From Rariglobus hedericola (GTDB taxonomy: Bacteria > Verrucomicrobiota > Verrucomicrobiia > Opitutales > Opitutaceae): a DNA stretch of 64,000 bases. Made by a program: the position numbers and the translations under genes. How positions within the stretch are numbered: the stretch's first letter is position 1; each line of letters opens with the position of its first letter. Positions 1-64,000 of this stretch are shown here, piece by piece. The stretch covers positions 1,984,001-2,048,000 of the forward strand of contig NZ_VMBG01000001.1 in the NCBI RefSeq assembly GCF_007559335.1, written 5' to 3'. Under the pieces are notes generated by a model. It saw only the letters and a program-made list of their open reading frames with translations. It did no database searches and had not been told where the DNA came from.

Positions 1-156
1 GCGCGCAGCTTCAACATCCACGTCGGCTCCACCGCGTGGTGGACCGCTCTCAAGCGCGACGGCGCCAACGTGAACGTCGAGGCCAACATCGCCGCCTGGC
101 GCAATCAGGCCCTCTCCTACCAGCAGTTGACGCGGAAATACTGGCTCTACAACTAA
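1..156 (+). CDS. C-terminal 51 residues of an unrecognised protein
   Basis: An open frame enters from the left edge and stops with TAA at 154-156. The visible residues are rich in aromatic and polar positions and end in KYWLYN. They carry no motif I recognise. An aromatic C-terminus could fit an outer-membrane or secreted protein, but that is only a guess. The reading frame itself is supported by the lack of stops and by the terminator-like hairpin that follows about 55 bases later. The rest of the gene lies outside the window. Confidence 0.6.
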   Translation, partial: ARSFNIHVGSTAWWTALKRDGANVNVEANIAAWRNQALSYQQLTRKYWLYN

Positions 157-208
157 GCCTCGGTTCGCCAAAAAAATTCGTAACCAGCAGGAGCGAATAG
201 CCTCTGGT

Positions 209-236
209 GAGTAGCACGCCTGCTACCTCTTTTTAT
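209..236 (+). terminator. Weak rho-independent terminator after the partial gene
   Basis: GTAGC at 211-215 can pair with GCTAC at 222-226 across a 6-base loop, followed by CTCTTTTTAT. The stem is short and the T tract interrupted, so this is tentative. Confidence 0.4.
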
Positions 237-240
237 ATCC

Positions 241-270
241 ACTCGTTACCCGTCACGACCGACTCGTTAC
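241..270 (+). promoter_or_regulatory. Direct repeat ACTCGTTAC, candidate operator
   Basis: The 9-mer ACTCGTTAC occurs at 241-249 and again at 262-270, 21 bases apart, which is two helical turns. It sits just upstream of the oxidoreductase start at 283. Phased direct repeats are typical of activator binding sites such as those of AraC proteins. The proximal copy would overlap the transcript start region, so repression or an unrelated repeat is also possible. Confidence 0.35.
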
Positions 271-282
271 TTTTCTCCATCT

Positions 283-1440
283 ATGAATCGCAAACTTCGT
301 TACGGCATGATCGGCGGCGGACGCGGTGCCTTCATCGGCGCCGTCCATCGCATCGCCGCCTCCCTCGATAACCAGGCCGAGCTCGTCGCCGGCGCGTTCT
401 CCTCCGACGCCGAGCGTTCCAAGGCTTCCGGTGCCGACTTGTTCCTCGATCCGGCGCGTGTCTACGGCTCCTACGCCGAGATGGCCAAGCTCGAGAGCCG
501 CAAGCCCGCCGGCGAACGCCTCGACTTCGTCGTCATCGTCACACCCAACCACCAGCACTTCCCGCCCGCGCAGCTGTTCCTCGAAAGCGGCTTCAACGTC
601 GTCTGCGACAAGCCCGTCACCTTCAACCTCAAGGAAGCGGTCACCCTGCGCAAAATCATCGCGAAGACCAAAAAGGTTTTTGTCCTTACCCATAATTACA
701 CCGGCAACGCCATGGTGAAACAGGCGCGCCATCTCGTGAGCACCGGTGCGCTTGGCGATATCCGCAAGGTCGTCGTCGAATATCCGCAAGGCTGGCTGTC
801 CACCGCCCTTGAGAAGACCGACCAAAAACAAGCCGCCTGGCGCACCGACCCCAAGCGCAGCGGAGCCGCCGGCTCGATGGGCGACATCGGCACTCACGCC
901 GAAAACCTCGCCCACTACGTCACGGGTCTGAAAATCGACTCTCTCTGCGCCGACCTCACCGCCTTCGTGAAAGGCCGCGCCCTCGACGACGACGGCAACA
1001 TTCTCCTCCGCTTCAAAGGCGGCGCCAAAGGCATCCTCCACGCCTCGCAAATCTGCGTCGGCGAAGAGAACAACCTTAGCCTCCGCGTTTACGGCACCAA
1101 GGCCGGACTCGAATGGAAGCAGGAGCACCCCAACCAGCTCGTCGTCAAATACGCCGACAAACCCACCGAAGTCTGGGGCCGCGCCCAAGGCTACAACGCC
1201 CCCGCCGCCAACTCCGCTACGCGCACCCCGCCCGGTCATCCAGAAGGTTATCTCGAAGCGTTTGCCAACATTTACCGCGAAGCCTTCCGCGCCATCTCCG
1301 CCGAAGTATCCGGCTTGCGCCAGCCCAAGGATCTCGACTTCCCGACCATCGAAGACGGCATCGAAGGCATGGCTTTCATCGAGACCGTCGTGAAGTCTTC
1401 CAAGCTCGGCGCCAAGTGGGTCAAGTTTCCCAACCCGTAA
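283..1440 (+). CDS. Gfo/Idh/MocA family NAD(P)-dependent oxidoreductase
   Basis: The 385-residue protein begins with a Rossmann fold ([15 protein letters not shown], residues about 9-23). It carries the family's catalytic-lysine region as CDKPVTF near residue 108, where most members have EKP, and a GDIGTHAEN segment near residue 200 matching the G-x-H substrate/active-site motif. Length is normal for the family. Members oxidise or reduce a sugar, inositol or amino-sugar carbon with NAD(P); the substrate cannot be told from sequence. The nearby L-rhamnose isomerase and AraC regulator suggest a deoxysugar or plant-polysaccharide role, by inference. A terminator hairpin lies just after the stop. 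The last 14 codons are duplicated at 3101. Confidence 0.92.
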
Positions 1441-1443
1441 TCC
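1402..1443 (+). repeat. 42-bp direct repeat, left copy (end of oxidoreductase gene)
   Basis: This copy encodes the last 13 codons of the oxidoreductase ([12 protein letters not shown]-stop) plus three bases. It matches 3101-3142 at 40 of 42 positions. Both differences are synonymous third-position changes (AAG/AAA and AAC/AAT). Confidence 0.85.
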
Positions 1444-1452
1444 TCTTCAATC

Positions 1453-1480
1453 AAGCCAGCAGGCATGTCGGCGGGCTTTT
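1453..1480 (+). terminator. Rho-independent terminator after the oxidoreductase
   Basis: AAGCC at 1453-1457 pairs with GGCTT near 1473-1478, with an inner GC/GC pair, followed by a T run. It lies 12 bases after the stop and only 14 bases before the next gene's ATG, so that next gene would need readthrough or its own promoter inside the oxidoreductase gene. Confidence 0.6.
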
Positions 1481-1493
1481 GTTATCATTTCAA

Positions 1494-3005
1494 ATGCGCA
1501 GGCTCCGCGTCATCGCCTTCTTCATCTTCGCAACGCTTGTCCCGCTCTCGGGACAACCAGACCCGACCGAACGCGTTTCCCACCTGCCAGAGGCAAACCC
1601 CTACCGGGCCGTCGCCCTGCGCTGGCTTTCTCTACCCGAGAGTGACCGCGAGGTGCTCTCTAACTGGCTGTCGCCCGACGCCTCCAAAGAAAATGCCTCC
1701 GCACCGCTCGACGCATCACATCAGGTGATCGCACGCGCCCTGGCCAACGACCTCGCCGCCGCCTCAAAAATCGGCGCCTCTCAATCCGAACTCTGGCCAC
1801 CCAAGCAAGACCCCAAAAATCCGGATAATCCCTTCCATCTCTTAATCCCCGATGTCGGTGCCATGCTCGATCTAGCGCGAATCACGACCAAAGTTGCCGA
1901 CACTTCGCCGGCCGCCGACGCCATTCCGCTCTACGCCGCGACCGCCCGTTTTGGTCGCGACATTCGCTCCGGTGCCACACTCATTCAGGGTCTGACCGGC
2001 GTTGCCATCGAAGGAATCGCCTCCGCCGGGACGGCCCGCCGTCTCACCGCGTTCTCACCGCAAGAACTCGAATTGCTCTCCTCCACTTGGCGCCAGCTCC
2101 CTCAACCAGCCGGCATCGAACACGCCCTGCAATCAGAGCGAAATGTATTTTTTATACCCCTGCTCGAGCGGATCATCCTGCCGGGATTACTCGCCCTCCA
2201 AGCGGAGGGCATCGACACACTTGATGCCTCCTCGGGCTCCGCAGTCTCGCCTGCGCTCAAAAACCTCCGCCTCAGCGGACTGATCGACGCTGATGGTGAG
2301 CAGCTCATCCATCTCGAAAACATTGCCACCGGACACTCGTTCTCCGTCACCAACAAACGATCCGCCGAAGGCGTGAAATTGATCCGCTTCGACGCCAAAT
2401 CAGGGCGCGCCTGGATGCGCATAAATGGCACGCCCGCCGTGCTCGACCTCCAGTCGAAACAATTCGTATCAGCACGCGACGATATCGCCCGGTTGCGAAA
2501 ATTCCTCGGCGAAGACCTGGGGAATGAGCCGCCGTCAAAGACTCCTGAATGGGTGCGTCGCGCCCTCGCCCATCCCGACGGGCCCGAAGGCTATGCGATC
2601 GATCTGATTGAAGAATACGACCGGCGCATGGCCGAACAGGTCCTCAGTGCCCAACAAAGTAAAAAGCCTCAACCCGTGACGCCCGCCCCATCCACCGATC
2701 CTCTGCTTGCCATGATCATGCCCACAATCAGTCAGGTCGCGCGCACCCTGAACGCCGCCTCACTGCAACCCACCTTGCTTGAGGCTGCCATCCGCCACCG
2801 TCTCGGCCAGTCCGGTGCCACTCCTCCCGACCCATGGGGGCTAAAAGGCTCCGCCGAGACGACCGCGCCTTTTGCGTTCGAAAAAACACCCGATGGCGGT
2901 TTCCTGCTCCGCTCCGCTTACGAGAACCGCAGCGGTGAACCTTACACCTACAAATTCGGCGCGCCCGACGCTGGCGTTCAGCGAAAGCCCAGCTCTGCCC
3001 AATAA
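1494..3005 (+). CDS. Secreted protein of unknown function
   Basis: The ATG at 1494 opens a 503-residue protein with a clear export signal: a basic start (MRRLRVIAF), a hydrophobic stretch to about residue 18, and a likely cleavage before QPDPTERV. The open frame extends further upstream, but only through sequence that codes for the oxidoreductase in another frame, so the signal peptide decides the start. No domain is recognised. The body is mixed helical with Ala/Pro-rich linkers and no cysteine-rich or metal motif. The gene sits between two copies of a 42-bp repeat, which suggests insertion or unequal recombination. It could be a periplasmic or surface protein; no reaction can be assigned. 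Confidence 0.75.
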   Translation: MRRLRVIAFFIFATLVPLSGQPDPTERVSHLPEANPYRAVALRWLSLPESDREVLSNWLSPDASKENASAPLDASHQVIARALANDLAAASKIGASQSELWPPKQDPKNPDNPFHLLIPDVGAMLDLARITTKVADTSPAADAIPLYAATARFGRDIRSGATLIQGLTGVAIEGIASAGTARRLTAFSPQELELLSSTWRQLPQPAGIEHALQSERNVFFIPLLERIILPGLLALQAEGIDTLDASSGSAVSPALKNLRLSGLIDADGEQLIHLENIATGHSFSVTNKRSAEGVKLIRFDAKSGRAWMRINGTPAVLDLQSKQFVSARDDIARLRKFLGEDLGNEPPSKTPEWVRRALAHPDGPEGYAIDLIEEYDRRMAEQVLSAQQSKKPQPVTPAPSTDPLLAMIMPTISQVARTLNAASLQPTLLEAAIRHRLGQSGATPPDPWGLKGSAETTAPFAFEKTPDGGFLLRSAYENRSGEPYTYKFGAPDAGVQRKPSSAQ

Positions 3006-3100
3006 TGCTCCGCGCGTGAGGACCGATGCAGAATAAACCATCTCAACACCTCCTGGAATTATACGCGTAACGCTGCGGTCAACGCCGCCATCCACCGGCG

Positions 3101-3142
3101 AAGCTCGGCGCCAAATGGGTCAAGTTTCCCAATCCGTAATCC
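3101..3142 (+). pseudogene. Remnant 3' end of a second oxidoreductase gene (right repeat copy)
   Basis: Read in frame, this segment encodes [12 protein letters not shown]-stop, the same C-terminus as the oxidoreductase that ends at 1440. Upstream of 3101 the similarity stops at once. The two differences from the left copy are silent, as expected if both copies had been under coding constraint. I read it as the tail of a lost paralogue or a duplication scar. Confidence 0.6.
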
Positions 3143-3162
3143 CCGCCCTGCCCACAAACACA

Positions 3163-3194
3163 AAAAAGCCCCGGCCACTTAGCCTGGGCTTTTT
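3163..3194. terminator. Bidirectional terminator between the secreted protein and rhaA
   Basis: AAAAAGCCC at 3163-3171 pairs with GGGCTTTTT at 3186-3194, with an inner GG/CC pair. A tracts and T tracts flank both sides, so it can stop transcripts from both the plus-strand gene and rhaA. Confidence 0.8.
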
Positions 3195-3206
3195 CGCGCC
3201 GGATGC

Positions 3207-4463
3207 TTAAGCGCGTTTGCTCAACACGGCCTTCTCGTAGGCCTTCACTTCGCCGATCCACGCCGCGCCCACCGGGGCGTTCTCACGGCGGCAGAACTCG
3301 TCCCAGACTTCACCGAAGGGCAGCGTCTTGAGTTCTTCCATCAGCGCGAGGCGCGTCGTGTTGTCCCCCGCCGCTTCGGCCGCGCGCAGTTGCTTCGCCG
3401 GCTCGAGCAGTGCGAGCAGCAGCGCCTTCTGCGCCGAGCGCGTCCCGATCGTCCACGCCGCGATGCGATTGATGCTCGCATCAAAGAAATCCAACCCGAT
3501 AGCCGTGCGCGGCAGATACTCACCACGCACCAGCTCCTCGAAAATCGCCTTTGTAGGATCATCGAGCGTCACCACATGGTCGCTGTCCCAACGCACGCCG
3601 CGGCTCACGTGCAGCAGCACGCCCGGAACGTATTGCATCACCGCTGAAATCTTGTCCGCGATCGTCTCCGTCGGGTGAAAGTGTCCGGCATCCAGACAGA
3701 GCCATTTCTGACGCGTGACCGCATACCCCATATAGAACTCATGCGAACCGACCACGTAGCTTTCAGAGCCGATGCCAAACAGCTTGCACTCCACCGCGTC
3801 CACGTTGTGCGACTCATCGATCTTCTCCGCAAAAATCGTGTCGAGCGACGATGCCAGCCTCTCACGCGGCGCCTTCCGGTCGGCGGGCAGATCCTTCTGG
3901 CCGTCCGGTATCCACACATTGGTGACAGCACGCGAACCGAGCTGCTTGCCCGCGGCCTCAGCGATCTTGCGACACGCTATGCCGTGTGAGATCCAGTAAT
4001 CGCGCACCGCCTTGTCGGCGCTGCTCAGCGTGAATCCGTCGTTCGCCAGCGGATGCGAAAAATAGCTCGGGTTAAAATCCATGCCCCACGCCTGCGCCTT
4101 GCACCAGTCGATCCACGACTGGAAATGCTCCACGCCATAATCGCTGCGCTCCACCTTCTTGCCTCCAAGGTCTGCATACAGCGCGTGAAGGTTCAGTCGT
4201 TTTTTCCCGGGGATGAGCTTTGCCGCCTGCTCCAGATCCGCACGCAGCTCGACAATCGTGCGCGCCTTGCCCGGATAGTTGCCGGTCGCCTGAATGCCGC
4301 CGCCGGAAAGTCCGGCGCCCGGTTTTTCAAAGCCTCCGACATCGTCCCCTTGCCAGCAATGCAACGAAATCGGCGTCGCCGCCAACGTGGCCAGAACGCT
4401 TTCAACATCCACGCCCAGCGCGGCGTAACGGTCACGGGCCTCGGCAAAAAACGAAGTGCTCAT
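3207..4463 (-). CDS. rhaA: L-rhamnose isomerase
   Basis: The 418-residue protein matches the size of Escherichia coli RhaA (419). It interconverts L-rhamnose and L-rhamnulose, the first intracellular step of rhamnose breakdown. Family landmarks are visible: the start region [15 protein letters not shown], a central [12 protein letters not shown] segment, and VRWDSDHVV, which carry the metal-binding histidine and aspartates of the TIM barrel. The ATG at 4461-4463 gives the normal N-terminus. The gene diverges from an AraC-family regulator, and the spacer holds a 10-bp direct repeat that could be its operator. No rhamnulokinase or aldolase is present in the window, so the rest of the pathway is elsewhere or differs. 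Confidence 0.95.
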
Positions 4464-4496
4464 AATATACAGAATGATACGGGGGTTTGATCGGGG

Positions 4497-4530
4497 TTTA
4501 GCGTCTCATATTAGACCTATTTTAGCGTCT
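4497..4530. promoter_or_regulatory. Direct repeat TTTAGCGTCT, candidate AraC-type operator
   Basis: TTTAGCGTCT occurs exactly at 4497-4506 and 4521-4530, 24 bases apart, in the 102-bp spacer between rhaA and the divergent AraC-type gene. Directly repeated half-sites about two helical turns apart are the usual target of AraC/RhaS-like dimers. Position and symmetry support this; binding is inferred. Confidence 0.5.
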
Positions 4531-4565
4531 TGTGAATGCACCCAATGACTCTTTTCATATAGAAA

Positions 4566-5462
4566 TTGAGCCATCCTGAAACTCACTTCTCTCGTTACCT
4601 TCCGCGCCCTCGTGAAGCGGATATCTGGGGCGTTGCGGTAACGGGTGGCGGCCGACTTAAAAGCCCTCCGTCCGCCCCGTATCCACCTGCGGGTCACCCC
4701 GCCGATCACGCTTTTTCCTGGGATCACGGTCGCGTCCTCGGGGCCTGGCAATGGGTGGCTATCACCGCTGGTCGCGGTTGGTTTGAATCCGCCCGCCAAC
4801 CGCTCACCTCCGTTTCCAAAGGCGATCTGCTGCTACTCTTCCCCGACGAATGGCACCGCTATCGCCCCGACCCTGAAACCGGCTGGACCGAACTCTGGTT
4901 GGAGTTGCAAGGGCCCGCACTCGAGCGCCTCCAATCCGCCGGGATTCTTTCGCCCGATCAACCCGTGCAATCTTTCACCGGCACTTCGGCCGAATCGCTC
5001 CTCACGCGATTGCACGCACGGCTGCGCGAAAACGAATCCGGCTTTGATCCCGAACTCACCGGCTGGGCGTGGCAACTGCTCACCCAACTCGACACCGTCC
5101 GCCGGCAAGTCAACGCACCCGAAAGCGATATCGCACGGGCCATTCGCCGTGCCGAAGTCCTGCTCGCTGAACGCCTCGAAAATCCACCCGCCATGCCCGC
5201 CCTCGCCCGTGAACTCGGAGTGGCCTATTCATATTTTCGTCGTGAATTCGCGAAGCAAACCGGCCTCGCTCCGCACGCCTACCTGCTCCGCCTCCGCTTG
5301 GAAAAAGCCCGTCGTCTCCTCGGCAACGGCACCGCACCATTGAAAGACATTGCCGCGCAACTCGGCTTCAGTTCGCCCTATCACCTCTCTGCCGCTTTCA
5401 AGCAGGCGTTCGGCACGTCACCAGCCCACTGGCGCCGCCGGCCGGTTAAAACATCCAGTTAG
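4566..5462 (+). CDS. AraC-family transcriptional regulator, likely of rhamnose genes
   Basis: The 298-residue protein has an N-terminal cupin-like sensing half (residues about 35-105, including GDLLLLFPDEWHRYRPD). The C-terminal double helix-turn-helix of AraC proteins spans about residues 190-290, with PAMPALARELGVAYSYFRREF as the first HTH and IAAQLGFSSPYHLSAAFK as the second, the latter matching the family signature closely. The start is TTG at 4566; no earlier ATG is in frame and no strong ribosome site is seen. Divergence from rhaA with a repeat between them points to control of rhamnose use, as RhaS/RhaR do in enterics; the effector is inferred. Confidence 0.88.
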   Translation: MSHPETHFSRYLPRPREADIWGVAVTGGGRLKSPPSAPYPPAGHPADHAFSWDHGRVLGAWQWVAITAGRGWFESARQPLTSVSKGDLLLLFPDEWHRYRPDPETGWTELWLELQGPALERLQSAGILSPDQPVQSFTGTSAESLLTRLHARLRENESGFDPELTGWAWQLLTQLDTVRRQVNAPESDIARAIRRAEVLLAERLENPPAMPALARELGVAYSYFRREFAKQTGLAPHAYLLRLRLEKARRLLGNGTAPLKDIAAQLGFSSPYHLSAAFKQAFGTSPAHWRRRPVKTSS

Positions 5463-5517
5463 ACAAAGGCGCCGGGATTTGACGCCTGCCACTTTCCCCC
5501 GTCACCGTATCCACTCC

Positions 5518-6507
5518 ATGAACCCCGCATCCCCTCGCTCGTTGGCACGACTCAGCGGCCTGATTCTCGCCGTTGTCCTGCTCACTCCTTCTCTTTTTTC
5601 CGCTGAGCGCGAATCGCTCAAACTCCTTGCGATCGGCAACAGCTTTTCCGACGATGCCACCCGACTCCTCCCACAAGTCGTCAAGGCCGCCGGCAAAGAG
5701 CTCATCATCGGCCGCGCCAGCATCGGCGGTTGCCCGCTCGAACGCCACGCGCGCCACCTTAAAGAAGCCGAATCCGGCAATCCCAACGGTCACGCTTACA
5801 AGGGCGCCACCGACCCCAAGACCGGAGAGAAGCGCGACATGTCACTCCCCGAATTACTCTCCGCTCAAGCCTGGGATGTCGTCACTATCCAGCAATGGAG
5901 CCAATTGAGTTTTAAGCCCGAGACCTTTCAGCCCTTCGCCGACGAACTCATCGCCGCCATCCATAAATACGCGCCCACCGCCGAGATCGTCGTCCATCAA
6001 ACCTGGGCCTACCGCGAAGATCACGACTGGTTCAAAAAAGACGACGGCTTCACCCCCGCCAAGATGTATACCGGCCTGACCTCGACCTACAAAAATTTCG
6101 CCGACGGCAAAGGCTTCCGTGTCCTCCCCGTGGGCGATGCCCTGAACCTCGCCCGCCAGACCCCGCGCTGGACCTACGTCACGGATCCGAATTTCGACTT
6201 CAAAAATCCTCCCGCCGGCCAGCTGCCCGATCAGCGCACCAGCCTGAACATCGGCTGGCATTGGAAGAAAAACAAAGCAGGCGCCACCGCCTTCACGCTC
6301 GACGCCATCCACTGCAACCCCGCCGGCCAATACCTCGGTGCCAACGTCTGGTATTCGATACTCTATCAGACCGACACGCTACCCGATTCCTACGCGCCCA
6401 TCGGCATGACCGCCGAAGACGCCGCCGATCTCCGCGCCCACGCCCTCACCGCCGTCAAAGCCGAGCGCGCCCGCGAAGCCGCGCTGCACCCCGTCGTCGC
6501 CAAATAA
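5518..6507 (+). CDS. Secreted DUF4886/SGNH-like hydrolase
   Basis: The ATG at 5518 gives a 329-residue protein with a signal peptide (LSGLILAVVLLTPSLFSA) cleaved near residue 29. The mature part begins with LLAIGNSFSDDA, the GNS block of DUF4886 proteins in the SGNH-hydrolase fold. It ends with DAIHCNPAGQYLGANVWY, which supplies the usual catalytic histidine. Such proteins are common in Bacteroidota, Verrucomicrobiota and Planctomycetota, often next to polysaccharide-use genes, and are thought to act on esterified glycans. The exact substrate is unknown. It follows the AraC gene by 55 bases in the same direction, so co-transcription is possible, and ends 2 bases before the convergent xseA stop. 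Confidence 0.8.
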   Translation: MNPASPRSLARLSGLILAVVLLTPSLFSAERESLKLLAIGNSFSDDATRLLPQVVKAAGKELIIGRASIGGCPLERHARHLKEAESGNPNGHAYKGATDPKTGEKRDMSLPELLSAQAWDVVTIQQWSQLSFKPETFQPFADELIAAIHKYAPTAEIVVHQTWAYREDHDWFKKDDGFTPAKMYTGLTSTYKNFADGKGFRVLPVGDALNLARQTPRWTYVTDPNFDFKNPPAGQLPDQRTSLNIGWHWKKNKAGATAFTLDAIHCNPAGQYLGANVWYSILYQTDTLPDSYAPIGMTAEDAADLRAHALTAVKAERAREAALHPVVAK

Positions 6508-6509
6508 TC

Positions 6510-7805
6510 TCAGCCTTCCGCCTTAACCGCCACCGTTCCATCGGCGAACTCCGCCGCCAGCCGCTGTCCTTTTTGGACCGCGGCTTTTTTCTGCACCGGC
6601 TTCCCGTCCGCATCGCGCATGATCACGAACCCGCGATTCAAGACCGATGCCGGACTCGCCGCCTGCAAGCGTTTCCACAACGCCAGCAACCGCTGCGACT
6701 CCGACTCCACGCGCCGCTGCGGCGAACGCTCGCGCAACAACGACCGCACCTCGCTCAACCGTTGTCTCCTCGTCTGCACCGTCGCACTCAGCGCCCCGCT
6801 CAACCGGTTCGCCAAATCATCCAGCCGTAAAAACCCACGCTCCACCTGTGCCGATGGTGCCAACAAACGCAGCCGCGACCGCGCATGATCCAGACGATCG
6901 GCCGCTGACTCCAACGCCGCATCGACATGGTGATTCAAATCCTCATCTAACCGCGCCGCGCGCTCCGTCGCCGCGACGAAGCCGCTTGAGATCAACTCCG
7001 CCGCCGCACTCGGCGTCTCCGCGCGCACGTCCGCCGCGAAGTCACCGAGAGTAAAATCAATCTCGTGCCCCACCGCCGAAATAATCGGCAACCGGCACGC
7101 CGCCACCGCCCGCACCAGCGGCTCCTCGTTGAATGCCCACAAGTCTTCCAGCGAACCGCCGCCGCGCCCGATCACCAGCAAATCAAAACGCACCCCGCAC
7201 GCCGCCTCATCCTGGGCGAGCTGCAACATCTCGATTATCTCCGCCGCCGCGCCATCACCCTGCACCTTGGCCGGTAGCACGACGACCCGCCCTCGCCAGC
7301 CACGACGAATCAATATCCGCAAAAAATCCTGCACCGCCGCGCCCGTCGGCGACGTGATAAAGCCCACCGTCTGCGGCATCGCCGGAATCGCCACTTTGTT
7401 TTCCGCCGCGAACAGCCCTTCATCCGCCAGCCGTCGCTTCAGCGCTTCAAATTCTTTCTGCAATCGCCCCACGCCGTCCTCGATGACCGCACGCACGATC
7501 AGCTGGTAATTCCCACGCGCCTCATAAACCGAGATCTCGCCATAGACGACCACCTGCAGCCCGTCGCGGAGCTTCACATCCTGTCGCGCCGCATCCCCGC
7601 GAAACATCACGGAGGAAAGCTGCGCCCCCGCATCCTTCAGTGAAAAATAAACATGCCCGCTCGCCTGTGCCCGCAAGTTGGAGACTTCGCCCCGAACCCA
7701 CCCCGGCCGAACTTGCGACTCCAGCACCGTCTTCACCCGCCGCGTGAACTCACTCACGCTCTCAATGCGCGCACTGCTATCGATCAAGTCGTCCGGGAGC
7801 GGCAT
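6510..7805 (-). CDS. xseA: Exodeoxyribonuclease VII large subunit
   Basis: The 431-residue protein has an N-terminal OB fold (VSEFTRRVKTVLES, WVRGEVSNLRAQASGHVYFSLKD) and the nuclease domain with GFITSPTGAAVQDF, LVIGRGGGSLEDLWAFNEE and ISAVGHEIDFTL, all hallmarks of XseA. A long helical C-terminal region follows. With XseB it degrades single-stranded DNA from either end and takes part in repair. No small subunit gene (xseB) is adjacent, which is unusual but not rare. The gene is convergent with the DUF4886 gene, with 2 bases between stops. Confidence 0.95.
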   Translation of the reverse strand: MPLPDDLIDSSARIESVSEFTRRVKTVLESQVRPGWVRGEVSNLRAQASGHVYFSLKDAGAQLSSVMFRGDAARQDVKLRDGLQVVVYGEISVYEARGNYQLIVRAVIEDGVGRLQKEFEALKRRLADEGLFAAENKVAIPAMPQTVGFITSPTGAAVQDFLRILIRRGWRGRVVVLPAKVQGDGAAAEIIEMLQLAQDEAACGVRFDLLVIGRGGGSLEDLWAFNEEPLVRAVAACRLPIISAVGHEIDFTLGDFAADVRAETPSAAAELISSGFVAATERAARLDEDLNHHVDAALESAADRLDHARSRLRLLAPSAQVERGFLRLDDLANRLSGALSATVQTRRQRLSEVRSLLRERSPQRRVESESQRLLALWKRLQAASPASVLNRGFVIMRDADGKPVQKKAAVQKGQRLAAEFADGTVAVKAEG

Positions 7806-7967
7806 GTAATCAACTCGGTCTTTTTACCTTTACCACTAAGCATAAGCGTTGCATCCCGCAGCCTGCCAACCGCCACTCCCGACCGTCAAGCGTCAGTCGA
7901 TTCTGGTATATCAACTCAGAAATGAGCTTCCGTCCGACCTCTCGGTGATTAAGTTGCCCCCGCAGGC

Positions 7968-8657
7968 ATGAAACTCTCCATCATAATTCCTTGTTACAAC
8001 GAAGTCGGCACCATTCGCACAATCGTGGACCGAGTGCGCTCGGCCCCTGTAACGCACAAGGAAATCATCATCGTCGATGACTGCTCGATTGATGGCACCC
8101 GCGACATTCTCCGTATCGAAATCGCCTCACTCGTCGACCGCATCATCTATCACGATGTCAACCAAGGGAAGGGTGCGGCCTTGCGCACTGGTTTCGCCGC
8201 CGCCACCGGCGATGTGGTAATTGTCCAAGACGCCGATCTCGAATACGATCCCAACGAATACCCGCGGCTGCTCGCACCCATCGAAAGCGGCCGGGCCGAC
8301 GTGGTTTTCGGCTCCCGGTTTTCCGGCGGCGACGCCCACCGCGTCGTTTATTTCTGGCACATGGTAGGCAACAAGCTCCTCACGCTGCTTTCCAACATGT
8401 TCACCAACCTCAATCTCACCGACATGGAAACCTGCTATAAGGTTTTCAAGCGCGACGTGATCCAGAAGATCGAGATTAAGGAGAACCGCTTTGGCTTTGA
8501 ACCCGAGATCACCGCCAAGGTGGCCAAACTCGACATAGTCATCTACGAGGTCGGCATTAGCTACTACGGACGCACTTACAAAGAGGGAAAGAAGATCGGC
8601 TGGCGCGATGGCTTTCGCGCCTTATATGCAATCATTAAATACAACATGTTTCGATGA
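7968..8657 (+). CDS. GT2 glycosyltransferase, polyprenyl-phosphate mannose/glucose synthase-like
   Basis: The 229-residue protein is a single GT-A domain with no membrane segment. It starts with [20 protein letters not shown] and has the metal-binding [12 protein letters not shown] (about residues 86-97), FGSRF and the family's [13 protein letters not shown] motif. These are typical of the DPM1-like enzymes that move a sugar from a nucleotide donor to a polyprenyl phosphate on the cytoplasmic face. Lipid-linked sugars of this kind feed GT-C enzymes, several of which follow in the next 10 kb, so a donor-making role is a reasonable inference. The sugar cannot be told from sequence. Confidence 0.88.
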
Positions 8658-8853
8658 TTCACGCTGCGTGGACCCGGCTGCCTTTCATGGAAATTTATCG
8701 CCTGCATCTGATCATCCCAAGCAAACAATCGGTCCGCCAACACGCACACACATGACGGATGCCCAAATGAACATCGGCTTCGAGCTTACAGCTGCAGGGC
8801 AAATTACTTGGGCCTCGTTTCCATGAAATCGCTGTCCGACTAACTCCGATCCG

Positions 8854-10314
8854 ATGACCGCTCCCCCTATTGTTCCAGCTTGCGCCAACGGATCGGCTTC
8901 TTCGGTAAAAATCGTTTTGATCGCCAGCGCCGTCCTTATTTTGGGGCTGCTTTGGACATGGATCAACTATTGCGCATTTCCCAGCCTGTCATGGAACGAA
9001 TGCCGCCTCACCCCCAGCTTCATGGTTGCTGCCGGCGCAAACACATATCCCGCTCCCAACGAAGGTCCTGTCACCACTTGGATCTACGGCCCGGTTCCTC
9101 TGCTACTGCAACTGCCGGCTACTTTCGCGCCCAGCGCCCTCTCCGCGCTGCTCATCGCAGGTGCGCTCAATCTGTTGTATGTGCTAGCTCCGATCTGGTT
9201 TGTAATACGTGCACTCGGCAGGGATGAAATCTTAACGACTCAACTCACAGCCTTGGGCCTAGCACTGGCAGCGTGGCCTTCGGCCAGCCTTTCGTTTATT
9301 CAAGCGGACAATCAAGCCGTCTCGCTAGGACTGCTTTCCCTAGTTATATTACATCCGGCGAATGCCAGCAAAGATGGCCGACGCCTCTGGCTGGCAGCTG
9401 GAGCCGCAACACTTTCCTTATGGTGCAAGCCCACTGAACTAGGCCCCGTCCTTGCACAGTTAATATGGATAAGCTGCCATCAACGGCTCTCCGGACTGAT
9501 CGCCCACATCGGGAGGTGCCTCGCCACCGGCGCCGCTGCCGGCGTGGTCTTCCTCTTAGCGTTCGGTGCTCCCGGACTGATTTACAACATGTTTGTGATC
9601 CCATCCCGAATCCCCTTTGAAAACATCTGGAGCAAGGCTACCCATCCCTTGTATTTTTCTTCTACGATTATGTGCGTCTTTGTGCCCCTGCTTATTTTGG
9701 GACTCGTCGGTAAAAAAGTCTTTAATACGGAGCGTCCGCTTTTTTTATACAGCCTGGCTTTTCTTGTTTCCCTGCCATTCAATCTACTCGGTTTCGCAAC
9801 GGTGGGCGGAAACATAAACTCTCTCCACGGATATCTTTATCTGATTCCAATTACCGCTATCTGGCTGGCACGAACGCTTGGGCGCTCAATCAATATCCCT
9901 TCTTGGGGCGTGTTGATGGCAAGCCTCATTATCTTTGGATTTCAAATAGTATTGCTCGGGAATTTTTCCATTAAGCCGCAAACTGAATTACCAAAGCAAG
10001 GCGAGGCAATTGCCGCCCAGCTTGAGGGTCTGGTCTATTTCCCGTGGAATCCGTTGATCACCTATTTCACGGATAAAACATTTTACCACGCAGACGATGG
10101 CCTGGCCACACGCTCCCTCATCGGATCACCAGTGATCGGAACGGCGTTGAGCACACATCTGCCGCCCCGCCTCTGCGTGGTCGCCTATCCTCGTTTTTTG
10201 GTCAAAGGTTTTTACCGTTCTTATTGCCTTCCGTCTTACGCTAAAGAAGACCTCTTTGGGCTCTGGACGTTGTTTTCATGGCCGCCTCCCGCCGACGTCC
10301 ATTCAACACCATGA
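8854..10314 (+). CDS. Multi-membrane protein, GT-C glycosyltransferase-like
   Basis: The 486-residue protein has about ten or more predicted hydrophobic helices (for instance residues 20-38, 85-105, 108-130). The first extracytoplasmic loop contains WNECRLTPSFMVAAGANTY followed by TTWIYGPVPLLLQLP, resembling the acidic first loop and Y-GP motif of lipid-linked-sugar GT-C enzymes. I recognise no exact family, so GT-C is an inference from topology and context. Its stop overlaps the start of the next gene (ATGA at 10311-10314), so the two are translationally coupled. The 196 bases before it hold no convincing gene. Confidence 0.75.
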   Translation: MTAPPIVPACANGSASSVKIVLIASAVLILGLLWTWINYCAFPSLSWNECRLTPSFMVAAGANTYPAPNEGPVTTWIYGPVPLLLQLPATFAPSALSALLIAGALNLLYVLAPIWFVIRALGRDEILTTQLTALGLALAAWPSASLSFIQADNQAVSLGLLSLVILHPANASKDGRRLWLAAGAATLSLWCKPTELGPVLAQLIWISCHQRLSGLIAHIGRCLATGAAAGVVFLLAFGAPGLIYNMFVIPSRIPFENIWSKATHPLYFSSTIMCVFVPLLILGLVGKKVFNTERPLFLYSLAFLVSLPFNLLGFATVGGNINSLHGYLYLIPITAIWLARTLGRSINIPSWGVLMASLIIFGFQIVLLGNFSIKPQTELPKQGEAIAAQLEGLVYFPWNPLITYFTDKTFYHADDGLATRSLIGSPVIGTALSTHLPPRLCVVAYPRFLVKGFYRSYCLPSYAKEDLFGLWTLFSWPPPADVHSTP

Positions 10315-11255
10315 AGCCTCTTCCAACAATTGCCTTGGTCATCCCAGTGTTCAATGAAGTGCCTGTCCTACCAGAGCTTTTCCAACGCTTGGAAGCCCTT
10401 TTCACTTCCACGCACGACATCAACTGGCTCGTGGTTTTCATCAACGACGGCAGCCGCGACCATACGCGAGACCTTGTCGCGGCCCAAATCGCCCGGGATT
10501 CTCGTTTCAGACTCGTGGATTTCTCCCGTAATTTCGGCCATCAGGCCGCTCTTACAGCCGGACTGGCCAGCATCGCCGAGGCCGACGCCGCCATCACCAT
10601 GGATGCCGACCTGCAGGATCCACCTGAGCTTATTCCGGAGATGATTGCCGCTTGGAGAGCCGGCGCCGAGGTCGTGCTCGCCGTGCGCAGGTCGCGCCAA
10701 GAAACAGGATTTCGCCGGATAGGCTTTGATTTCTTCCACAAGGTCTTCAGCCACCTCATAGACTTCCCCATTGAGGCCAACACCGGCACTTTCGGCCTTC
10801 TTGGTCGCAACGCAGTCAATGCATTCAACCAATTGTCTGAAAAGCACCGGTTTTTCCCAGGCCTGCGGAGTTGGATAGGCTTTCGCCATGCCGAGATTTT
10901 GTATGATCGTAACGAGCGTGCCGCTGGCACGCCCGCCGTCACACTGCGCAAACTTGTGCGCTACGCATTGGACGGCATTTTCAGTTTTTCCCACCTTCCG
11001 TTGAGGGTGCTGACCTATGCGGGTATCTTGATCGCGGGTCTGGGTTTTGCCGTGGGATCGTTTTTTGTCGTCCGTCGTATTCTGGGTATCGAGGTTGCCC
11101 AGACCGGGTTCACAACCTTGGTCACCCTGGTCCTCTTTTTAGGTGGAGTTCAGCTCATCGGCATTGGTGTGCTGGGCGAGTATCTCGGACGTATTTATGA
11201 CGAGGTAAAACGCCGCCCTCACTATATCGTAAAAAGCAGGATCGGTTTTGATTAA
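10311..11255 (+). CDS. GT2 glycosyltransferase with C-terminal membrane anchor (GtrB/ArnC-like)
   Basis: The ATG at 10311 overlaps the previous stop (ATGA) and opens a 314-residue protein; an ATG at 10278 is in frame but would overlap more. The GT-A domain begins TIALVIPVFNEVPVLPELF and has TMDADLQDPPELIPEM as the metal-binding segment. Two C-terminal membrane helices follow (about residues 230-255 and 266-290), ending in the GEYLGRIYDEVKRRP motif shared by GtrB, ArnC and related undecaprenyl-phosphate glycosyltransferases. It should load a sugar on a polyprenyl phosphate for use outside the membrane. Coupling to the upstream GT-C-like gene suggests a donor-and-user pair. Confidence 0.92.
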   Translation: MKPLPTIALVIPVFNEVPVLPELFQRLEALFTSTHDINWLVVFINDGSRDHTRDLVAAQIARDSRFRLVDFSRNFGHQAALTAGLASIAEADAAITMDADLQDPPELIPEMIAAWRAGAEVVLAVRRSRQETGFRRIGFDFFHKVFSHLIDFPIEANTGTFGLLGRNAVNAFNQLSEKHRFFPGLRSWIGFRHAEILYDRNERAAGTPAVTLRKLVRYALDGIFSFSHLPLRVLTYAGILIAGLGFAVGSFFVVRRILGIEVAQTGFTTLVTLVLFLGGVQLIGIGVLGEYLGRIYDEVKRRPHYIVKSRIGFD

Positions 11256-13494
11256 GAAACTCCTAATCCTTATCGCGTGCGCCGTAATTGGCGTGACTCT
11301 TGTCCGAGCTGGACACCTTTTTCTATTTAGCCTTTTCATGGTCTATGACGATGAAGGATACGTCCTCATCTCGCTGCGGGATTTCGGCACGCATGGATCG
11401 CTCTACAATCAGGTTTATTCACAATATGGCCCGGCGTTTTACCTGATCTACGACACACTGCATCGACTGTTGGGATTCGCATGGAACAATACGACCGGAC
11501 GCTGGATCACTCTGTTTAACTGGACTTGCACCGCGTTTTTTTGCGCATTGTTAGTGCGACGTGCGCGCGGGTCATGGCCTGCCGTTTTTTGCGTTTTTTC
11601 AGGAGCCTTTAGTTTTCTATGGATCATGGCCCGGGAGCCCATGCATCCCGGCAGCACTATCGCGCTTATTGTCGCCGCCACAGCCTGGCTTGGCTGGGAA
11701 ATGCTGCGCACGGGCCGCATTAACGGATTCGGTATCGTAACCGGTGTCGCCGGGGCACTTCTCGCGCTGATAAAAATCAACGTCGGTGTTTTTCTGATCC
11801 TCAGCTCTGTATTCTGGCTGATACTTAGCTTACCTGCGGACCGAGGGCGTCAGCATCACATACTTCTAGGTGCATTGGGATTGTTACTGCCCATGATCCT
11901 TATGCAAAGCCGGATTGCCGATGGGTGGGTGCAAACTTTTGCGGCAGTGTCCGGACTATCCATTGCCGGAGCCATCTTGGCCGTTACATCAACCGCGCAA
12001 CGTCAACCGGCCGGACTCGCGGCATGGGGCTGGCTTGTAGGTGCCGGCATTACGGTGGTTGTGACGGCTACCGGTCTGCTGTTGCCGCGCGACACGAATC
12101 TAACCGAACTTTGGCACGGGGTCATCGTGGCCCCGCTGAAACATCCCGGGGTGTATGCTTTCTCCCCCACTTGGTTCCCCGGAACAATTTGGACGGCGAT
12201 CGGAGCAGTCGGACTGCTGTTAATCATCTGTCGCCTTCCTCATGATCACCGAATCACCCAGTCGGTCGCGTGGATCAAGATTCTGGCGACAATTGCATAT
12301 GTCTTTTTTATTTTAAGAGACTTGGTAGTGGCACCGAGTCCTTTGGCTTTCAATTATGGACTGCCACTAGCCGGTCTATTTGCATGGCCGCTTGATCGAG
12401 AAAAACGCGATGCGCAGCCTGCGAATCAGGCGCGAGCATGGCTTGCGCTGCTTCTGGTTTTCCAAAGTTTACACGCTTTTCCCGTGGCAGGCAGTCAGTT
12501 GACTTGGGGGGTTTTTCTTTGGATCCCACTAATGGCCCTTGGATTTGAAGAAGCCGTAAATAATGTCTCACTGAGGCTTCCTTCGAAAATTGGGGGCCGG
12601 GCACAAGCCGCCCTGTTGGTCTGCATGATCGCCCTTTCCGCTTATTTGACCCTCAGTTTCGTAAAGCTGGGGGATTTCGCCCGAGATGGAGGCGAGGCTT
12701 TGGAGCAGCCCGGAGCCGAGCAAATCTACATGCCCGCCAACTACAGTTCGGCCCTGCGCATCATCTCTGAAAATGCCCGGGTGCACGGCGACATGCTTTT
12801 TAGTCTTCCTGGTTCCTATAGCTTCAATTTGTGGTCGGGACTAGAAACCCCTACGATGACCAACGCCACCCATTGGTTTTCACTTCTCACCGAAAAGCAG
12901 CAGATCGAGATAATCGGGAGACTTGAGGCGGCCAAACGTCCAATCTTGGTGGTCCAACAAATGATCTTATCAGATTTAATCCAATCAGGTTTTCGTCCAC
13001 ATGGGCTGCTGATGGATTATCTACGAAATCATTTTCGCCGATGCTTTACGATTGAGGGCACTTCGTTCTGGGTGCGCAAAGGAAGGTCCATCGCGCCAGT
13101 TTCGACTGCTACAGTATCAACCTCGGCGGATACCGTCAATTTGGCTCTTATATTGGCTCCACATGAAGGCAAGAAGGTGTCTCGAGCCGAACTATGGATC
13201 ATCGTGGAAAAACCGCAACGAAAGCTAACCCTCGATGCTTCACAAACAAAAGTGACCGTTACTCCACTCAATGTCGACGGCACCGTGTCCGGCCCCACCC
13301 ATGCGGTAGATTGGCCTTGGACCAATAACCAAATCGCACGGATCACGCTCACTTTTAGCACTCCTTCAAAACTTCCGCCAGATCACATGCTCGAAGTCAT
13401 TCTGTATGCCGATAACGGTCAAAGGCTGGCTTCCGCCCGCATCATACCTGATAGCGGTGCGGAACTCGCCACGGGAAATCGAGTAACACCTTAG
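11248..13494 (+). CDS. Large multi-membrane protein, GT39-like glycosyltransferase
   Basis: A TTG start at 11248 overlaps the end of the GT2 gene by 8 bases; the next in-frame Met lies inside the first loop, so TTG is preferred. The 748-residue protein starts with one membrane helix followed by MVYDDEGYVLISLRDFGTHG and VYSQYGPAFYLIYD, the acidic first-loop pattern of GT-C enzymes of the PMT/ArnT type. Many helices fill residues 95-450. A soluble, beta-rich C-terminal part (about 480-748) follows. It probably transfers a lipid-linked sugar to an extracytoplasmic acceptor; the acceptor is unknown. The three genes from 8854 to 13494 overlap each other and form one unit. Confidence 0.78.
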   Translation: MIKKLLILIACAVIGVTLVRAGHLFLFSLFMVYDDEGYVLISLRDFGTHGSLYNQVYSQYGPAFYLIYDTLHRLLGFAWNNTTGRWITLFNWTCTAFFCALLVRRARGSWPAVFCVFSGAFSFLWIMAREPMHPGSTIALIVAATAWLGWEMLRTGRINGFGIVTGVAGALLALIKINVGVFLILSSVFWLILSLPADRGRQHHILLGALGLLLPMILMQSRIADGWVQTFAAVSGLSIAGAILAVTSTAQRQPAGLAAWGWLVGAGITVVVTATGLLLPRDTNLTELWHGVIVAPLKHPGVYAFSPTWFPGTIWTAIGAVGLLLIICRLPHDHRITQSVAWIKILATIAYVFFILRDLVVAPSPLAFNYGLPLAGLFAWPLDREKRDAQPANQARAWLALLLVFQSLHAFPVAGSQLTWGVFLWIPLMALGFEEAVNNVSLRLPSKIGGRAQAALLVCMIALSAYLTLSFVKLGDFARDGGEALEQPGAEQIYMPANYSSALRIISENARVHGDMLFSLPGSYSFNLWSGLETPTMTNATHWFSLLTEKQQIEIIGRLEAAKRPILVVQQMILSDLIQSGFRPHGLLMDYLRNHFRRCFTIEGTSFWVRKGRSIAPVSTATVSTSADTVNLALILAPHEGKKVSRAELWIIVEKPQRKLTLDASQTKVTVTPLNVDGTVSGPTHAVDWPWTNNQIARITLTFSTPSKLPPDHMLEVILYADNGQRLASARIIPDSGAELATGNRVTP

Positions 13495-14225
13495 CGTCGA
13501 CGTGCGACGAGCACAAGGCTTACGCCAAATGGAAAAGGTATCTTGACCATCGCCAGCTCTACAAATACCCGCTTAAGCATCCCGTTCAACCAGCTCGGCG
13601 GCAACCGGTCCTCCGAACGCGGCCGGTCCTCCCGCAAAGGAAACCTGCGGCGCCATTTGCGCACCAGCCAGACAGCCGGATAAACTACAATATTGGTGTA
13701 GTTCACCTGCAAGACCTCCCACTTGGAATCATCAAAAAGCGTTCTGAGCTGCGCACGATGATAACGCCGGTAATGATGCAAAGCCTCATCCCAATCACTC
13801 CATAGAGCCATGCTTGCGGGCACCGTGATCACCACAATGCCATCTTTCTTAAGCAGGCGATGAAAGCCGCTCACCACCGCTGCATCGTCAGGCACATGCT
13901 CCAGCACATCGAGAGCAGTCACATAATCGAGCGACTCATCAGGCAGCGGCACACGATCGCCGGCAAGACTCAAAATCTGCTCTGAGCCGAACCGCGTTTT
14001 AAGAATGCGCAAAGCCTCCTCATGATCATCCAGCACCATGACCCTGCAGATGCCCTGCATCTCTTGGGCAAAAAGACCTGTTCCCGCTCCACAATCAAGC
14101 AGCAGGTCCTCGCGCCGCGGAGGACGGGCGCGGCTGATCCACCGGCGCACCATTTCTCGTTTACCAGCATAATACCAGTGAGTGGGCTCGATGCGTTCTA
14201 AGTTTGCGTATTCTTCGGCGTTCAT
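13491..14225 (-). CDS. Class I SAM-dependent methyltransferase
   Basis: The ATG at 14225 (MNAEEYANLERIEPTHWYY) is chosen because longer in-frame starts reach into the divergent gene. The 244-residue protein has motif I as LLLDCGAGTGLFAQ (about residues 43-56), a motif-IV region YVTALDVLEHVPDD, and the post-motif FHRLLKKDGIVVITVPA, all typical of Methyltransf_11/23 enzymes. A C-terminal basic amphipathic part (VWLVRKWRRRFP) may associate with the membrane. Similar proteins sit in glycan loci and methylate sugars or lipid carriers; the target here is inferred from the neighbours. It overlaps the end of the GT39-like gene tail to tail by 4 bases (TTAG). Confidence 0.88.
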   Translation of the reverse strand: MNAEEYANLERIEPTHWYYAGKREMVRRWISRARPPRREDLLLDCGAGTGLFAQEMQGICRVMVLDDHEEALRILKTRFGSEQILSLAGDRVPLPDESLDYVTALDVLEHVPDDAAVVSGFHRLLKKDGIVVITVPASMALWSDWDEALHHYRRYHRAQLRTLFDDSKWEVLQVNYTNIVVYPAVWLVRKWRRRFPLREDRPRSEDRLPPSWLNGMLKRVFVELAMVKIPFPFGVSLVLVARRR

Positions 14226-14295
14226 GGGAACGGTTCGTGGATTGACGAGAGTCCAAGCAACACAAAGCTCTGTCCACGTTATTGTCGCCCGCCGC

Positions 14296-16293
14296 ATGCC
14301 TCTTCCGAGCCGCTCCGCTTTTATCACCGCCTGTGTCGCCATGCTGCTGGCGTTCCACTTCTGGCTGGGTGTAAGCGCTACGTTTGAGAAATGTGTGACC
14401 AACGATGAAACCGCCCACCTCACCGCTGGATATAGCTATTGGAAGTTTAACGACTACCGGCTTCAGCCCGAAAACGGCAACCTTCCGCAGCGTTGGGCCG
14501 CACTTCCCCTTTTATTTCAAAAACCCCGACTGAAACCCGCTGACCGCCCGCTTTGGTGGGAAGTCTCCGACGTTTGGATGATCAGTAACGCGTTTTTTTT
14601 TAAATCAGGAAACAACACCGACTTCATGTTGGCATCCGCCCGCGCGATGATGATGCTCTGGAGCGTCGCCACGGGTCTGCTCGTATTTATTTGGGGCCGA
14701 CGCTTATGGGGAGATGCAGGTGGCTTACTGGGATTGGCCCTTTATGTGTTTTCAGCTACCACGCTGGCACATGGGCCACTCGTCACCTCTGACATGACGG
14801 TAACATTTTTCCTGCTGGCCGCAGTAGGTGCTTATTGGCGTCACATGGAGCATATGAACGCCGGGTCCGTCTGCCTCAGCCTAGTAGTTACTGGTATTGC
14901 CGCAGTGGCCAAGTTCTCTTTCCTGATACTATTACCTGTCTACGGGATACTGATTCTCTGGCGACTGGCTGAATCTACTCCGATTAGCATCGCATGGGGC
15001 CGAAAAGTTTGGCTTGCCCAAACACTTAAGTCTCGAGCTGGTTATATTTTAGTATCGGTCATACTTCACGCAAGCACCGCTTGGTTTGTCATATGGATGT
15101 CATTTGGGTTTCGGTTTGACGCATGTGGATCCACAGTTCCCTCGCTTACTCAATATTACATGTCCTGGGATATGGTAATGCCAACCCATGGGTTCTGGCA
15201 TGTGCTCATAAGCGTTTCACGCAATTGCCATCTATTGCCCGACGCCTACCTCCAAGGATTTTCCTATGTTTTACATGCCTCACAAGAACGCAGTGCCTTC
15301 TTAAATGGAGAATACAGTAATACAGGATGGGTCTCTTTTTTCCCGTTCACATTTCTTGTCAAAACTCCGCCTGCCGAGCTACTCGCGATAGTTCTCACTG
15401 GTTGTGCCATCATTGCGCACTGGCGGGCGAAATGTTTATCACTCGCCAATGTCCGGCGCGTCGCCCCCCTACTGGTTTTATTCGTTGTTTACTGGGCATT
15501 CTCTTTGACCAGTAATTTAAATATTGGTCATCGCCACATTTTACCGGTCTACCCAGCGCTGTTTATCATCTGTGGACTGCTGGTGCGTCCGGCTGCATCT
15601 GCAGTTATAAAATGGCTAGCGGGAACCATCATAGTCATTGCAGCCATAACCGCCTTCAACAGCTACCCCAACTATTTATCCTATTTCAACTTTATTTGCG
15701 GCGGCCCCACCCAAGGATATAAGCACTTAGTAGACAGCTCACTAGACTGGGGCCAAGACTTGCCCGGCTTGCAACTCTGGTTACAAGCCCATCGCAAACA
15801 AGACGAGAATGTTTATCTATCCTACTGCGGAATGGGAAATCCGCGCTATGAGGGGATCCAAGCCGACACACTCTCGCCGTTTTATGATAATCACCAGCAG
15901 AAAAATTGGATTGAACTACAGCCTGGCCTATACTGCATCAGCGCAACGCTACTTCAAGACACTTACAGTCCATGGCGCGGGGCTTGGACATTGCAACACG
16001 AGCAGTCCTATCAGATGATGCTTCACCGCATCCGACCAGAAATTGCTGCCGGCAAACGCTCCTCCTTAATCACACAATATGGAGACAGTGATGCACAAGC
16101 AGTCTGGGCTCTGGACCGTCTTCGCTTTGCCCGACTTACCACTTATCTCCGCCTACGTAAGCCGGATGCGATGGTTAACTACAGCATTTTGGTCTATAAG
16201 TTGAGCCAGGATGAAGTATACACCGCAGTTGACGGATCGCTCAGTTCCTTAGCTCACATGATTGAAGATACGGTTAACTCGCCCAAGCCCTGA
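14296..16293 (+). CDS. Multi-membrane GT39/PMT-like glycosyltransferase
   Basis: The ATG at 14296 gives a 665-residue protein. After one helix the first loop reads CVTNDETAHLTAGYSYWKF, whose DE and His residues match the catalytic loop of PMT_2/GT39 enzymes; NLPQRWAALPLLF follows, another family trait. About ten helices span residues 80-480, and HRHILPVYPALFIICGLL lies in the later part. A large soluble region with SLDWGQDLPGLQLWL sits near residue 490. It is likely to transfer a sugar from a polyprenyl phosphate to a protein or lipid outside the cytoplasm. It diverges from the methyltransferase gene with 70 bases between starts. Confidence 0.85.
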   Translation: MPLPSRSAFITACVAMLLAFHFWLGVSATFEKCVTNDETAHLTAGYSYWKFNDYRLQPENGNLPQRWAALPLLFQKPRLKPADRPLWWEVSDVWMISNAFFFKSGNNTDFMLASARAMMMLWSVATGLLVFIWGRRLWGDAGGLLGLALYVFSATTLAHGPLVTSDMTVTFFLLAAVGAYWRHMEHMNAGSVCLSLVVTGIAAVAKFSFLILLPVYGILILWRLAESTPISIAWGRKVWLAQTLKSRAGYILVSVILHASTAWFVIWMSFGFRFDACGSTVPSLTQYYMSWDMVMPTHGFWHVLISVSRNCHLLPDAYLQGFSYVLHASQERSAFLNGEYSNTGWVSFFPFTFLVKTPPAELLAIVLTGCAIIAHWRAKCLSLANVRRVAPLLVLFVVYWAFSLTSNLNIGHRHILPVYPALFIICGLLVRPAASAVIKWLAGTIIVIAAITAFNSYPNYLSYFNFICGGPTQGYKHLVDSSLDWGQDLPGLQLWLQAHRKQDENVYLSYCGMGNPRYEGIQADTLSPFYDNHQQKNWIELQPGLYCISATLLQDTYSPWRGAWTLQHEQSYQMMLHRIRPEIAAGKRSSLITQYGDSDAQAVWALDRLRFARLTTYLRLRKPDAMVNYSILVYKLSQDEVYTAVDGSLSSLAHMIEDTVNSPKP

Positions 16294-16299
16294 CCAAGC

Positions 16300-18183
16300 T
16301 CAGGGCAAATTTTTCAGCCATAGCACCAAGGAATTCGGATCAGCGGTATCCATAGTCTTCACAGTCGTTGTCGTGGTTGCTAAAGACTTGGCCTTGGCAT
16401 CCTTTTTATCCTGCTCAAGCCGAGTTGCAACCCATGCTTTAAATATCGGTTCATCCACAGATAGCACACGGCTTAAACGCACAAGATAAATCGGCGAAAA
16501 TGCCTTTTCTTCAATAAGTTCCAATTTTACTCCTGGTCCTAGATCATCAGAAACCGAGACAAAACGATTGCCAGTCTTTATATCGAGACCTGCGCGCTGC
16601 ACCACCAAGACTTCATCAAAACTGTGTCGCTTGAAATGAAAAATAAATTCATCGGGGCGATTAAGTAATAACGCCGGGTTTACACAGGACTTACGATAAA
16701 GAAACCACTGAAGACCAGAATTGTTATCAATCGCCAAAGCTGTCTTTTCACCCAAACCGCGAACATACCCCGCAATCCAATTCGTAGTCCGTGCAGCGAA
16801 ATTTTCCTGAGTGAATCGATGCATGGCCGATGAAGGCACCGTGAAGCAAATTATATACAACCCCGCAATACTAGCCAAAACACGCCAACGACCGGGATTG
16901 CCCACCAACTTTGGAAGCACAAAAATGACACAAAAAATCAACAACAATTGAGTAGGCAAACTCAACCTTCGAATAATCGGGTCATCCCAATGCCCCCAAA
17001 AATAACATAGCATAATCCCCGTATGCACTATGAGAGTAAGAACAAACAAACAGGCTACCGCTTTCTCCGGCTCACGAATGAACACCTGAAGATGTTCTTT
17101 ATAGAGCATCAAAACAAAAAACCCAACAGCAGGCAAACCAACCAAACCAAGCAACCATGAACTCGGTTGAGTTCCATCGAAACTAAAAAAGAAATTCATC
17201 GCATGCCCAATATTATTATAAAAATAACGTAAGGCGAAAGGGGTCGTCGCACCCGCAACATCTGCCATTTGCCAGCTACCTTCCGAAAGGTCGAAGACCT
17301 TGTGCTGCAAAGGATAAATTATCAATAGAAGCGGAGCCGCCAATAATGGCCAAGGTATATTAACCCGCCCCCCCTTCCACCATAGATAAAGAATAGATAC
17401 CGCCACCGGAAGCAAGAAAAGCACTGATTCATAGCGCGTTTGAGACAACAGCACTCCGGAAAGGGCAAACGCACATAATCGGTCGTCATCGTCAGGCCGT
17501 TCCGCATACCGAAGTCCAAGCCAAAATGTAACCGTAATCATTGCAATATTTAGAAGCTCGAAGCCCCCACCTACTGCATTCTGAGCGACCAATGGAATAC
17601 CGCATAAAAGCAACACTGCACCTACGCCGGCCCATGGACCACCCAGCCGTCGGGCTAACAAAAACAAGAACGAAATCAAAACAAGTGAAACAAAAGCATT
17701 AAGAGCAAAAACATTCCCTACACGATACCCAGTAAAATCATGAACCAACGAAAGCAATAAAGGAAAAAATAGTGGACGCTTGTCCACAAAAACCTGCATT
17801 GGTATGAAATTACCCGCGTATTCATATCCGCGTAGCACCACCGCAGCCTCCCGCTCAAAATGCATTTGCATCGCCGTCGAACTCAACACGACCTCGTCTG
17901 CTACGATCTTAAATTCATGCCGCTCGTGCAAATGCAGAAAAATCGTTGCGGAGATGATCAAAAGTAACACCCCTCCCATTTTCCTCCAGAGCAGAACCGA
18001 CAATCGGACATCGCGGAGGCTCCGAACCAGATAATAGAGGAAAAGTGCGAATGCCCCGAGAATTGACCAATAACCGTAATATCTCACCAATTCGACTGCC
18101 TTGGCCGGAGAAAAACTAAAAACACCCAAGATCGCTGAAAAAATGCATAATAAAATCAGCAGAACAAGACGATGTGACATCAT
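16300..18183 (-). CDS. Multi-membrane GT39-like glycosyltransferase beside the prepilin gene
   Basis: The 627-residue protein has an N-terminal pair of helices, then the first-loop sequence FKIVADEVVLSSTAMQMHF with an acidic DE, and VDKRPLFFPLLLSLVHDFTGY, which resembles the loop-1 end of GT39 enzymes. Roughly ten more helices run to about residue 460, and a soluble tail follows. The gene is noticeably richer in A+T than its neighbours, a possible sign of transfer. It lies directly downstream of the prepilin gene on the same strand, with a terminator between them. The acceptor could be the pilin, as in pilin-glycosylating systems of Pseudomonas, but this is inference. Two adjacent ATGs (18183 and 18180) are possible starts. 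Confidence 0.8.
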   Translation of the reverse strand: MMSHRLVLLILLCIFSAILGVFSFSPAKAVELVRYYGYWSILGAFALFLYYLVRSLRDVRLSVLLWRKMGGVLLLIISATIFLHLHERHEFKIVADEVVLSSTAMQMHFEREAAVVLRGYEYAGNFIPMQVFVDKRPLFFPLLLSLVHDFTGYRVGNVFALNAFVSLVLISFLFLLARRLGGPWAGVGAVLLLCGIPLVAQNAVGGGFELLNIAMITVTFWLGLRYAERPDDDDRLCAFALSGVLLSQTRYESVLFLLPVAVSILYLWWKGGRVNIPWPLLAAPLLLIIYPLQHKVFDLSEGSWQMADVAGATTPFALRYFYNNIGHAMNFFFSFDGTQPSSWLLGLVGLPAVGFFVLMLYKEHLQVFIREPEKAVACLFVLTLIVHTGIMLCYFWGHWDDPIIRRLSLPTQLLLIFCVIFVLPKLVGNPGRWRVLASIAGLYIICFTVPSSAMHRFTQENFAARTTNWIAGYVRGLGEKTALAIDNNSGLQWFLYRKSCVNPALLLNRPDEFIFHFKRHSFDEVLVVQRAGLDIKTGNRFVSVSDDLGPGVKLELIEEKAFSPIYLVRLSRVLSVDEPIFKAWVATRLEQDKKDAKAKSLATTTTTVKTMDTADPNSLVLWLKNLP

Positions 18184-18423
18184 ATAAGAGAACCGTCCAT
18201 AACTTATCCGGACGATGAATGATCAAAAGTTGAAATAATTGGCGCAAATGAAATTTATTTGCGAATCTTAATCAAATTATTAAAAACAAATAGACCGACC
18301 GACTAGATTGAGAATCAACAATTCAAAACGCTACCAAATACCTCAATTGAACACAGAGTCTATTGACCCTCATTTATTTTCCACCAGCTGCAAAACAAAA
18401 CATTAATAATTATCAAAAAAAAA

Positions 18424-18446
18424 GCCGTCTGTATATAACAGACGGC
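18424..18446 (-). terminator. Rho-independent terminator of the prepilin gene
   Basis: A perfect 9-bp stem (GCCGTCTGT at 18424-18432 with ACAGACGGC at 18438-18446) has a 5-base loop. On the minus strand it is followed by a long T run (the A tract at 18415-18423). It lies 22 bases after the prepilin stop. The rest of the 18184-18467 gap is A+T-rich with no gene that I can support. Confidence 0.88.
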
Positions 18447-18467
18447 CGAAAATAAGATTATACCAGC

Positions 18468-18818
<351 letters not shown>

Positions 18819-18866
18819 ATGAATCCTAGGATGTATGTTAAGGCTCAAAAGCGAGCAGTTCCAAAA

Positions 18867-18883
18867 TGCATAGACTAGGCCAA
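18867..18883 (-). promoter_or_regulatory. Candidate sigma-54 promoter of the prepilin gene
   Basis: Read on the minus strand, TTGGCCTAGTCTATGCA has the invariant GG and GC separated by exactly 10 bases and keeps TTGGC and TGCA of the -24/-12 consensus. The predicted start site would leave a leader of about 38 bases before the prepilin ATG. Pilin genes are often sigma-54 dependent, which supports this reading. Confidence 0.6.
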
Positions 18884-18944
18884 CTTACTCGCAAGGCGGA
18901 ATTGGTTAGCTTTTTGTAAAACGAACTCGTTAAAAGCAAACCGA

Positions 18945-19481
18945 TTACTTCGCCTTCTTCTTGGCTACCGGCTTTTTGGCAACGGTAACCGTCTTCTTTT
19001 TAGCCGGTGCCTTCTTCACCGAGACCTTGGTCTTGGACGCCGTCTTCTTAACCACAGCTTTCTTCTTAACCGCCTTTTTTGCAGCAGGCTTATCAACTTT
19101 GGGTTGGGCGACCAAGGCAGCCACATTCAGGACTTCAGCATCCTTCCAGAGCTTCTCGAGCGCGTAGTTGGCACGCTGCTCAGGCGTAAAGAGGTGCGTC
19201 ATGATCTGGTAGGCGTCCACTACGGTCCAGCCGCTGCCATACGTGCCCACTTCCATGCCCGCGATCGGATGTTTTACCTCATCCAGCACGCGCTCAACCT
19301 CGATGCGCAAGGCGCGCAGATGCGGTTCGGAGTTACCCGTGGCCAGCACGATGTAGTCGGTGATCGTGGACTTCGCGCTCACCTTGAGCACGCGCAGATC
19401 ACCGACCTTTTTTTCATCAAGGGCGCGGACCAGCTGCTTGAGCAATAGAAACGTGGAATCAGACGGAAGCGTGTTCGACAT
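18945..19481 (-). CDS. rsfS: Ribosomal silencing factor RsfS with a lysine-rich tail
   Basis: Residues 1-118 form the RsfS/YbeB (Iojap) domain with VLKVSAKSTITDYIVLATGNSEPHL near residue 30 and GWTVVDAYQIMTHLFTPEQR near residue 84. The domain binds ribosomal protein L14 and blocks subunit joining in slow growth. The ATG at 19481 starts right after the nadD stop (1-base gap), the common nadD-rsfS pairing. The last 51 residues are low-complexity, with 22 lysines among Ala, Val, Thr and Pro, an extension most RsfS proteins lack. It resembles histone-H1-like tails and may add RNA or ribosome contact. Confidence 0.93.
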   Translation of the reverse strand: MSNTLPSDSTFLLLKQLVRALDEKKVGDLRVLKVSAKSTITDYIVLATGNSEPHLRALRIEVERVLDEVKHPIAGMEVGTYGSGWTVVDAYQIMTHLFTPEQRANYALEKLWKDAEVLNVAALVAQPKVDKPAAKKAVKKKAVVKKTASKTKVSVKKAPAKKKTVTVAKKPVAKKKAK

Positions 19482-19482
19482 G

Positions 19483-20067
19483 TTAGATAGAACGATAGAG
19501 GCCGGTTTTCTCGATATACTCAACCGTCTTGTGAGGAATCAAAAAATCCACCGGTAATCCGGTCGCGATGCGTTCGCGCACCTCGGTGGAACTGACTTCC
19601 AGCAAATGCCCTTGGCACCACCTCAAACGCAGTCCCGCAATATCCGTGCGTTCGGATTTAGGCCAGCCCGGCCGCGCCAAAACGATGAACTCAACCAGCT
19701 TCACCAATTCTCCAATCTCACGCCACAAGTGCAGCCGCTCCAGTTGATCCGCTCCGATCACCCAGGCGAGTTCATCATCGGGAAACTGGGTGCGCAGGTA
19801 TCTCACCGTATCAATCGTGTAGCTGATCCCGCCTTTGCGAATCTCGTGATCTGAAATTTCAAAACGCGCATCGGTTGAAACCGCCGCGTGCAACATGGTC
19901 AGCCGTGCATCCGCGGAAGCCCTCACGGCGCCCGGTTTTAAGGGCGCCTGAGCCGCCGGCACGAAAACCAACCGATCAAGCCCGCCGTGCTCATAAGCAT
20001 CCTGTGCCGCGACCAAATGGCCGAAGTGCACTGGATCGAAACTGCCCCCCATAAAACCAATCTTCAT
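19483..20067 (-). CDS. nadD: Nicotinate-nucleotide adenylyltransferase
   Basis: The 194-residue protein begins with MKIGFMGGSFDPVHFGHLVAA, carrying the GSFDP and H-x-G-H nucleotide-binding motif, and has the C-terminal SSTEVRERI motif. It joins nicotinate mononucleotide and ATP to give deamido-NAD, a late step of NAD synthesis. DELAWVIGADQLERLHLW in the middle also matches NadD. Length is normal. It is the first gene of a two-gene unit with rsfS. The 182-bp gap to the divergent patB gene should hold both promoters. Confidence 0.95.
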   Translation of the reverse strand: MKIGFMGGSFDPVHFGHLVAAQDAYEHGGLDRLVFVPAAQAPLKPGAVRASADARLTMLHAAVSTDARFEISDHEIRKGGISYTIDTVRYLRTQFPDDELAWVIGADQLERLHLWREIGELVKLVEFIVLARPGWPKSERTDIAGLRLRWCQGHLLEVSSTEVRERIATGLPVDFLIPHKTVEYIEKTGLYRSI

Positions 20068-20249
20068 CGCCCGCCAAACAATCCATCCAAGCCGAACGCC
20101 GCAAGGCCGCGCTTCCGGCCACTGCTCTGCTCACCGACAATTCCCATCGTATTGGTTAGTGAGCGGAAAAACTTTTTCCCTACTCCGCTGAAAACCGTCG
20201 CGCCAGCGTTTGCGTTTCCTGCAAACTCAGCCTCCCCTTTTTCAACAGC

Positions 20250-21419
20250 ATGAGCTTCGACTTCGACACCGTTCCGCAGCGCCTCGGCACTGACTCGCAA
20301 AAGTGGCAGAAATACGCCGACAAAGACATTCTCCCGCTTTGGGTGGCTGACATGGATTTCCGCTCATCACCGGCGATCATCGCGGCCCTGCACGAACGCG
20401 TGGAGCACGGCATCTTTGGCTACGCCCGCCCCGTCGCCTCCACCGTGAGCGCCGTTACCGATGCCCTCTCCTCACGTTACGGCTGGACCATTGATCCCTC
20501 GTGGATCGTCTGGCTGCCCGGTCTCGTCTGCGGACTTAATGTCACCTCGCAGGCGTTTGCCCAACTGGGAGAGGAAGTCCTGTGCCTCACGCCGGTCTAT
20601 CCGCCGTTTATGACCGCTCCTAAAAACAGCGGCCGAGTCTCCATCACCGTGCCGTTCGCCTTGAACTCATCGATCTCCCCCGCCCGCTGGGACATCGATT
20701 GGGATGCGCTTGAGAGCGCCGTAACACCCAAAACCAAACTCTTCTTCCTGTGCAATCCGCACAACCCCCTCGCCCGTGTCTGGCGCCGCGCCGAACTCGT
20801 GCGTCTCGGGGAATTCTGCGTGCGTCATGACCTGATTCTCTGCTCCGACGAGATCCACTGCGACCTCATCCTCGACGCATCGCTTCCGCACATTCCCACG
20901 GCGACTCTTTCGCCTGAAATCGCCGCCCGCAGCGTCACCCTGATGGCACCCAGCAAGACCTACAACGTCCCGGGCCTAGGCACTTCGTTCGCCGTCATCC
21001 CCGATGCCGCACTGCGTGCACGCTTCGTGCGCGCGACCGCAGGCATCGTGGCCGAAGTGACCACGCTCGGCTTTGCCGCGTGTGAAGCCGCCTACCGTGA
21101 TAGCGAAGAATGGCGTCAGGATCTTCTGGCCTATCTACGCGGCAATCGCGACTTCCTCATCGATTTCCTTGCTCGCGAACTTCCCGGCCTGCACATCGCC
21201 GCACCCGTCGAAGCAACTTATCTAGCTTGGATCAACATCGAGTCGCTTAAGCTGACCGATCCCATCGCGCACTTTGAACAGCACGGTGTCGGCCTCAGTG
21301 AATGCGCTTTCTTCGGCGCAAAACGTGGCAGCCACGTGCGCATCAACTTCGGTTGTCCGCGCGCAACCCTGACCGAGGCGCTGAAACGCATGAAAGCCGC
21401 CGTCGACGCTCTCCGTTAA
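20250..21419 (+). CDS. patB: PatB/MalY-type aminotransferase, likely cystathionine beta-lyase
   Basis: The 389-residue protein is a fold-type I PLP enzyme. It starts FDFDTVPQRLGTDSQKWQKY and LPLWVADMDFRSSPAI, the N-terminus of MalY/PatB proteins. SDEIHCDLIL carries the PLP-binding Asp, and APSKTYNVPGLG carries the Schiff-base lysine (about residue 234). PatB/MalY enzymes cleave C-S bonds in cystathionine and related compounds, and some have regulatory side roles. It fits methionine/cysteine metabolism. The stop overlaps the convergent DCC gene by a few bases. Confidence 0.9.
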   Translation: MSFDFDTVPQRLGTDSQKWQKYADKDILPLWVADMDFRSSPAIIAALHERVEHGIFGYARPVASTVSAVTDALSSRYGWTIDPSWIVWLPGLVCGLNVTSQAFAQLGEEVLCLTPVYPPFMTAPKNSGRVSITVPFALNSSISPARWDIDWDALESAVTPKTKLFFLCNPHNPLARVWRRAELVRLGEFCVRHDLILCSDEIHCDLILDASLPHIPTATLSPEIAARSVTLMAPSKTYNVPGLGTSFAVIPDAALRARFVRATAGIVAEVTTLGFAACEAAYRDSEEWRQDLLAYLRGNRDFLIDFLARELPGLHIAAPVEATYLAWINIESLKLTDPIAHFEQHGVGLSECAFFGAKRGSHVRINFGCPRATLTEALKRMKAAVDALR

Positions 21420-21844
21420 TCGAGGATCCGCTTCCGCCATGCCGGATCGGGCAACGGCGTGGGGTGATAACGCCCGAATATCCGGTAACGCGTTCGCGCG
21501 ATGATTTTGTAAACCACGTCGCGTAAGGAAGCCGGCACGACGCTCAATACTCCCGCCAGTTTTCCATAAAAACCACCCAACGTTCCCAGCGCTTTCAACG
21601 CACCGGTCGTCCGCAAATAAAACGGGGTGTCGGCACGCCCGAGGTCCTCAATAAATACAATGCTGTCGAAATTGCCGGCATCGAGCCCATGTCCACGCAG
21701 AAAATCCTGCCCCGTGCGGCCCTGCAGCGGCGCAAACATCAGAACGCCCCGGCGATCATTTTTGAGCATAAAACGCATCACTGCATTACAAAGCCCGCAT
21801 TCCCCGTCGTAGAGTAAAACGGGTTGTGACGGGGCGGCTTCCAT
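21416..21844 (-). CDS. DCC family (DUF393) thiol-disulfide oxidoreductase-like protein
   Basis: The ATG at 21844 gives 142 residues; a GTG at 21868 would add eight. PVLLYDGECGLCNAVMRFML holds the family's DxxCxxC motif, the DCC signature, in a thioredoxin-like fold. The middle DSIVFIEDLGRADTPFYLRTTGAL and the end RTRYRIFGRY are also typical. Function is not settled for the family; a redox role is presumed from the cysteine pair. Confidence 0.85.
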   Translation of the reverse strand: MEAAPSQPVLLYDGECGLCNAVMRFMLKNDRRGVLMFAPLQGRTGQDFLRGHGLDAGNFDSIVFIEDLGRADTPFYLRTTGALKALGTLGGFYGKLAGVLSVVPASLRDVVYKIIARTRYRIFGRYHPTPLPDPAWRKRILD

Positions 21845-22006
21845 AAAGCCCGACAGTGATCGTTTCACTAACGACGCGCCAATGTCATTTTTTAGGGCCT
21901 CTGCCGCTGATCATCCTAGCTCGCGGCGGACGATCCGTCCGGGCAGATCGGATTTTGCATTTGTCGCGCGCGTTCCAAGGGGCAACGTGCAAGACGATCT
22001 TCGTCC

Positions 22007-23116
22007 ATGCGCATTGGCCCTCACCTCCTTTCCTCCAACTTATTCCTGTCTCCGCTGGCCGGATACACGAATCTCCCCATGCGGCTTACCGTGCGGGAAC
22101 TGGGCGGGCTTGGCTGGGCAACCACCGACTTGGTCAACGCCCGTTCGCTCATCGAGCGTAATCACGTCGCCCTGAAACTGGTCGAATCCAGCGCTGAAGA
22201 TCGCCCGCTCGCCATCCAGCTCTTTGGCTCCGTGCCCGAAGAAATGCGCGATGCCGCCGTCATCTGCGAGCAACTCGGAGCCCAGTCGGTGGACATCAAC
22301 ATGGGTTGTCCCGTGAAAAAGGTCGTCAAGATCGGCGGCGGTTCCGCCATGATGACCGAACTCGATAAAACCGCCGCACTGGTCAAAGGCATGATCGACG
22401 CCGTCAAAATCCCCGTGACCGCCAAGATGCGCCTTGGCTGGGACGACGACAACCTCACCGCCCCCGATCTTGCGCGCGTGCTTGAGGACACCGGTGTCGC
22501 CGCGATTTTTGTCCACGGCCGCACGCGTGCCCAAGGATTCGCCGGTCAGGTCAATCTCGCCGGCATCCGGTCCGTCGTGCAGGCCGTGAAGACGATTCCC
22601 GTGATCGGGAATGGCGATGTCACCACACCCGAAGCCGCCAAACACATGATCGAGCAGACGGGCTGCGCCGGCGTCTCCATCGGACGCGGCGCGTTCTACG
22701 ATCCTTGGATTTTCCGCCGCACCGACCACTACCTGCGCACCGGTGAACTGTTGCCCGAGCCCTCGCTCGACGAACGACTGCGCGTCCTTCGCCGCCACTT
22801 CGAGCGTTACTGCGAATTCTACGGTGAGGAGCGCGGCTCCGTGCATTTCCGCAAAGTCGCGCCGTGGTATGCCAAGCGTTTTGGTCCGGCCAAGCCCTTC
22901 AAGGCGCGCATCATCACCATCAAATCGCGCGCCGACTTCGAGGCCGCGATCGCGGAGTTCCTCGAGTGGCGCAAGCCGTTCTGCGATGAGAACGGTGTAT
23001 TGAAACCTCAATACGCCCCGGGCGCGATGATCGCGTCGTTCATGCGTGATCCCGACGATCCTGTATTCTCCCGCGAATCAATCCCCGTGCCCAAAGGGCC
23101 GGTGGATACCTGGTAA
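22007..23116 (+). CDS. dusB: tRNA-dihydrouridine synthase
   Basis: The 369-residue protein is an FMN TIM barrel. LFLSPLAGYTNLPMR is the N-terminal Dus motif, and VDINMGCPVKKVVKIGGGSAMM carries the catalytic cysteine. MRLGWDD, FVHGRTRAQGF, VIGNGDV and SIGRGAFYDPWIF follow in the normal order. It reduces uridines in the tRNA D-loop with NADPH. The arrangement best fits the DusB subgroup. The start at 22007 gives the usual short lead into the barrel. It converges with the proline-rich gene, with only 4 bases between stops. Confidence 0.93.
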   Translation: MRIGPHLLSSNLFLSPLAGYTNLPMRLTVRELGGLGWATTDLVNARSLIERNHVALKLVESSAEDRPLAIQLFGSVPEEMRDAAVICEQLGAQSVDINMGCPVKKVVKIGGGSAMMTELDKTAALVKGMIDAVKIPVTAKMRLGWDDDNLTAPDLARVLEDTGVAAIFVHGRTRAQGFAGQVNLAGIRSVVQAVKTIPVIGNGDVTTPEAAKHMIEQTGCAGVSIGRGAFYDPWIFRRTDHYLRTGELLPEPSLDERLRVLRRHFERYCEFYGEERGSVHFRKVAPWYAKRFGPAKPFKARIITIKSRADFEAAIAEFLEWRKPFCDENGVLKPQYAPGAMIASFMRDPDDPVFSRESIPVPKGPVDTW

Positions 23117-23120
23117 GCGC

Positions 23121-24224
23121 TCAATACGATTTCTCGGCAAAAACGCCGGACGCTGTGCGGAAAATCAACTTCTTCCGCCCCACATCCAGTCCGTCAAAAA
23201 TGATGCCTTGAGTGGCATCGACCATTTCACCCGGGCGAACCAGACGATTATTGATGATCGCGCGCGGCGAGGCACCGTCGACGACACCGGTGATACGCGC
23301 CTCTTCCACCCAGGCACGGAGGGCCGCGGTCTGCGCTGCATTGGTCGGCCCCCTGGGCTTATTAGACGACAAAACCGGAGCCGGCATCTGCGAAGGTTGA
23401 ATGGGCAGCGGGGCGATTTGCGGACCGGCGCCCTGAGTGTCCGTCCCGACGACCTTAATAGCTGCCGGCTGCGCTGAAGTGGCCGCGGGATTCGTCGAGG
23501 CAGACGCTCCCGCCGGCGACGCATCGCGATACATGAAAAAGTAAATGGCGGCCCCAAAAATGACCGGCACGGCAATCAGCACGCTGATCACCACCACCAT
23601 TTTTTTAGGTGAACCTTTGGCCGGAGGTTTGGATCTCGCACCGGCCGGAGGTAAAACCACGGGAGGCGGCGGCATCACCGAAACCGCACGCGGGATCGGC
23701 GGCGGTGCCGAGACCGGTTTCACGACGACAGGCGGCAAAGCTCCGACCAGCAGTGATCCCGGAATCTCGGCCGGCAGCTGAATCGATGCCGCAGATACAA
23801 TCACCGGTGGCGGCGGAGGAATAGGCGGCACCGGCGGCAATGCGGGCAGCGGCGCACCCGACGGCGCTTCGATCGCACCCGGAGCCAGTGACTTAAGCTT
23901 CAACCTCGGCACGCCCGCCGAATCTTCGACAGGGGGCATGGTGAACAATGAAGGCGTCGTGGCAGGAACGCTCGGAACCGATGGTGCAGGCTCAATCACC
24001 GCGTCGACCTTTTGTGCTTCGGGCTCGGATGTAAGCTTGGGCTTAAGCCGAAAACGCACGGGCGCATCCGTCGATTCAGCAGGAGCCGCTATCACCGGCG
24101 TTTCGACGGGAGCTGGCGTGGCATCCACGGCAACCGGTGCGGCTGGCGGGACAGGCAGAGTCGGCTCGTCATCACGCTTGCGGGGCCGCAGGCGTAGTTG
24201 AGGAGGTGGTGACTCGTCGCTCAT
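23121..24224 (-). CDS. Proline-rich single-pass membrane protein with PilP/GspC-like end
   Basis: The 367-residue protein has a charged, Pro/Ala-rich cytoplasmic part (residues 1-210, many PPxP runs), one membrane helix (KKMVVVISVLIAVPVIFGAA, about 208-227), a second low-complexity linker, and a compact C-terminal domain of about 70 residues. That domain reads ITGVVDGASPRAIINNRLV, then PGEMVDATQGIIFDGL and a short ending. This pattern (xGIxxG.xxRAIINxxxVxxGDxI) resembles the periplasmic domains of PilP and GspB/C proteins. A role in a type IV pilus or type II secretion machine is therefore possible but not shown. No family is firmly recognised. Confidence 0.75.
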   Translation of the reverse strand: MSDESPPPQLRLRPRKRDDEPTLPVPPAAPVAVDATPAPVETPVIAAPAESTDAPVRFRLKPKLTSEPEAQKVDAVIEPAPSVPSVPATTPSLFTMPPVEDSAGVPRLKLKSLAPGAIEAPSGAPLPALPPVPPIPPPPPVIVSAASIQLPAEIPGSLLVGALPPVVVKPVSAPPPIPRAVSVMPPPPVVLPPAGARSKPPAKGSPKKMVVVISVLIAVPVIFGAAIYFFMYRDASPAGASASTNPAATSAQPAAIKVVGTDTQGAGPQIAPLPIQPSQMPAPVLSSNKPRGPTNAAQTAALRAWVEEARITGVVDGASPRAIINNRLVRPGEMVDATQGIIFDGLDVGRKKLIFRTASGVFAEKSY

Positions 24225-24309
24225 GATGGCAGGAAAATAGGTTTTTTAGAGATGAGCGGAATCAAATTATTAGCAGAACCGCCCCATTCGCATTGATTTT
24301 CGCGAGAAG

Positions 24310-24343
24310 AGAGAGCCATTGGCGTGCCGACCAAGGGCTCTCT
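24310..24343 (-). terminator. Hairpin after the DEAD-box helicase gene
   Basis: AGAGAGCC at 24310-24317 pairs with GGCTCTCT at 24336-24343, with inner TTGG/CCAA pairing. It lies 36 bases past the helicase stop on the minus strand. The T tract is poor, so it may be an mRNA-stabilising hairpin instead of a true terminator. Confidence 0.5.
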
Positions 24344-24378
24344 GCGATGATTCCTCTCAGGGACGATGCCTGTCCGCG

Positions 24379-25704
24379 TTAGCGACGGCCGCGAAACCCG
24401 CCTCCGCCCGAACGGTTGCCACCACCGGGACCACCGGATTGACCACCTCCGCCCCCTCCACCGCGCTGACCAGATGAACCCTGCTGCGGACGACGGCCGC
24501 CACCACCGCCTCCGCCGCCACCACCAGCGGGTCTACGCTGCTGTTGCTGGCCTTTTTTCGGATACGAGGGGTTCATGACAAACGGCTGATAAGGGAAACC
24601 CTCAAGACGGAGCTCGGGGATCTTCGCACCGATGAAGCGCTGGATGTCACGGATGTCGTCGGCGTTCTCCGGCGAGACGAGCGTGAACGCATCGCCCACG
24701 GCCATCGCACGACCCGTGCGACCGATACGGTGGACGTAATCCTCCGGGTTTTCCGGCACATCATAGTTGATGACGTGGGTTACGCCGGCGACATCGATGC
24801 CGCGTGCAGCGATATCCGTGGCGACCATGATTTCGTATTTGCCGCTTTTAAAACCGGCGAGCGCCTCGATGCGCTGATTCTGGGAACGATTCGCGTGAAG
24901 CACCGCAACGGTGTGCTTGGCAGCCTTGAGACGGGCGGCGATTTTATCGGCTCCGTGTTTGGTGCGGCTGAACACCAGCACACTTTGGAAATCGGTTTTT
25001 TCGAGCAGCGCGACCAACAGGTCGAACTTCTGGGCCCAGGCGACGGGATAGAGAGCGTGATTGACCGACTGGTTGACGGAGCGATTGACGCCGCATTCGA
25101 CGCGATCGGGGTTCTTCAACGCGAATGATGCGACGGCAGCAATCTCCGGAGGAACGGTCGCCGAGAAGAACAGCGTCTGGCGGCCTTTCGGGCAGCGGGC
25201 GATAATGTCTTTGACCACAGGAAGGAAACCCATGTCGAGCATGCGGTCCACTTCGTCGAGAACGAGAATCTCGATGGTGTTGAGCGAGAGTTCGCCGCCC
25301 TTGATGTAGTCCATCAGGCGACCCGGAGTGGCGGAGATCACATCGACGCCGCGCTTGAGTTCGTTGCGCTGGGCACCGTAACCAACGCCGCCGAACAGGG
25401 CGACCGTGCGGATATCGGTATGGCGTGCGAAATCGCGGAACGCCGTCTCGACCTGCGCAGCGAGCTCACGCGTGGGCTCAAGGACGAGCACACGGGGCGC
25501 GCGGCCGTGGGTGCCGAGCCGGGAAAGAATGGGAAGGGCGAACGCGGCGGTCTTGCCAGTGCCGGTTTGAGCGGAGGCGATCAGGTCGCGTCCGGAGAGC
25601 ACCACGGGAATGGCGCGCAATTGAATGGGAGTCGGATCGGTGTAACCGGCCGAGACAACGCCTCGGAGGATATCCGGAGCGAGATTGAGATCTTTAAAGG
25701 ACAT
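24379..25704 (-). CDS. DEAD-box RNA helicase (RhlE/CsdA-like) with glycine-rich tail
   Basis: The ATG at 25704 (MSFKDLNLAPDILRGVVSAG) gives 441 residues; a longer in-frame start has no family support. All helicase motifs are in order: Q motif (PTPIQLRAIP), ASAQTGTGKT, PTRELA, TPGRL, DEVD, SAT, ATDIAARGIDV and HRIGRTGR. The last 70 residues or so are almost only Gly, Gln, Arg and Ser, ending FRGRR, an RNA-binding disordered tail seen in RhlE-type enzymes. It remodels RNA, probably in ribosome assembly or cold adaptation. It lies next to an RRM protein with a similar tail, in the same orientation. Confidence 0.95.
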   Translation of the reverse strand: MSFKDLNLAPDILRGVVSAGYTDPTPIQLRAIPVVLSGRDLIASAQTGTGKTAAFALPILSRLGTHGRAPRVLVLEPTRELAAQVETAFRDFARHTDIRTVALFGGVGYGAQRNELKRGVDVISATPGRLMDYIKGGELSLNTIEILVLDEVDRMLDMGFLPVVKDIIARCPKGRQTLFFSATVPPEIAAVASFALKNPDRVECGVNRSVNQSVNHALYPVAWAQKFDLLVALLEKTDFQSVLVFSRTKHGADKIAARLKAAKHTVAVLHANRSQNQRIEALAGFKSGKYEIMVATDIAARGIDVAGVTHVINYDVPENPEDYVHRIGRTGRAMAVGDAFTLVSPENADDIRDIQRFIGAKIPELRLEGFPYQPFVMNPSYPKKGQQQQRRPAGGGGGGGGGGRRPQQGSSGQRGGGGGGGQSGGPGGGNRSGGGGFRGRR

Positions 25705-25844
25705 GGATGCAAAAACGGGTCGGACTGAATACCCGCGCACAAAGGCGCCGGCAGAGGGACGCGCGACCCGCGCGCCCACGGACAGGCGAAATGCCCATCC
25801 TAAAAATGTGACCACCGAAGCGGTCGGAATTTGAAAAACAAAAA

Positions 25845-25872
25845 GGGCGAGTCGCAGTTAGGCGACTCGCCC
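25845..25872 (-). terminator. Rho-independent terminator of the RRM protein gene
   Basis: A perfect 11-bp stem (GGGCGAGTCGC at 25845-25855, GCGACTCGCCC at 25862-25872) is followed on the minus strand by TTTTTGTTTTTC. It lies 40 bases after the RRM gene stop and separates that gene from the helicase. Confidence 0.9.
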
Positions 25873-25911
25873 TCGAAAAGTTCGTGATCAGCCATTTAGG
25901 CCGAAACAGAA

Positions 25912-26292
25912 TTAGTAACGACGATCGCCGCCGCCGGAGCGGCCGCCACCACCGAAGCCGCCACGGCGTTCGCCGCCGCCGCCGCCACCGAAGCCACGGC
26001 CACCGCCGCCGCCGCCACCACCGAAGGAACGGCCAGCGCCTTCCTCTTTCGGACGGGCTTCGTTAACAGTGAGAGCGCGGCCGCCGAGATCGACGCCGTT
26101 GAGCTTCTCAGCAGCAACCTTGGCCTCTTCAGGAGAAGAGAAAGTGACGAACGCGAAACCGCGGGGGCGGCCGGTCATTTTGTCCATGGCGACATAGACG
26201 TCGGTGACGTTACCGAACTGGCCGAAAGCCGAGCGGAGCTCGTCTTCGGAGGTTTTGAAGGACATATTGCCAACGTAGAGTTTGGAACTCAT
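25912..26292 (-). CDS. RRM-type glycine-rich RNA-binding protein
   Basis: The 126-residue protein has one RRM: KLYVGNMSFKTSEDELRSAF contains RNP2, and RPRGFAFVTFSSPEEA contains RNP1 with its aromatic residues. A tail of about 45 Gly, Arg and Ser residues follows, ending GGGDRRY. The layout is that of bacterial Rbp proteins, known best in cyanobacteria, often cold-induced RNA chaperones. The ATG at 26292 sits directly against a stable predicted stem in the leader, so its own translation may be controlled by structure. It has its own terminator. Confidence 0.93.
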   Translation of the reverse strand: MSSKLYVGNMSFKTSEDELRSAFGQFGNVTDVYVAMDKMTGRPRGFAFVTFSSPEEAKVAAEKLNGVDLGGRALTVNEARPKEEGAGRSFGGGGGGGGRGFGGGGGGERRGGFGGGGRSGGGDRRY

Positions 26293-26637
26293 AGGATGAT
26301 TCGTCGATTCCCGTCCGCTGCCAGTCCGTTCCCGACTATCGGGTTTCAAATCATCCCGGGTCCAATACCCACTGACGACTCACCAGTTCCTGTCATCTAA
26401 CGCTTCTCTGACGATAAGCCTCATGAGATGAGCTGTAATTTCATAAACGCAATAAAAATCGCGACATACCATATCCATGTTCACTGAATAAAGAGCAGCA
26501 ACACGTTTGAAATCAGGCATTCCCTGATTCTTGTAGAGCCTGTTCGCCACGCCGCGATTTAATCACCGCGAGCACATATTTTGGCCTTATTTGCGCCATT
26601 CCGCCTCTATTCTTTTATTTTAATCCCATCTAGCTTT
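26293..26637 (-). promoter_or_regulatory. 345-bp gap with a structured leader of the RRM gene
   Basis: On the minus-strand transcript GGATGATTTG (26347-26356) can pair with CGAATCATCC (26294-26303), a 10-bp stem with one G-U pair that ends one base before the ATG. Inside it CCCGA/TCGGG forms a hairpin at 26331-26343. No Shine-Dalgarno motif is visible, so the fold could hide the start. Further out a 7-bp hairpin lies at 26511-26529. No gene is supported in the gap. Folding is by eye only. Confidence 0.5.
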
Positions 26638-26856
26638 GTGAAAACCATTCACACTTCCCCTCAACCTGCCCCAGAAGCTCGCAGCCAACGCTCGGAACGC
26701 TGGATTGTCATCGGCTGGGCCTTGATCGCCGTAAAATGCACCGCCCTGTGGTGGCTGATCGAAACCTATCACGTGCCGATTCATCCCATGTGGCTGGTCG
26801 GCCCCACCGTATTATTCGGTTTACTGGCGACCGCGCTGTATATCTGGAGAGATTAA
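26638..26856 (+). CDS. Small two-helix membrane protein of unknown function
   Basis: A GTG at 26638 opens a 72-residue protein (MKTIHTSPQPAPEARSQRSE as its start). Two hydrophobic helices, about residues 24-40 and 50-68, are joined by a short loop with YHVPIHPMW. An upstream in-frame start at 26581 is possible but would add an unlikely segment. No family is recognised. The next gene begins 10 bases later in the same direction, so they are probably co-transcribed. Confidence 0.6.
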   Translation: MKTIHTSPQPAPEARSQRSERWIVIGWALIAVKCTALWWLIETYHVPIHPMWLVGPTVLFGLLATALYIWRD

Positions 26857-26866
26857 TTCGCCCAAC

Positions 26867-27805
26867 ATGCCCCACGTTCCCGGACTTCGCAGCGAATACT
26901 CACTCACCGGCCGTCTGGTCCATTTCGGCCGGATGCTCGATAAAATCCGCCTTCAATCAGAAGGCCGGCTGCCGGCGGATTATCAGTCCAACCTCGGCAT
27001 CGGGTTTGACGGGCGCACCTGCAGTTTCCTTGGGATTGATTACGCCACGCTGAAAACACGCACGCTCGCGGAGGGCTGCGATGAAGACGTCTTGCATTGG
27101 GCTCACGCCGAAGGTGGCTCACGTTCGGACGAACAGTGCACCATCTGGAACCGTTTCATGATGAAGCTGGGTTGGCGCGACGATCGCACGCCCGTCCTGC
27201 TCGAACGCATCGCTTCGAGCGGTCTCATCGGCAAACAGATCGAGACCATGTTTGATTTTAACGATTTCGACGAAGGTCGTGATCCCGTGACTGCTCGCTC
27301 GTGGGAACTCAATGAACCTCGCGTGCTCCTCCTGATGGGCGTCAGCGGTAGCGGCAAGTCCACGGTCGGCCGGCTGCTCGCCGATTCGCTCGGCTGGGCA
27401 TTCATCGATGCGGACGACCTTCACCCGCCCGCCAACATCGCCAAACTCTCCGCCACCATCCCGCTCACCGACGCCGACCGCGCACCTTGGCTGGCAAATG
27501 TCCGACGCCACATTGATGCTTCGATCGCCGCGCGCAAAAACACCGTGCTCGCCTGCTCTGCGTTAAAAGCAACCTACCGTGAGTTGCTGGTCGACGACCC
27601 CGGCTGCGTGAAACTCATTTATCTCAAGGGCTCACCCGAACTCCTCGCTGCGCGTCTGTCCGCCCGTGCCGGACACTTTGCACCGCCGGCTCTGCTCACC
27701 AGCCAGCTCGAGACCCTTCAAGCGCCCCGGCATGCATTGACGCTCGATGTCTACGCGAGCCCTGAAGCTCTCGTCTCGTCGGTCCGGCGTCACTACGGGA
27801 TCTGA
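26867..27805 (+). CDS. DUF5069-gluconokinase fusion protein
   Basis: The 312-residue protein joins two domains. Residues 1-145 form a DUF5069 domain: VPGLRSEYSLTGRLVHFGRMLDKIRL, GFDGRTCSFLGIDY and WNRFMMKLGWRDD are family landmarks. Residues 150-312 form a GntK-type carbohydrate kinase: LLLMGVSGSGKSTVGRLLAD is the Walker A loop, FIDADDLHPPANIAKLS the substrate segment, and LACSALKATYRELL and IYLKGSPELLAARLSARAGHF the lid and base-binding parts. The kinase should make 6-phosphogluconate from gluconate and ATP. DUF5069 has no known function. No stop or frameshift lies between the halves, so the fusion appears real. Confidence 0.88.
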   Translation: MPHVPGLRSEYSLTGRLVHFGRMLDKIRLQSEGRLPADYQSNLGIGFDGRTCSFLGIDYATLKTRTLAEGCDEDVLHWAHAEGGSRSDEQCTIWNRFMMKLGWRDDRTPVLLERIASSGLIGKQIETMFDFNDFDEGRDPVTARSWELNEPRVLLLMGVSGSGKSTVGRLLADSLGWAFIDADDLHPPANIAKLSATIPLTDADRAPWLANVRRHIDASIAARKNTVLACSALKATYRELLVDDPGCVKLIYLKGSPELLAARLSARAGHFAPPALLTSQLETLQAPRHALTLDVYASPEALVSSVRRHYGI

Positions 27806-27870
27806 GCTGTGTCCGCCGGCATGGTAAAAAACATTGTGCGCTCCATCGGCGTGCCGCTTGCTGTGCGCTC

Positions 27871-28596
27871 ATGGCACGCGGCATGAAATCCAACAAGAAG
27901 AGCTACACCGTTTATTTTGCGAGCGAGCTTTTCAGCCTCAAGCACCTCATCGGCAACGCCTATCTGGCCGAGGCCATTTACGAGAAATCCCACGGGAAAT
28001 ATCTCTGCGTTCTCCCGCAAAACATCGAGCAACGCCGCACCACCGCCCACAGTATCCGCGACGTGGATATCCGCACGCTGCTGGCCTGCGATCTCGCGCT
28101 CTTCAACTACGATGGCACCGAACTCGATTCGGGCACGGTGATCGAATTCATGTTCGCCAAGTTCGCCGACATCCCGGCGGCGATTCTTCGCAGCGATTTC
28201 CGCCACGGCGGCGACCAGGTCGGCGACCCGTGGAACCTCATGTCGAGTTTCTATCCGCGCACGACCAGCGTCGTGGTCAACAGCATCGGCCTCTACAAGA
28301 CCGCCACCCAGACCCGCCGCCGCGCCACGACTAATCGAGCCAAGGCCGACGAAGTCGTGCGCCTCGCCGGACAACACAGTTCGGCCGATGCCCAAAAGAT
28401 GTGTGAACACATCGCCGAGGCCTGTGTGCGCGCCCTCGATAAAGTCACCGCCATCGAGCCCGTCATGCCCAAGCATCTGCGCGAGGAAGTCTATCAATGG
28501 CTCGCCCTCATGCCGAATCTCAAAGGCAACAAAAAGGATCTGCGCCGCGAACTGGAGATCATCCTGAAGAACAAAGTGGAGCGTGACTTGCTCTGA
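27871..28596 (+). CDS. Nucleoside 2-deoxyribosyltransferase-like protein
   Basis: The 241-residue protein starts with YTVYFASELFSLKHLIGNAY and contains LLACDLALFNYDGTELDSGT followed by VIEFMFAKFADIPAAILRSD. These are the substrate loop and the catalytic Glu region of the nucleoside 2-deoxyribosyltransferase family (EC 2.4.2.6-like), which swaps bases between deoxyribosides. The C-terminal 80 residues are helical and not part of the usual enzyme (about 160 residues). An alternative ATG lies at 27883. It ends 13 bases before upp, another base-salvage gene, which supports a salvage role. Confidence 0.75.
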   Translation: MARGMKSNKKSYTVYFASELFSLKHLIGNAYLAEAIYEKSHGKYLCVLPQNIEQRRTTAHSIRDVDIRTLLACDLALFNYDGTELDSGTVIEFMFAKFADIPAAILRSDFRHGGDQVGDPWNLMSSFYPRTTSVVVNSIGLYKTATQTRRRATTNRAKADEVVRLAGQHSSADAQKMCEHIAEACVRALDKVTAIEPVMPKHLREEVYQWLALMPNLKGNKKDLRRELEIILKNKVERDLL

Positions 28597-28609
28597 GCGG
28601 TCTACCGCC

Positions 28610-29224
28610 ATGCTGCACATTCTCAATCATCCGCTCGGCGCCCACATCATCACGCAGCTGCGTGATCGCACCACGCCACCGGCCACGTTTCGCACGCTCT
28701 GTTACCGCATCGGACTCTTGCTCGCGCTCGATGCCACGCGCGATCTCGCTTTGAAGGATGAGGTCGTCGAAACCCCGCTCGAAAAACACACCGGGCAAGC
28801 CCTCGCCAAGCCGCTTGCCGTCATACCCATCCTCCGCGCGGGTCTCGGCATGGTCGAACCCTTCACGGATTTGTTTCCCGATGTGAGCGTCGGCTATGTC
28901 GGTCTGGAGCGAGACCATGAAACCGCGCTGCCGCGCAGTTACTACCAGAAGCTCCCTCCCCTCGCCGATAAACGCGTGCTCGTCGTCGACCCCATGCTCG
29001 CGACGGGCGGTTCCGCCGTGCTTGCGCTGGATGCGTTGATCGCCGCCGGCGCCACCGATATCAGCCTCGTGTGCATCGTCTGCTCGCCCGAAGGCGTAAA
29101 GGTCGTCGAAGCCGCTCATCCGACCGTGCCGATTTTCACCGCCGCCCTCGACCGCGAGCTCAACGCGAAGAAATACATTCTCCCCGGCCTCGGCGATTTC
29201 GGCGACCGCCTCTACGGCACCTGA
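28610..29224 (+). CDS. upp: Uracil phosphoribosyltransferase
   Basis: The ATG at 28610 gives 204 residues, normal for Upp. It makes UMP from uracil and PRPP. VIPILRAGLGMVEPFTDLFP is the uracil/flexible-loop region, VVDPMLATGGSAVLALDAL is the PRPP-binding motif, and ALDRELNAKKYILPGLGDFG is the C-terminal uracil-binding motif. It is the last of a run of plus-strand genes and its stop abuts the convergent helicase gene stop with no spare base. Confidence 0.95.
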   Translation: MLHILNHPLGAHIITQLRDRTTPPATFRTLCYRIGLLLALDATRDLALKDEVVETPLEKHTGQALAKPLAVIPILRAGLGMVEPFTDLFPDVSVGYVGLERDHETALPRSYYQKLPPLADKRVLVVDPMLATGGSAVLALDALIAAGATDISLVCIVCSPEGVKVVEAAHPTVPIFTAALDRELNAKKYILPGLGDFGDRLYGT

Positions 29225-31807
<2,583 letters not shown>

Positions 31808-31941
31808 GTCGCCCCACAAGGGCGGGCCTCCGCCGGAGTGACAAGCTCGGTGGTATTTTAGCTGCTACCGCAAAAAGTTTTTCAGGATTTGGGATCGGCA
31901 TTGCATTCACCCAACGTTGTCACACAGGTCGTTGTTAACCA

Positions 31942-32832
31942 GTGAGCAATCCAGCCCCCACTAAATCCCTACCCTTCGAGATTGTCCTGCCGCCCGACTC
32001 CACGTTGCCGCCCGGACACTTTTTTTGCGATGGCCGGGAGTTGCTCATCGCCGATCATTTGGCGCTGTTCGCGGTTTTGGGCCCGACCCACGGCGGTAAT
32101 GGCGTAACGACGTTTGCACTACCGGATAGACGAAAAGAGGAGCAGGATTTGGCGGGTAGTCGTTACGCTATTTGCGTGACCGCCCCTTCCACCGCCGACG
32201 GGCAGATACCAAACACCGGCCAAACGCCGCTGCGAAATGGCCATCTCGAAGGCGCACTCGCAATCTGGCACTCGTTGTCTCCCCGAGTGGGCCTCGCGGC
32301 ATTTAACTTCGCTCCCGCCGGGTTTGTCTCGTGTGACGGCACTCACCTGGAGGTAGAAAAATATCCGGACTTGTTCGGTTTATTGGGTGCGCGATTCGGC
32401 GGCGATGGGGTGAGCACTTTTGCGACGCCCGACTTGAGCGCACTGCGTGAATTCACGGCGACGCTTCCGATCATCTCAACCGAGGCGAACAACGATCAGG
32501 ATGTCCTCGGGGTGATCCGCAACGCGGGCGGTTGCGGCAATCTAGCCGCTTATCACCGATGCGATGGCACTCTGCTCGATATCACCGCCAACACCGCGCT
32601 TTACGCTCTGCTTGGCCATGCCTACGTCGTCGCGCCGCTTGCGATGCCTCCCGTCGCCGCCGAGCCGAATCCGCCTTGGTGGAAAAAATGGCTGGGCGCA
32701 AAACCCCAGGTCACTCGGCAGACAGTGCAGAGCACTTTCGCCCTGCCGGATTTGCATGCGCTGGAAGCTTTGTCGGGGGAGCGTTACTTGATCTGTATTT
32801 CGGGATTTTTCCCCTCGCGCACCTCCACTTAA
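31942..32832 (+). CDS. Protein with three tandem tail-collar-like domains
   Basis: A GTG start at 31942 opens a 296-residue protein made of three copies of the phage tail-collar pattern (PxG..xCDG..L....LF.LLG..xGG.G..TFxxPD). Copy 1 has PPGHFFCDGRELL to TTFALPD, copy 2 has APAGFVSCDGTHLEV to STFATPD, and copy 3 has HRCDGTLLDITANTALYALL to STFALPD with a 35-residue insert in place of the GG turn. Microcystin-dependent proteins and phage fibre-tip proteins share this unit. No other phage gene is nearby, so it is a stand-alone cellular gene. It has no signal peptide. Confidence 0.8.
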   Translation: MSNPAPTKSLPFEIVLPPDSTLPPGHFFCDGRELLIADHLALFAVLGPTHGGNGVTTFALPDRRKEEQDLAGSRYAICVTAPSTADGQIPNTGQTPLRNGHLEGALAIWHSLSPRVGLAAFNFAPAGFVSCDGTHLEVEKYPDLFGLLGARFGGDGVSTFATPDLSALREFTATLPIISTEANNDQDVLGVIRNAGGCGNLAAYHRCDGTLLDITANTALYALLGHAYVVAPLAMPPVAAEPNPPWWKKWLGAKPQVTRQTVQSTFALPDLHALEALSGERYLICISGFFPSRTST

Positions 32833-33023
32833 GGGAGGCAGCACTGGACCGGATCGTGGTGTAAAGCCGCGCCAACAGTTGGATAGACCGATGACGAAAT
32901 CCCCATCGCCAACACGGGAGCAGCACATCTGCATGGTTCCCCCGGTTATACTCGTGCGCGAAATTTCCACGCGCCCGTCCGCCGGTTGACACCGTGTGCA
33001 CCGACCCGCTTCGTCAGCGGCTT

Positions 33024-33983
33024 ATGAATCCTTGGCTGGCTCTCGTTATCGGTCTGGTCGTTCTCTATTTCGGCGCGCAAGCGCTCGTCAAAGGTGGTGC
33101 AAGTCTCGCGCTGCGGCTCGGGCTTACGCCTCTCGTGATCGGGCTCACGGTCATGGCGTTTGGCACCAGCAGTCCCGAGATGGTGGTCAGCGTGCAGGCC
33201 GGTCTCACCGGCAACGGTGCGATCTCCATCGGAAACGTGGTCGGCTCCAATATCTGCAACATCGCGCTGATCCTCGGCCTGTGCGCGCTGGTCACTCCGC
33301 TCACCGCAACCGCACAGGTGATCCGCCGCGAAGTGCCGATCATGATCGGCGTGTCGGTTGTCGCGTTGCTCATGTTGATGGACGGACACCTCGCCCGCTG
33401 GGAAGGCGGCATCCTGCTGGCCGGCCTCCTCGTTTATACCGTGCTCACGGTGAAACAGGCGCGCGCCGAAACAGCCGCCACCAAAGCCGCCAAAGAATAC
33501 ACGGAAGAGATCGGCCCCAAACCCGACGGGCTCGCCAAAAGCATCGCGCTCGTCATCGGCGGACTCGGGGCGTTGATCGTCGGCTCGCACTTCTTCGTAA
33601 CCGGTGCGGTGACGCTCGCCGAATCGTGGGGCATGAGCCAGGTCGCCATCGGCCTGACCATCGTGGCGGTGGGCACCAGTTTGCCCGAGCTGGCGACTTC
33701 GCTCGTCGCCGCGCTCAAGAAGGAAAGCGACGTGGCCATCGGCAACGTGGTCGGCTCAAACATTTTTAACGTGCTCGGCATTCTCGGCATCGCCGCATTG
33801 ATCAAACCGATCGACGCACCCGGCTTGGAATGGGGTGACTTGATTGTGATGCTGGTGATCGCGATCGCCCTGTTGCCACTCGCCAAATCCGGCGGACGCG
33901 TGAATCGCTGGGAAGGCGCCGCGCTGCTGGCGTCTTACATCGGCTACACGACATGGCTGCTGCTGCGCACGGGCGGGAGTTGA
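33024..33983 (+). CDS. Sodium/calcium exchanger family protein
   Basis: The ATG at 33024 gives 319 residues with ten hydrophobic helices in two repeats. Each half has the alpha repeat: GLTVMAFGTSSPEMVVSV with GNVVGSNICNIALILG, and GLTIVAVGTSLPELATSL with GNVVGSNIFNVLGILG. The acidic residues in both are the ion-binding glutamates of the CaCA superfamily (YrbG-like). It probably exports Ca2+ in exchange for Na+ or H+. A central loop with AAKEYTEEIG divides the halves. It converges with a small gene. Confidence 0.93.
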   Translation: MNPWLALVIGLVVLYFGAQALVKGGASLALRLGLTPLVIGLTVMAFGTSSPEMVVSVQAGLTGNGAISIGNVVGSNICNIALILGLCALVTPLTATAQVIRREVPIMIGVSVVALLMLMDGHLARWEGGILLAGLLVYTVLTVKQARAETAATKAAKEYTEEIGPKPDGLAKSIALVIGGLGALIVGSHFFVTGAVTLAESWGMSQVAIGLTIVAVGTSLPELATSLVAALKKESDVAIGNVVGSNIFNVLGILGIAALIKPIDAPGLEWGDLIVMLVIAIALLPLAKSGGRVNRWEGAALLASYIGYTTWLLLRTGGS

Positions 33984-33993
33984 GCCAAGCGCG

Positions 33994-34308
33994 TCAGGGC
34001 ACGGAGCGGCCGCCGTCATCCAAGGTGAATTCATAAACCCGGGTGTCACCGATTTCAGAGTTCAGCAAACGCATCACATCCGTATGGGACAGTGGAATGA
34101 TTTCTTCGTGCGCGGGCCGGCCATTCATGTCGCTACGCTCGGGATAGCTGACCACAATCTCGATCTTCACAATACCTTGGTTGGTGGGCAGCTCATGCAC
34201 GCGAATCGTGCCCCGTAATCCGACGGCATTCTGATCGTCCGGACGGGCCGGTTTGACCAACACGTTACAGCCGTCCAAGTGGCGGAATTTTTCGAAATCA
34301 ATATCCAT
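33994..34308 (-). CDS. Small hypothetical protein
   Basis: The ATG at 34308 (MDIDFEKFRHLDGCNVLVKP) gives 104 residues, with longer in-frame starts unsupported. The protein is soluble and beta-rich, with repeated charged strands (GTIRVHELPTNQG, VKIEIVVSYPE) and ends VYEFTLDDGGRSVP. I do not recognise a family. It lies between the exchanger and the YebC gene, divergent from the latter, and may be an independent gene. Confidence 0.6.
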   Translation of the reverse strand: MDIDFEKFRHLDGCNVLVKPARPDDQNAVGLRGTIRVHELPTNQGIVKIEIVVSYPERSDMNGRPAHEEIIPLSHTDVMRLLNSEIGDTRVYEFTLDDGGRSVP

Positions 34309-34419
34309 GGGAACGAGGAGTTGTTCCCTCCATGGTGGCCCAAGAGACGACGAGGTTCCCGCCATGCCCCTATTCCGCATTGATTCGCAGGACCTGATTC
34401 GTTAATTCCTTGGCTTCTT

Positions 34420-35151
34420 ATGGGACGCCAATGGCTTCACGCGAAACGCGCTATCGTTAACAACAAAAAAGGTCAGCTCGTCGGCGGGCTGGTGAAAGAA
34501 ATCACGGTCGCCGCCAAAATCGGCGGCCCCGACTTGGGCGCCAACTCCCGACTGTCTGCCGCGGTCGAAAAAGCCAAGAAGGCCAGCGTCACCCGCGACG
34601 TGATCGAACGCGCCATCAACAAAGGCGCTGGCATCGGCGGCGAGAAGATGGTCATGGACCACATTGTTTTCGAGGGCTATGCCCCGCACAAGGTGCCGAT
34701 CATCGTAGAAGTTTATACCGACAACGTGCAGCGCACGACGCCCGAGATGCGCGTCTTGTTTAAGAAGGGCATCCTCGGCACGGCCGGCAGCAACAAGTTT
34801 TTGTTTGAGCACGTCGGAATCGTCGAAGCGCATACGGTGGCGACCGATGTGGATCTGGAAGGCGCGGCAATCGAAGCCGGCGCGAACGATTTTGAGGCCA
34901 TCAGCCACGAGCAGAACGACGACATTCCAGAAGGCACAACCGGCGCGCGTTTTCACACGGATCGCACGCAAGTCCACGCCGCCTCGACGTGGTTGAGCGC
35001 GAATGGCTGGACGGTCGTCACGAGCGAAATCGGTTACGTCGCCAAGATGTTTCCCGAACTCACTGACGAATATCGCGTCGAAGTCGGCGAGTTCCTCCAG
35101 GCGCTGGAAGAGCACGAAGACGTGCAGCGTGTGTGGGCGGCGGTGAAATAA
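34420..35151 (+). CDS. YebC/PmpR family protein
   Basis: The 243-residue protein has the standard YebC layout: a basic N-terminus (MGRQWLHAKRAIVNNKKGQL), GGPDLGANSRLSAAVEKAKK, RDVIERAINKGAGIG, YTDNVQRTTPEMR and the C-terminal AGANDFEAISHE region. Members were first called transcriptional regulators; recent work links some to relief of ribosome stalling at proline runs. The first residues differ from the more common AGHSKW. It is followed at once by a clear terminator. Confidence 0.92.
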   Translation: MGRQWLHAKRAIVNNKKGQLVGGLVKEITVAAKIGGPDLGANSRLSAAVEKAKKASVTRDVIERAINKGAGIGGEKMVMDHIVFEGYAPHKVPIIVEVYTDNVQRTTPEMRVLFKKGILGTAGSNKFLFEHVGIVEAHTVATDVDLEGAAIEAGANDFEAISHEQNDDIPEGTTGARFHTDRTQVHAASTWLSANGWTVVTSEIGYVAKMFPELTDEYRVEVGEFLQALEEHEDVQRVWAAVK

Positions 35152-35161
35152 TTTAGTCCGC

Positions 35162-35195
35162 AAAAAAGCCGCGTCGTGAATGACACGGCTTTTTT
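35162..35195. terminator. Bidirectional terminator between yebC-like gene and sdhB
   Basis: AAAAAAGCCG at 35162-35171 pairs with CGGCTTTTTT at 35186-35195 with GTC/GAC inside and one mismatch. A and T runs on both sides let it stop both convergent transcripts. Confidence 0.85.
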
Positions 35196-35225
35196 GTGCA
35201 CGGATGCAAAGCGAACTCTGACGGA

Positions 35226-36032
35226 TCAAGCGCCGCCGCTGCCGCCGGCGGGTTTGTGTTTGAAGGCGGCACGGAAGCTTGCGGCGATGTAGTCGCGGTT
35301 CATGCGGGCGATGAAGTCGTGGCTGATGAGCTTCGGGCACGCGGCGCTGCACTCGTATTGGTTGGTGCAGTTGCCGAAACCAAGCTCGTCCATCTTGGCG
35401 ACCATGTTGAGCACGCGGGTGTCACGCTCGGGCTGGCCTTGCGGGAGGAGTCCGAGCTGCGAAACCTTTGCCGAGACGAAGAGCATCGCGGAGGCGTTTT
35501 TGCAGGCGGCGACACAAGCGCCGCAGCCGATGCACTGGGCGGCATCCATCGCGAGGTCGGCGACGTCCTTCGGGATGGGCGTGGCGTTGGCGTCCTGCGC
35601 AGAACCGGTGCGGATGCTGATGAAGCCGCCGGACTGCTGAATGGCGTCGAACGCGGAACGGTCCGAGATGAGATCCTTGATGACCGGGAACGGCTTGGCG
35701 CGGAAGGGCTCGATGGTGATGATCGAGTTGTCCTCGAAGCTACGCATGTAGGTCTGGCAGCTGGCGACACCGGTGTGCGGGCCGTGGGGCTTGCCGTCGA
35801 TGACGAGCGAGCAAGTGCCGCAGATGCCTTCACGGCAGTCGTGGGCGAAGGCGATGGGGTCCTCGCCGATGCGCTCGAGCTGGTCGTTGACGACGTCGAG
35901 CATCTCGAGGAGCGACATGTTCGGGTTCAGATCCTTGGCGGGATAATCGACGAACTTGCCGGCTTGGTCCGTGGCGGCTTGGCGCCAGACGCGGATGGTG
36001 ACGGAGATGTTTTTGGAAGTTTCGGCAACCAT
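35226..36032 (-). CDS. sdhB: Succinate dehydrogenase iron-sulfur subunit
   Basis: The 268-residue protein carries the three metal sites of the SdhB/FrdB family: [2Fe-2S] residues in [15 protein letters not shown] with a later CQ, the [4Fe-4S] site [13 protein letters not shown], and CSAACPK for the [3Fe-4S] or third cluster. It passes electrons from the flavoprotein to the membrane anchor. It is the last gene of sdhCAB and begins 46 bases after the sdhA stop. The C-terminus has an extra Gly-rich end. Confidence 0.95.
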
Positions 36033-36078
36033 GATGGGTGTGCTTTTGAGTGGTTAGCGTTGGGTGTGGCTGCGCGGC

Positions 36079-38064
36079 TTACTTGTAAGAGCGCGTGCTC
36101 ATCTTGGTGAACTCGTAGTTGAGCGGCTCGATGTTGCGGAGCGGGATGTTGCCTTCGCCTTGGAATTCCCAGGCGGCGACGTGGGCGTAGTTGACGTCGT
36201 CACGTTTGCACTCGCCGTCCGGATACTGGTGCTCTTCACGGAAGTGACCGCCGCAGCTTTCTTCGCGGGTGAGCGCGTCGCGGCACATGAGTTCACCGAG
36301 CTCGATGAAGTCGGCGACGCGGTTGGCGCGCTCGAGAGCCTGGTTCATGTTGTCGCCGGAACCTGGGACGTTGACGTTGCTCCAGTATTCCTCGCGAAGG
36401 GCCTGGATCAGGCGAATGCCTTCTTCAAGGCCCTCCTTGGTGCGGGCCATACCGCAGTGGTTCCACATGATGAGACCGAGCTTCTTGTGGTAGTAATTGA
36501 CGGGCTCTTTGCCCTTGGCGGCAAGGAGGCGCTTGATGATGGAGGAAGCGTTTTCCTCGGCGGCCTTGAACTCGGGCGCGTCGGTGGACGGGCGGGAGTT
36601 GGGCTTCACGGTGGCGAGGTAATTGCCGATCGTGTAGGGAACCACGAAGTAACCGTCGGCCAGACCCTGCATGAGCGCGGAGGCGCCGAGGCGGTTCGCG
36701 CCGTGATCGGAGAAGTTGGCTTCGCCGAGCACGAAGAGGCCCGGGACGTTGGACATGAGGTTATAGTCCACCCAGAGGCCGCCCATGGTGTAGTGCACAG
36801 CGGGATAGATGCGCATCGGCTGCTTGTAGGCGCTCTCGTTGGTAATCTCGTGATAGATATCGAAGAGATTGCCGTAGCGTTCCTTCACGGCGGCTTCACC
36901 GAGTTCGAGGATCTTTTCGTCGGAGGGGTTGTGAAGGTTGGCGCGGTTGGCGACCTGCTTGCCGTAGCGCTGGATGGCTTCGGCGAAATCGAGGTAAACA
37001 CCGAGGCCGGTTTCACCGACGCCGCGGCCTTCGTCGCACATGCGCTTGGCGGCACGGGAGGAGACGTCGCGCGGGGCGAGGTTGCCGAAGCTCGGGTAGA
37101 TGCGCTCGAGGAAATAATCGCGGTCGGCCTCGGGGATGTCGGCCGGCGGCTTTTTGCAGTCGGCGGCTTTCTTAGGAACCCAGATGCGTCCGTCGTTGCG
37201 GAGCGACTCGGACATCAGCGTGAGCTTCGACTGATAATCGCCGGACACCGGAATACACGTCGGGTGAATCTGCGTGTAGCACGGGTTGGCGAAGCAGGCG
37301 CCGCGCTTGTAGGCACGCCAGATCGCAGTGCAGTTGGAACCGCGCGCGTAGGTGGAGAGATTGAAGACGTTGCCGTAGCCACCGGTGCCGAGGATGACGG
37401 CTTCGCCGGAGTGACGGTGGAATTTGCCCGTCACGAGGTCACGTGTAATGACGCCGCGGGCGTGACCATCGACGACGACGAGATCAACCATCTCGTGCTG
37501 CGTGATGAGCTCGACCGCGCCCGCGCCTACCTGCTTCGAGAGCGCGGAATAGGCGCCGAGCAGGAGCTGCTGACCGGTCTGACCGCGGGCGTAGAACGTG
37601 CGGGACACCTGCGCGCCACCGAAGGAACGGTTTGCGAGGAGACCGCCGTATTCGCGGGCAAAGGGGACACCCTGCGCAACGCACTGGTCGATGATGTTGA
37701 CGGACACCTCGGCGAGACGGTGGACGTTGCCCTCGCGAGCGCGGTAGTCGCCGCCTTTGAGCGTGTCGTAGAAAAGGCGGTGAACGCTGTCGCCGTCGTT
37801 CTGGTAGTTCTTGGCGGCGTTCACGCCACCCTGTGCGGCGATGGAATGCGCGCGGCGGGGCGAGTCGTGAAACACGATGCACTTCACGCGATAGCCGAGT
37901 TCGGAAAGCGTGGCGGCGGCGGAAGCGCCGGCGAGACCGGCGCCGATAATGACGACCTCGTATTTACGCTTGTTGGCGGGGTTGACCAACTTGAGGTTGG
38001 ACTTGTAGGTGCGCCATTTGTCAGCGAGCGGGCCGGGGGGAACGTTGGAATTGAGAGTGGCCAT
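36079..38064 (-). CDS. sdhA: Succinate dehydrogenase flavoprotein subunit
   Basis: The 661-residue protein oxidises succinate to fumarate. [17 protein letters not shown] is the FAD dinucleotide fold (about residues 37-53), [15 protein letters not shown] holds the His that carries covalent FAD, and [14 protein letters not shown] and [17 protein letters not shown] contain substrate and FAD contacts. The N-terminal ~35 residues and overall length fit the type B (B. subtilis-like/Bacteroidetes) enzyme. It lies between sdhC and sdhB with 12- and 46-base gaps. Confidence 0.97.
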
Positions 38065-38076
38065 GACGGGTAATGA

Positions 38077-38880
38077 TCAGTTGTGGGCGGCGGGGGCGGT
38101 GACGGGGAGGCCGGCGGAGATCTGCGCAGCGGCAGAGCCTTCAGCAGGTTTCGCGATGCCGGTGAGGATCGCGCCGGGGATGATCAGGTTGCCCAAAAAG
38201 TAGAAGACCACGATGAGGGTAACGACTTTGCGGAGGCAGCACGCCCACGTGCCGTTGCGCCAGCCGATGGTCTGGAAGAGCGACTCGATGCCGTGAAGGA
38301 GGTGCACGGAAAGCAGCGAAGTGGCGACGATGTAGAAAATCGAGACAACCGGGTTTTGAAACCCGAGGAAGATCATGCTGTAAACGTCGTGAACAACCTC
38401 GCCCTGCTTCGCGAGGGTGATGCCGAGTTCCTTGGCGTCGTGCTGCATCGTCCAATTAAAATTGGACTTGAAGGTATCGTGGTCGACGACGCCGAGCGTG
38501 AAGTGCGCGAGGTGATAAAGAATGAAGAAGAACACGATCACACCGGACCAGCGCATCGCGCGGGAAGCCCAGGTGGCCTTCAGCCATTTCTTGACGCCAT
38601 AGGCTTCATGACCGCGGGCGGCGCGGCTTTCCATGGTGAGGACGACGGCGGCCCAGATGTGGAGAGCGGCGGCAATGAGCAACACGATGCGCACGATCCA
38701 GAGCGCCGGCCCGAGCGACTGCAGGAAGTGCGCGTAGCCGTTGATGTGGTCGGGCGACAGGAAGATCTGGAGGTTGCCCACCAGATGGCCGAACACAAAG
38801 CCCACGAGCACGAGGCCCGTGATGGCCATGATGAATTTTCGTCCGATGGACGAAGAGAAGAGGTTACCGATAAGGCTCAT
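38077..38880 (-). CDS. sdhC: Succinate dehydrogenase cytochrome b558 subunit
   Basis: The 267-residue protein has five hydrophobic helices, as in the single-anchor type B enzymes. Histidines in FGHLVGN (His32), ALHIWAAV, LYHLAHFTLG and HLLHGIESLFQ are placed inside or near helices and are the likely ligands of two b hemes. It anchors the SdhAB pair and reduces menaquinone. It is longer at the C-terminus than B. subtilis SdhC, with an Ala/Pro-rich end. It leads the sdhCAB operon. Confidence 0.92.
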   Translation of the reverse strand: MSLIGNLFSSSIGRKFIMAITGLVLVGFVFGHLVGNLQIFLSPDHINGYAHFLQSLGPALWIVRIVLLIAAALHIWAAVVLTMESRAARGHEAYGVKKWLKATWASRAMRWSGVIVFFFILYHLAHFTLGVVDHDTFKSNFNWTMQHDAKELGITLAKQGEVVHDVYSMIFLGFQNPVVSIFYIVATSLLSVHLLHGIESLFQTIGWRNGTWACCLRKVVTLIVVFYFLGNLIIPGAILTGIAKPAEGSAAAQISAGLPVTAPAAHN

Positions 38881-39144
38881 CGCGAAGGTTGGTCAGGGTC
38901 GAAACAGGGTCAGTGGGTCAACAGATTCAGCCGGACATTCCTAGATGTCGACTGACGTGTAACCCGTAGGGCGCACGCCCAACCTTGTAAAGGCATCGCT
39001 CAGCAGGCTTTGACAATCATCTCGTGTATTAGTCTCACTAACCTGCCCAAGAAGCCTGCATCCCGATGCACGATCACACACATCCTGATTTAAACAGGCA
39101 GGGCGCGTCGTGTTGCCTTCGTCCGGCAAGCGACGCGACGTGGT
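38881..39144 (-). other. Non-coding stretch before sdhC
   Basis: The 264 bases between the TPR gene stop and the sdhC start hold no supported gene. A GGGCG/CGCCC hairpin lies around 38970-38981. The sdhCAB promoter should be here, but I see no clear -35/-10 pair. Confidence 0.5.
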
Positions 39145-40872
39145 TCACGGCACACCCTGACGCGGGCCGTTTTTTATTTGGTTAAACAATTTGATATCTT
39201 CATCCAGCGTGAGTTGCGCGGCATTAATACCGGCGGCCCAACGCGCACTGTTCGCAGTATCACCCGCGCCAGCTAGAAGATAAGCCACCACCAATCGAAC
39301 GCGCTGGGGGTAAGATGCAACGGGCTGCGAAAGCCCCTGAATCATCTCCAAGGCCGCCGGCCTTGAGCCCAACTGATAGCTTCTCAACGCACGGGCCGCG
39401 ATCATCGCTGGCTCCGTCTTCAGGGTCTCATCGGTCAACCATTCACGGGTAGGAGCATCCACGGACCCCACCAGCACGCCCAACAAAGCCGTCCGTGCTT
39501 TCACGGACGACGCAGCCAACGGAGTGCGCGCCCAATTACGGTAATGCTCCAGTGCGGCATCTGCCTCACCCAGACTTTCCGCAACCGCTATTAAGTCGGC
39601 CCGCACAGTCTGGTCTTCAGGCTTCAACACCACAATACGCGCCAGCGTCACCTCCAGCTGTTCCATCCATGAAAACACATGGGCCAGACGCACCAGCACC
39701 TGAAGCGATCCGACGGATTTGCCCGCCGCATCGATTGCCCGCTGCCATGATTTGGCCTCGGCCTCGGCGGCGGCCGAACCGCCTTCCTGCCGGATATCTT
39801 GAGCGGCAAACGCATGATCGACCAAGCTCGGCGGCAACACGCCCCACGCCCCGGCCTCGAGTGTTTTTTTCAAGACCGGCCAATCCCTGGCGCTGGCGGC
39901 ACACTCCGCCCACACGCTCAAAATCACCGGATGGCTGCGCGTCGCCTCCGGCAGTGTTTCAATCCACGCCAAGGCAACCACGCCCCTCCCGTTCGCCTGC
40001 AACCAACGGCATAAATCCGCTGCATCCTGTGACGATGGATCCGGCTGTGCCTGCATGTGCTTCACGAGATCATCCAACCCGGCTCCGTTTTTCGCGGGCA
40101 GAACGGCCTGCGCCACCTCGGTAATCGTAACAGATAATCTGCCCGCTTCCATCAGGCGTAACAAAACCAGCGTGGCCTTGATCTGCATCGGGCCCGTGCG
40201 GGCGAGTTTTTCCAATTCCTGCCTGGCCGCGCCACGATCCTCGGCGCGGGCACTCAAGATATCGAGCGCAGCCAGATTGAACCGCGCACGCACGTTGGCC
40301 GGATCGCTTTGCACCAGATCGAGCAAAGCCGCCCTCAACGCCACCTTGTCGCCCTCGGCCAGCGCCAGCGCGGCGACATAACGCTTGTAGTCGATTTGAG
40401 TGCGCCCGGCGGAGGACACGCCTGCCACGGCCTCACGCACCGTCTTGAGATCGCCAAACTGTAACGCCGTGTTGGCCAGACCCAACCAGTTGGCATCATT
40501 GCCGGGTTCGCGCCTCGCGACTTCACGCCACTGGAAGAGTGCCTCGGGAGATTTTCCCAATGCATAAAAATCCGCCAGCAACCGCCTCGCTTGAAAATGA
40601 TCGGGGTGCAGCTGGACGACTTGCTCGTAGAGCAACTGGGCCTGTCGGTAATCCTTGGATGCGATCAACTCGCTTGCCCGACTCAGCGCTTTCTCGGTTC
40701 CGCGCTCCTGGAGCTTCGGCCATCCCCAAAAGACAGCTAGCAACACCAGTAATACAACGCCCCCCAGCAGTCCCAAACCCCACTGCCAAGTGCGGTCGCC
40801 CTCCTCCTGCATATGATCCGCCGCGTCCGGAAATCGGGACCAAGGCAAACGGGGCAAGCGAGGAAAACGCAT
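39145..40872 (-). CDS. TPR-containing single-pass membrane protein
   Basis: The 575-residue protein has a cytoplasmic N-terminus, one helix (LGLLGGVVLLVLLAVFWGW, about residues 33-51) and a large extracytoplasmic region of TPR-like repeats, for example KDYRQAQLLYEQVVQLHPDH, PEALFQWREVARREPGNDAN and LALAEGDKVALRAALLDLVQ. Such proteins scaffold complexes at the membrane. It diverges from a PEP-CTERM gene, and TPR proteins are often part of PEP-CTERM/exosortase loci, but no exosortase is in the window, so the link is only suggestive. Confidence 0.8.
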   Translation of the reverse strand: MRFPRLPRLPWSRFPDAADHMQEEGDRTWQWGLGLLGGVVLLVLLAVFWGWPKLQERGTEKALSRASELIASKDYRQAQLLYEQVVQLHPDHFQARRLLADFYALGKSPEALFQWREVARREPGNDANWLGLANTALQFGDLKTVREAVAGVSSAGRTQIDYKRYVAALALAEGDKVALRAALLDLVQSDPANVRARFNLAALDILSARAEDRGAARQELEKLARTGPMQIKATLVLLRLMEAGRLSVTITEVAQAVLPAKNGAGLDDLVKHMQAQPDPSSQDAADLCRWLQANGRGVVALAWIETLPEATRSHPVILSVWAECAASARDWPVLKKTLEAGAWGVLPPSLVDHAFAAQDIRQEGGSAAAEAEAKSWQRAIDAAGKSVGSLQVLVRLAHVFSWMEQLEVTLARIVVLKPEDQTVRADLIAVAESLGEADAALEHYRNWARTPLAASSVKARTALLGVLVGSVDAPTREWLTDETLKTEPAMIAARALRSYQLGSRPAALEMIQGLSQPVASYPQRVRLVVAYLLAGAGDTANSARWAAGINAAQLTLDEDIKLFNQIKNGPRQGVP

Positions 40873-41065
40873 GATATCAAAGACCTATGAGGGCACTTGA
40901 TCACTTCAATCACGATCTTGGAGTCGCATTTCAGGACTCAAACTCAAACCCTTGTTCCCGTAAAAAAATATAAATAACCCGCTCATTTTAAATCTCATAC
41001 AAAAGCAGCCCATCACTTTAAGGCCGTTGCCTGATTTTTATCTTCACCCTAACAACCCACCAATA

Positions 41066-41083
41066 CTAGGGTGTATTACCTAG
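41066..41083 (+). promoter_or_regulatory. Inverted repeat directly before the PEP-CTERM gene
   Basis: CTAGG at 41066-41070 and CCTAG at 41079-41083 form an inverted repeat with an 8-base centre, ending exactly at the ATG. It could be a regulator site of LuxR/NarL type or a small hairpin covering the ribosome entry site. The surrounding 211-bp gap has no other supported feature. Confidence 0.35.
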
Positions 41084-42193
41084 ATGAACCTTATGAAGCA
41101 TAACTATGACTTTGGATTTCTGCGCAGCTGCCGCGCAGGGATGCTGGTCTGTGGTGCACTGGGTGCTCTGTTGTCTTCAGTTCAAGGTCAGACGGCTGTC
41201 ACGGGCGTCACGTATGGAACCACCGTGGACAGCAGTAACTCGACAGCGGACAACATCCGTTATCTTAACACCTATACGCCAGTTGCTACGATCTCGACTG
41301 CGGCGGGCTCGTATAAATTCGATGGGCCACTGGCCGACAGCGTTTACATCCGCCGGAATACGAGCTCGGGCAATCCCAACAACTCCAGCGTTTTTTACCA
41401 GTATCAGAGCGATAGCAACGGGGTCACCAGCGTGTATTCCAAGGGCGACACCACCCCGACGCTGAGCGAAGTGATGTTGAGCAACGACCTTACCCAAGGC
41501 TTGCGCAACCCCTTCGCCAACGATGGCGGCACCGAGTCGCTCACCAGCAACATCGAGCGTATCGATTTTCGCTACAATGGCGGCTATACCGTGCAAGCGG
41601 GTGATTCGCTTGTATTCTTCGATTTGGAAAACGTCGGAAATTTCGGTGACGGTTTTCGCATCGCGGCGGTTACCTCATGGGGAACTTACAACGGCACCTC
41701 TGCCCCCACCGCTTACGCCAATTCAGGACTGCTGATCGACCCCGATTCTTACGGCTCACCGGTCGCCACGCCCTTGGGCGGCAATGCCAGTTACGTCCGT
41801 TCCACCACCACCAACGGTGACAATATCTCCAGCAATCAGTCCGTCACCTTTCTCGACTCCAACACCGGCAGCGCAAACAGCAGCGACCTTTACCTGGTTG
41901 GTATCATGATCACTTTTGCTGATCTCGGCATCGCTCCAGGCACGGTCATTCAGGGCTTCTCCTTGATGGCGGGCGATGTCGCCGCGACCACTTCGGGCAG
42001 CCTGCTCAACTGGAACAACTCCAGTGTTTATAAAACCGACACCGATGCCACCACTTGGGGCAACGTGGACTTCATGGGCTTTGGCGGACAGATTTCCCGC
42101 CCCGTGCCGGAGCCGGCCACCTATGGAGTCATTTTCATGAGTCTGTGCACCGGCGGATTTCTGCTGCGCCGCCGTCATTTCGCCCGCCGTTAA
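41084..42193 (+). CDS. PEP-CTERM sorting-domain protein
   Basis: The 369-residue protein has a signal peptide (CRAGMLVCGALGALLSSVQG) with cleavage near residue 35. The body is beta-rich with many Ser, Thr, Asn and Gly residues and no cysteine in the mature part. The C-terminus is a complete PEP-CTERM signal: VPEPATYGVIFMSLCTGGF, a short helix, and the basic end LLRRRHFARR. Exosortase would cut it and pass it to the surface or an extracellular matrix. Its body is not a known enzyme. It is likely a surface or biofilm-matrix protein. Confidence 0.9.
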   Translation: MNLMKHNYDFGFLRSCRAGMLVCGALGALLSSVQGQTAVTGVTYGTTVDSSNSTADNIRYLNTYTPVATISTAAGSYKFDGPLADSVYIRRNTSSGNPNNSSVFYQYQSDSNGVTSVYSKGDTTPTLSEVMLSNDLTQGLRNPFANDGGTESLTSNIERIDFRYNGGYTVQAGDSLVFFDLENVGNFGDGFRIAAVTSWGTYNGTSAPTAYANSGLLIDPDSYGSPVATPLGGNASYVRSTTTNGDNISSNQSVTFLDSNTGSANSSDLYLVGIMITFADLGIAPGTVIQGFSLMAGDVAATTSGSLLNWNNSSVYKTDTDATTWGNVDFMGFGGQISRPVPEPATYGVIFMSLCTGGFLLRRRHFARR

Positions 42194-42205
42194 GCGGGAA
42201 CGAAA

Positions 42206-43462
42206 TCAACGGGCCAGCGGCTTCAGCAGTGCGAATTTCCCACTCGCGGCCGGAGCGATGAACCGGCGGCGAAACGCCACCACACGCGAGCCTGCCCCGA
42301 GGACGGCGGCCAACGCAGATTCCACCGAAGCGGGCGCGACTGCATCGGCCACGTAATGGAAATCCCAGCGGTTTTCCGACGTCTGGATCAGGCTATAATG
42401 CCAGCAGGCGAAATCTGCCGGCAGCGCTGCATCGATCTCGGACGGCGATACCAACGAGCCATCGGGACGGAAATAAAGTCCGCCTTCACGACCTAGCAAT
42501 CGATACCCCGTCGGCGTGCGGCGAACGATGTCGCCCGTATGATAACGTAACAGCGGCATCGCCTCGCGGTCGCGCGTGGTCACAAAAATCTGAAACACAT
42601 CGGGCAGATCCCGGAAGGGCGCGAGCTCGACAAACACGTTCTCGTCGATGACGCGAGAGTCGTCCTTGAACGCCTCGCCAATAAAAATGTAACCCGCCTC
42701 GGTCGATCCATAGAGATCGACCTGCGGGGCGGGAAACGCCTCGGCGATCCGCTTTGCATGCTGAACACTCGCCTTGCCGTAAGTGAGGATGACGACCTTG
42801 ACGCTCGGGACCTTGACTCCGCGCTTTTGCACGGCTCTCGCCAGCAGCGAAAGGTAAACCGGCTCGCCCTCGATCACCTCGGGCTGCACCGCTTGAACCT
42901 CGGTCACGATGCGATCCCATTCGCTTTCAGGAAACACGAACGGATCGCTCGTCAGATTGAGATACACCGTGCCGTCGAAATACCGGTGCGGGAACGGCTG
43001 ATCCTCGTAAGGACAGATGTTGCTGGAGCAACCCACCGGCGCGAGAACGCACTTGCGATAGGGTCGATCCGCATAAGCCGCGAGCAACGCATGCGCCCGA
43101 TAAGCCCGGGCGGTCTGTGAGTTCCACCAGCCGTCCTCCATGATGACGGTCATCGGCGACTGCGTGGTGCCGCCGGTCGACTCGTATTCAAACTTCCGTG
43201 ACGCGAGACCGCGTTCGATCACCGCGTAATCGTCAAAAAATGCCTGATGCCCGCGCTCGACGATCTCCTTCTTGGAGAGAGCGGGAATCTCGCGATAGCA
43301 ACCCCATTGAAGAGGCTCGGAGTGCAGAGGAAAGCGTTGCGTGTAGAGCGGGCTGCGCTCGTAGATCTTGCGGATCTCCGACTCTAGGGAAACAGGCAAC
43401 CGACCATCGGTGACGGTCTCCAAAAGGTCGGGGTGATTGGCAAACGTGGGCGCGGACTGCAT
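42206..43462 (-). CDS. PaaK-like adenylate-forming enzyme
   Basis: The 418-residue protein resembles phenylacetate-CoA ligases and CapK proteins. FEYESTGGTTQSPMTVIM is the P-loop-like Thr/Ser/Gly motif, VDLYGSTEAGYIF is the A5-type motif, and LLRYHTGDIVRR is the A7/A8 region with the nucleotide-binding aspartate. It would activate a carboxylic acid with ATP. It is shorter than PaaK (about 430-440), and the lid domain is divergent, so the CoA step is uncertain. It does not form an operon with its neighbours. Confidence 0.78.
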   Translation of the reverse strand: MQSAPTFANHPDLLETVTDGRLPVSLESEIRKIYERSPLYTQRFPLHSEPLQWGCYREIPALSKKEIVERGHQAFFDDYAVIERGLASRKFEYESTGGTTQSPMTVIMEDGWWNSQTARAYRAHALLAAYADRPYRKCVLAPVGCSSNICPYEDQPFPHRYFDGTVYLNLTSDPFVFPESEWDRIVTEVQAVQPEVIEGEPVYLSLLARAVQKRGVKVPSVKVVILTYGKASVQHAKRIAEAFPAPQVDLYGSTEAGYIFIGEAFKDDSRVIDENVFVELAPFRDLPDVFQIFVTTRDREAMPLLRYHTGDIVRRTPTGYRLLGREGGLYFRPDGSLVSPSEIDAALPADFACWHYSLIQTSENRWDFHYVADAVAPASVESALAAVLGAGSRVVAFRRRFIAPAASGKFALLKPLAR

Positions 43463-43528
43463 GTCAGGAAGAGCGCAGGCTATCCCTCGTCACAAGCCTG
43501 TCAAATGCCGCAGGCCGATGGTTGGCAC

Positions 43529-44104
43529 TTACCGGCCGGCCTTCATTTCCGCCCACACGGGAGCGAATAACAGCAAGGCGTTTAAGACCAGTGAATGCGT
43601 GATGCGGCCTGACCGGGCCCAGGCGTATGCTTCGTCCACAGGTAAAGTCGTCACCTCGATTTCCTCATCCGCATCCCACTCCTGCTCAGTGGTGCGCACG
43701 CAGCCCTCCACCAATACGAGATGGCAGCGATTGTTCAGAATCGCAGGATTGGGATTCACCGAGCCCAATAACCGCGAGGACTTCCCTACGTATCCGGTCT
43801 CCTCCTGCAGCTCTCGCACGCCGGCCACGACCGGATCTTCTCCCTTATCGATCACACCACCCGGAATTTCCCAGGAAAAATCATTCGTGCCGTAGCGGAA
43901 CTGATTAACAAAAACGAGATGCCCGTCCGGTGTCAGCGCGAGCACATTGACCCAATCCGGTGCATCGATGACCACGAACTCGCGTTGCGTGCCGCGCACC
44001 GGATGGCGGAATTCGACGCCACGCACATCAAAAATGCGAGTGGCCGCGAGCGAACGACTGGCCCCTTTTTCCCAACGAGACGGCGATCCTGATGAATGAT
44101 TCAT
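43529..44104 (-). CDS. NUDIX hydrolase, ADP-ribose pyrophosphatase-like
   Basis: The ATG at 44104 gives 191 residues. The Nudix box GGVIDKGEDPVVAGVRELQEET is intact (Gx5Ex7REUxEExGU). The upstream LVFVNQFRYGTNDFSWEIPG is typical of the ADP-ribose/NDP-sugar pyrophosphatase group. It cleaves nucleoside diphosphate compounds into mononucleotides. The start codon region overlaps the terminator of the upstream LysM gene, so it likely has its own promoter or reads through. Confidence 0.9.
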   Translation of the reverse strand: MNHSSGSPSRWEKGASRSLAATRIFDVRGVEFRHPVRGTQREFVVIDAPDWVNVLALTPDGHLVFVNQFRYGTNDFSWEIPGGVIDKGEDPVVAGVRELQEETGYVGKSSRLLGSVNPNPAILNNRCHLVLVEGCVRTTEQEWDADEEIEVTTLPVDEAYAWARSGRITHSLVLNALLLFAPVWAEMKAGR

Positions 44105-44108
44105 GGGC

Positions 44109-44141
44109 AAAAAAAACCTCCCGGCCTTGCGGGGCGGGAGG
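44109..44141 (-). terminator. Terminator of the LysM gene, overlapping the NUDIX start
   Basis: CCTCCCG at 44117-44123 pairs with CGGGAGG at 44135-44141, and the minus strand then runs into eight T residues. It stops the LysM transcript 24 bases after its stop, but the T tract reaches to within 5 bases of the NUDIX ATG. Confidence 0.85.
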
Positions 44142-44164
44142 TCGGAAATTTCGGAGGGCCGAAA

Positions 44165-44683
44165 TTACTTTTTGGCGGGCAGCTTGATCTTCTGACCGAC
44201 CTTGAGCTTTCCAGCGTCAACACCGGGATTCACAGCCTGCACATCGGCGAGGGTCGCACCTTGGGCGCGAGCGATCTTGGCGAAGGTGTCACCCGATTTG
44301 ATGATGTATTCATCGGCACCGGCGACCACCGGACCGGCGGCAGCTTTGCCAGGGGCGGCCTTGGTAACCTTGGCTTCCTGAACCTTGGTGATCTCACCAC
44401 GGATGTTGCCCAACTCTTGAGCGACCTGCTGGAAAGCGGACTGGGTGTCAGTCGCGAGCTTGTTGATGTTGCCGGAAGCCTTGTCGGCGGAGGCGGCGGC
44501 ATTGCGGGCCTGGCCTTCAGCTTCGTCGATCTTGAGGCTCAGAGGTTCGACTTGGGCGGAAATTTCCTTTTTGGCCGAGGAGATCTTGGCCAGAGCCACG
44601 CCGGAAAGCACGAGGGCAAGAACGCCGACGATTACGCCAGCGACCGGCAGATAGCTGTTATTCTCACGAGAGATGGTATCCAT
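44165..44683 (-). CDS. Membrane-anchored LysM protein with coiled coil
   Basis: The 172-residue protein has an N-terminal membrane helix (LPVAGVIVGVLALVLSGVAL, about residues 12-31) and a coiled-coil-like stretch (residues 38-105, many Ala, Glu, Gln and Lys). The C-terminal LysM domain (about 124-170) reads YIIKSGDTFAKIARAQGATL and ends KVGQKIKLPAKK. LysM binds peptidoglycan, so the protein probably links the inner membrane and the cell wall, with the coiled coil as a spacer or oligomer. Its terminator is 24 bases downstream. Confidence 0.88.
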   Translation of the reverse strand: MDTISRENNSYLPVAGVIVGVLALVLSGVALAKISSAKKEISAQVEPLSLKIDEAEGQARNAAASADKASGNINKLATDTQSAFQQVAQELGNIRGEITKVQEAKVTKAAPGKAAAGPVVAGADEYIIKSGDTFAKIARAQGATLADVQAVNPGVDAGKLKVGQKIKLPAKK

Positions 44684-44789
44684 TTAGATAAAGAAGATTG
44701 AACGGTGAGCGTTAGGTGAAAAAAAAGCCTAAGCAAGCAGAGATTGGGTCAACTTGTTCAGACCAACATCATATAGCCCAGAGTTTACG

Positions 44790-44821
44790 TTGACAGGTCG
44801 TCTTTTACAGGGCCCTTATCT
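44790..44821 (+). promoter_or_regulatory. Candidate sigma-70 promoter of tRNA-Pro
   Basis: TTGACA, a consensus -35 box, is at 44790-44795, 33 bases before the tRNA. Weak -10 candidates CCTTAT (44814-44819) or TTATCT (44816-44821) are 18-20 bases away. The -35 is good, the -10 poor. Confidence 0.4.
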
Positions 44822-44828
44822 GCCCCCT

Positions 44829-44905
44829 CGGGGTGTAGCTTAGCCTGGTAGAGCGCCTGGTTTGGGACCAGGAGGTCGTAGGTTCGAATCCTATCGCCCC
44901 GACCA
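44829..44905 (+). tRNA. tRNA-Pro (anticodon UGG)
   Basis: A 7-bp acceptor stem (CGGGGTG with CGCCCCG, one G-U), a D arm, anticodon stem CCTGG/CCAGG with loop TTTGGGA (anticodon TGG at 44863-44865), and a T arm with GGTTCGAATC are all present, with an encoded CCA at 44903-44905. It reads CCA and probably other proline codons by wobble. Confidence 0.96.
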
Positions 44906-44913
44906 TTTCCCAC

Positions 44914-44943
44914 AAAAAAGCCCGCCATTTGGCGGGCTTTTTT
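44914..44943. terminator. Bidirectional terminator between tRNA-Pro and the YfgM-like gene
   Basis: GCCCGCC and GGCGGGC form a 7-bp perfect stem with a 4-base loop, flanked by AAAAAA and TTTTTT. It serves the tRNA on the plus strand and the YfgM-like gene on the minus strand. Confidence 0.9.
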
Positions 44944-44965
44944 GCGAATAGAGGGCCAAGCAAGA

Positions 44966-45697
44966 TCACTTAAAGCTAATCGAAGGAACGCTTTCCGTAG
45001 ATTTAACTGAAGCCGAATCTGTCGCGGCAGGCAGAGACGTGCGCAGCATGGAAGCGCGATCAGCCCACTGGCCTTCGGGATCGATCACCGTAACCTGTTC
45101 GATCAAACGAACGGCTTCAGCCGTGTTGCCTGTAACGGCAGCCATGGAAGCGAGATGGTAGGTCGCTTCGGAACGGATGACTTTCCCGAACGAGAGATCG
45201 GCCGAGATTTGCTTCAAGGCGGCTTCGCCATCGGCGTTCGCACCGGTCTGCACGGCGGCAATCGCCGAGCCAAGCCGGGCGCGCTGGCCAAATGTATCGG
45301 ATTTCAGGATACCAGCGGCCTTGTCGTAGGCGGAGCGGGCATCGGCAAAGTTGCCGGCGGCATACGCCTGGTCGGCGAGGCGGAGTTGGGCGAGCCCGCC
45401 AAGGATATGGTCACCATGCGAGGCGACGAAGGACTTGAGCTGATCGTCGGTGGTCGCAGCCGCGTAATCGGCGGCCACAGCCTTCTCTTGACGCGCGTGG
45501 ATGACCTCATAAGCGCCCTTGCCGAGAATCACGACCAGCACGAGTGCGCACGCAGCCAGAACGGAGCGGGAGTTTTTGCTCCAGAAGATGCGCAGGCGGT
45601 CTTCAAACGTGGGAGCCAGGTAGTTTTCATCGATCGAAACGAGATTGCGGTCATCGCCGGAGGAAGGGGAAGAGGCGTGCTGGGGGTGCGTGGACAT
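44966..45697 (-). CDS. YfgM-like TPR membrane protein
   Basis: The 243-residue protein has a cytoplasmic N-terminus with a NYLAPTFEDRLRIFWSKNSR segment, one membrane helix (SVLAACALVLVVILGKGAY, about residues 44-62), and a periplasmic TPR-like region (GGLAQLRLADQAYAAGNFAD, GEAALKQISADL). This is the layout of YfgM, an ancillary subunit at the SecYEG translocon. It may help in folding exported proteins. The family is inferred from the layout more than from identity. Confidence 0.78.
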   Translation of the reverse strand: MSTHPQHASSPSSGDDRNLVSIDENYLAPTFEDRLRIFWSKNSRSVLAACALVLVVILGKGAYEVIHARQEKAVAADYAAATTDDQLKSFVASHGDHILGGLAQLRLADQAYAAGNFADARSAYDKAAGILKSDTFGQRARLGSAIAAVQTGANADGEAALKQISADLSFGKVIRSEATYHLASMAAVTGNTAEAVRLIEQVTVIDPEGQWADRASMLRTSLPAATDSASVKSTESVPSISFK

Positions 45698-45789
45698 GTC
45701 TTAAAATTGAATGAACCGTGACCGAAACACATCGGCCGGATGGCGTAAAGGCGGGATTCTCCCCTGCCCCCCTGCAATACCGCGGAAAC

Positions 45790-46653
45790 TCAGTCGAACA
45801 CGACCGTCTTGTTTCCGTAAACGAGCACGCGGCTTTCGAGATGCCACCGCACCGCCTGGGCGAGCACGATTTTTTCGAGATCTCGACCTTTGCGCACAAG
45901 ATCTTCGACGCCGTGACGATGGGTCACCCGCGTCACGTCCTGCTGAATGATCGGACCGTCATCGAGCACGGCGGTCGCATAGTGCGCGGTGGCTCCAATG
46001 AGTTTCACGCCTCGCTCGGCCGCTTGGTGATAGGGCTTTCCGCCGGCAAACGCGGGCAGGAATGAGTGATGAATATTGATCACCGAGCGTGAAAATTCCT
46101 TCAAGAAATCGTCCGACAACACCTGCATGTAACGCGCAAGGATCACCAGCTCGACATCCAGCGAGCGCAACAAGGCGAGTTGCGCAGCCTCTGACTCCGC
46201 CTTCGTCGCCGCAGTGACGGGAATATGGTGAAACGGAATTCCGTAGCCTTGAGCAATGGATTCGAGCTCCCGGTGATTGGAAATAATGGCGACCACGTCA
46301 CAGGTGTATTCGCCCGATTTCCAACGGAGCACGAGGTCGTGCAAACAGTGATCAAACTTGGAAACAAAGATCGCCACACGAGGGCGATGAATCGACGAGA
46401 TCACGCGGGCCTGCATGCCGATGGACGCGGCAAACGCATAGAACGCCACCGTGTCGGCCGAAGCAGCGCCCTCTGACGGAACCCATTCAATACGCTGAAA
46501 AAAAACACCGGAGACCATATCCCGATGCTGGTCTGCGTGGATGATGTTGCCTCCCTGTTCAAAAATCCAGCCGGCCACACGCGCCACCAAGCCCGGCCGG
46601 TCAGGGCCGTGCAACAAGGCGACTAACATGGGCGCGGTGGTGGCGGACGACAT
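45790..46653 (-). CDS. purU: Formyltetrahydrofolate deformylase
   Basis: The 287-residue protein has an N-terminal ACT domain (LVALLHGPDRPGLVARVAGW) and a formyltransferase-fold catalytic domain. SVINIHHSFLPAFAGGKPYH and AHYATAVLDDGPIIQQDV hold the catalytic Asn, His and Asp residues. It releases formate from 10-formyl-THF, balancing the one-carbon pool. It starts 15 bases after carB on the same strand, so both are probably transcribed together. Confidence 0.95.
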   Translation of the reverse strand: MSSATTAPMLVALLHGPDRPGLVARVAGWIFEQGGNIIHADQHRDMVSGVFFQRIEWVPSEGAASADTVAFYAFAASIGMQARVISSIHRPRVAIFVSKFDHCLHDLVLRWKSGEYTCDVVAIISNHRELESIAQGYGIPFHHIPVTAATKAESEAAQLALLRSLDVELVILARYMQVLSDDFLKEFSRSVINIHHSFLPAFAGGKPYHQAAERGVKLIGATAHYATAVLDDGPIIQQDVTRVTHRHGVEDLVRKGRDLEKIVLAQAVRWHLESRVLVYGNKTVVFD

Positions 46654-46668
46654 CGAGACGACGAACCG

Positions 46669-49914
<3,246 letters not shown>

Positions 49915-50013
49915 GGACGTGAGTGCTTGCGAGGTTGGGACGCACCTGCGGCGGGGCAAGCGGAAAGGCGGGAAGTTCCCACCAAGTCACATGACTGTAA
50001 ATTAGCCCTATGG

Positions 50014-50043
50014 AAAAAGGGTGCCATCCAGGCAGGCCACCCC
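50014..50043 (-). terminator. Terminator of the response-regulator gene
   Basis: On the minus strand GGGTG (50039-50043) and CACCC (50019-50023) form the base stem of an imperfect hairpin, followed by TTTTT (the A run at 50014-50018). It lies just after the regulator stop. Confidence 0.65.
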
Positions 50044-50056
50044 GGATACCTAAGCC

Positions 50057-51316
50057 TTACTTGAGCAAGCGGGCCATATCCACGCCCAGCACTTTGGCGG
50101 CAGATATTTTGTCTCCGCGACAGGCATTGAGCACCATCTCAACATACTGGGCTTCCTGCACCGCGAGATAATCGACCAGCTTGGGCCAGTCCTTGACCTC
50201 TTTAAGGCGCAGGGGAAGCTGCTCCGCAGAGACGCGACGGGTCGCGGTCGTGGCGGCGATTTTAGTCACCAACTGGCTCAGCTCGGATAAATTCCCCGGC
50301 CAATGATAAGCCTGCAACGTGTCGAGCGCGTCCTCGGTGAACTCGATCAGATTCGCATCGAACGCGGGATTAGAGGCCGTGCTCAGGAAAAACTTAACCA
50401 GCAGCGGAATATCCTCCAACCGATCCCGCAGTGGCGAAAGCACCACGGGAAGGGAGGCGACACGATAGAACAACTCGTCGTTAAAATTACCCTCGTCGGT
50501 GAGTTTTTCGAGATCCTCGGTCGTGGTGCAGATCAAGCGGAAGCCATGAGCCGTATTGCGCAACACGCCCACGAGCTCCTGTTGGGTTGCCAACTCAAGC
50601 TTATGGAGATTTTGCAGCAAAAGGGTGCCACCGCGGGCCTTCTCGACCCAAGCGCCGCCGGCGCCGTTATGGCCAAGCAACCCATCGCGGAAATCTCCCG
50701 CCGAACTCAGACCGCAGTCGATGCGCACCAAGGGCGATTCGGGAGACGCACTGCCGGCATGCAGAATTTCCGCCACCGTCGTGCGACCCGTGCCGCTCTC
50801 GCCTTGAAGAAGCACCGGTGTGCGAACCGTCACCAGTTTTTTCACCTGCTGAACCAGTCGTTTGTTCGCGGTGCTCTGCCCCACCAGACGATTTTCAACG
50901 TCACCCGCCTTGATCGCGGGAGAAGAAGACGCATTGGCGCGCTCGGCGTGGAATTGCTTGAACTCCAGTCCTCGCTTCAACGTGGCGATCAGCTCGTCCA
51001 CGCGAAACGGTTTCTGCATGTAGTCGAACGCCCCGAACTTCAAAGCTTGGATGGCGCTCTCGGTGCTCGCGTAAGCGGTCATGATCACGATCACCGCGCT
51101 GGGATCGTAGATCTTGAGTTGCTTGAGGAGCGTAATGCCGTCCATCGGCTTCATGTCGATATCGGCCAGAACCAGATCGAACTTCTCGATCTTGTAGCGG
51201 GCGAGCGCCTTTTCTCCATCCGTGGCGAAAGCGGTGCTGAAGCCGGTTGGCTGAATCACCGCATCCAGCATTTCGTGGATGGAAAGAAGGTCGTCGACGA
51301 TGAGAACGGAAGGCAT
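50057..51316 (-). CDS. NtrC-like response regulator with a degenerate ATPase domain
   Basis: The 419-residue protein has an intact receiver domain (residues 1-120; VDD near residue 8, phosphorylatable Asp52 in LVLADIDM, Lys in MQKPF). Next comes an AAA+ domain of the NtrC type (about 140-360) that has lost key parts: Walker A reads GESGTGRTT with Arg in place of Lys, Walker B reads GGTLLLQNL in place of GGTLFLDEI, and the GAFTGA loop that touches sigma-54 is absent. The arginine-finger part (FYRVASLPVVLSPLRDR) remains. A short Fis-type helix-turn-helix ends the protein. It follows the PilC/GspF gene by 52 bases. It is probably a sigma-54-independent or non-ATPase regulator. Confidence 0.88.
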   Translation of the reverse strand: MPSVLIVDDLLSIHEMLDAVIQPTGFSTAFATDGEKALARYKIEKFDLVLADIDMKPMDGITLLKQLKIYDPSAVIVIMTAYASTESAIQALKFGAFDYMQKPFRVDELIATLKRGLEFKQFHAERANASSSPAIKAGDVENRLVGQSTANKRLVQQVKKLVTVRTPVLLQGESGTGRTTVAEILHAGSASPESPLVRIDCGLSSAGDFRDGLLGHNGAGGAWVEKARGGTLLLQNLHKLELATQQELVGVLRNTAHGFRLICTTTEDLEKLTDEGNFNDELFYRVASLPVVLSPLRDRLEDIPLLVKFFLSTASNPAFDANLIEFTEDALDTLQAYHWPGNLSELSQLVTKIAATTATRRVSAEQLPLRLKEVKDWPKLVDYLAVQEAQYVEMVLNACRGDKISAAKVLGVDMARLLK

Positions 51317-51368
51317 GGAAAAACGCTGAAAAGGCGTTAACGAATCGAAAAACGCAAGGGCTTAGAGC

Positions 51369-52553
51369 CTACTGCAGGCCACCGGCGACAGCACCGAGTT
51401 GGAAGATGGGGAGGAACATCGCCATAACGATGCCGCCTACGACAACACCCAGGAAAACAATGAGCATCGGCTCGATCAGCGAAGTGAGCGATGCGACGGT
51501 GGCCTCACTCTCCGTATCATAGAAGTCGGCGATCTTATTCATCATGCCATCCACATTACCCGTGGACTCACCCGCCTTGACCATGTGCTTCATCATCGGA
51601 GGAAAGAAGGTATTGGTGGCAAGAACGTCCGACACTTGCCCGCCCTGGCTGACATGCTTGGAAATTTCTTCGCACGCATCCTCGATTTGCACCTTGTTAC
51701 TGGCGGATGCGACGATCTCAAGCGTGCGCAAGATCGGCACACCTGAGCGCATCAGCGTGGCGTAAGTGCGGCAAAAACGGGAAAGCGCAATTTTGTGGGA
51801 CAATCCGCCAATAATGGGCGCCTTCAGCATCATCACATCCTTCATTCGACGTCCCCTCGGAGTGGCTATAAATTTGGCCCCGAAATAATAAATTCCAAAC
51901 GCGCCCAATCCCAGTGCCCACCACCAAGCCCTGAGGAAGTCACTCAGATCAATGAGCATTTGCGTGGGAGCGGGAAGCTTGGCTCCGAAGTCCGCAAACA
52001 TCGCGGCAAACACTGGAATAACAAAAATCAGCAGCACGTTCACCAGCGCGACCGCCAAACCGATAACGGCGATCGGGTAAGTCATCGCCGATTTCACCTT
52101 CTTGGTGAGCTTGACGGTGGATTCAAAATAGACCGCAACCTTGCTCAAAATCTCGGCCAACGCGCCGGAGGCCTCACCCGCCTCGATCATTGAAATGAAG
52201 AGCGAATTAAAAGCGCGCGGGAATTTTTTGACCGCCGAGGAAAATGAATTACCCGCGGAAATATCGATGCGCACATCGCGAATGATAATACGGAACGCGG
52301 CATCTTCAGTCTGGTCCTGCAAGGCCTCCAAGCACTGCACCAACGGCAGACCGGCATTGAGGAGCGAAGCGAGTTGTTGCGTGAAAAGCGCGAGTTCACC
52401 GAGAGGCAATTTGTATCTAAGTGCCTTTTTCTCGAGCGCCTTCTGCTTGGCGAGCGTCTGGGCTGCTTTAAAACCCTGCCCCTTTTGAGTAGAACTAACC
52501 GTAGGACGAGCCGCCGTGCTCTGACCTGCAGGTGCGGAAGTGATGAAAGCCAT
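51369..52553 (-). CDS. PilC/GspF-type inner-membrane platform protein
   Basis: The ATG at 52553 gives 394 residues; a GTG at 52562 adds three. Two T2SSF domains are present. LFTQQLASLLNAGLPLVQCL and FCRTYATLMRSGVPILRTLE start them, and PKFPRAF-like and KHMVKAGESTGNVDGMMNKI segments follow in each. Three hydrophobic helices include IAVIGLAVALVNVLLIFVI and the C-terminal LIEPMLIVFLGVVVGGIVMAMFLPI. It is the platform of a type IV pilus or type II secretion machine. The matching pilus ATPases are not in the window. The degenerate NtrC-like gene follows it. Confidence 0.94.
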   Translation of the reverse strand: MAFITSAPAGQSTAARPTVSSTQKGQGFKAAQTLAKQKALEKKALRYKLPLGELALFTQQLASLLNAGLPLVQCLEALQDQTEDAAFRIIIRDVRIDISAGNSFSSAVKKFPRAFNSLFISMIEAGEASGALAEILSKVAVYFESTVKLTKKVKSAMTYPIAVIGLAVALVNVLLIFVIPVFAAMFADFGAKLPAPTQMLIDLSDFLRAWWWALGLGAFGIYYFGAKFIATPRGRRMKDVMMLKAPIIGGLSHKIALSRFCRTYATLMRSGVPILRTLEIVASASNKVQIEDACEEISKHVSQGGQVSDVLATNTFFPPMMKHMVKAGESTGNVDGMMNKIADFYDTESEATVASLTSLIEPMLIVFLGVVVGGIVMAMFLPIFQLGAVAGGLQ

Positions 52554-52710
52554 TGCCTGCACAAAAAAGCGCGCCCCCTCGTATCTCGCAATCCCATTCC
52601 CCTCGGCATTCTGTAAAAAACCCCTGAGAAACGGTCCAACTTCTTGATATGGAGGCCAGCCAAAGCTTGACCTGCTCCCCTGCCCGTTGAAGCTCTGCGC
52701 CGAACTCTTC

Positions 52711-52784
52711 GCGGTCGTAGTTTAGAGGTAAAACTCCTTCCTTCCAAGTAGGTGTCCCGAGTTCGATTCTCGGCGACCGCACCA
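52711..52784 (+). tRNA. tRNA-Gly (anticodon UCC)
   Basis: The acceptor stem GCGGTCG/CGACCGC, D arm GTTT/AAAC, anticodon arm with loop CTTCCAA (anticodon TCC at 52743-52745; one T-T mismatch in its stem) and T arm CCGAG/CTCGG are complete. An encoded CCA follows at 52782-52784. It decodes GGA/GGG. It is close to the PilC/GspF gene but on the opposite strand. Confidence 0.95.
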
Positions 52785-52845
52785 ATTCTCCCCTATTCCT
52801 GAGGGAGCTGCGCCCAGGCGCTTTGGAGTTACCGTATTTTATTTC

Positions 52846-53835
52846 ATGCATTCCCCTGCCCCTACCCGTTACGACACGCCTTCGATCTATCGCCGCTGCG
52901 GTCGCTCCGGCATCCAGTTGCCCCTGATTTCCCTCGGACTTTGGCACAATTTTGGTGGTGTCGACACCTTCGAAAATGGCCGCGCCATCGTGCGCCGCGC
53001 CTTCGACCTCGGCATCACCCATTTCGACCTCGCCAATAACTACGGCCCGCCGCCCGGCTCCGCCGAGGAGAACTTCGGTCGCATCCTCGCCGCCGATCTC
53101 TCCGCACATCGAGACGAACTCATCGTATCTACCAAGGCCGGCTACCATATGTGGGCCGGCCCCTACGGCGAATGGGGCTCGCGCAAATACCTCCTGTCAT
53201 CCCTCGATCAGTCGTTAAAGCGGCTAAAGCTCGATTACGTCGATATCTTCTATCACCACCGCCCGGATCCGAACACCCCGCTTGAAGAGTCCATGGGCGC
53301 GCTCGCCCACACCGTGCGCTCAGGCAAAGCCCTCTACGTAGGGCTTTCCAACTACAAACCCGAGGAAACTGCCCGCGCCTCCAAAATCCTCCGCGATCTC
53401 GGCACGCCCGCACTCATCCATCAGCCGGTTTACAACATGTTCAACCGATGGATCGAGCCCGCGCTCCTCGATACGCTTGAGACCGAGGGCATGGGCTGCA
53501 TCCCGTTCTCTCCGCTCGCCCAAGGTCTGCTCACCAACCGCTACCTCACCGGTATTCCCGAAGACTCCCGCGCCGCCAAAGCCCACGGCTTTCTCAAGAC
53601 CGAGCAAGTTTCCCCCGCCGCCCTCGCCAAAATCCAAAAGCTTAACACCCTCGCCCAGGCCCGCGGCCAGTCCCTCGCGCAAATGGCGCTCGCCTGGACC
53701 GTGCGCGACAAGCGCGTGACCACCGCCCTCATCGGCGCGAGCAAGGTCTCGCAGTTGGAAGATAACTTCGCCGCGCTCAAAACCTTGGATTTCACCTCGG
53801 ACGAGCTGGCTAAAATCGATTCGATTCTCGCTTGA
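52846..53835 (+). CDS. Aldo/keto reductase, YghZ-like
   Basis: The 329-residue protein is a TIM-barrel NADPH enzyme. The catalytic tetrad is visible: Asp and Tyr in FDLANNYGPPPG, Lys in STKAGYHMW, His in YHHRPDPNTP. GSRKYLLSSLDQSLKRLKLDYVD, YVGLSNYKPE and PFSPLAQGLLTNRYL support membership in the subfamily with E. coli YghZ (L-glyceraldehyde-3-phosphate reductase), whose physiological substrate is uncertain. It overlaps the next gene by 4 bases. Confidence 0.9.
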   Translation: MHSPAPTRYDTPSIYRRCGRSGIQLPLISLGLWHNFGGVDTFENGRAIVRRAFDLGITHFDLANNYGPPPGSAEENFGRILAADLSAHRDELIVSTKAGYHMWAGPYGEWGSRKYLLSSLDQSLKRLKLDYVDIFYHHRPDPNTPLEESMGALAHTVRSGKALYVGLSNYKPEETARASKILRDLGTPALIHQPVYNMFNRWIEPALLDTLETEGMGCIPFSPLAQGLLTNRYLTGIPEDSRAAKAHGFLKTEQVSPAALAKIQKLNTLAQARGQSLAQMALAWTVRDKRVTTALIGASKVSQLEDNFAALKTLDFTSDELAKIDSILA

Positions 53836-54557
53836 ATCTGGTCCTTTTCGAAGCCGACGAACTGAACGCGCCCCTGCCGCGTTCCGATCCACGGGCGCGG
53901 CATATTCTGGATGTTTTACGTCGCGGAGAAGGCGATGTTTTTGACGCCGGCTTCGTCAATGGACCACGCGGCAAAGCCACCGTCGCCGCGATCAATCCCG
54001 ACTCCCTCGCACTCACCTTCGCCTGGGACGCCCCGCAGCCTCCCCTGCCCCCGACCACGCTGCTAATCGGCCTCCCGCGCCCGCAGACTGCCCGCGACAT
54101 CCTGCGCGACGCCACGACCCTTGGCGCAACATGTATCCACTTTATCGCGACAGAGCGCGCCGACCGCAACTACGCGACCAGCTCCCTCTGGACCTCCGGC
54201 GAATGGCGGCGACACTGCCTCGCCGGAGCCGCCCAAGCCTTTGACACCCGCGTTCCCGAAGTCACCTGGACGCACACCTTGGCCTCCGCCCTCGGCACCC
54301 TGCCCGACTCCTCCACCCGCCTAGCCCTCGATAATTACGAGGCTTCCACCCCCCTGCAGGTTTGTAAATTAACAAGTTATAAACCTTCTGAAACCAATGC
54401 TGATCAAATTCTTGCATTTGGTCCAGAGCGTGGATTCGGGAGCTTGGATCGAGACAATCTTCGCGCCACAGGGTTTGCACTGGTTCATCTCGGTCCGCGC
54501 GTGCTGCGCGTCGAAACCGCGGTCATCGCCGCCTTGGCGATCCTCCGAGCCCGTTAA
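53832..54557 (+). CDS. rsmE: 16S rRNA (uracil-1498-N3) methyltransferase
   Basis: The 241-residue protein starts with TTG at 53832, overlapping the previous stop by 4 bases (TTGA). RARHILDVLRRGEGDVFDAG is the PUA-like N-terminal part. The SPOUT knot holds LAFGPERGFGSLDRDNLRAT and LGPRVLRVETAVIAALAIL, the SAM-binding trefoil. A segment near residue 180 (TPLQVCKLTSYKPSE) is richer in A+T than its surroundings. It modifies U1498 of 16S rRNA. Its stop overlaps the convergent rsmD stop by 4 bases. Confidence 0.92.
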   Translation: MNLVLFEADELNAPLPRSDPRARHILDVLRRGEGDVFDAGFVNGPRGKATVAAINPDSLALTFAWDAPQPPLPPTTLLIGLPRPQTARDILRDATTLGATCIHFIATERADRNYATSSLWTSGEWRRHCLAGAAQAFDTRVPEVTWTHTLASALGTLPDSSTRLALDNYEASTPLQVCKLTSYKPSETNADQILAFGPERGFGSLDRDNLRATGFALVHLGPRVLRVETAVIAALAILRAR

Positions 54558-55129
54558 AGCATCGCCGTCCGTCGGAAAAAAACCGTCGTCGGCTGGCGCG
54601 CCCCCTTGCCCAATCGCTTCACGCATTCCCAGCCGGCCGGCGGCTCCAGCGTGACTTCACCGGGCATCTCGAACACGACCACCGGGTCGGCATCGGTCGA
54701 CCACCAGCAGGCCATGCGCGCAAAGAGCTTCGGGCCGACATCGGAGATCACTTCATAAGGCGGATCGATGAACACGAGATCGGGCGCCTCTCCGGCGGCC
54801 GGTTCCCACGTGAGCACATCCATCGCAAGGAGCTTCAAATTGTCCGCCTGACGCGCGGCGCTTTTGGCTACCGTCGTAATATTTTTCCGAATACAATCCG
54901 CCGCCCTCGGGTTCTTCTCAACAAACACGCCGCTTTGTGCACCGCGACTGAAGGCTTCCAGCCCGTAGGCTCCGCTACCGGCAAAAAGATCCACGAAACG
55001 CGCGCCTGGCAACCGTGCCGCCAGGCTGGAAAACACCGCCTGCCGCATCCCGTCCGTTGCCGGACGGGTCACGTCGCCCTTGGGCACCTGCAACGTGACT
55101 CCGCGCGCGGCTCCTCCACTGATGCGCAT
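54554..55129 (-). CDS. rsmD: 16S rRNA (guanine-966-N2) methyltransferase
   Basis: The 191-residue protein has MRISGGAARG at the N-terminus, RPATDGMRQAVFSSL, FVDLFAGSGAYGLEAFSRGA (SAM motif) and DLVFIDPPYE (DPPY catalytic motif), all as in RsmD. It modifies G966 of 16S rRNA in the assembled small subunit. It is the last gene of the mla operon by position, starting 21 bases after mlaA; the functional link is unclear. Confidence 0.93.
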   Translation of the reverse strand: MRISGGAARGVTLQVPKGDVTRPATDGMRQAVFSSLAARLPGARFVDLFAGSGAYGLEAFSRGAQSGVFVEKNPRAADCIRKNITTVAKSAARQADNLKLLAMDVLTWEPAAGEAPDLVFIDPPYEVISDVGPKLFARMACWWSTDADPVVVFEMPGEVTLEPPAGWECVKRLGKGARQPTTVFFRRTAML

Positions 55130-55150
55130 GACTCGTGAACCGCCTGACCC

Positions 55151-55912
55151 TTACTGCTTCACCGCCGCCTCGCGATACTGGATGTAGGCGCTGCGCACCG
55201 CGATATAGGGATCGATCGCGTCTTTGCGCGGCGCGTCGTAGGCGTTGAGGATGTCGGGCAGAGAATTGAGTCCGCTGACGACCTGCACACCCGTTTGAAT
55301 TTCCCAAGTGTAGCCTTCGACGTTTTCACGCAGGTTCCAGTTGATCGGATTCAGGAAGTAATCGCCCACAAATCCCACGGTGTCACGCGCCGTGCCCGGA
55401 CCAAACACCGGGAGCACCAGATAGGGTCCCTTGCCGATGCGCCACACACCGAAGGTCTGGCCGGTATCCTCGCGCGGAATCTGCGCCAGCGAAGGGACAT
55501 CGTCCGAGATCCGAATGAAGCCACCGAGACCGGCGACGGTGTTGACGGCGAACTTGCCGGTTTCGAGGCCGGCGCGCTTGAACTTGCCCTGAAGCGCACT
55601 GTTCACGAAACGAATCGGAAAGCGGATGTTGTCGAAAAAGTTCCGGATGCCGGAGCGCACCGGTGTCGGCACAACCTTGGTGTAGCCCTTGGACACAGGG
55701 CGCAGCACGTAATCGTAGAGACCGTCGTTGAATTTGAAGACCGCGCGGTTGACCGGTTCAAAGGGATCCGAGACCTGCACGACCGTGTAGTCATCCATGT
55801 CATCAACCACCGCGGGATCCGGCTGGGCGGGAGTTTCTTGGGCAAACAGAGCGGGCGCGCCGGCGAGCAAACAGCCGGCGGTGAAGATGAATGGACGAAT
55901 AAAAGACTTCAT
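55151..55912 (-). CDS. mlaA: MlaA/VacJ-family outer-membrane lipid-transport protein
   Basis: The 253-residue protein has a signal peptide (FIFTAGCLLAGAPALFA). DPFEPVNRAVFKFNDGLYDY, PVRSGIRNFFDNIRFPIRFV and ARDTVGFVGDYFLNPIN are the classic VacJ motifs. MlaA removes misplaced phospholipids from the outer leaflet of the outer membrane. The lipobox is weak: the only cysteine in the signal is preceded by TAG, lacking Leu at -3, so it may be a soluble or differently anchored form. It overlaps mlaC by 4 bases (ATGA). Confidence 0.9.
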   Translation of the reverse strand: MKSFIRPFIFTAGCLLAGAPALFAQETPAQPDPAVVDDMDDYTVVQVSDPFEPVNRAVFKFNDGLYDYVLRPVSKGYTKVVPTPVRSGIRNFFDNIRFPIRFVNSALQGKFKRAGLETGKFAVNTVAGLGGFIRISDDVPSLAQIPREDTGQTFGVWRIGKGPYLVLPVFGPGTARDTVGFVGDYFLNPINWNLRENVEGYTWEIQTGVQVVSGLNSLPDILNAYDAPRKDAIDPYIAVRSAYIQYREAAVKQ

Positions 55913-56517
55913 TTGGCAGGTTCCTGGGAAAGGTTTTTCTCGAGTGCGGTGATGACGGCGGCAGCGCCTCCTTTTTGGAAGATCGGGTCGAGCTGGGAGC
56001 GCCAGTTGGCGATCATGCTCACTCCTTCGATGATCACATCATAAATGCGCCAGCTGTCACCGGCTTGCTCGACGCGATAAGTCACCGCGTATTTTTTACC
56101 CGCATAATCGATGGTGGTGGGCAATTCGCGCAACGCAGGGCGCGCCGGATCGGGAACGATCGCCTTCGAATAGGTGATGCCGGGACGCTCGCCAGCTTCG
56201 AACCGGTTCGCGTAGGTGCGGATGACCAGATCGGTGAACAGGTGCGTGGCGGTCGTTTTCTGTTCGGCGCTGAACTGGCGCCAGCCCGGTCCGATCGCAC
56301 GGCGCGTGATCGTCTCGAAGTTGAAATATTTCTCCAGCACCGGACGCACGCGCTCGGCCAACGGTGCGGCGGAGGCCTGCTTGTCGTAAGCGATGGCCAT
56401 CACTTCATCGACTGCGGTGTTCAACATCTCCGCGGCCTCGGCGGCACGGGCCTGCGGCAATGAAACGAGCGAGACGGCGACAACGGTCGCGAACGAAAGA
56501 CAATGACGGAGGTTCAT
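55909..56517 (-). CDS. mlaC: MlaC-type periplasmic phospholipid-binding protein
   Basis: The 202-residue protein has a signal peptide (SFATVVAVSLVSLPQARA) and the Tol-Toluene_Tol_Ttg2/MlaC domain: ERVRPVLEKYFNFETITRRA, GPGWRQFSAEQK and YRVEQAGDSWRIYDVIIEGV are family blocks. It ferries phospholipid across the periplasm between MlaA and the inner-membrane complex. It overlaps mlaD and mlaA by 4 bases each, so translation is coupled. Confidence 0.92.
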   Translation of the reverse strand: MNLRHCLSFATVVAVSLVSLPQARAAEAAEMLNTAVDEVMAIAYDKQASAAPLAERVRPVLEKYFNFETITRRAIGPGWRQFSAEQKTTATHLFTDLVIRTYANRFEAGERPGITYSKAIVPDPARPALRELPTTIDYAGKKYAVTYRVEQAGDSWRIYDVIIEGVSMIANWRSQLDPIFQKGGAAAVITALEKNLSQEPAK

Positions 56518-57041
56518 GGAGTGGTCGTGGTCGGAGGAGTGGTCGTCGAAGGAGTCGTTTCTGCGGCTGGTTCGGCAGCCGTCTTGGTCTTGTCGCTAAC
56601 ATTGCCGAAGGCAAAGCGGCTGATGAGCGACTCGAGGTCGACGGTCGACTCGGTGTCGCTGATCATCGCGCCGGATGGAAGCATTTCATCATCGGAGCCG
56701 GGAGAAAGCGCGAGGAACTTATCACCGATCAGTCCGCTCGTCTTGATCGAAGCGATGGAGTCGGTGGGGAGTTTGACGTCTTTACGCACGCTCAGTTCGA
56801 CGACCGCACTGTAGTCCTCGGGATTGAGCTTGATGGAATCGACACGGCCCACCGGCACACCGGCGATGAGCACATTACTGCCGGGATTGAGACCACCGGC
56901 GTTGGTAAAGCGCGCCTTCAACGTGTAGGTGTCACCGCCCAGCATCGCGCCCGCGCCAATGCGCAGCGCGAGGTAGGCCACCGCGAGGAGGCCTGCGAGG
57001 ACGAATACACCAACGATCAGTTCCAATCTGGACTGTTTCAT
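56514..57041 (-). CDS. mlaD: MlaD-type MCE-domain protein
   Basis: The 175-residue protein has one N-terminal membrane helix (LIVGVFVLAGLLAVAYLAL) and one MCE domain (residues about 40-115, with FTNAGGLNPGSNVLIAGVPV and SIKTSGLIGDKFLAL). A short Pro/Thr-rich end follows. The domain forms a hexameric ring that passes lipid between MlaFE and MlaC. Overlaps of 4 bases on both sides couple it to mlaF and mlaC. Confidence 0.93.
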   Translation of the reverse strand: MKQSRLELIVGVFVLAGLLAVAYLALRIGAGAMLGGDTYTLKARFTNAGGLNPGSNVLIAGVPVGRVDSIKLNPEDYSAVVELSVRKDVKLPTDSIASIKTSGLIGDKFLALSPGSDDEMLPSGAMISDTESTVDLESLISRFAFGNVSDKTKTAAEPAAETTPSTTTPPTTTTP

Positions 57042-57862
57042 AAATCTTCTCCCGACATTACGGTTTCACCACGACGGAGCGCCGCGATGGAGTCTCGCAG
57101 GCTCGCCGCGCTGTCGCGGAATGCGCACACGGTAGGATCGGCGGACCTGCTAAAGGCCTCCGGCGTTCCCTGAAATTGCATGCGACCTGAATCGAGCAAG
57201 GCAACCTGATCGCTGGCGACGAGCGCCTCGGGCAGATCGTGGGTCACGAGCACCGCGGTGAATCCGAACTGGCGCTGATACTTCACGATCATTTCAAACA
57301 CCCGGTTGCGACGGATCGGATCAAGGCCGGCGGTCGGCTCGTCAAAGAGCACCAGTTCGGGACGCGTGACGATGGCACGGGCCAGGGCAAGGCGCTTTTG
57401 CATGCCTCCGGAAAGCTGCGCCGGGAAACGGTCTTTATGCTTTTCCAAGTCGAGTTGACGCAGCGCTTCGAGCGAGCGCTCGCGAATTTCCCGGTTGGGA
57501 ATCTGCGTGGTCTGCTCGAGCGGAAGCGCCACGTTTTGCAGAGCCGTGAGTGAATCGAGCAACGCATTGCTCTGGAAAAGATAACTGCAGCGACGGCGAA
57601 ATTCCACGCGCGACTCCGCGTCCTGGGCGTTGAGTGAATGGCCGTCGAAACAGATGTCACCCGCGTCCGGCCGCACGATGCCGGCGAGACATTTTAAGAA
57701 GACGGATTTGCCGGTCCCGCTCTTGCCGAGAACCGTGACCACGCTGCCACGCGGCACGGCGAGATCGACGCCGGCCAGCACGACATTTTCGCCGAAGCGC
57801 TTGTGCAGGCCGCGGACGTCGAGAAACAGATCGGTGCCCGTGGCGGTATCCGCGGTGCTCAT
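57038..57862 (-). CDS. mlaF: MlaF-type ABC ATPase
   Basis: The 274-residue protein has a full ABC set: VTVLGKSGTGKSVFLKCLAG (Walker A), LSGGMQKRLALARAI (signature), LVLFDEPTAGLDP (Walker B) and VLVTHDLPEAL (H loop). It powers lipid transport with MlaE. No MlaB (STAS) gene follows, although MlaB stabilises MlaF in enterics; the C-terminal 40 residues here (SADPTVCAFRDSAASLRDSI) may act in its place, which is inference. 4-base overlaps link it to mlaE and mlaD. Confidence 0.95.
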   Translation of the reverse strand: MSTADTATGTDLFLDVRGLHKRFGENVVLAGVDLAVPRGSVVTVLGKSGTGKSVFLKCLAGIVRPDAGDICFDGHSLNAQDAESRVEFRRRCSYLFQSNALLDSLTALQNVALPLEQTTQIPNREIRERSLEALRQLDLEKHKDRFPAQLSGGMQKRLALARAIVTRPELVLFDEPTAGLDPIRRNRVFEMIVKYQRQFGFTAVLVTHDLPEALVASDQVALLDSGRMQFQGTPEAFSRSADPTVCAFRDSAASLRDSIAALRRGETVMSGEDL

Positions 57863-58644
57863 GGTGTTTTCACCAGCAGCGAGGTGATCAAGTAATCAGC
57901 GGCCAGCACGGTGATGCTGGACAACACGACGGCACGAGTCGTCGAGGCGCTCACGGCGCGGGCACCGGTGGAGTTGCGGCGCAGGTGGGCGTTGAAACCG
58001 TTGTAAGCGCAGATCGCGATCGTCAGCAGTCCGAAGACCGCCGCCTTCGTGAAACACTCGCGCACATCCTGCGGACCGACGGCGTTGTGCACCGCTGACC
58101 AATACACGCCTGGCTGCAAGTTCAACAGCACCGAGCCGGAAAGATAACCGCCAAATAAACCGACGAGGGAGAACACCGCCGCATGCACGGGAAACACGAT
58201 CAGCGCGGCGATGAGTCGGGGGGAAACCAGATAAGCATGCGTGCTGGCACCCATCGTCTCGAGCGCGGCGATTTGCTCACTGTTGCGCTGAATGCCGAGT
58301 TCGGCGGCGAGCGCGGAACCGGCCTGGCCGACCAGCATCAACGCCGCGAGAACCGGCGCGAGTTCACGCACCAACGTCAACGAGACCAACGTGCCGAGCA
58401 GCCCCTCCGAGCCGAATCGATTGAGCACATAATATCCCTGCAAACCCAGCACAAGCCCGGTGAACAAACCCACGATCAGGATGACCGGCAGGCAGCGCAC
58501 GCCTTGCTCGTAGATGGCACGGATGACGCGTCGCCCGAGCTTGCGCGAACCCACGGCAGCCGTGAACGACCGAGCCGTGAACAGGGTAAAGTCTCCCAGT
58601 TCATGAACTACGGAAAGCGTATGCTGGCCTAGAAAGCGCGACAT
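57859..58644 (-). CDS. mlaE: MlaE-type ABC permease
   Basis: The ATG at 58644 gives 261 residues, as in E. coli MlaE (260); a TTG at 58683 would add 13. GLVLGLQGYYVLNRFGSEG, TLVRELAPVLAALMLVGQAG, AAELGIQRNSEQIAALETMG are family blocks and five to six hydrophobic helices are seen. It forms the membrane core of the MlaFEDB complex that shuttles phospholipid. It heads an operon mlaE-F-D-C-A-rsmD with 4-base overlaps throughout the mla part. Confidence 0.93.
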   Translation of the reverse strand: MSRFLGQHTLSVVHELGDFTLFTARSFTAAVGSRKLGRRVIRAIYEQGVRCLPVILIVGLFTGLVLGLQGYYVLNRFGSEGLLGTLVSLTLVRELAPVLAALMLVGQAGSALAAELGIQRNSEQIAALETMGASTHAYLVSPRLIAALIVFPVHAAVFSLVGLFGGYLSGSVLLNLQPGVYWSAVHNAVGPQDVRECFTKAAVFGLLTIAICAYNGFNAHLRRNSTGARAVSASTTRAVVLSSITVLAADYLITSLLVKTP

Positions 58645-58838
58645 GAAAGCGGTCAGCAAAGCCAACTCATTGGCGACACGCAAGATCGCGCGCGCCGATT
58701 CATTTCACCCTTCCCAACTACCGACGGACAATGGCATTGGGCTAAATTTATGCACCGTCTGAACCCCTAAACGCCCACGCGAATGATGAAATGCTAGAGG
58801 CATCAACCGGATCGAACGGATGATGCCTGCCTCGCCAG

Positions 58839-58865
58839 CCGGCTCAGGAGTTGAACGAGCCGGCT
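58839..58865 (-). other. Inverted repeat over the uxaC stop
   Basis: AGCCGGCTC (58839-58847) and GAGCCGGCT (58857-58865) form a perfect 9-bp stem with a 9-base loop overlapping the uxaC stop at 58844. There is no T tract, so it is an mRNA end stabiliser or rho-type stop at best. Confidence 0.5.
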
Positions 58866-60277
58866 TCGAGGGCGAAGTAAGCGGCGGCGTTGTCGTAGCA
58901 GATATCGCTCACGAGTTTCCCCACCGATGCTTCGTCGGCCGGAATGAGACCCGCCTCAACATCCGCCCCGATCAATGCACAGAGGATGCGACGGAAATAT
59001 TCGTGACGCGGATAACTCAGGAAGCTGCGCGAGTCCGTGAGCATGCCGACAAACTTGGACAACAAGCCGAGTTGGGAAAGCGCGTTAAGCTGCATTTCCA
59101 TGCCCTCTTTTTGGTCGAGGAACCACCAACCCGAGCCGAACTGAATCTTGCCCGGGGTAGTGCCATCCTGAAAATTTCCGGCCATGGTCGCGAAGACGTA
59201 GTTGTCGGCTGGATTCAAATTATAGAGCACGACCTTCGGCAGCTGGTTGTCGCGGTCGAGCGCGTCGAGGTAACGCGAGAGCGCGCGCGCCTGCGAAAAA
59301 TCACCGATCGAATCCACGCCGGCATCGGCACCGAGGCGTTTCAACAGGCGGCTGTTGTTGTTGCGCAGGGCTCCCAGGTGGAGCTGCTTCGTCCAGCCGC
59401 GTTTCGCGTCGAGCTGGCCGAGGTAAATCATGATGAACCAGACCCACTTCGCGGTATCCGCAGTCGTGGCGGCGGCACCGGAACGAACAGCGTTGAAAAT
59501 CACCTCGGCTTCGGCGCGCGTGCAGTCGGCGTCGGGAAGATTTTCTAAACCGTGGTCGGAGAGACGTCCGCCGATGGAGTGGAAAAACGCGTGGCGTTGA
59601 TCGAGGGCCTGAAGCAGTGAATCAAGCGAGTCGACCTTCACGTCGGCGCGGGCGGCGAGCTGGTCGGCCCAGGCGTTGAACACGGCGGGCGCGGCGACGG
59701 CCATGAGTTTGTCGGCGCGGAAGGTCGGATACACGCGAGTCTCCAGACCGGACTTCGCGATGGCGACGTGGTGCTCGAGCGAGTCGGCGGGGTCGTCGGT
59801 GGTGCAGACGACGGCGACTTTGTTCGCGGTGAGGATGCCGTGGGTCGAGAGCGCGGGCTTGGCGAGCTCGGCGTTGGCCAGTTCCCAGATGAGCGGGGCG
59901 TTGGTCTCGTTAATGAGAAGATCGATGCCGAAGTAGCGGCGCAGTTCGAGGTGCGACCAGTGGTGCAGCGGATTGCGGAGGAGCTGCGGAACGATGCGGC
60001 AGTAGGCCAGAAACTTATCGTAGTCGGACGTAGTGTTGCCCGTGATGAAATCCTCATTCACGCCGGCCGCACGCATCGCGCGCCACTTGTAATGGTCACC
60101 GGCGAGCCAGATCTGCGTGAGGTTTTCGAACTTACGATTCGCGGCGATTTGATCCGGCGGGAGGTGGCAGTGATAGTCGTAGATCGGCTGCGGCTTCGCG
60201 TAGGTGTGATACAACAAACGCGACCATTCGGTGGTCAGCAGGAAATCGTCGTGGAGGAAAGCGGAGGCGACGGACAT
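58844..60277 (-). CDS. uxaC: Glucuronate (uronate) isomerase
   Basis: The 477-residue protein is the usual size for UxaC. It turns D-glucuronate into D-fructuronate and D-galacturonate into D-tagaturonate. YDYHCHLPPDQIAANRKFEN is the metal-site start of the amidohydrolase-type barrel, NLTQIWLAGDHYKWRAMRAA and TSDYDKFLAYCRIVPQLLRN follow, and MLTDSRSFLSYPRHEYFRRI is the C-terminal block. It is the last gene of a three-gene unit with a sugar-phosphate isomerase-like protein and a Gfo/Idh oxidoreductase. Confidence 0.96.
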   Translation of the reverse strand: MSVASAFLHDDFLLTTEWSRLLYHTYAKPQPIYDYHCHLPPDQIAANRKFENLTQIWLAGDHYKWRAMRAAGVNEDFITGNTTSDYDKFLAYCRIVPQLLRNPLHHWSHLELRRYFGIDLLINETNAPLIWELANAELAKPALSTHGILTANKVAVVCTTDDPADSLEHHVAIAKSGLETRVYPTFRADKLMAVAAPAVFNAWADQLAARADVKVDSLDSLLQALDQRHAFFHSIGGRLSDHGLENLPDADCTRAEAEVIFNAVRSGAAATTADTAKWVWFIMIYLGQLDAKRGWTKQLHLGALRNNNSRLLKRLGADAGVDSIGDFSQARALSRYLDALDRDNQLPKVVLYNLNPADNYVFATMAGNFQDGTTPGKIQFGSGWWFLDQKEGMEMQLNALSQLGLLSKFVGMLTDSRSFLSYPRHEYFRRILCALIGADVEAGLIPADEASVGKLVSDICYDNAAAYFALEAGSFNS

Positions 60278-60291
60278 GGGAATAAAATGAA

Positions 60292-60315
60292 GGGGCTTCG
60301 AATTAACGAAGCCCC
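60292..60315 (-). other. Intercistronic hairpin before uxaC
   Basis: GGGGCTTCG at 60292-60300 and CGAAGCCCC at 60307-60315 are a perfect 9-bp stem with a 6-base loop in the 54-bp gap between the isomerase-like gene and uxaC. On the minus strand the following sequence is TTCATTTTATT, so it may partly terminate or protect the upstream message. Confidence 0.6.
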
Positions 60316-60331
60316 CAAGGGGTTAAGTAAA

Positions 60332-61105
60332 TCAGGAGACGAGGTTCGCCTTGATATAATCAAAGCTCTGCTTGATGGAGACGAACGGATCACCCGGGCA
60401 GGTATCCTGCTCGACGATGAACCACTCGCAGCCACCGGCCTCGGCCTCGGCGATGATGCGTTTGAAATCGAGCGTGCCGGAACCGACTTCGCAGAAGTTG
60501 GCTTCACCCGATGGGTTCACCTTGAAGTCCTTCAAGTGAATGAAAGGCGTGCGGCCTTTAACGCGTTTGACCCACTCGACGACATCGCCGCCGCCGCGCT
60601 GGACCCAGAAAACGTCGAGCTCCGCGACGATGTTTTCGGGCGAGGTTTCATCATAGATGCGCTCGAGGAAGGTCTTGCCGCCGGCGGGACGGTAGAACTC
60701 GTGGGCATGGTTGTGGTAGCCGAGCTTCATACCGGCGGCGCGAAACTTGGCGCCGGCGATATCGAGCTTTTTTATGAGCGTGTTGACGTGCTCCGGATTG
60801 TCGAAATCGATACCGGCCGGAAACGGATACGCGGTGAGTTTCGTGCCAAGCGCGGCGAGGCGGGCGATCACGGACTCGGTTTCATCAAGAATCTTTACGC
60901 CCGGTTCGTGCGTGGCGCAGATGGTCAGTCCTTCGGCTTTACACATGGCGACAAGCTCGGTCTCGGGAATCGGGCCAACGCCGCTGATCTGCACGGCGGT
61001 GTAACCGATCTCGCGCACCTTCTTCATGGCGGCGGCGAACTCGGGCGCGGTTTTGCAGAAATCGCGGAGTGTGTAGAGCTGGATGGCGACTTGGGAAATT
61101 TTCAT
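60332..61105 (-). CDS. Sugar phosphate isomerase/epimerase-like protein (AP endonuclease 2 fold)
   Basis: The 257-residue protein has the xylose-isomerase-like TIM barrel. IQLYTLRDFCKTAPEFAAAM, GLTICATHEPGVKILDE, KLGYHNHAHEF and ENIVAELDVFWVQRGG, with HLKDFKV later, hold the metal-binding His and Glu positions. Members act on sugars or inositol derivatives and often sit beside Gfo/Idh genes, as here. The reaction is not fixed by sequence. It is between the oxidoreductase and uxaC genes. Confidence 0.85.
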   Translation of the reverse strand: MKISQVAIQLYTLRDFCKTAPEFAAAMKKVREIGYTAVQISGVGPIPETELVAMCKAEGLTICATHEPGVKILDETESVIARLAALGTKLTAYPFPAGIDFDNPEHVNTLIKKLDIAGAKFRAAGMKLGYHNHAHEFYRPAGGKTFLERIYDETSPENIVAELDVFWVQRGGGDVVEWVKRVKGRTPFIHLKDFKVNPSGEANFCEVGSGTLDFKRIIAEAEAGGCEWFIVEQDTCPGDPFVSIKQSFDYIKANLVS

Positions 61106-61134
61106 GGGATTAAGGATAGAGGATGGCGGACGTT

Positions 61135-62295
61135 TTATTTGACCATGGACTTGGCGAAATCGTCGTTGGTGATCTTAACGACCTTCTTCTTTTTCTTCGA
61201 GGCCTTGGAGGTGGCGATCTTCGCCTTGAGGAGACGCTCGTATTTTTTCCCGTCGATCGGAAAGGTGACGGCCTTGTCGGTCCAGGCGGACATCAGCATG
61301 GCGTTGGCGAGCTCGACGGAGCGAATGCCCTCGGCCGCAGGGGCGACCAGCGGAGTGCCATCAAGAATGGCATCGGTGAAGTTTTTCAGAATGCCGTTGT
61401 GCTGATCGCCGTGGCTCGGAGCCGGGATGTTGACTTCCCAGACTTCGGGACGGCCGAACGCCTGGTCCGTCGTGCGGCTGAATTCGCCCATCTCCTGCAC
61501 GTTGCGGGTATAGGTGATTTTGTCTTTCTCATAGACGACCTTGCCGCGCTCGGCGGTGATCTCGAGACGGTTGGTGCCGGGGGCCTCGCCCGTCGACGTG
61601 ATGAACACACCGGTGGCGCCGTTCTTAAAGGTCATGATGGCGGTGACGTCGTCCTCGACCTCGATGTCGTGATATTTGCCGAACTGGCAGTTGGCGCGAA
61701 GGGTCACGGGCAGGCCGAACATCCATTGGAAGAGGTCGAGATTGTGCGGACACTGGTTGAGCAGCACACCGCCACCCTCGCCGCCCCAGGTCGCACGCCA
61801 GCCGCCGGAAGCGTAGTAGGTCTCGGTGCGGAACCAATCGGTGATGATCCAGTTGACGCGGCGGATTTCCCCGAGCTCGCCGCTCTGGATGAGATCACGG
61901 ATCTTAAGATAATAGTGATCGGTGCGCTGGTTGAACATCGCGGCGAACACCTGTTTTTTATTGGTGTGGGCAGCGATGAGGCGCTCGCAGTCGGCGCGAT
62001 GCACCGAGATCGGTTTCTCAACCATGACGTGCAGGCCGGCCTTGAGCGCGGCGATGCCGATCGTGGTATGATCATAGTGCGGAGTCGCGATGAGAATCGC
62101 GTCAATGAGGCCGGAAGCCATCATCTCGGCGGCAGACGAGAAGCCCTTGACCTGCGGAACGCGGGCCAGCTTCGCGGGATCGGAATCCGCCACGGCGGTG
62201 AGCTCGAGACGGCTGATTTTGCCGGCGAGAATTTGATTGGCGTGGGTCGAGCCCATGTTGCCAAGACCAACGATACCAATGCGAACTTTGCTCAT
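61135..62295 (-). CDS. Gfo/Idh/MocA family oxidoreductase
   Basis: The 386-residue protein starts VRIGIVGLGNMGSTHANQIL (Rossmann motif), has MVEKPISVHRADCERLIAAH with the catalytic EKP lysine near residue 100, and GEGGGVLLNQCPHNLDLFQW with the His-containing active-site motif. The Lys-rich end (KASKKKKKVV) is unusual. It likely works with the neighbouring isomerase-like protein on a sugar acid or related compound before the uronate isomerase step. It diverges from a LacI-type regulator. Confidence 0.93.
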   Translation of the reverse strand: MSKVRIGIVGLGNMGSTHANQILAGKISRLELTAVADSDPAKLARVPQVKGFSSAAEMMASGLIDAILIATPHYDHTTIGIAALKAGLHVMVEKPISVHRADCERLIAAHTNKKQVFAAMFNQRTDHYYLKIRDLIQSGELGEIRRVNWIITDWFRTETYYASGGWRATWGGEGGGVLLNQCPHNLDLFQWMFGLPVTLRANCQFGKYHDIEVEDDVTAIMTFKNGATGVFITSTGEAPGTNRLEITAERGKVVYEKDKITYTRNVQEMGEFSRTTDQAFGRPEVWEVNIPAPSHGDQHNGILKNFTDAILDGTPLVAPAAEGIRSVELANAMLMSAWTDKAVTFPIDGKKYERLLKAKIATSKASKKKKKVVKITNDDFAKSMVK

Positions 62296-62412
62296 GATGG
62301 ATAGGTTGAAGAAAAACGAGAGGGGGAATAAAATGCCGTCTAGGGGAAAGGCAGAGTGCTATCGAAAATCTTGCCTTGGCGAGCGCGACGGCGAGTATCT
62401 GCAAACAATTTC

Positions 62413-63513
62413 ATGGCCGACCCCATTCCTGCGATCCCCGCCAGAATCACCTTGAAGCAAGTCGCCGCCGAGGCCGGCGTGCACGTCTCCACGGCATGGC
62501 GTGCGCTCAAAAACGACACCTACGTCGACCCCGTTAAACGCGCACACATCCGCGCAATCTCAACACGCCTCGGCTACGTGCCCGACCCGATGCTGACGGC
62601 CCTCAGCCACTACCGGCGCAAGCAGCACACGCCGGCCTATCGTTCGACTTTTGCGTGGGTGCACACGTTCGCCGAAAAACACGGCTGGCAGGACTCGATT
62701 CATCTCAAGGCTTACCACGAGGGCGCGACGGCGTTTGCCGCATCGATGGGTTACAAACTGGAGGAGTTCTGGCTGACTGAACCCAACCTGAGCCCAAAGC
62801 GCGCACGCGAAGTCTTGCTCGCGCGAAATATCCGCGGGCTGATTTTCTGCCCGCAACCTTCGGCCAAAATGGAATTGAAACTGCCCGTCGAAGCGTTTGC
62901 CGGCGTAGCGATTGGCTATTCGGTTGAGTCACCACGACTGCATGTCGTGGCCAATCACCAGCACAGCTCCACGCTCACGTGCCTGCGTGAGTTGTGCCGG
63001 AAGGGCCACAGTCGCATCGGCATGGTGAGCGCGTCGGAAACGCTGCGCCGCGCCGAGCATAACTTCGAGACGCCCTACTGCTTGTTTCGCGACGCCCAGG
63101 AAGATCATGCAAAGATTCCGCTCTTCATGATCGATGGCCGCGACGAGCCGGCCGTGGTCAACCCGTGGCGCGATCGCTTTCTCGCCTGGGTGGATAAATA
63201 CCGTCCCACCGCGATCGTCTCCACGGTATCGGAAGTGAAGACCTGGCTCGAGGGCGCGGGCTACGACGTCCCCGGCGATATCAGCATCGTGACGCTGTCG
63301 CGCATTTTTGATTCCGATTGGTCGGGCATCGACCAGCAGGAAAAGGAAATCGGCGCGCGCGCGGTGGAGTTGCTCATCAGCTTGTTTCAATCCGGCGAAC
63401 GCGGCGTGCCCGCAACACCCCTGCGCCTGCTCATCGAAGGTCGCTGGATCGAAAACGGCACGGTGAAAAAACTTGGTCCGCCGGTGACCGAACTACTGAA
63501 GCGGCTCTCGTAG
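62413..63513 (+). CDS. LacI-family transcriptional regulator
   Basis: The ATG at 62413 gives 366 residues. TLKQVAAEAGVHVSTAWRAL is the LacI helix-turn-helix, followed by a hinge in TRLGYVPDPMLTALSHYRRK. The periplasmic-binding-protein-like core has RNIRGLIFCPQP, LCRKGHSRIGMVSASE and GYDVPGDISIVTLS. It likely controls the divergent uronate operon, by position. The 117-bp spacer shows no clear palindrome, so the operator is not identified. A strong terminator follows. Confidence 0.93.
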   Translation: MADPIPAIPARITLKQVAAEAGVHVSTAWRALKNDTYVDPVKRAHIRAISTRLGYVPDPMLTALSHYRRKQHTPAYRSTFAWVHTFAEKHGWQDSIHLKAYHEGATAFAASMGYKLEEFWLTEPNLSPKRAREVLLARNIRGLIFCPQPSAKMELKLPVEAFAGVAIGYSVESPRLHVVANHQHSSTLTCLRELCRKGHSRIGMVSASETLRRAEHNFETPYCLFRDAQEDHAKIPLFMIDGRDEPAVVNPWRDRFLAWVDKYRPTAIVSTVSEVKTWLEGAGYDVPGDISIVTLSRIFDSDWSGIDQQEKEIGARAVELLISLFQSGERGVPATPLRLLIEGRWIENGTVKKLGPPVTELLKRLS

Positions 63514-63517
63514 GCAC

Positions 63518-63550
63518 AAAAAAGCGCGTCCGGCATGGACGCGCTTTTTT
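63518..63550. terminator. Bidirectional terminator between the LacI-type gene and argG
   Basis: GCGCGTCC at 63524-63531 pairs with GGACGCGC at 63537-63544 through a 5-base loop, flanked by AAAAAA and TTTTTT. It can end both convergent transcripts. Confidence 0.92.
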
Positions 63551-63576
63551 CATGCAGTAGTCGCTGCCCGTCCTGT

Positions 63577-64000
63577 TCAGACTTTCGGGCCACCCTGCGC
63601 CAGACTGCGGGCGCGGAGACGGAGGCCGTTAAGGCGGATAAAGCCGGTGGCGTCGCTCTGGTTATACCAGCTCTTCACACCTTCCATCGAAGCGATCTTG
63701 TCGTCGTAAAGTGAATACTTCGATTTGCGACCGACGGTGATGATGTTGCCCTTGTAGAGCTTGAGACGGACGGTGCCGGCAACGAATTTCTGACTCTCGT
63801 CAATCATGGCCTGAAGCATTTCGCGCTCAGGGGAGAACCAGAAGCCGTTATAAACAAGCTCGGCGTATTTCGGAATGAAACCGTCGCGAAGATGTTCAAC
63901 TTCGCGGTCAAGAGTGAGACTCTCGATTTGTTTGTGGGCCTGCATGAGGATCGTGCCGCCCGGGGTCTCATAGACGCCACGGCTCTTCATGCCGACAAAA
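63577..64000 (-). CDS. argG: Argininosuccinate synthase, C-terminal part
   Basis: The gene runs off the right edge; about 140 C-terminal residues are visible and the frame is open to 63999. [37 protein letters not shown] and [20 protein letters not shown] match the C-terminal domain of ArgG. It joins citrulline and aspartate with ATP. ATGs inside the visible part are not starts. Confidence 0.95.

Follow-up and report, generated by a model that had tools for sequence, protein, structure and literature searches.

The window, by which we mean the whole 64,000-nucleotide stretch of Rariglobus hedericola DNA analysed here, contains at 26867..27805 on the forward strand a gene in which a DUF5069 domain of the subgroup that we call A-type is joined to a GntK-type kinase (ORF and profile searches). 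The frame begins with ATG, encodes 312 amino acids and has zero internal stops. Pfam PF16798 matches residues 7-138 (26885..27280) over profile positions 4-133 of 133, with 120 bits (cut-off 27) and an E value of 8e-35. Residues 139-150 (27281..27316) form a linker, namely the tail with which A-type DUF5069 ends at its C-terminus (DPVxxRxWE, with W146) and which leads directly into the kinase, and residues 151-312 (27317..27802) make up a GntK/IdnK-type kinase domain with the Walker A motif GVSGSGKST (K164). NCBIfam TIGR01313 matches residues 155-290 with 154.3 bits, above its curated cut-off of 113.75. The first-pass annotation had described one uninterrupted frame holding a full DUF5069 domain and a full GntK-type kinase, and the two profile matches bear this out. 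AlphaFold2 gave a confident two-domain model of the whole fusion (pLDDT 94.3, pTM 0.87), the pTM of which suggests a defined domain arrangement. Our family sample has fused homologues in 11 genera; these are 49-73% identical and show no stop where the two domains meet. Fused homologues were also found among records titled Opitutaceae or Opitutus. Because stop-free homologues are present in 11 genera, a sequencing slip or other artefact is ruled out as the source of the fusion, and the original observation is confirmed in a stronger form than first stated.

The fusion gene is preceded by an ORF read from TTG (26581..26856, forward strand; the true start may be internal), the product of which, about 90 amino acids long, is a putative membrane protein as judged from its hydrophobic sequence; a Pfam search with this product found no family. 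It would be the first gene of a putative operon. Downstream on the same strand lie a nucleoside 2-deoxyribosyltransferase-like gene (27871..28596, 241 amino acids; PF05014, 46 bits) and, overlapping it, a gene for uracil phosphoribosyltransferase (UPRT; 28583..29224, 213 amino acids; PF14681, 222 bits). A promoter search found one promoter-like site, located on the other strand, which is no more than shuffled sequences give. Elsewhere in the window the reverse strand carries a gene for a small RNA-recognition-motif protein with a glycine-rich tail (25912-26349; RRM by Pfam) beside an ORF that reads as DEAD-box-helicase-like (24379-25815), and a 296-amino-acid protein with three phage tail collar domain stretches (Pfam) is encoded on the forward strand at 31942-32832.

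The distribution of the gene pair was surveyed in 200 Opitutaceae genomes, gntK being scored from kinase-domain matches with an E value of at most 1e-15. Such matches were found in 121 genomes at 123 places: 35 were fused to DUF5069, 47 were adjacent (DUF5069 upstream, on the same strand and within 400 nt), and 41 had no matching DUF5069 upstream. It must be noted that L191 was entered among the fused copies even though the start of its contig cuts into the DUF5069 part, that two of the 41 unlinked copies (L189 and L230) start at a contig edge, and that L189 and L208 belong to the same genome and both lie at contig ends. The position of DUF5069, upstream or N-terminal in all 82 linked cases, follows from the definition of linkage. 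Of the 38 genera with gntK, 11 had the fused and 17 the adjacent arrangement, and 26 had either; further fusions and separate neighbouring genes, for which the first-pass annotation had proposed a search, therefore both exist. A fusion unique to the Rariglobus strain, or a DUF5069 that never occurs beside sugar-kinase genes, is ruled out by the 82 linked places of 123 in 26 genera. Outside the family, 286 genomes of the class were searched, and 60 non-family genomes yielded 62 rows representing 61 gntK loci. None of these 61 loci had a DUF5069 at E 1e-3 within flanks of about 1.5-2 kb, where the contig allowed, whereas the same DUF5069 queries recovered 82 of the 82 linked loci. Chance linkage is excluded because of these counts (82/123 in the family against 0/61 in other families of the class).

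In a midpoint-rooted kinase tree of 184 rows, one part comprised all 82 linked copies together with 19 unlinked family copies and one copy from another family. This grouping fits a single origin of the linkage followed by losses. The tree was built quickly, has many poorly supported branches and requires at least eight changes of the linked label, four of them forced by starred branches, so the linkage may also have been gained several times.

The kinase half resembles solved gluconokinase structures. A sequence search named 3t61, 4eun and 1knq as the nearest solved kinases, and the best Foldseek matches were 4eun (E 1.7e-15, TMt 0.88), 3t61, 1ko5 and 1knq (TMt 0.85). The fusion has the whole kinase domain in common with these GntK/IdnK-type gluconokinases (TIGR01313; 1knq and 1ko5 are E. 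coli GntK), and the solved chains align with it in the Walker A, DADDLHP, DRAPWL, CSALKxxYR and RxGHF stretches, the window kinase having intact GVSGSGKST, DADDLHP, DRAPWL, CSALKATYR and RAGHF. Unlike the solved enzymes, whose matched chains of 175-202 amino acids cover the kinase part only, the fusion bears an N-terminal DUF5069 on a short linker. Fused, adjacent and unlinked kinases do not visibly differ in the aligned motif stretches. A strict P-loop pattern was found in 29/35 fused, 39/47 adjacent and 40/41 unlinked kinases, and a strict RxxHF pattern in 28/35, 36/47 and 28/41, respectively; the copies missed by the P-loop pattern carry other small residues ahead of GK in the aligned stretch. 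Among the fused kinases, one lacks a P-loop glycine (GVASTGKTT) and one has GHP in place of GHF. In the Rariglobus genome the fusion is the sole GntK above the cut-off (a second match to the GntK profile, with 22.6 bits, is far below it), gnd, the gene for 6-phosphogluconate dehydrogenase, was found, and profile searches detected neither edd nor an FGGY-type gluconokinase over the cut-offs. The fusion kinase is probably active on gluconate or a near relative, yielding the 6-phosphate.

The DUF5069 half was predicted by AlphaFold2 to be all-helical (mean pLDDT 95.8, pTM 0.89). Its model shares the fold of 3OMD (Z 16.2, rmsd 2.5 over 134 residues), a Leptospirillum rubarum protein with no assigned function, which was also found by a sequence profile search (E 3e-30). 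It was the only clear match of the structure search, two more VIA rows being too weak (Z 2.4 and 2.0), and two further chains from the profile search (E 0.62 and 1.9) were taken as chance matches. The family-wide conserved residues R22, D25, K26, R28, D48, W78 and W94 are all present in the window domain, and all seven are kept in the 35 fused rows with the exception of W94 (30/35). In comparison with most other DUF5069 domains, the window domain has Arg16 replacing Gly, the DPVxxRxWE tail and the joined kinase. Arg16 was found in 33/35 fused, 39/46 adjacent and 9/9 stand-alone A-type rows, and Gly16 in 88 of the 93 other DUF5069 rows. The tail Trp is present in 34/35, 38/46 and 9/9 of the same three groups and, outside the A-type, in one of 93 rows, 45 of which were unscorable (i.e. 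in 1/48 scorable rows). Since stand-alone A-type copies possess both Arg16 and the tail Trp, these residues mark the subgroup and not the fusion. All 81 rows with a downstream gntK fall in this one subgroup of 90 rows and none in the other 93 rows; the one exception for non-A types is the unlinked locus L258, where about 370 bases separate gntK from a divergent DUF5069 gene encoded on the opposite strand.

Among the 47 adjacent pairs 21 overlap or abut, 21 are 1-20 nt apart and five are further apart, a count biased towards short gaps because the candidate start closest to the stop was taken. In eight of the 47 the two genes share a reading frame that is interrupted by a single stop, and two genera (g2 and g82) hold both states. 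On a tree of 81 pairs (without L191) the fused/separate state changes at least nine times, three changes being forced by starred branches; fusion and fission are indistinguishable on this tree. It is possible, although we would not regard it as the likelier outcome, that the fusions are neutral read-through products of close genes, each arising by loss of one stop codon, an account compatible with the explanation that we prefer below. The single-stop pairs, the 42 of 47 pairs that overlap or are not more than 20 nt apart, the genera with both states and the lack of any special DUF5069-kinase coupling (see below) agree with it. It is less easily reconciled with the retention of the fused state across genera (8/8 gntK copies in g7, 8/9 in g100 and 4/5 in g1) and with the near-constant linker: the distance from the DUF5069 end motif to the MGV of the kinase was 17-19 residues in 32 of 32 measured fused sequences (34 tried).

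The conserved gene order at linked copies is small putative membrane protein, DUF5069, gntK, penicillin amidase (PF01804), nucleoside deoxyribosyltransferase-like protein and UPRT, and the window has this order minus the amidase. At linked loci with enough flanking sequence, same-strand homologues were found for the membrane protein in 71/78, for the amidase in 58/71, for the deoxyribosyltransferase-like protein in 36/71 and for UPRT in 53/71 cases; the numbers for the fused loci alone were 27/32, 17/28, 17/28 and 18/28, and those for the unlinked loci 3/36, 2/35, 2/35 and 3/35. Order, strand and spacing make it very likely that these genes form an operon.

It could be thought that the gluconokinase has in DUF5069-A a dedicated subunit for regulation, docking or dimerisation and that the fusion is a permanent form of their complex; a regulator of the kinase was one of the roles suggested by the first-pass annotation. 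The recurrence of fusion and adjacency, the A-type change of Gly16 to Arg and the high pTM of the modelled fusion would be consistent with such a role, and so would the near-constant linker with the tail Trp, which could just as well reflect docking of DUF5069-A on the kinase. The A-type domain does not, however, occur only with the kinase. We hand-picked 27 family genomes (20 of them at least 90% complete) that had an A-type DUF5069 among the listed matches and no gntK at E 1e-15, and in 22 of the 27, a proportion that is not a rate because the genomes were picked, an A-type DUF5069 had at least one same-strand operon mate and 1.5 kb flanks free of gntK. Counted per locus, 23 of 30 A-type loci in the picked genomes keep an operon mate. 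The mates include the amidase, the deoxyribosyltransferase-like gene or UPRT in 17 of the 22 genomes, and are limited to the membrane protein in five. Arg16 and the tail are also found in the stand-alone A-type copies, of which three (L015, L018 and L019) come from other families of the order, and, conversely, four gntK copies (L129, L202, L204 and L236) have operon neighbours and no DUF5069. Evolutionary distances were compared at the 49 of 81 linked loci that have DUF5069, kinase, amidase and UPRT. DUF5069 correlated with the kinase (0.811) as with the amidase (0.813), and the partial correlation of DUF5069 and kinase (0.40) was hardly greater than that of DUF5069 and amidase (0.34) and smaller than that of kinase and amidase (0.45); thus, at these 49 loci, DUF5069 and the kinase showed no special coupling beyond that with other operon mates. 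A dedicated kinase regulator is unsupported by these results, and we consider a dedicated subunit rather doubtful. DUF5069 is probably not merely a kinase helper, because it is often retained at its position in the absence of the kinase.

The fusion had also been read as a hint of a shared pathway in which DUF5069 would bind or process a sugar acid or its phosphate, together with the gluconokinase and the uronate genes of the window. The uronate genes are indeed present at 58844-62295 (UxaC, a xylose-isomerase-like TIM barrel protein and a GFO/IDH/MocA oxidoreductase); on the reverse strand at 57041-62295 the glucuronate isomerase, TIM-barrel and GFO/IDH/MocA genes lie beside genes for an MlaE-type permease and an ABC ATPase. 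They are 31 kb from the fusion, and no UxaC homologue was detected in the sequence retrieved around each of the 123 gntK places, which leaves the proposed link between fusion and uronate genes without support. As to the shared pathway, the fusion itself is real and widespread, but the sugar-acid part of the proposal was not supported, no DUF5069 being found near the 61 gntK loci of other families. For DUF5069 as an enzyme or binder of a sugar acid, only the fusion and the occurrence of uronate genes elsewhere in the window can be cited. Its usual neighbours are salvage and amidase genes, and the three paralogues of the Rariglobus genome examined for neighbours adjoin a methyltransferase-like gene, Sel1-repeat and glyoxalase-like genes, and a DUF481 gene, respectively. 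We regard this role as very improbable.

The explanation that we favour, and hold to be reasonably likely, is that two operon neighbours have repeatedly merged end-to-end into one polypeptide, in which the kinase is probably active and DUF5069-A would serve the operon and not gluconate chemistry. The A-type DUF5069 lies directly 5' of gntK, usually overlapping it or at a distance not exceeding 20 nt, the gene pair has switched between fusion and separation several times, with the conserved residues kept in nearly all copies, and the joint is a DUF5069 tail of near-constant length entering the first kinase strand. The C-terminal kinase would make the 6-phosphate of gluconate or of a closely related compound, and 6-phosphogluconate could pass via gnd into the pentose phosphate pathway. 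DUF5069-A may be a helical binding or assembly module for the operon, that is, for the membrane protein, the amidase and the nucleobase salvage genes. The genes are presumably co-transcribed, and the fusion would then fix co-production and 1:1 proximity of proteins that were probably co-expressed already; the two domains may also be in contact.

A more far-reaching reading, which we think improbable, is that the operon links the entry of carbon into the pentose phosphate pathway to pyrimidine salvage, and that DUF5069-A, tethered to the kinase in the fusion, is the sensor or scaffold by which the two are matched. Gluconate would be converted through 6-phosphogluconate and, by gnd, ribulose 5-phosphate to PRPP, which the UPRT of the operon would use on uracil freed by the deoxyribosyltransferase-like enzyme. 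If true, this coupling would give DUF5069 its first function. Our literature search found nothing under DUF5069 or PF16798, and the listed uses of 3OMD were unrelated; it also found no gluconokinase work that involved Opitutaceae or a gene fusion with a domain of unknown function, although domain-architecture databases may already list the fusion. DUF5069 has a solved relative, yet we found no function assigned to the domain, and the fusions and the gene order supply it with a defined genetic setting. As the kinase is a soluble, assayable partner enzyme, the role of DUF5069 becomes testable by ordinary biochemistry, and the clusters without gntK are a natural control that separates a kinase-partner role from an operon-level one.

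DUF5069 also occurs in other settings. Among 288 genomes sampled from the phylum it was found in 84, all belonging to the class of the window, with one to nine copies per matching genome listed. In the Rariglobus genome six matches exceed the cut-off, including one that is short and weak; the three paralogues described above are among the five copies other than the fusion. For the 102 non-redundant DUF5069 rows that are not immediately followed by gntK, the recurrent neighbour sets listed revealed no sugar-kinase theme; the largest of these sets had seven loci each, and ten neighbours were named by Pfam. On the reverse strand of L131 (4681-6447) there is a tandem array of four DUF5069 genes, adjoined by a gene for an SRP54-type GTPase, and L132 has an array of three (4827-6113, reverse strand). 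Frames with two consecutive DUF5069 domains were seen at L078, L086, L090, L093 and L280, and may hint at self-association of the domain. Members of another DUF5069 subgroup (L081, L085, L088, L089, L092, L096 and L147) adjoin an opposite-strand gene of about 94 amino acids that reads as pterin-4a-carbinolamine dehydratase-like. The loci L216, L223, L226 and L234 also carry a divergent second DUF5069 gene, at a distance of a few kb from gntK and 3' of the UPRT gene; this second copy groups with L004, a copy from the Rariglobus genome.
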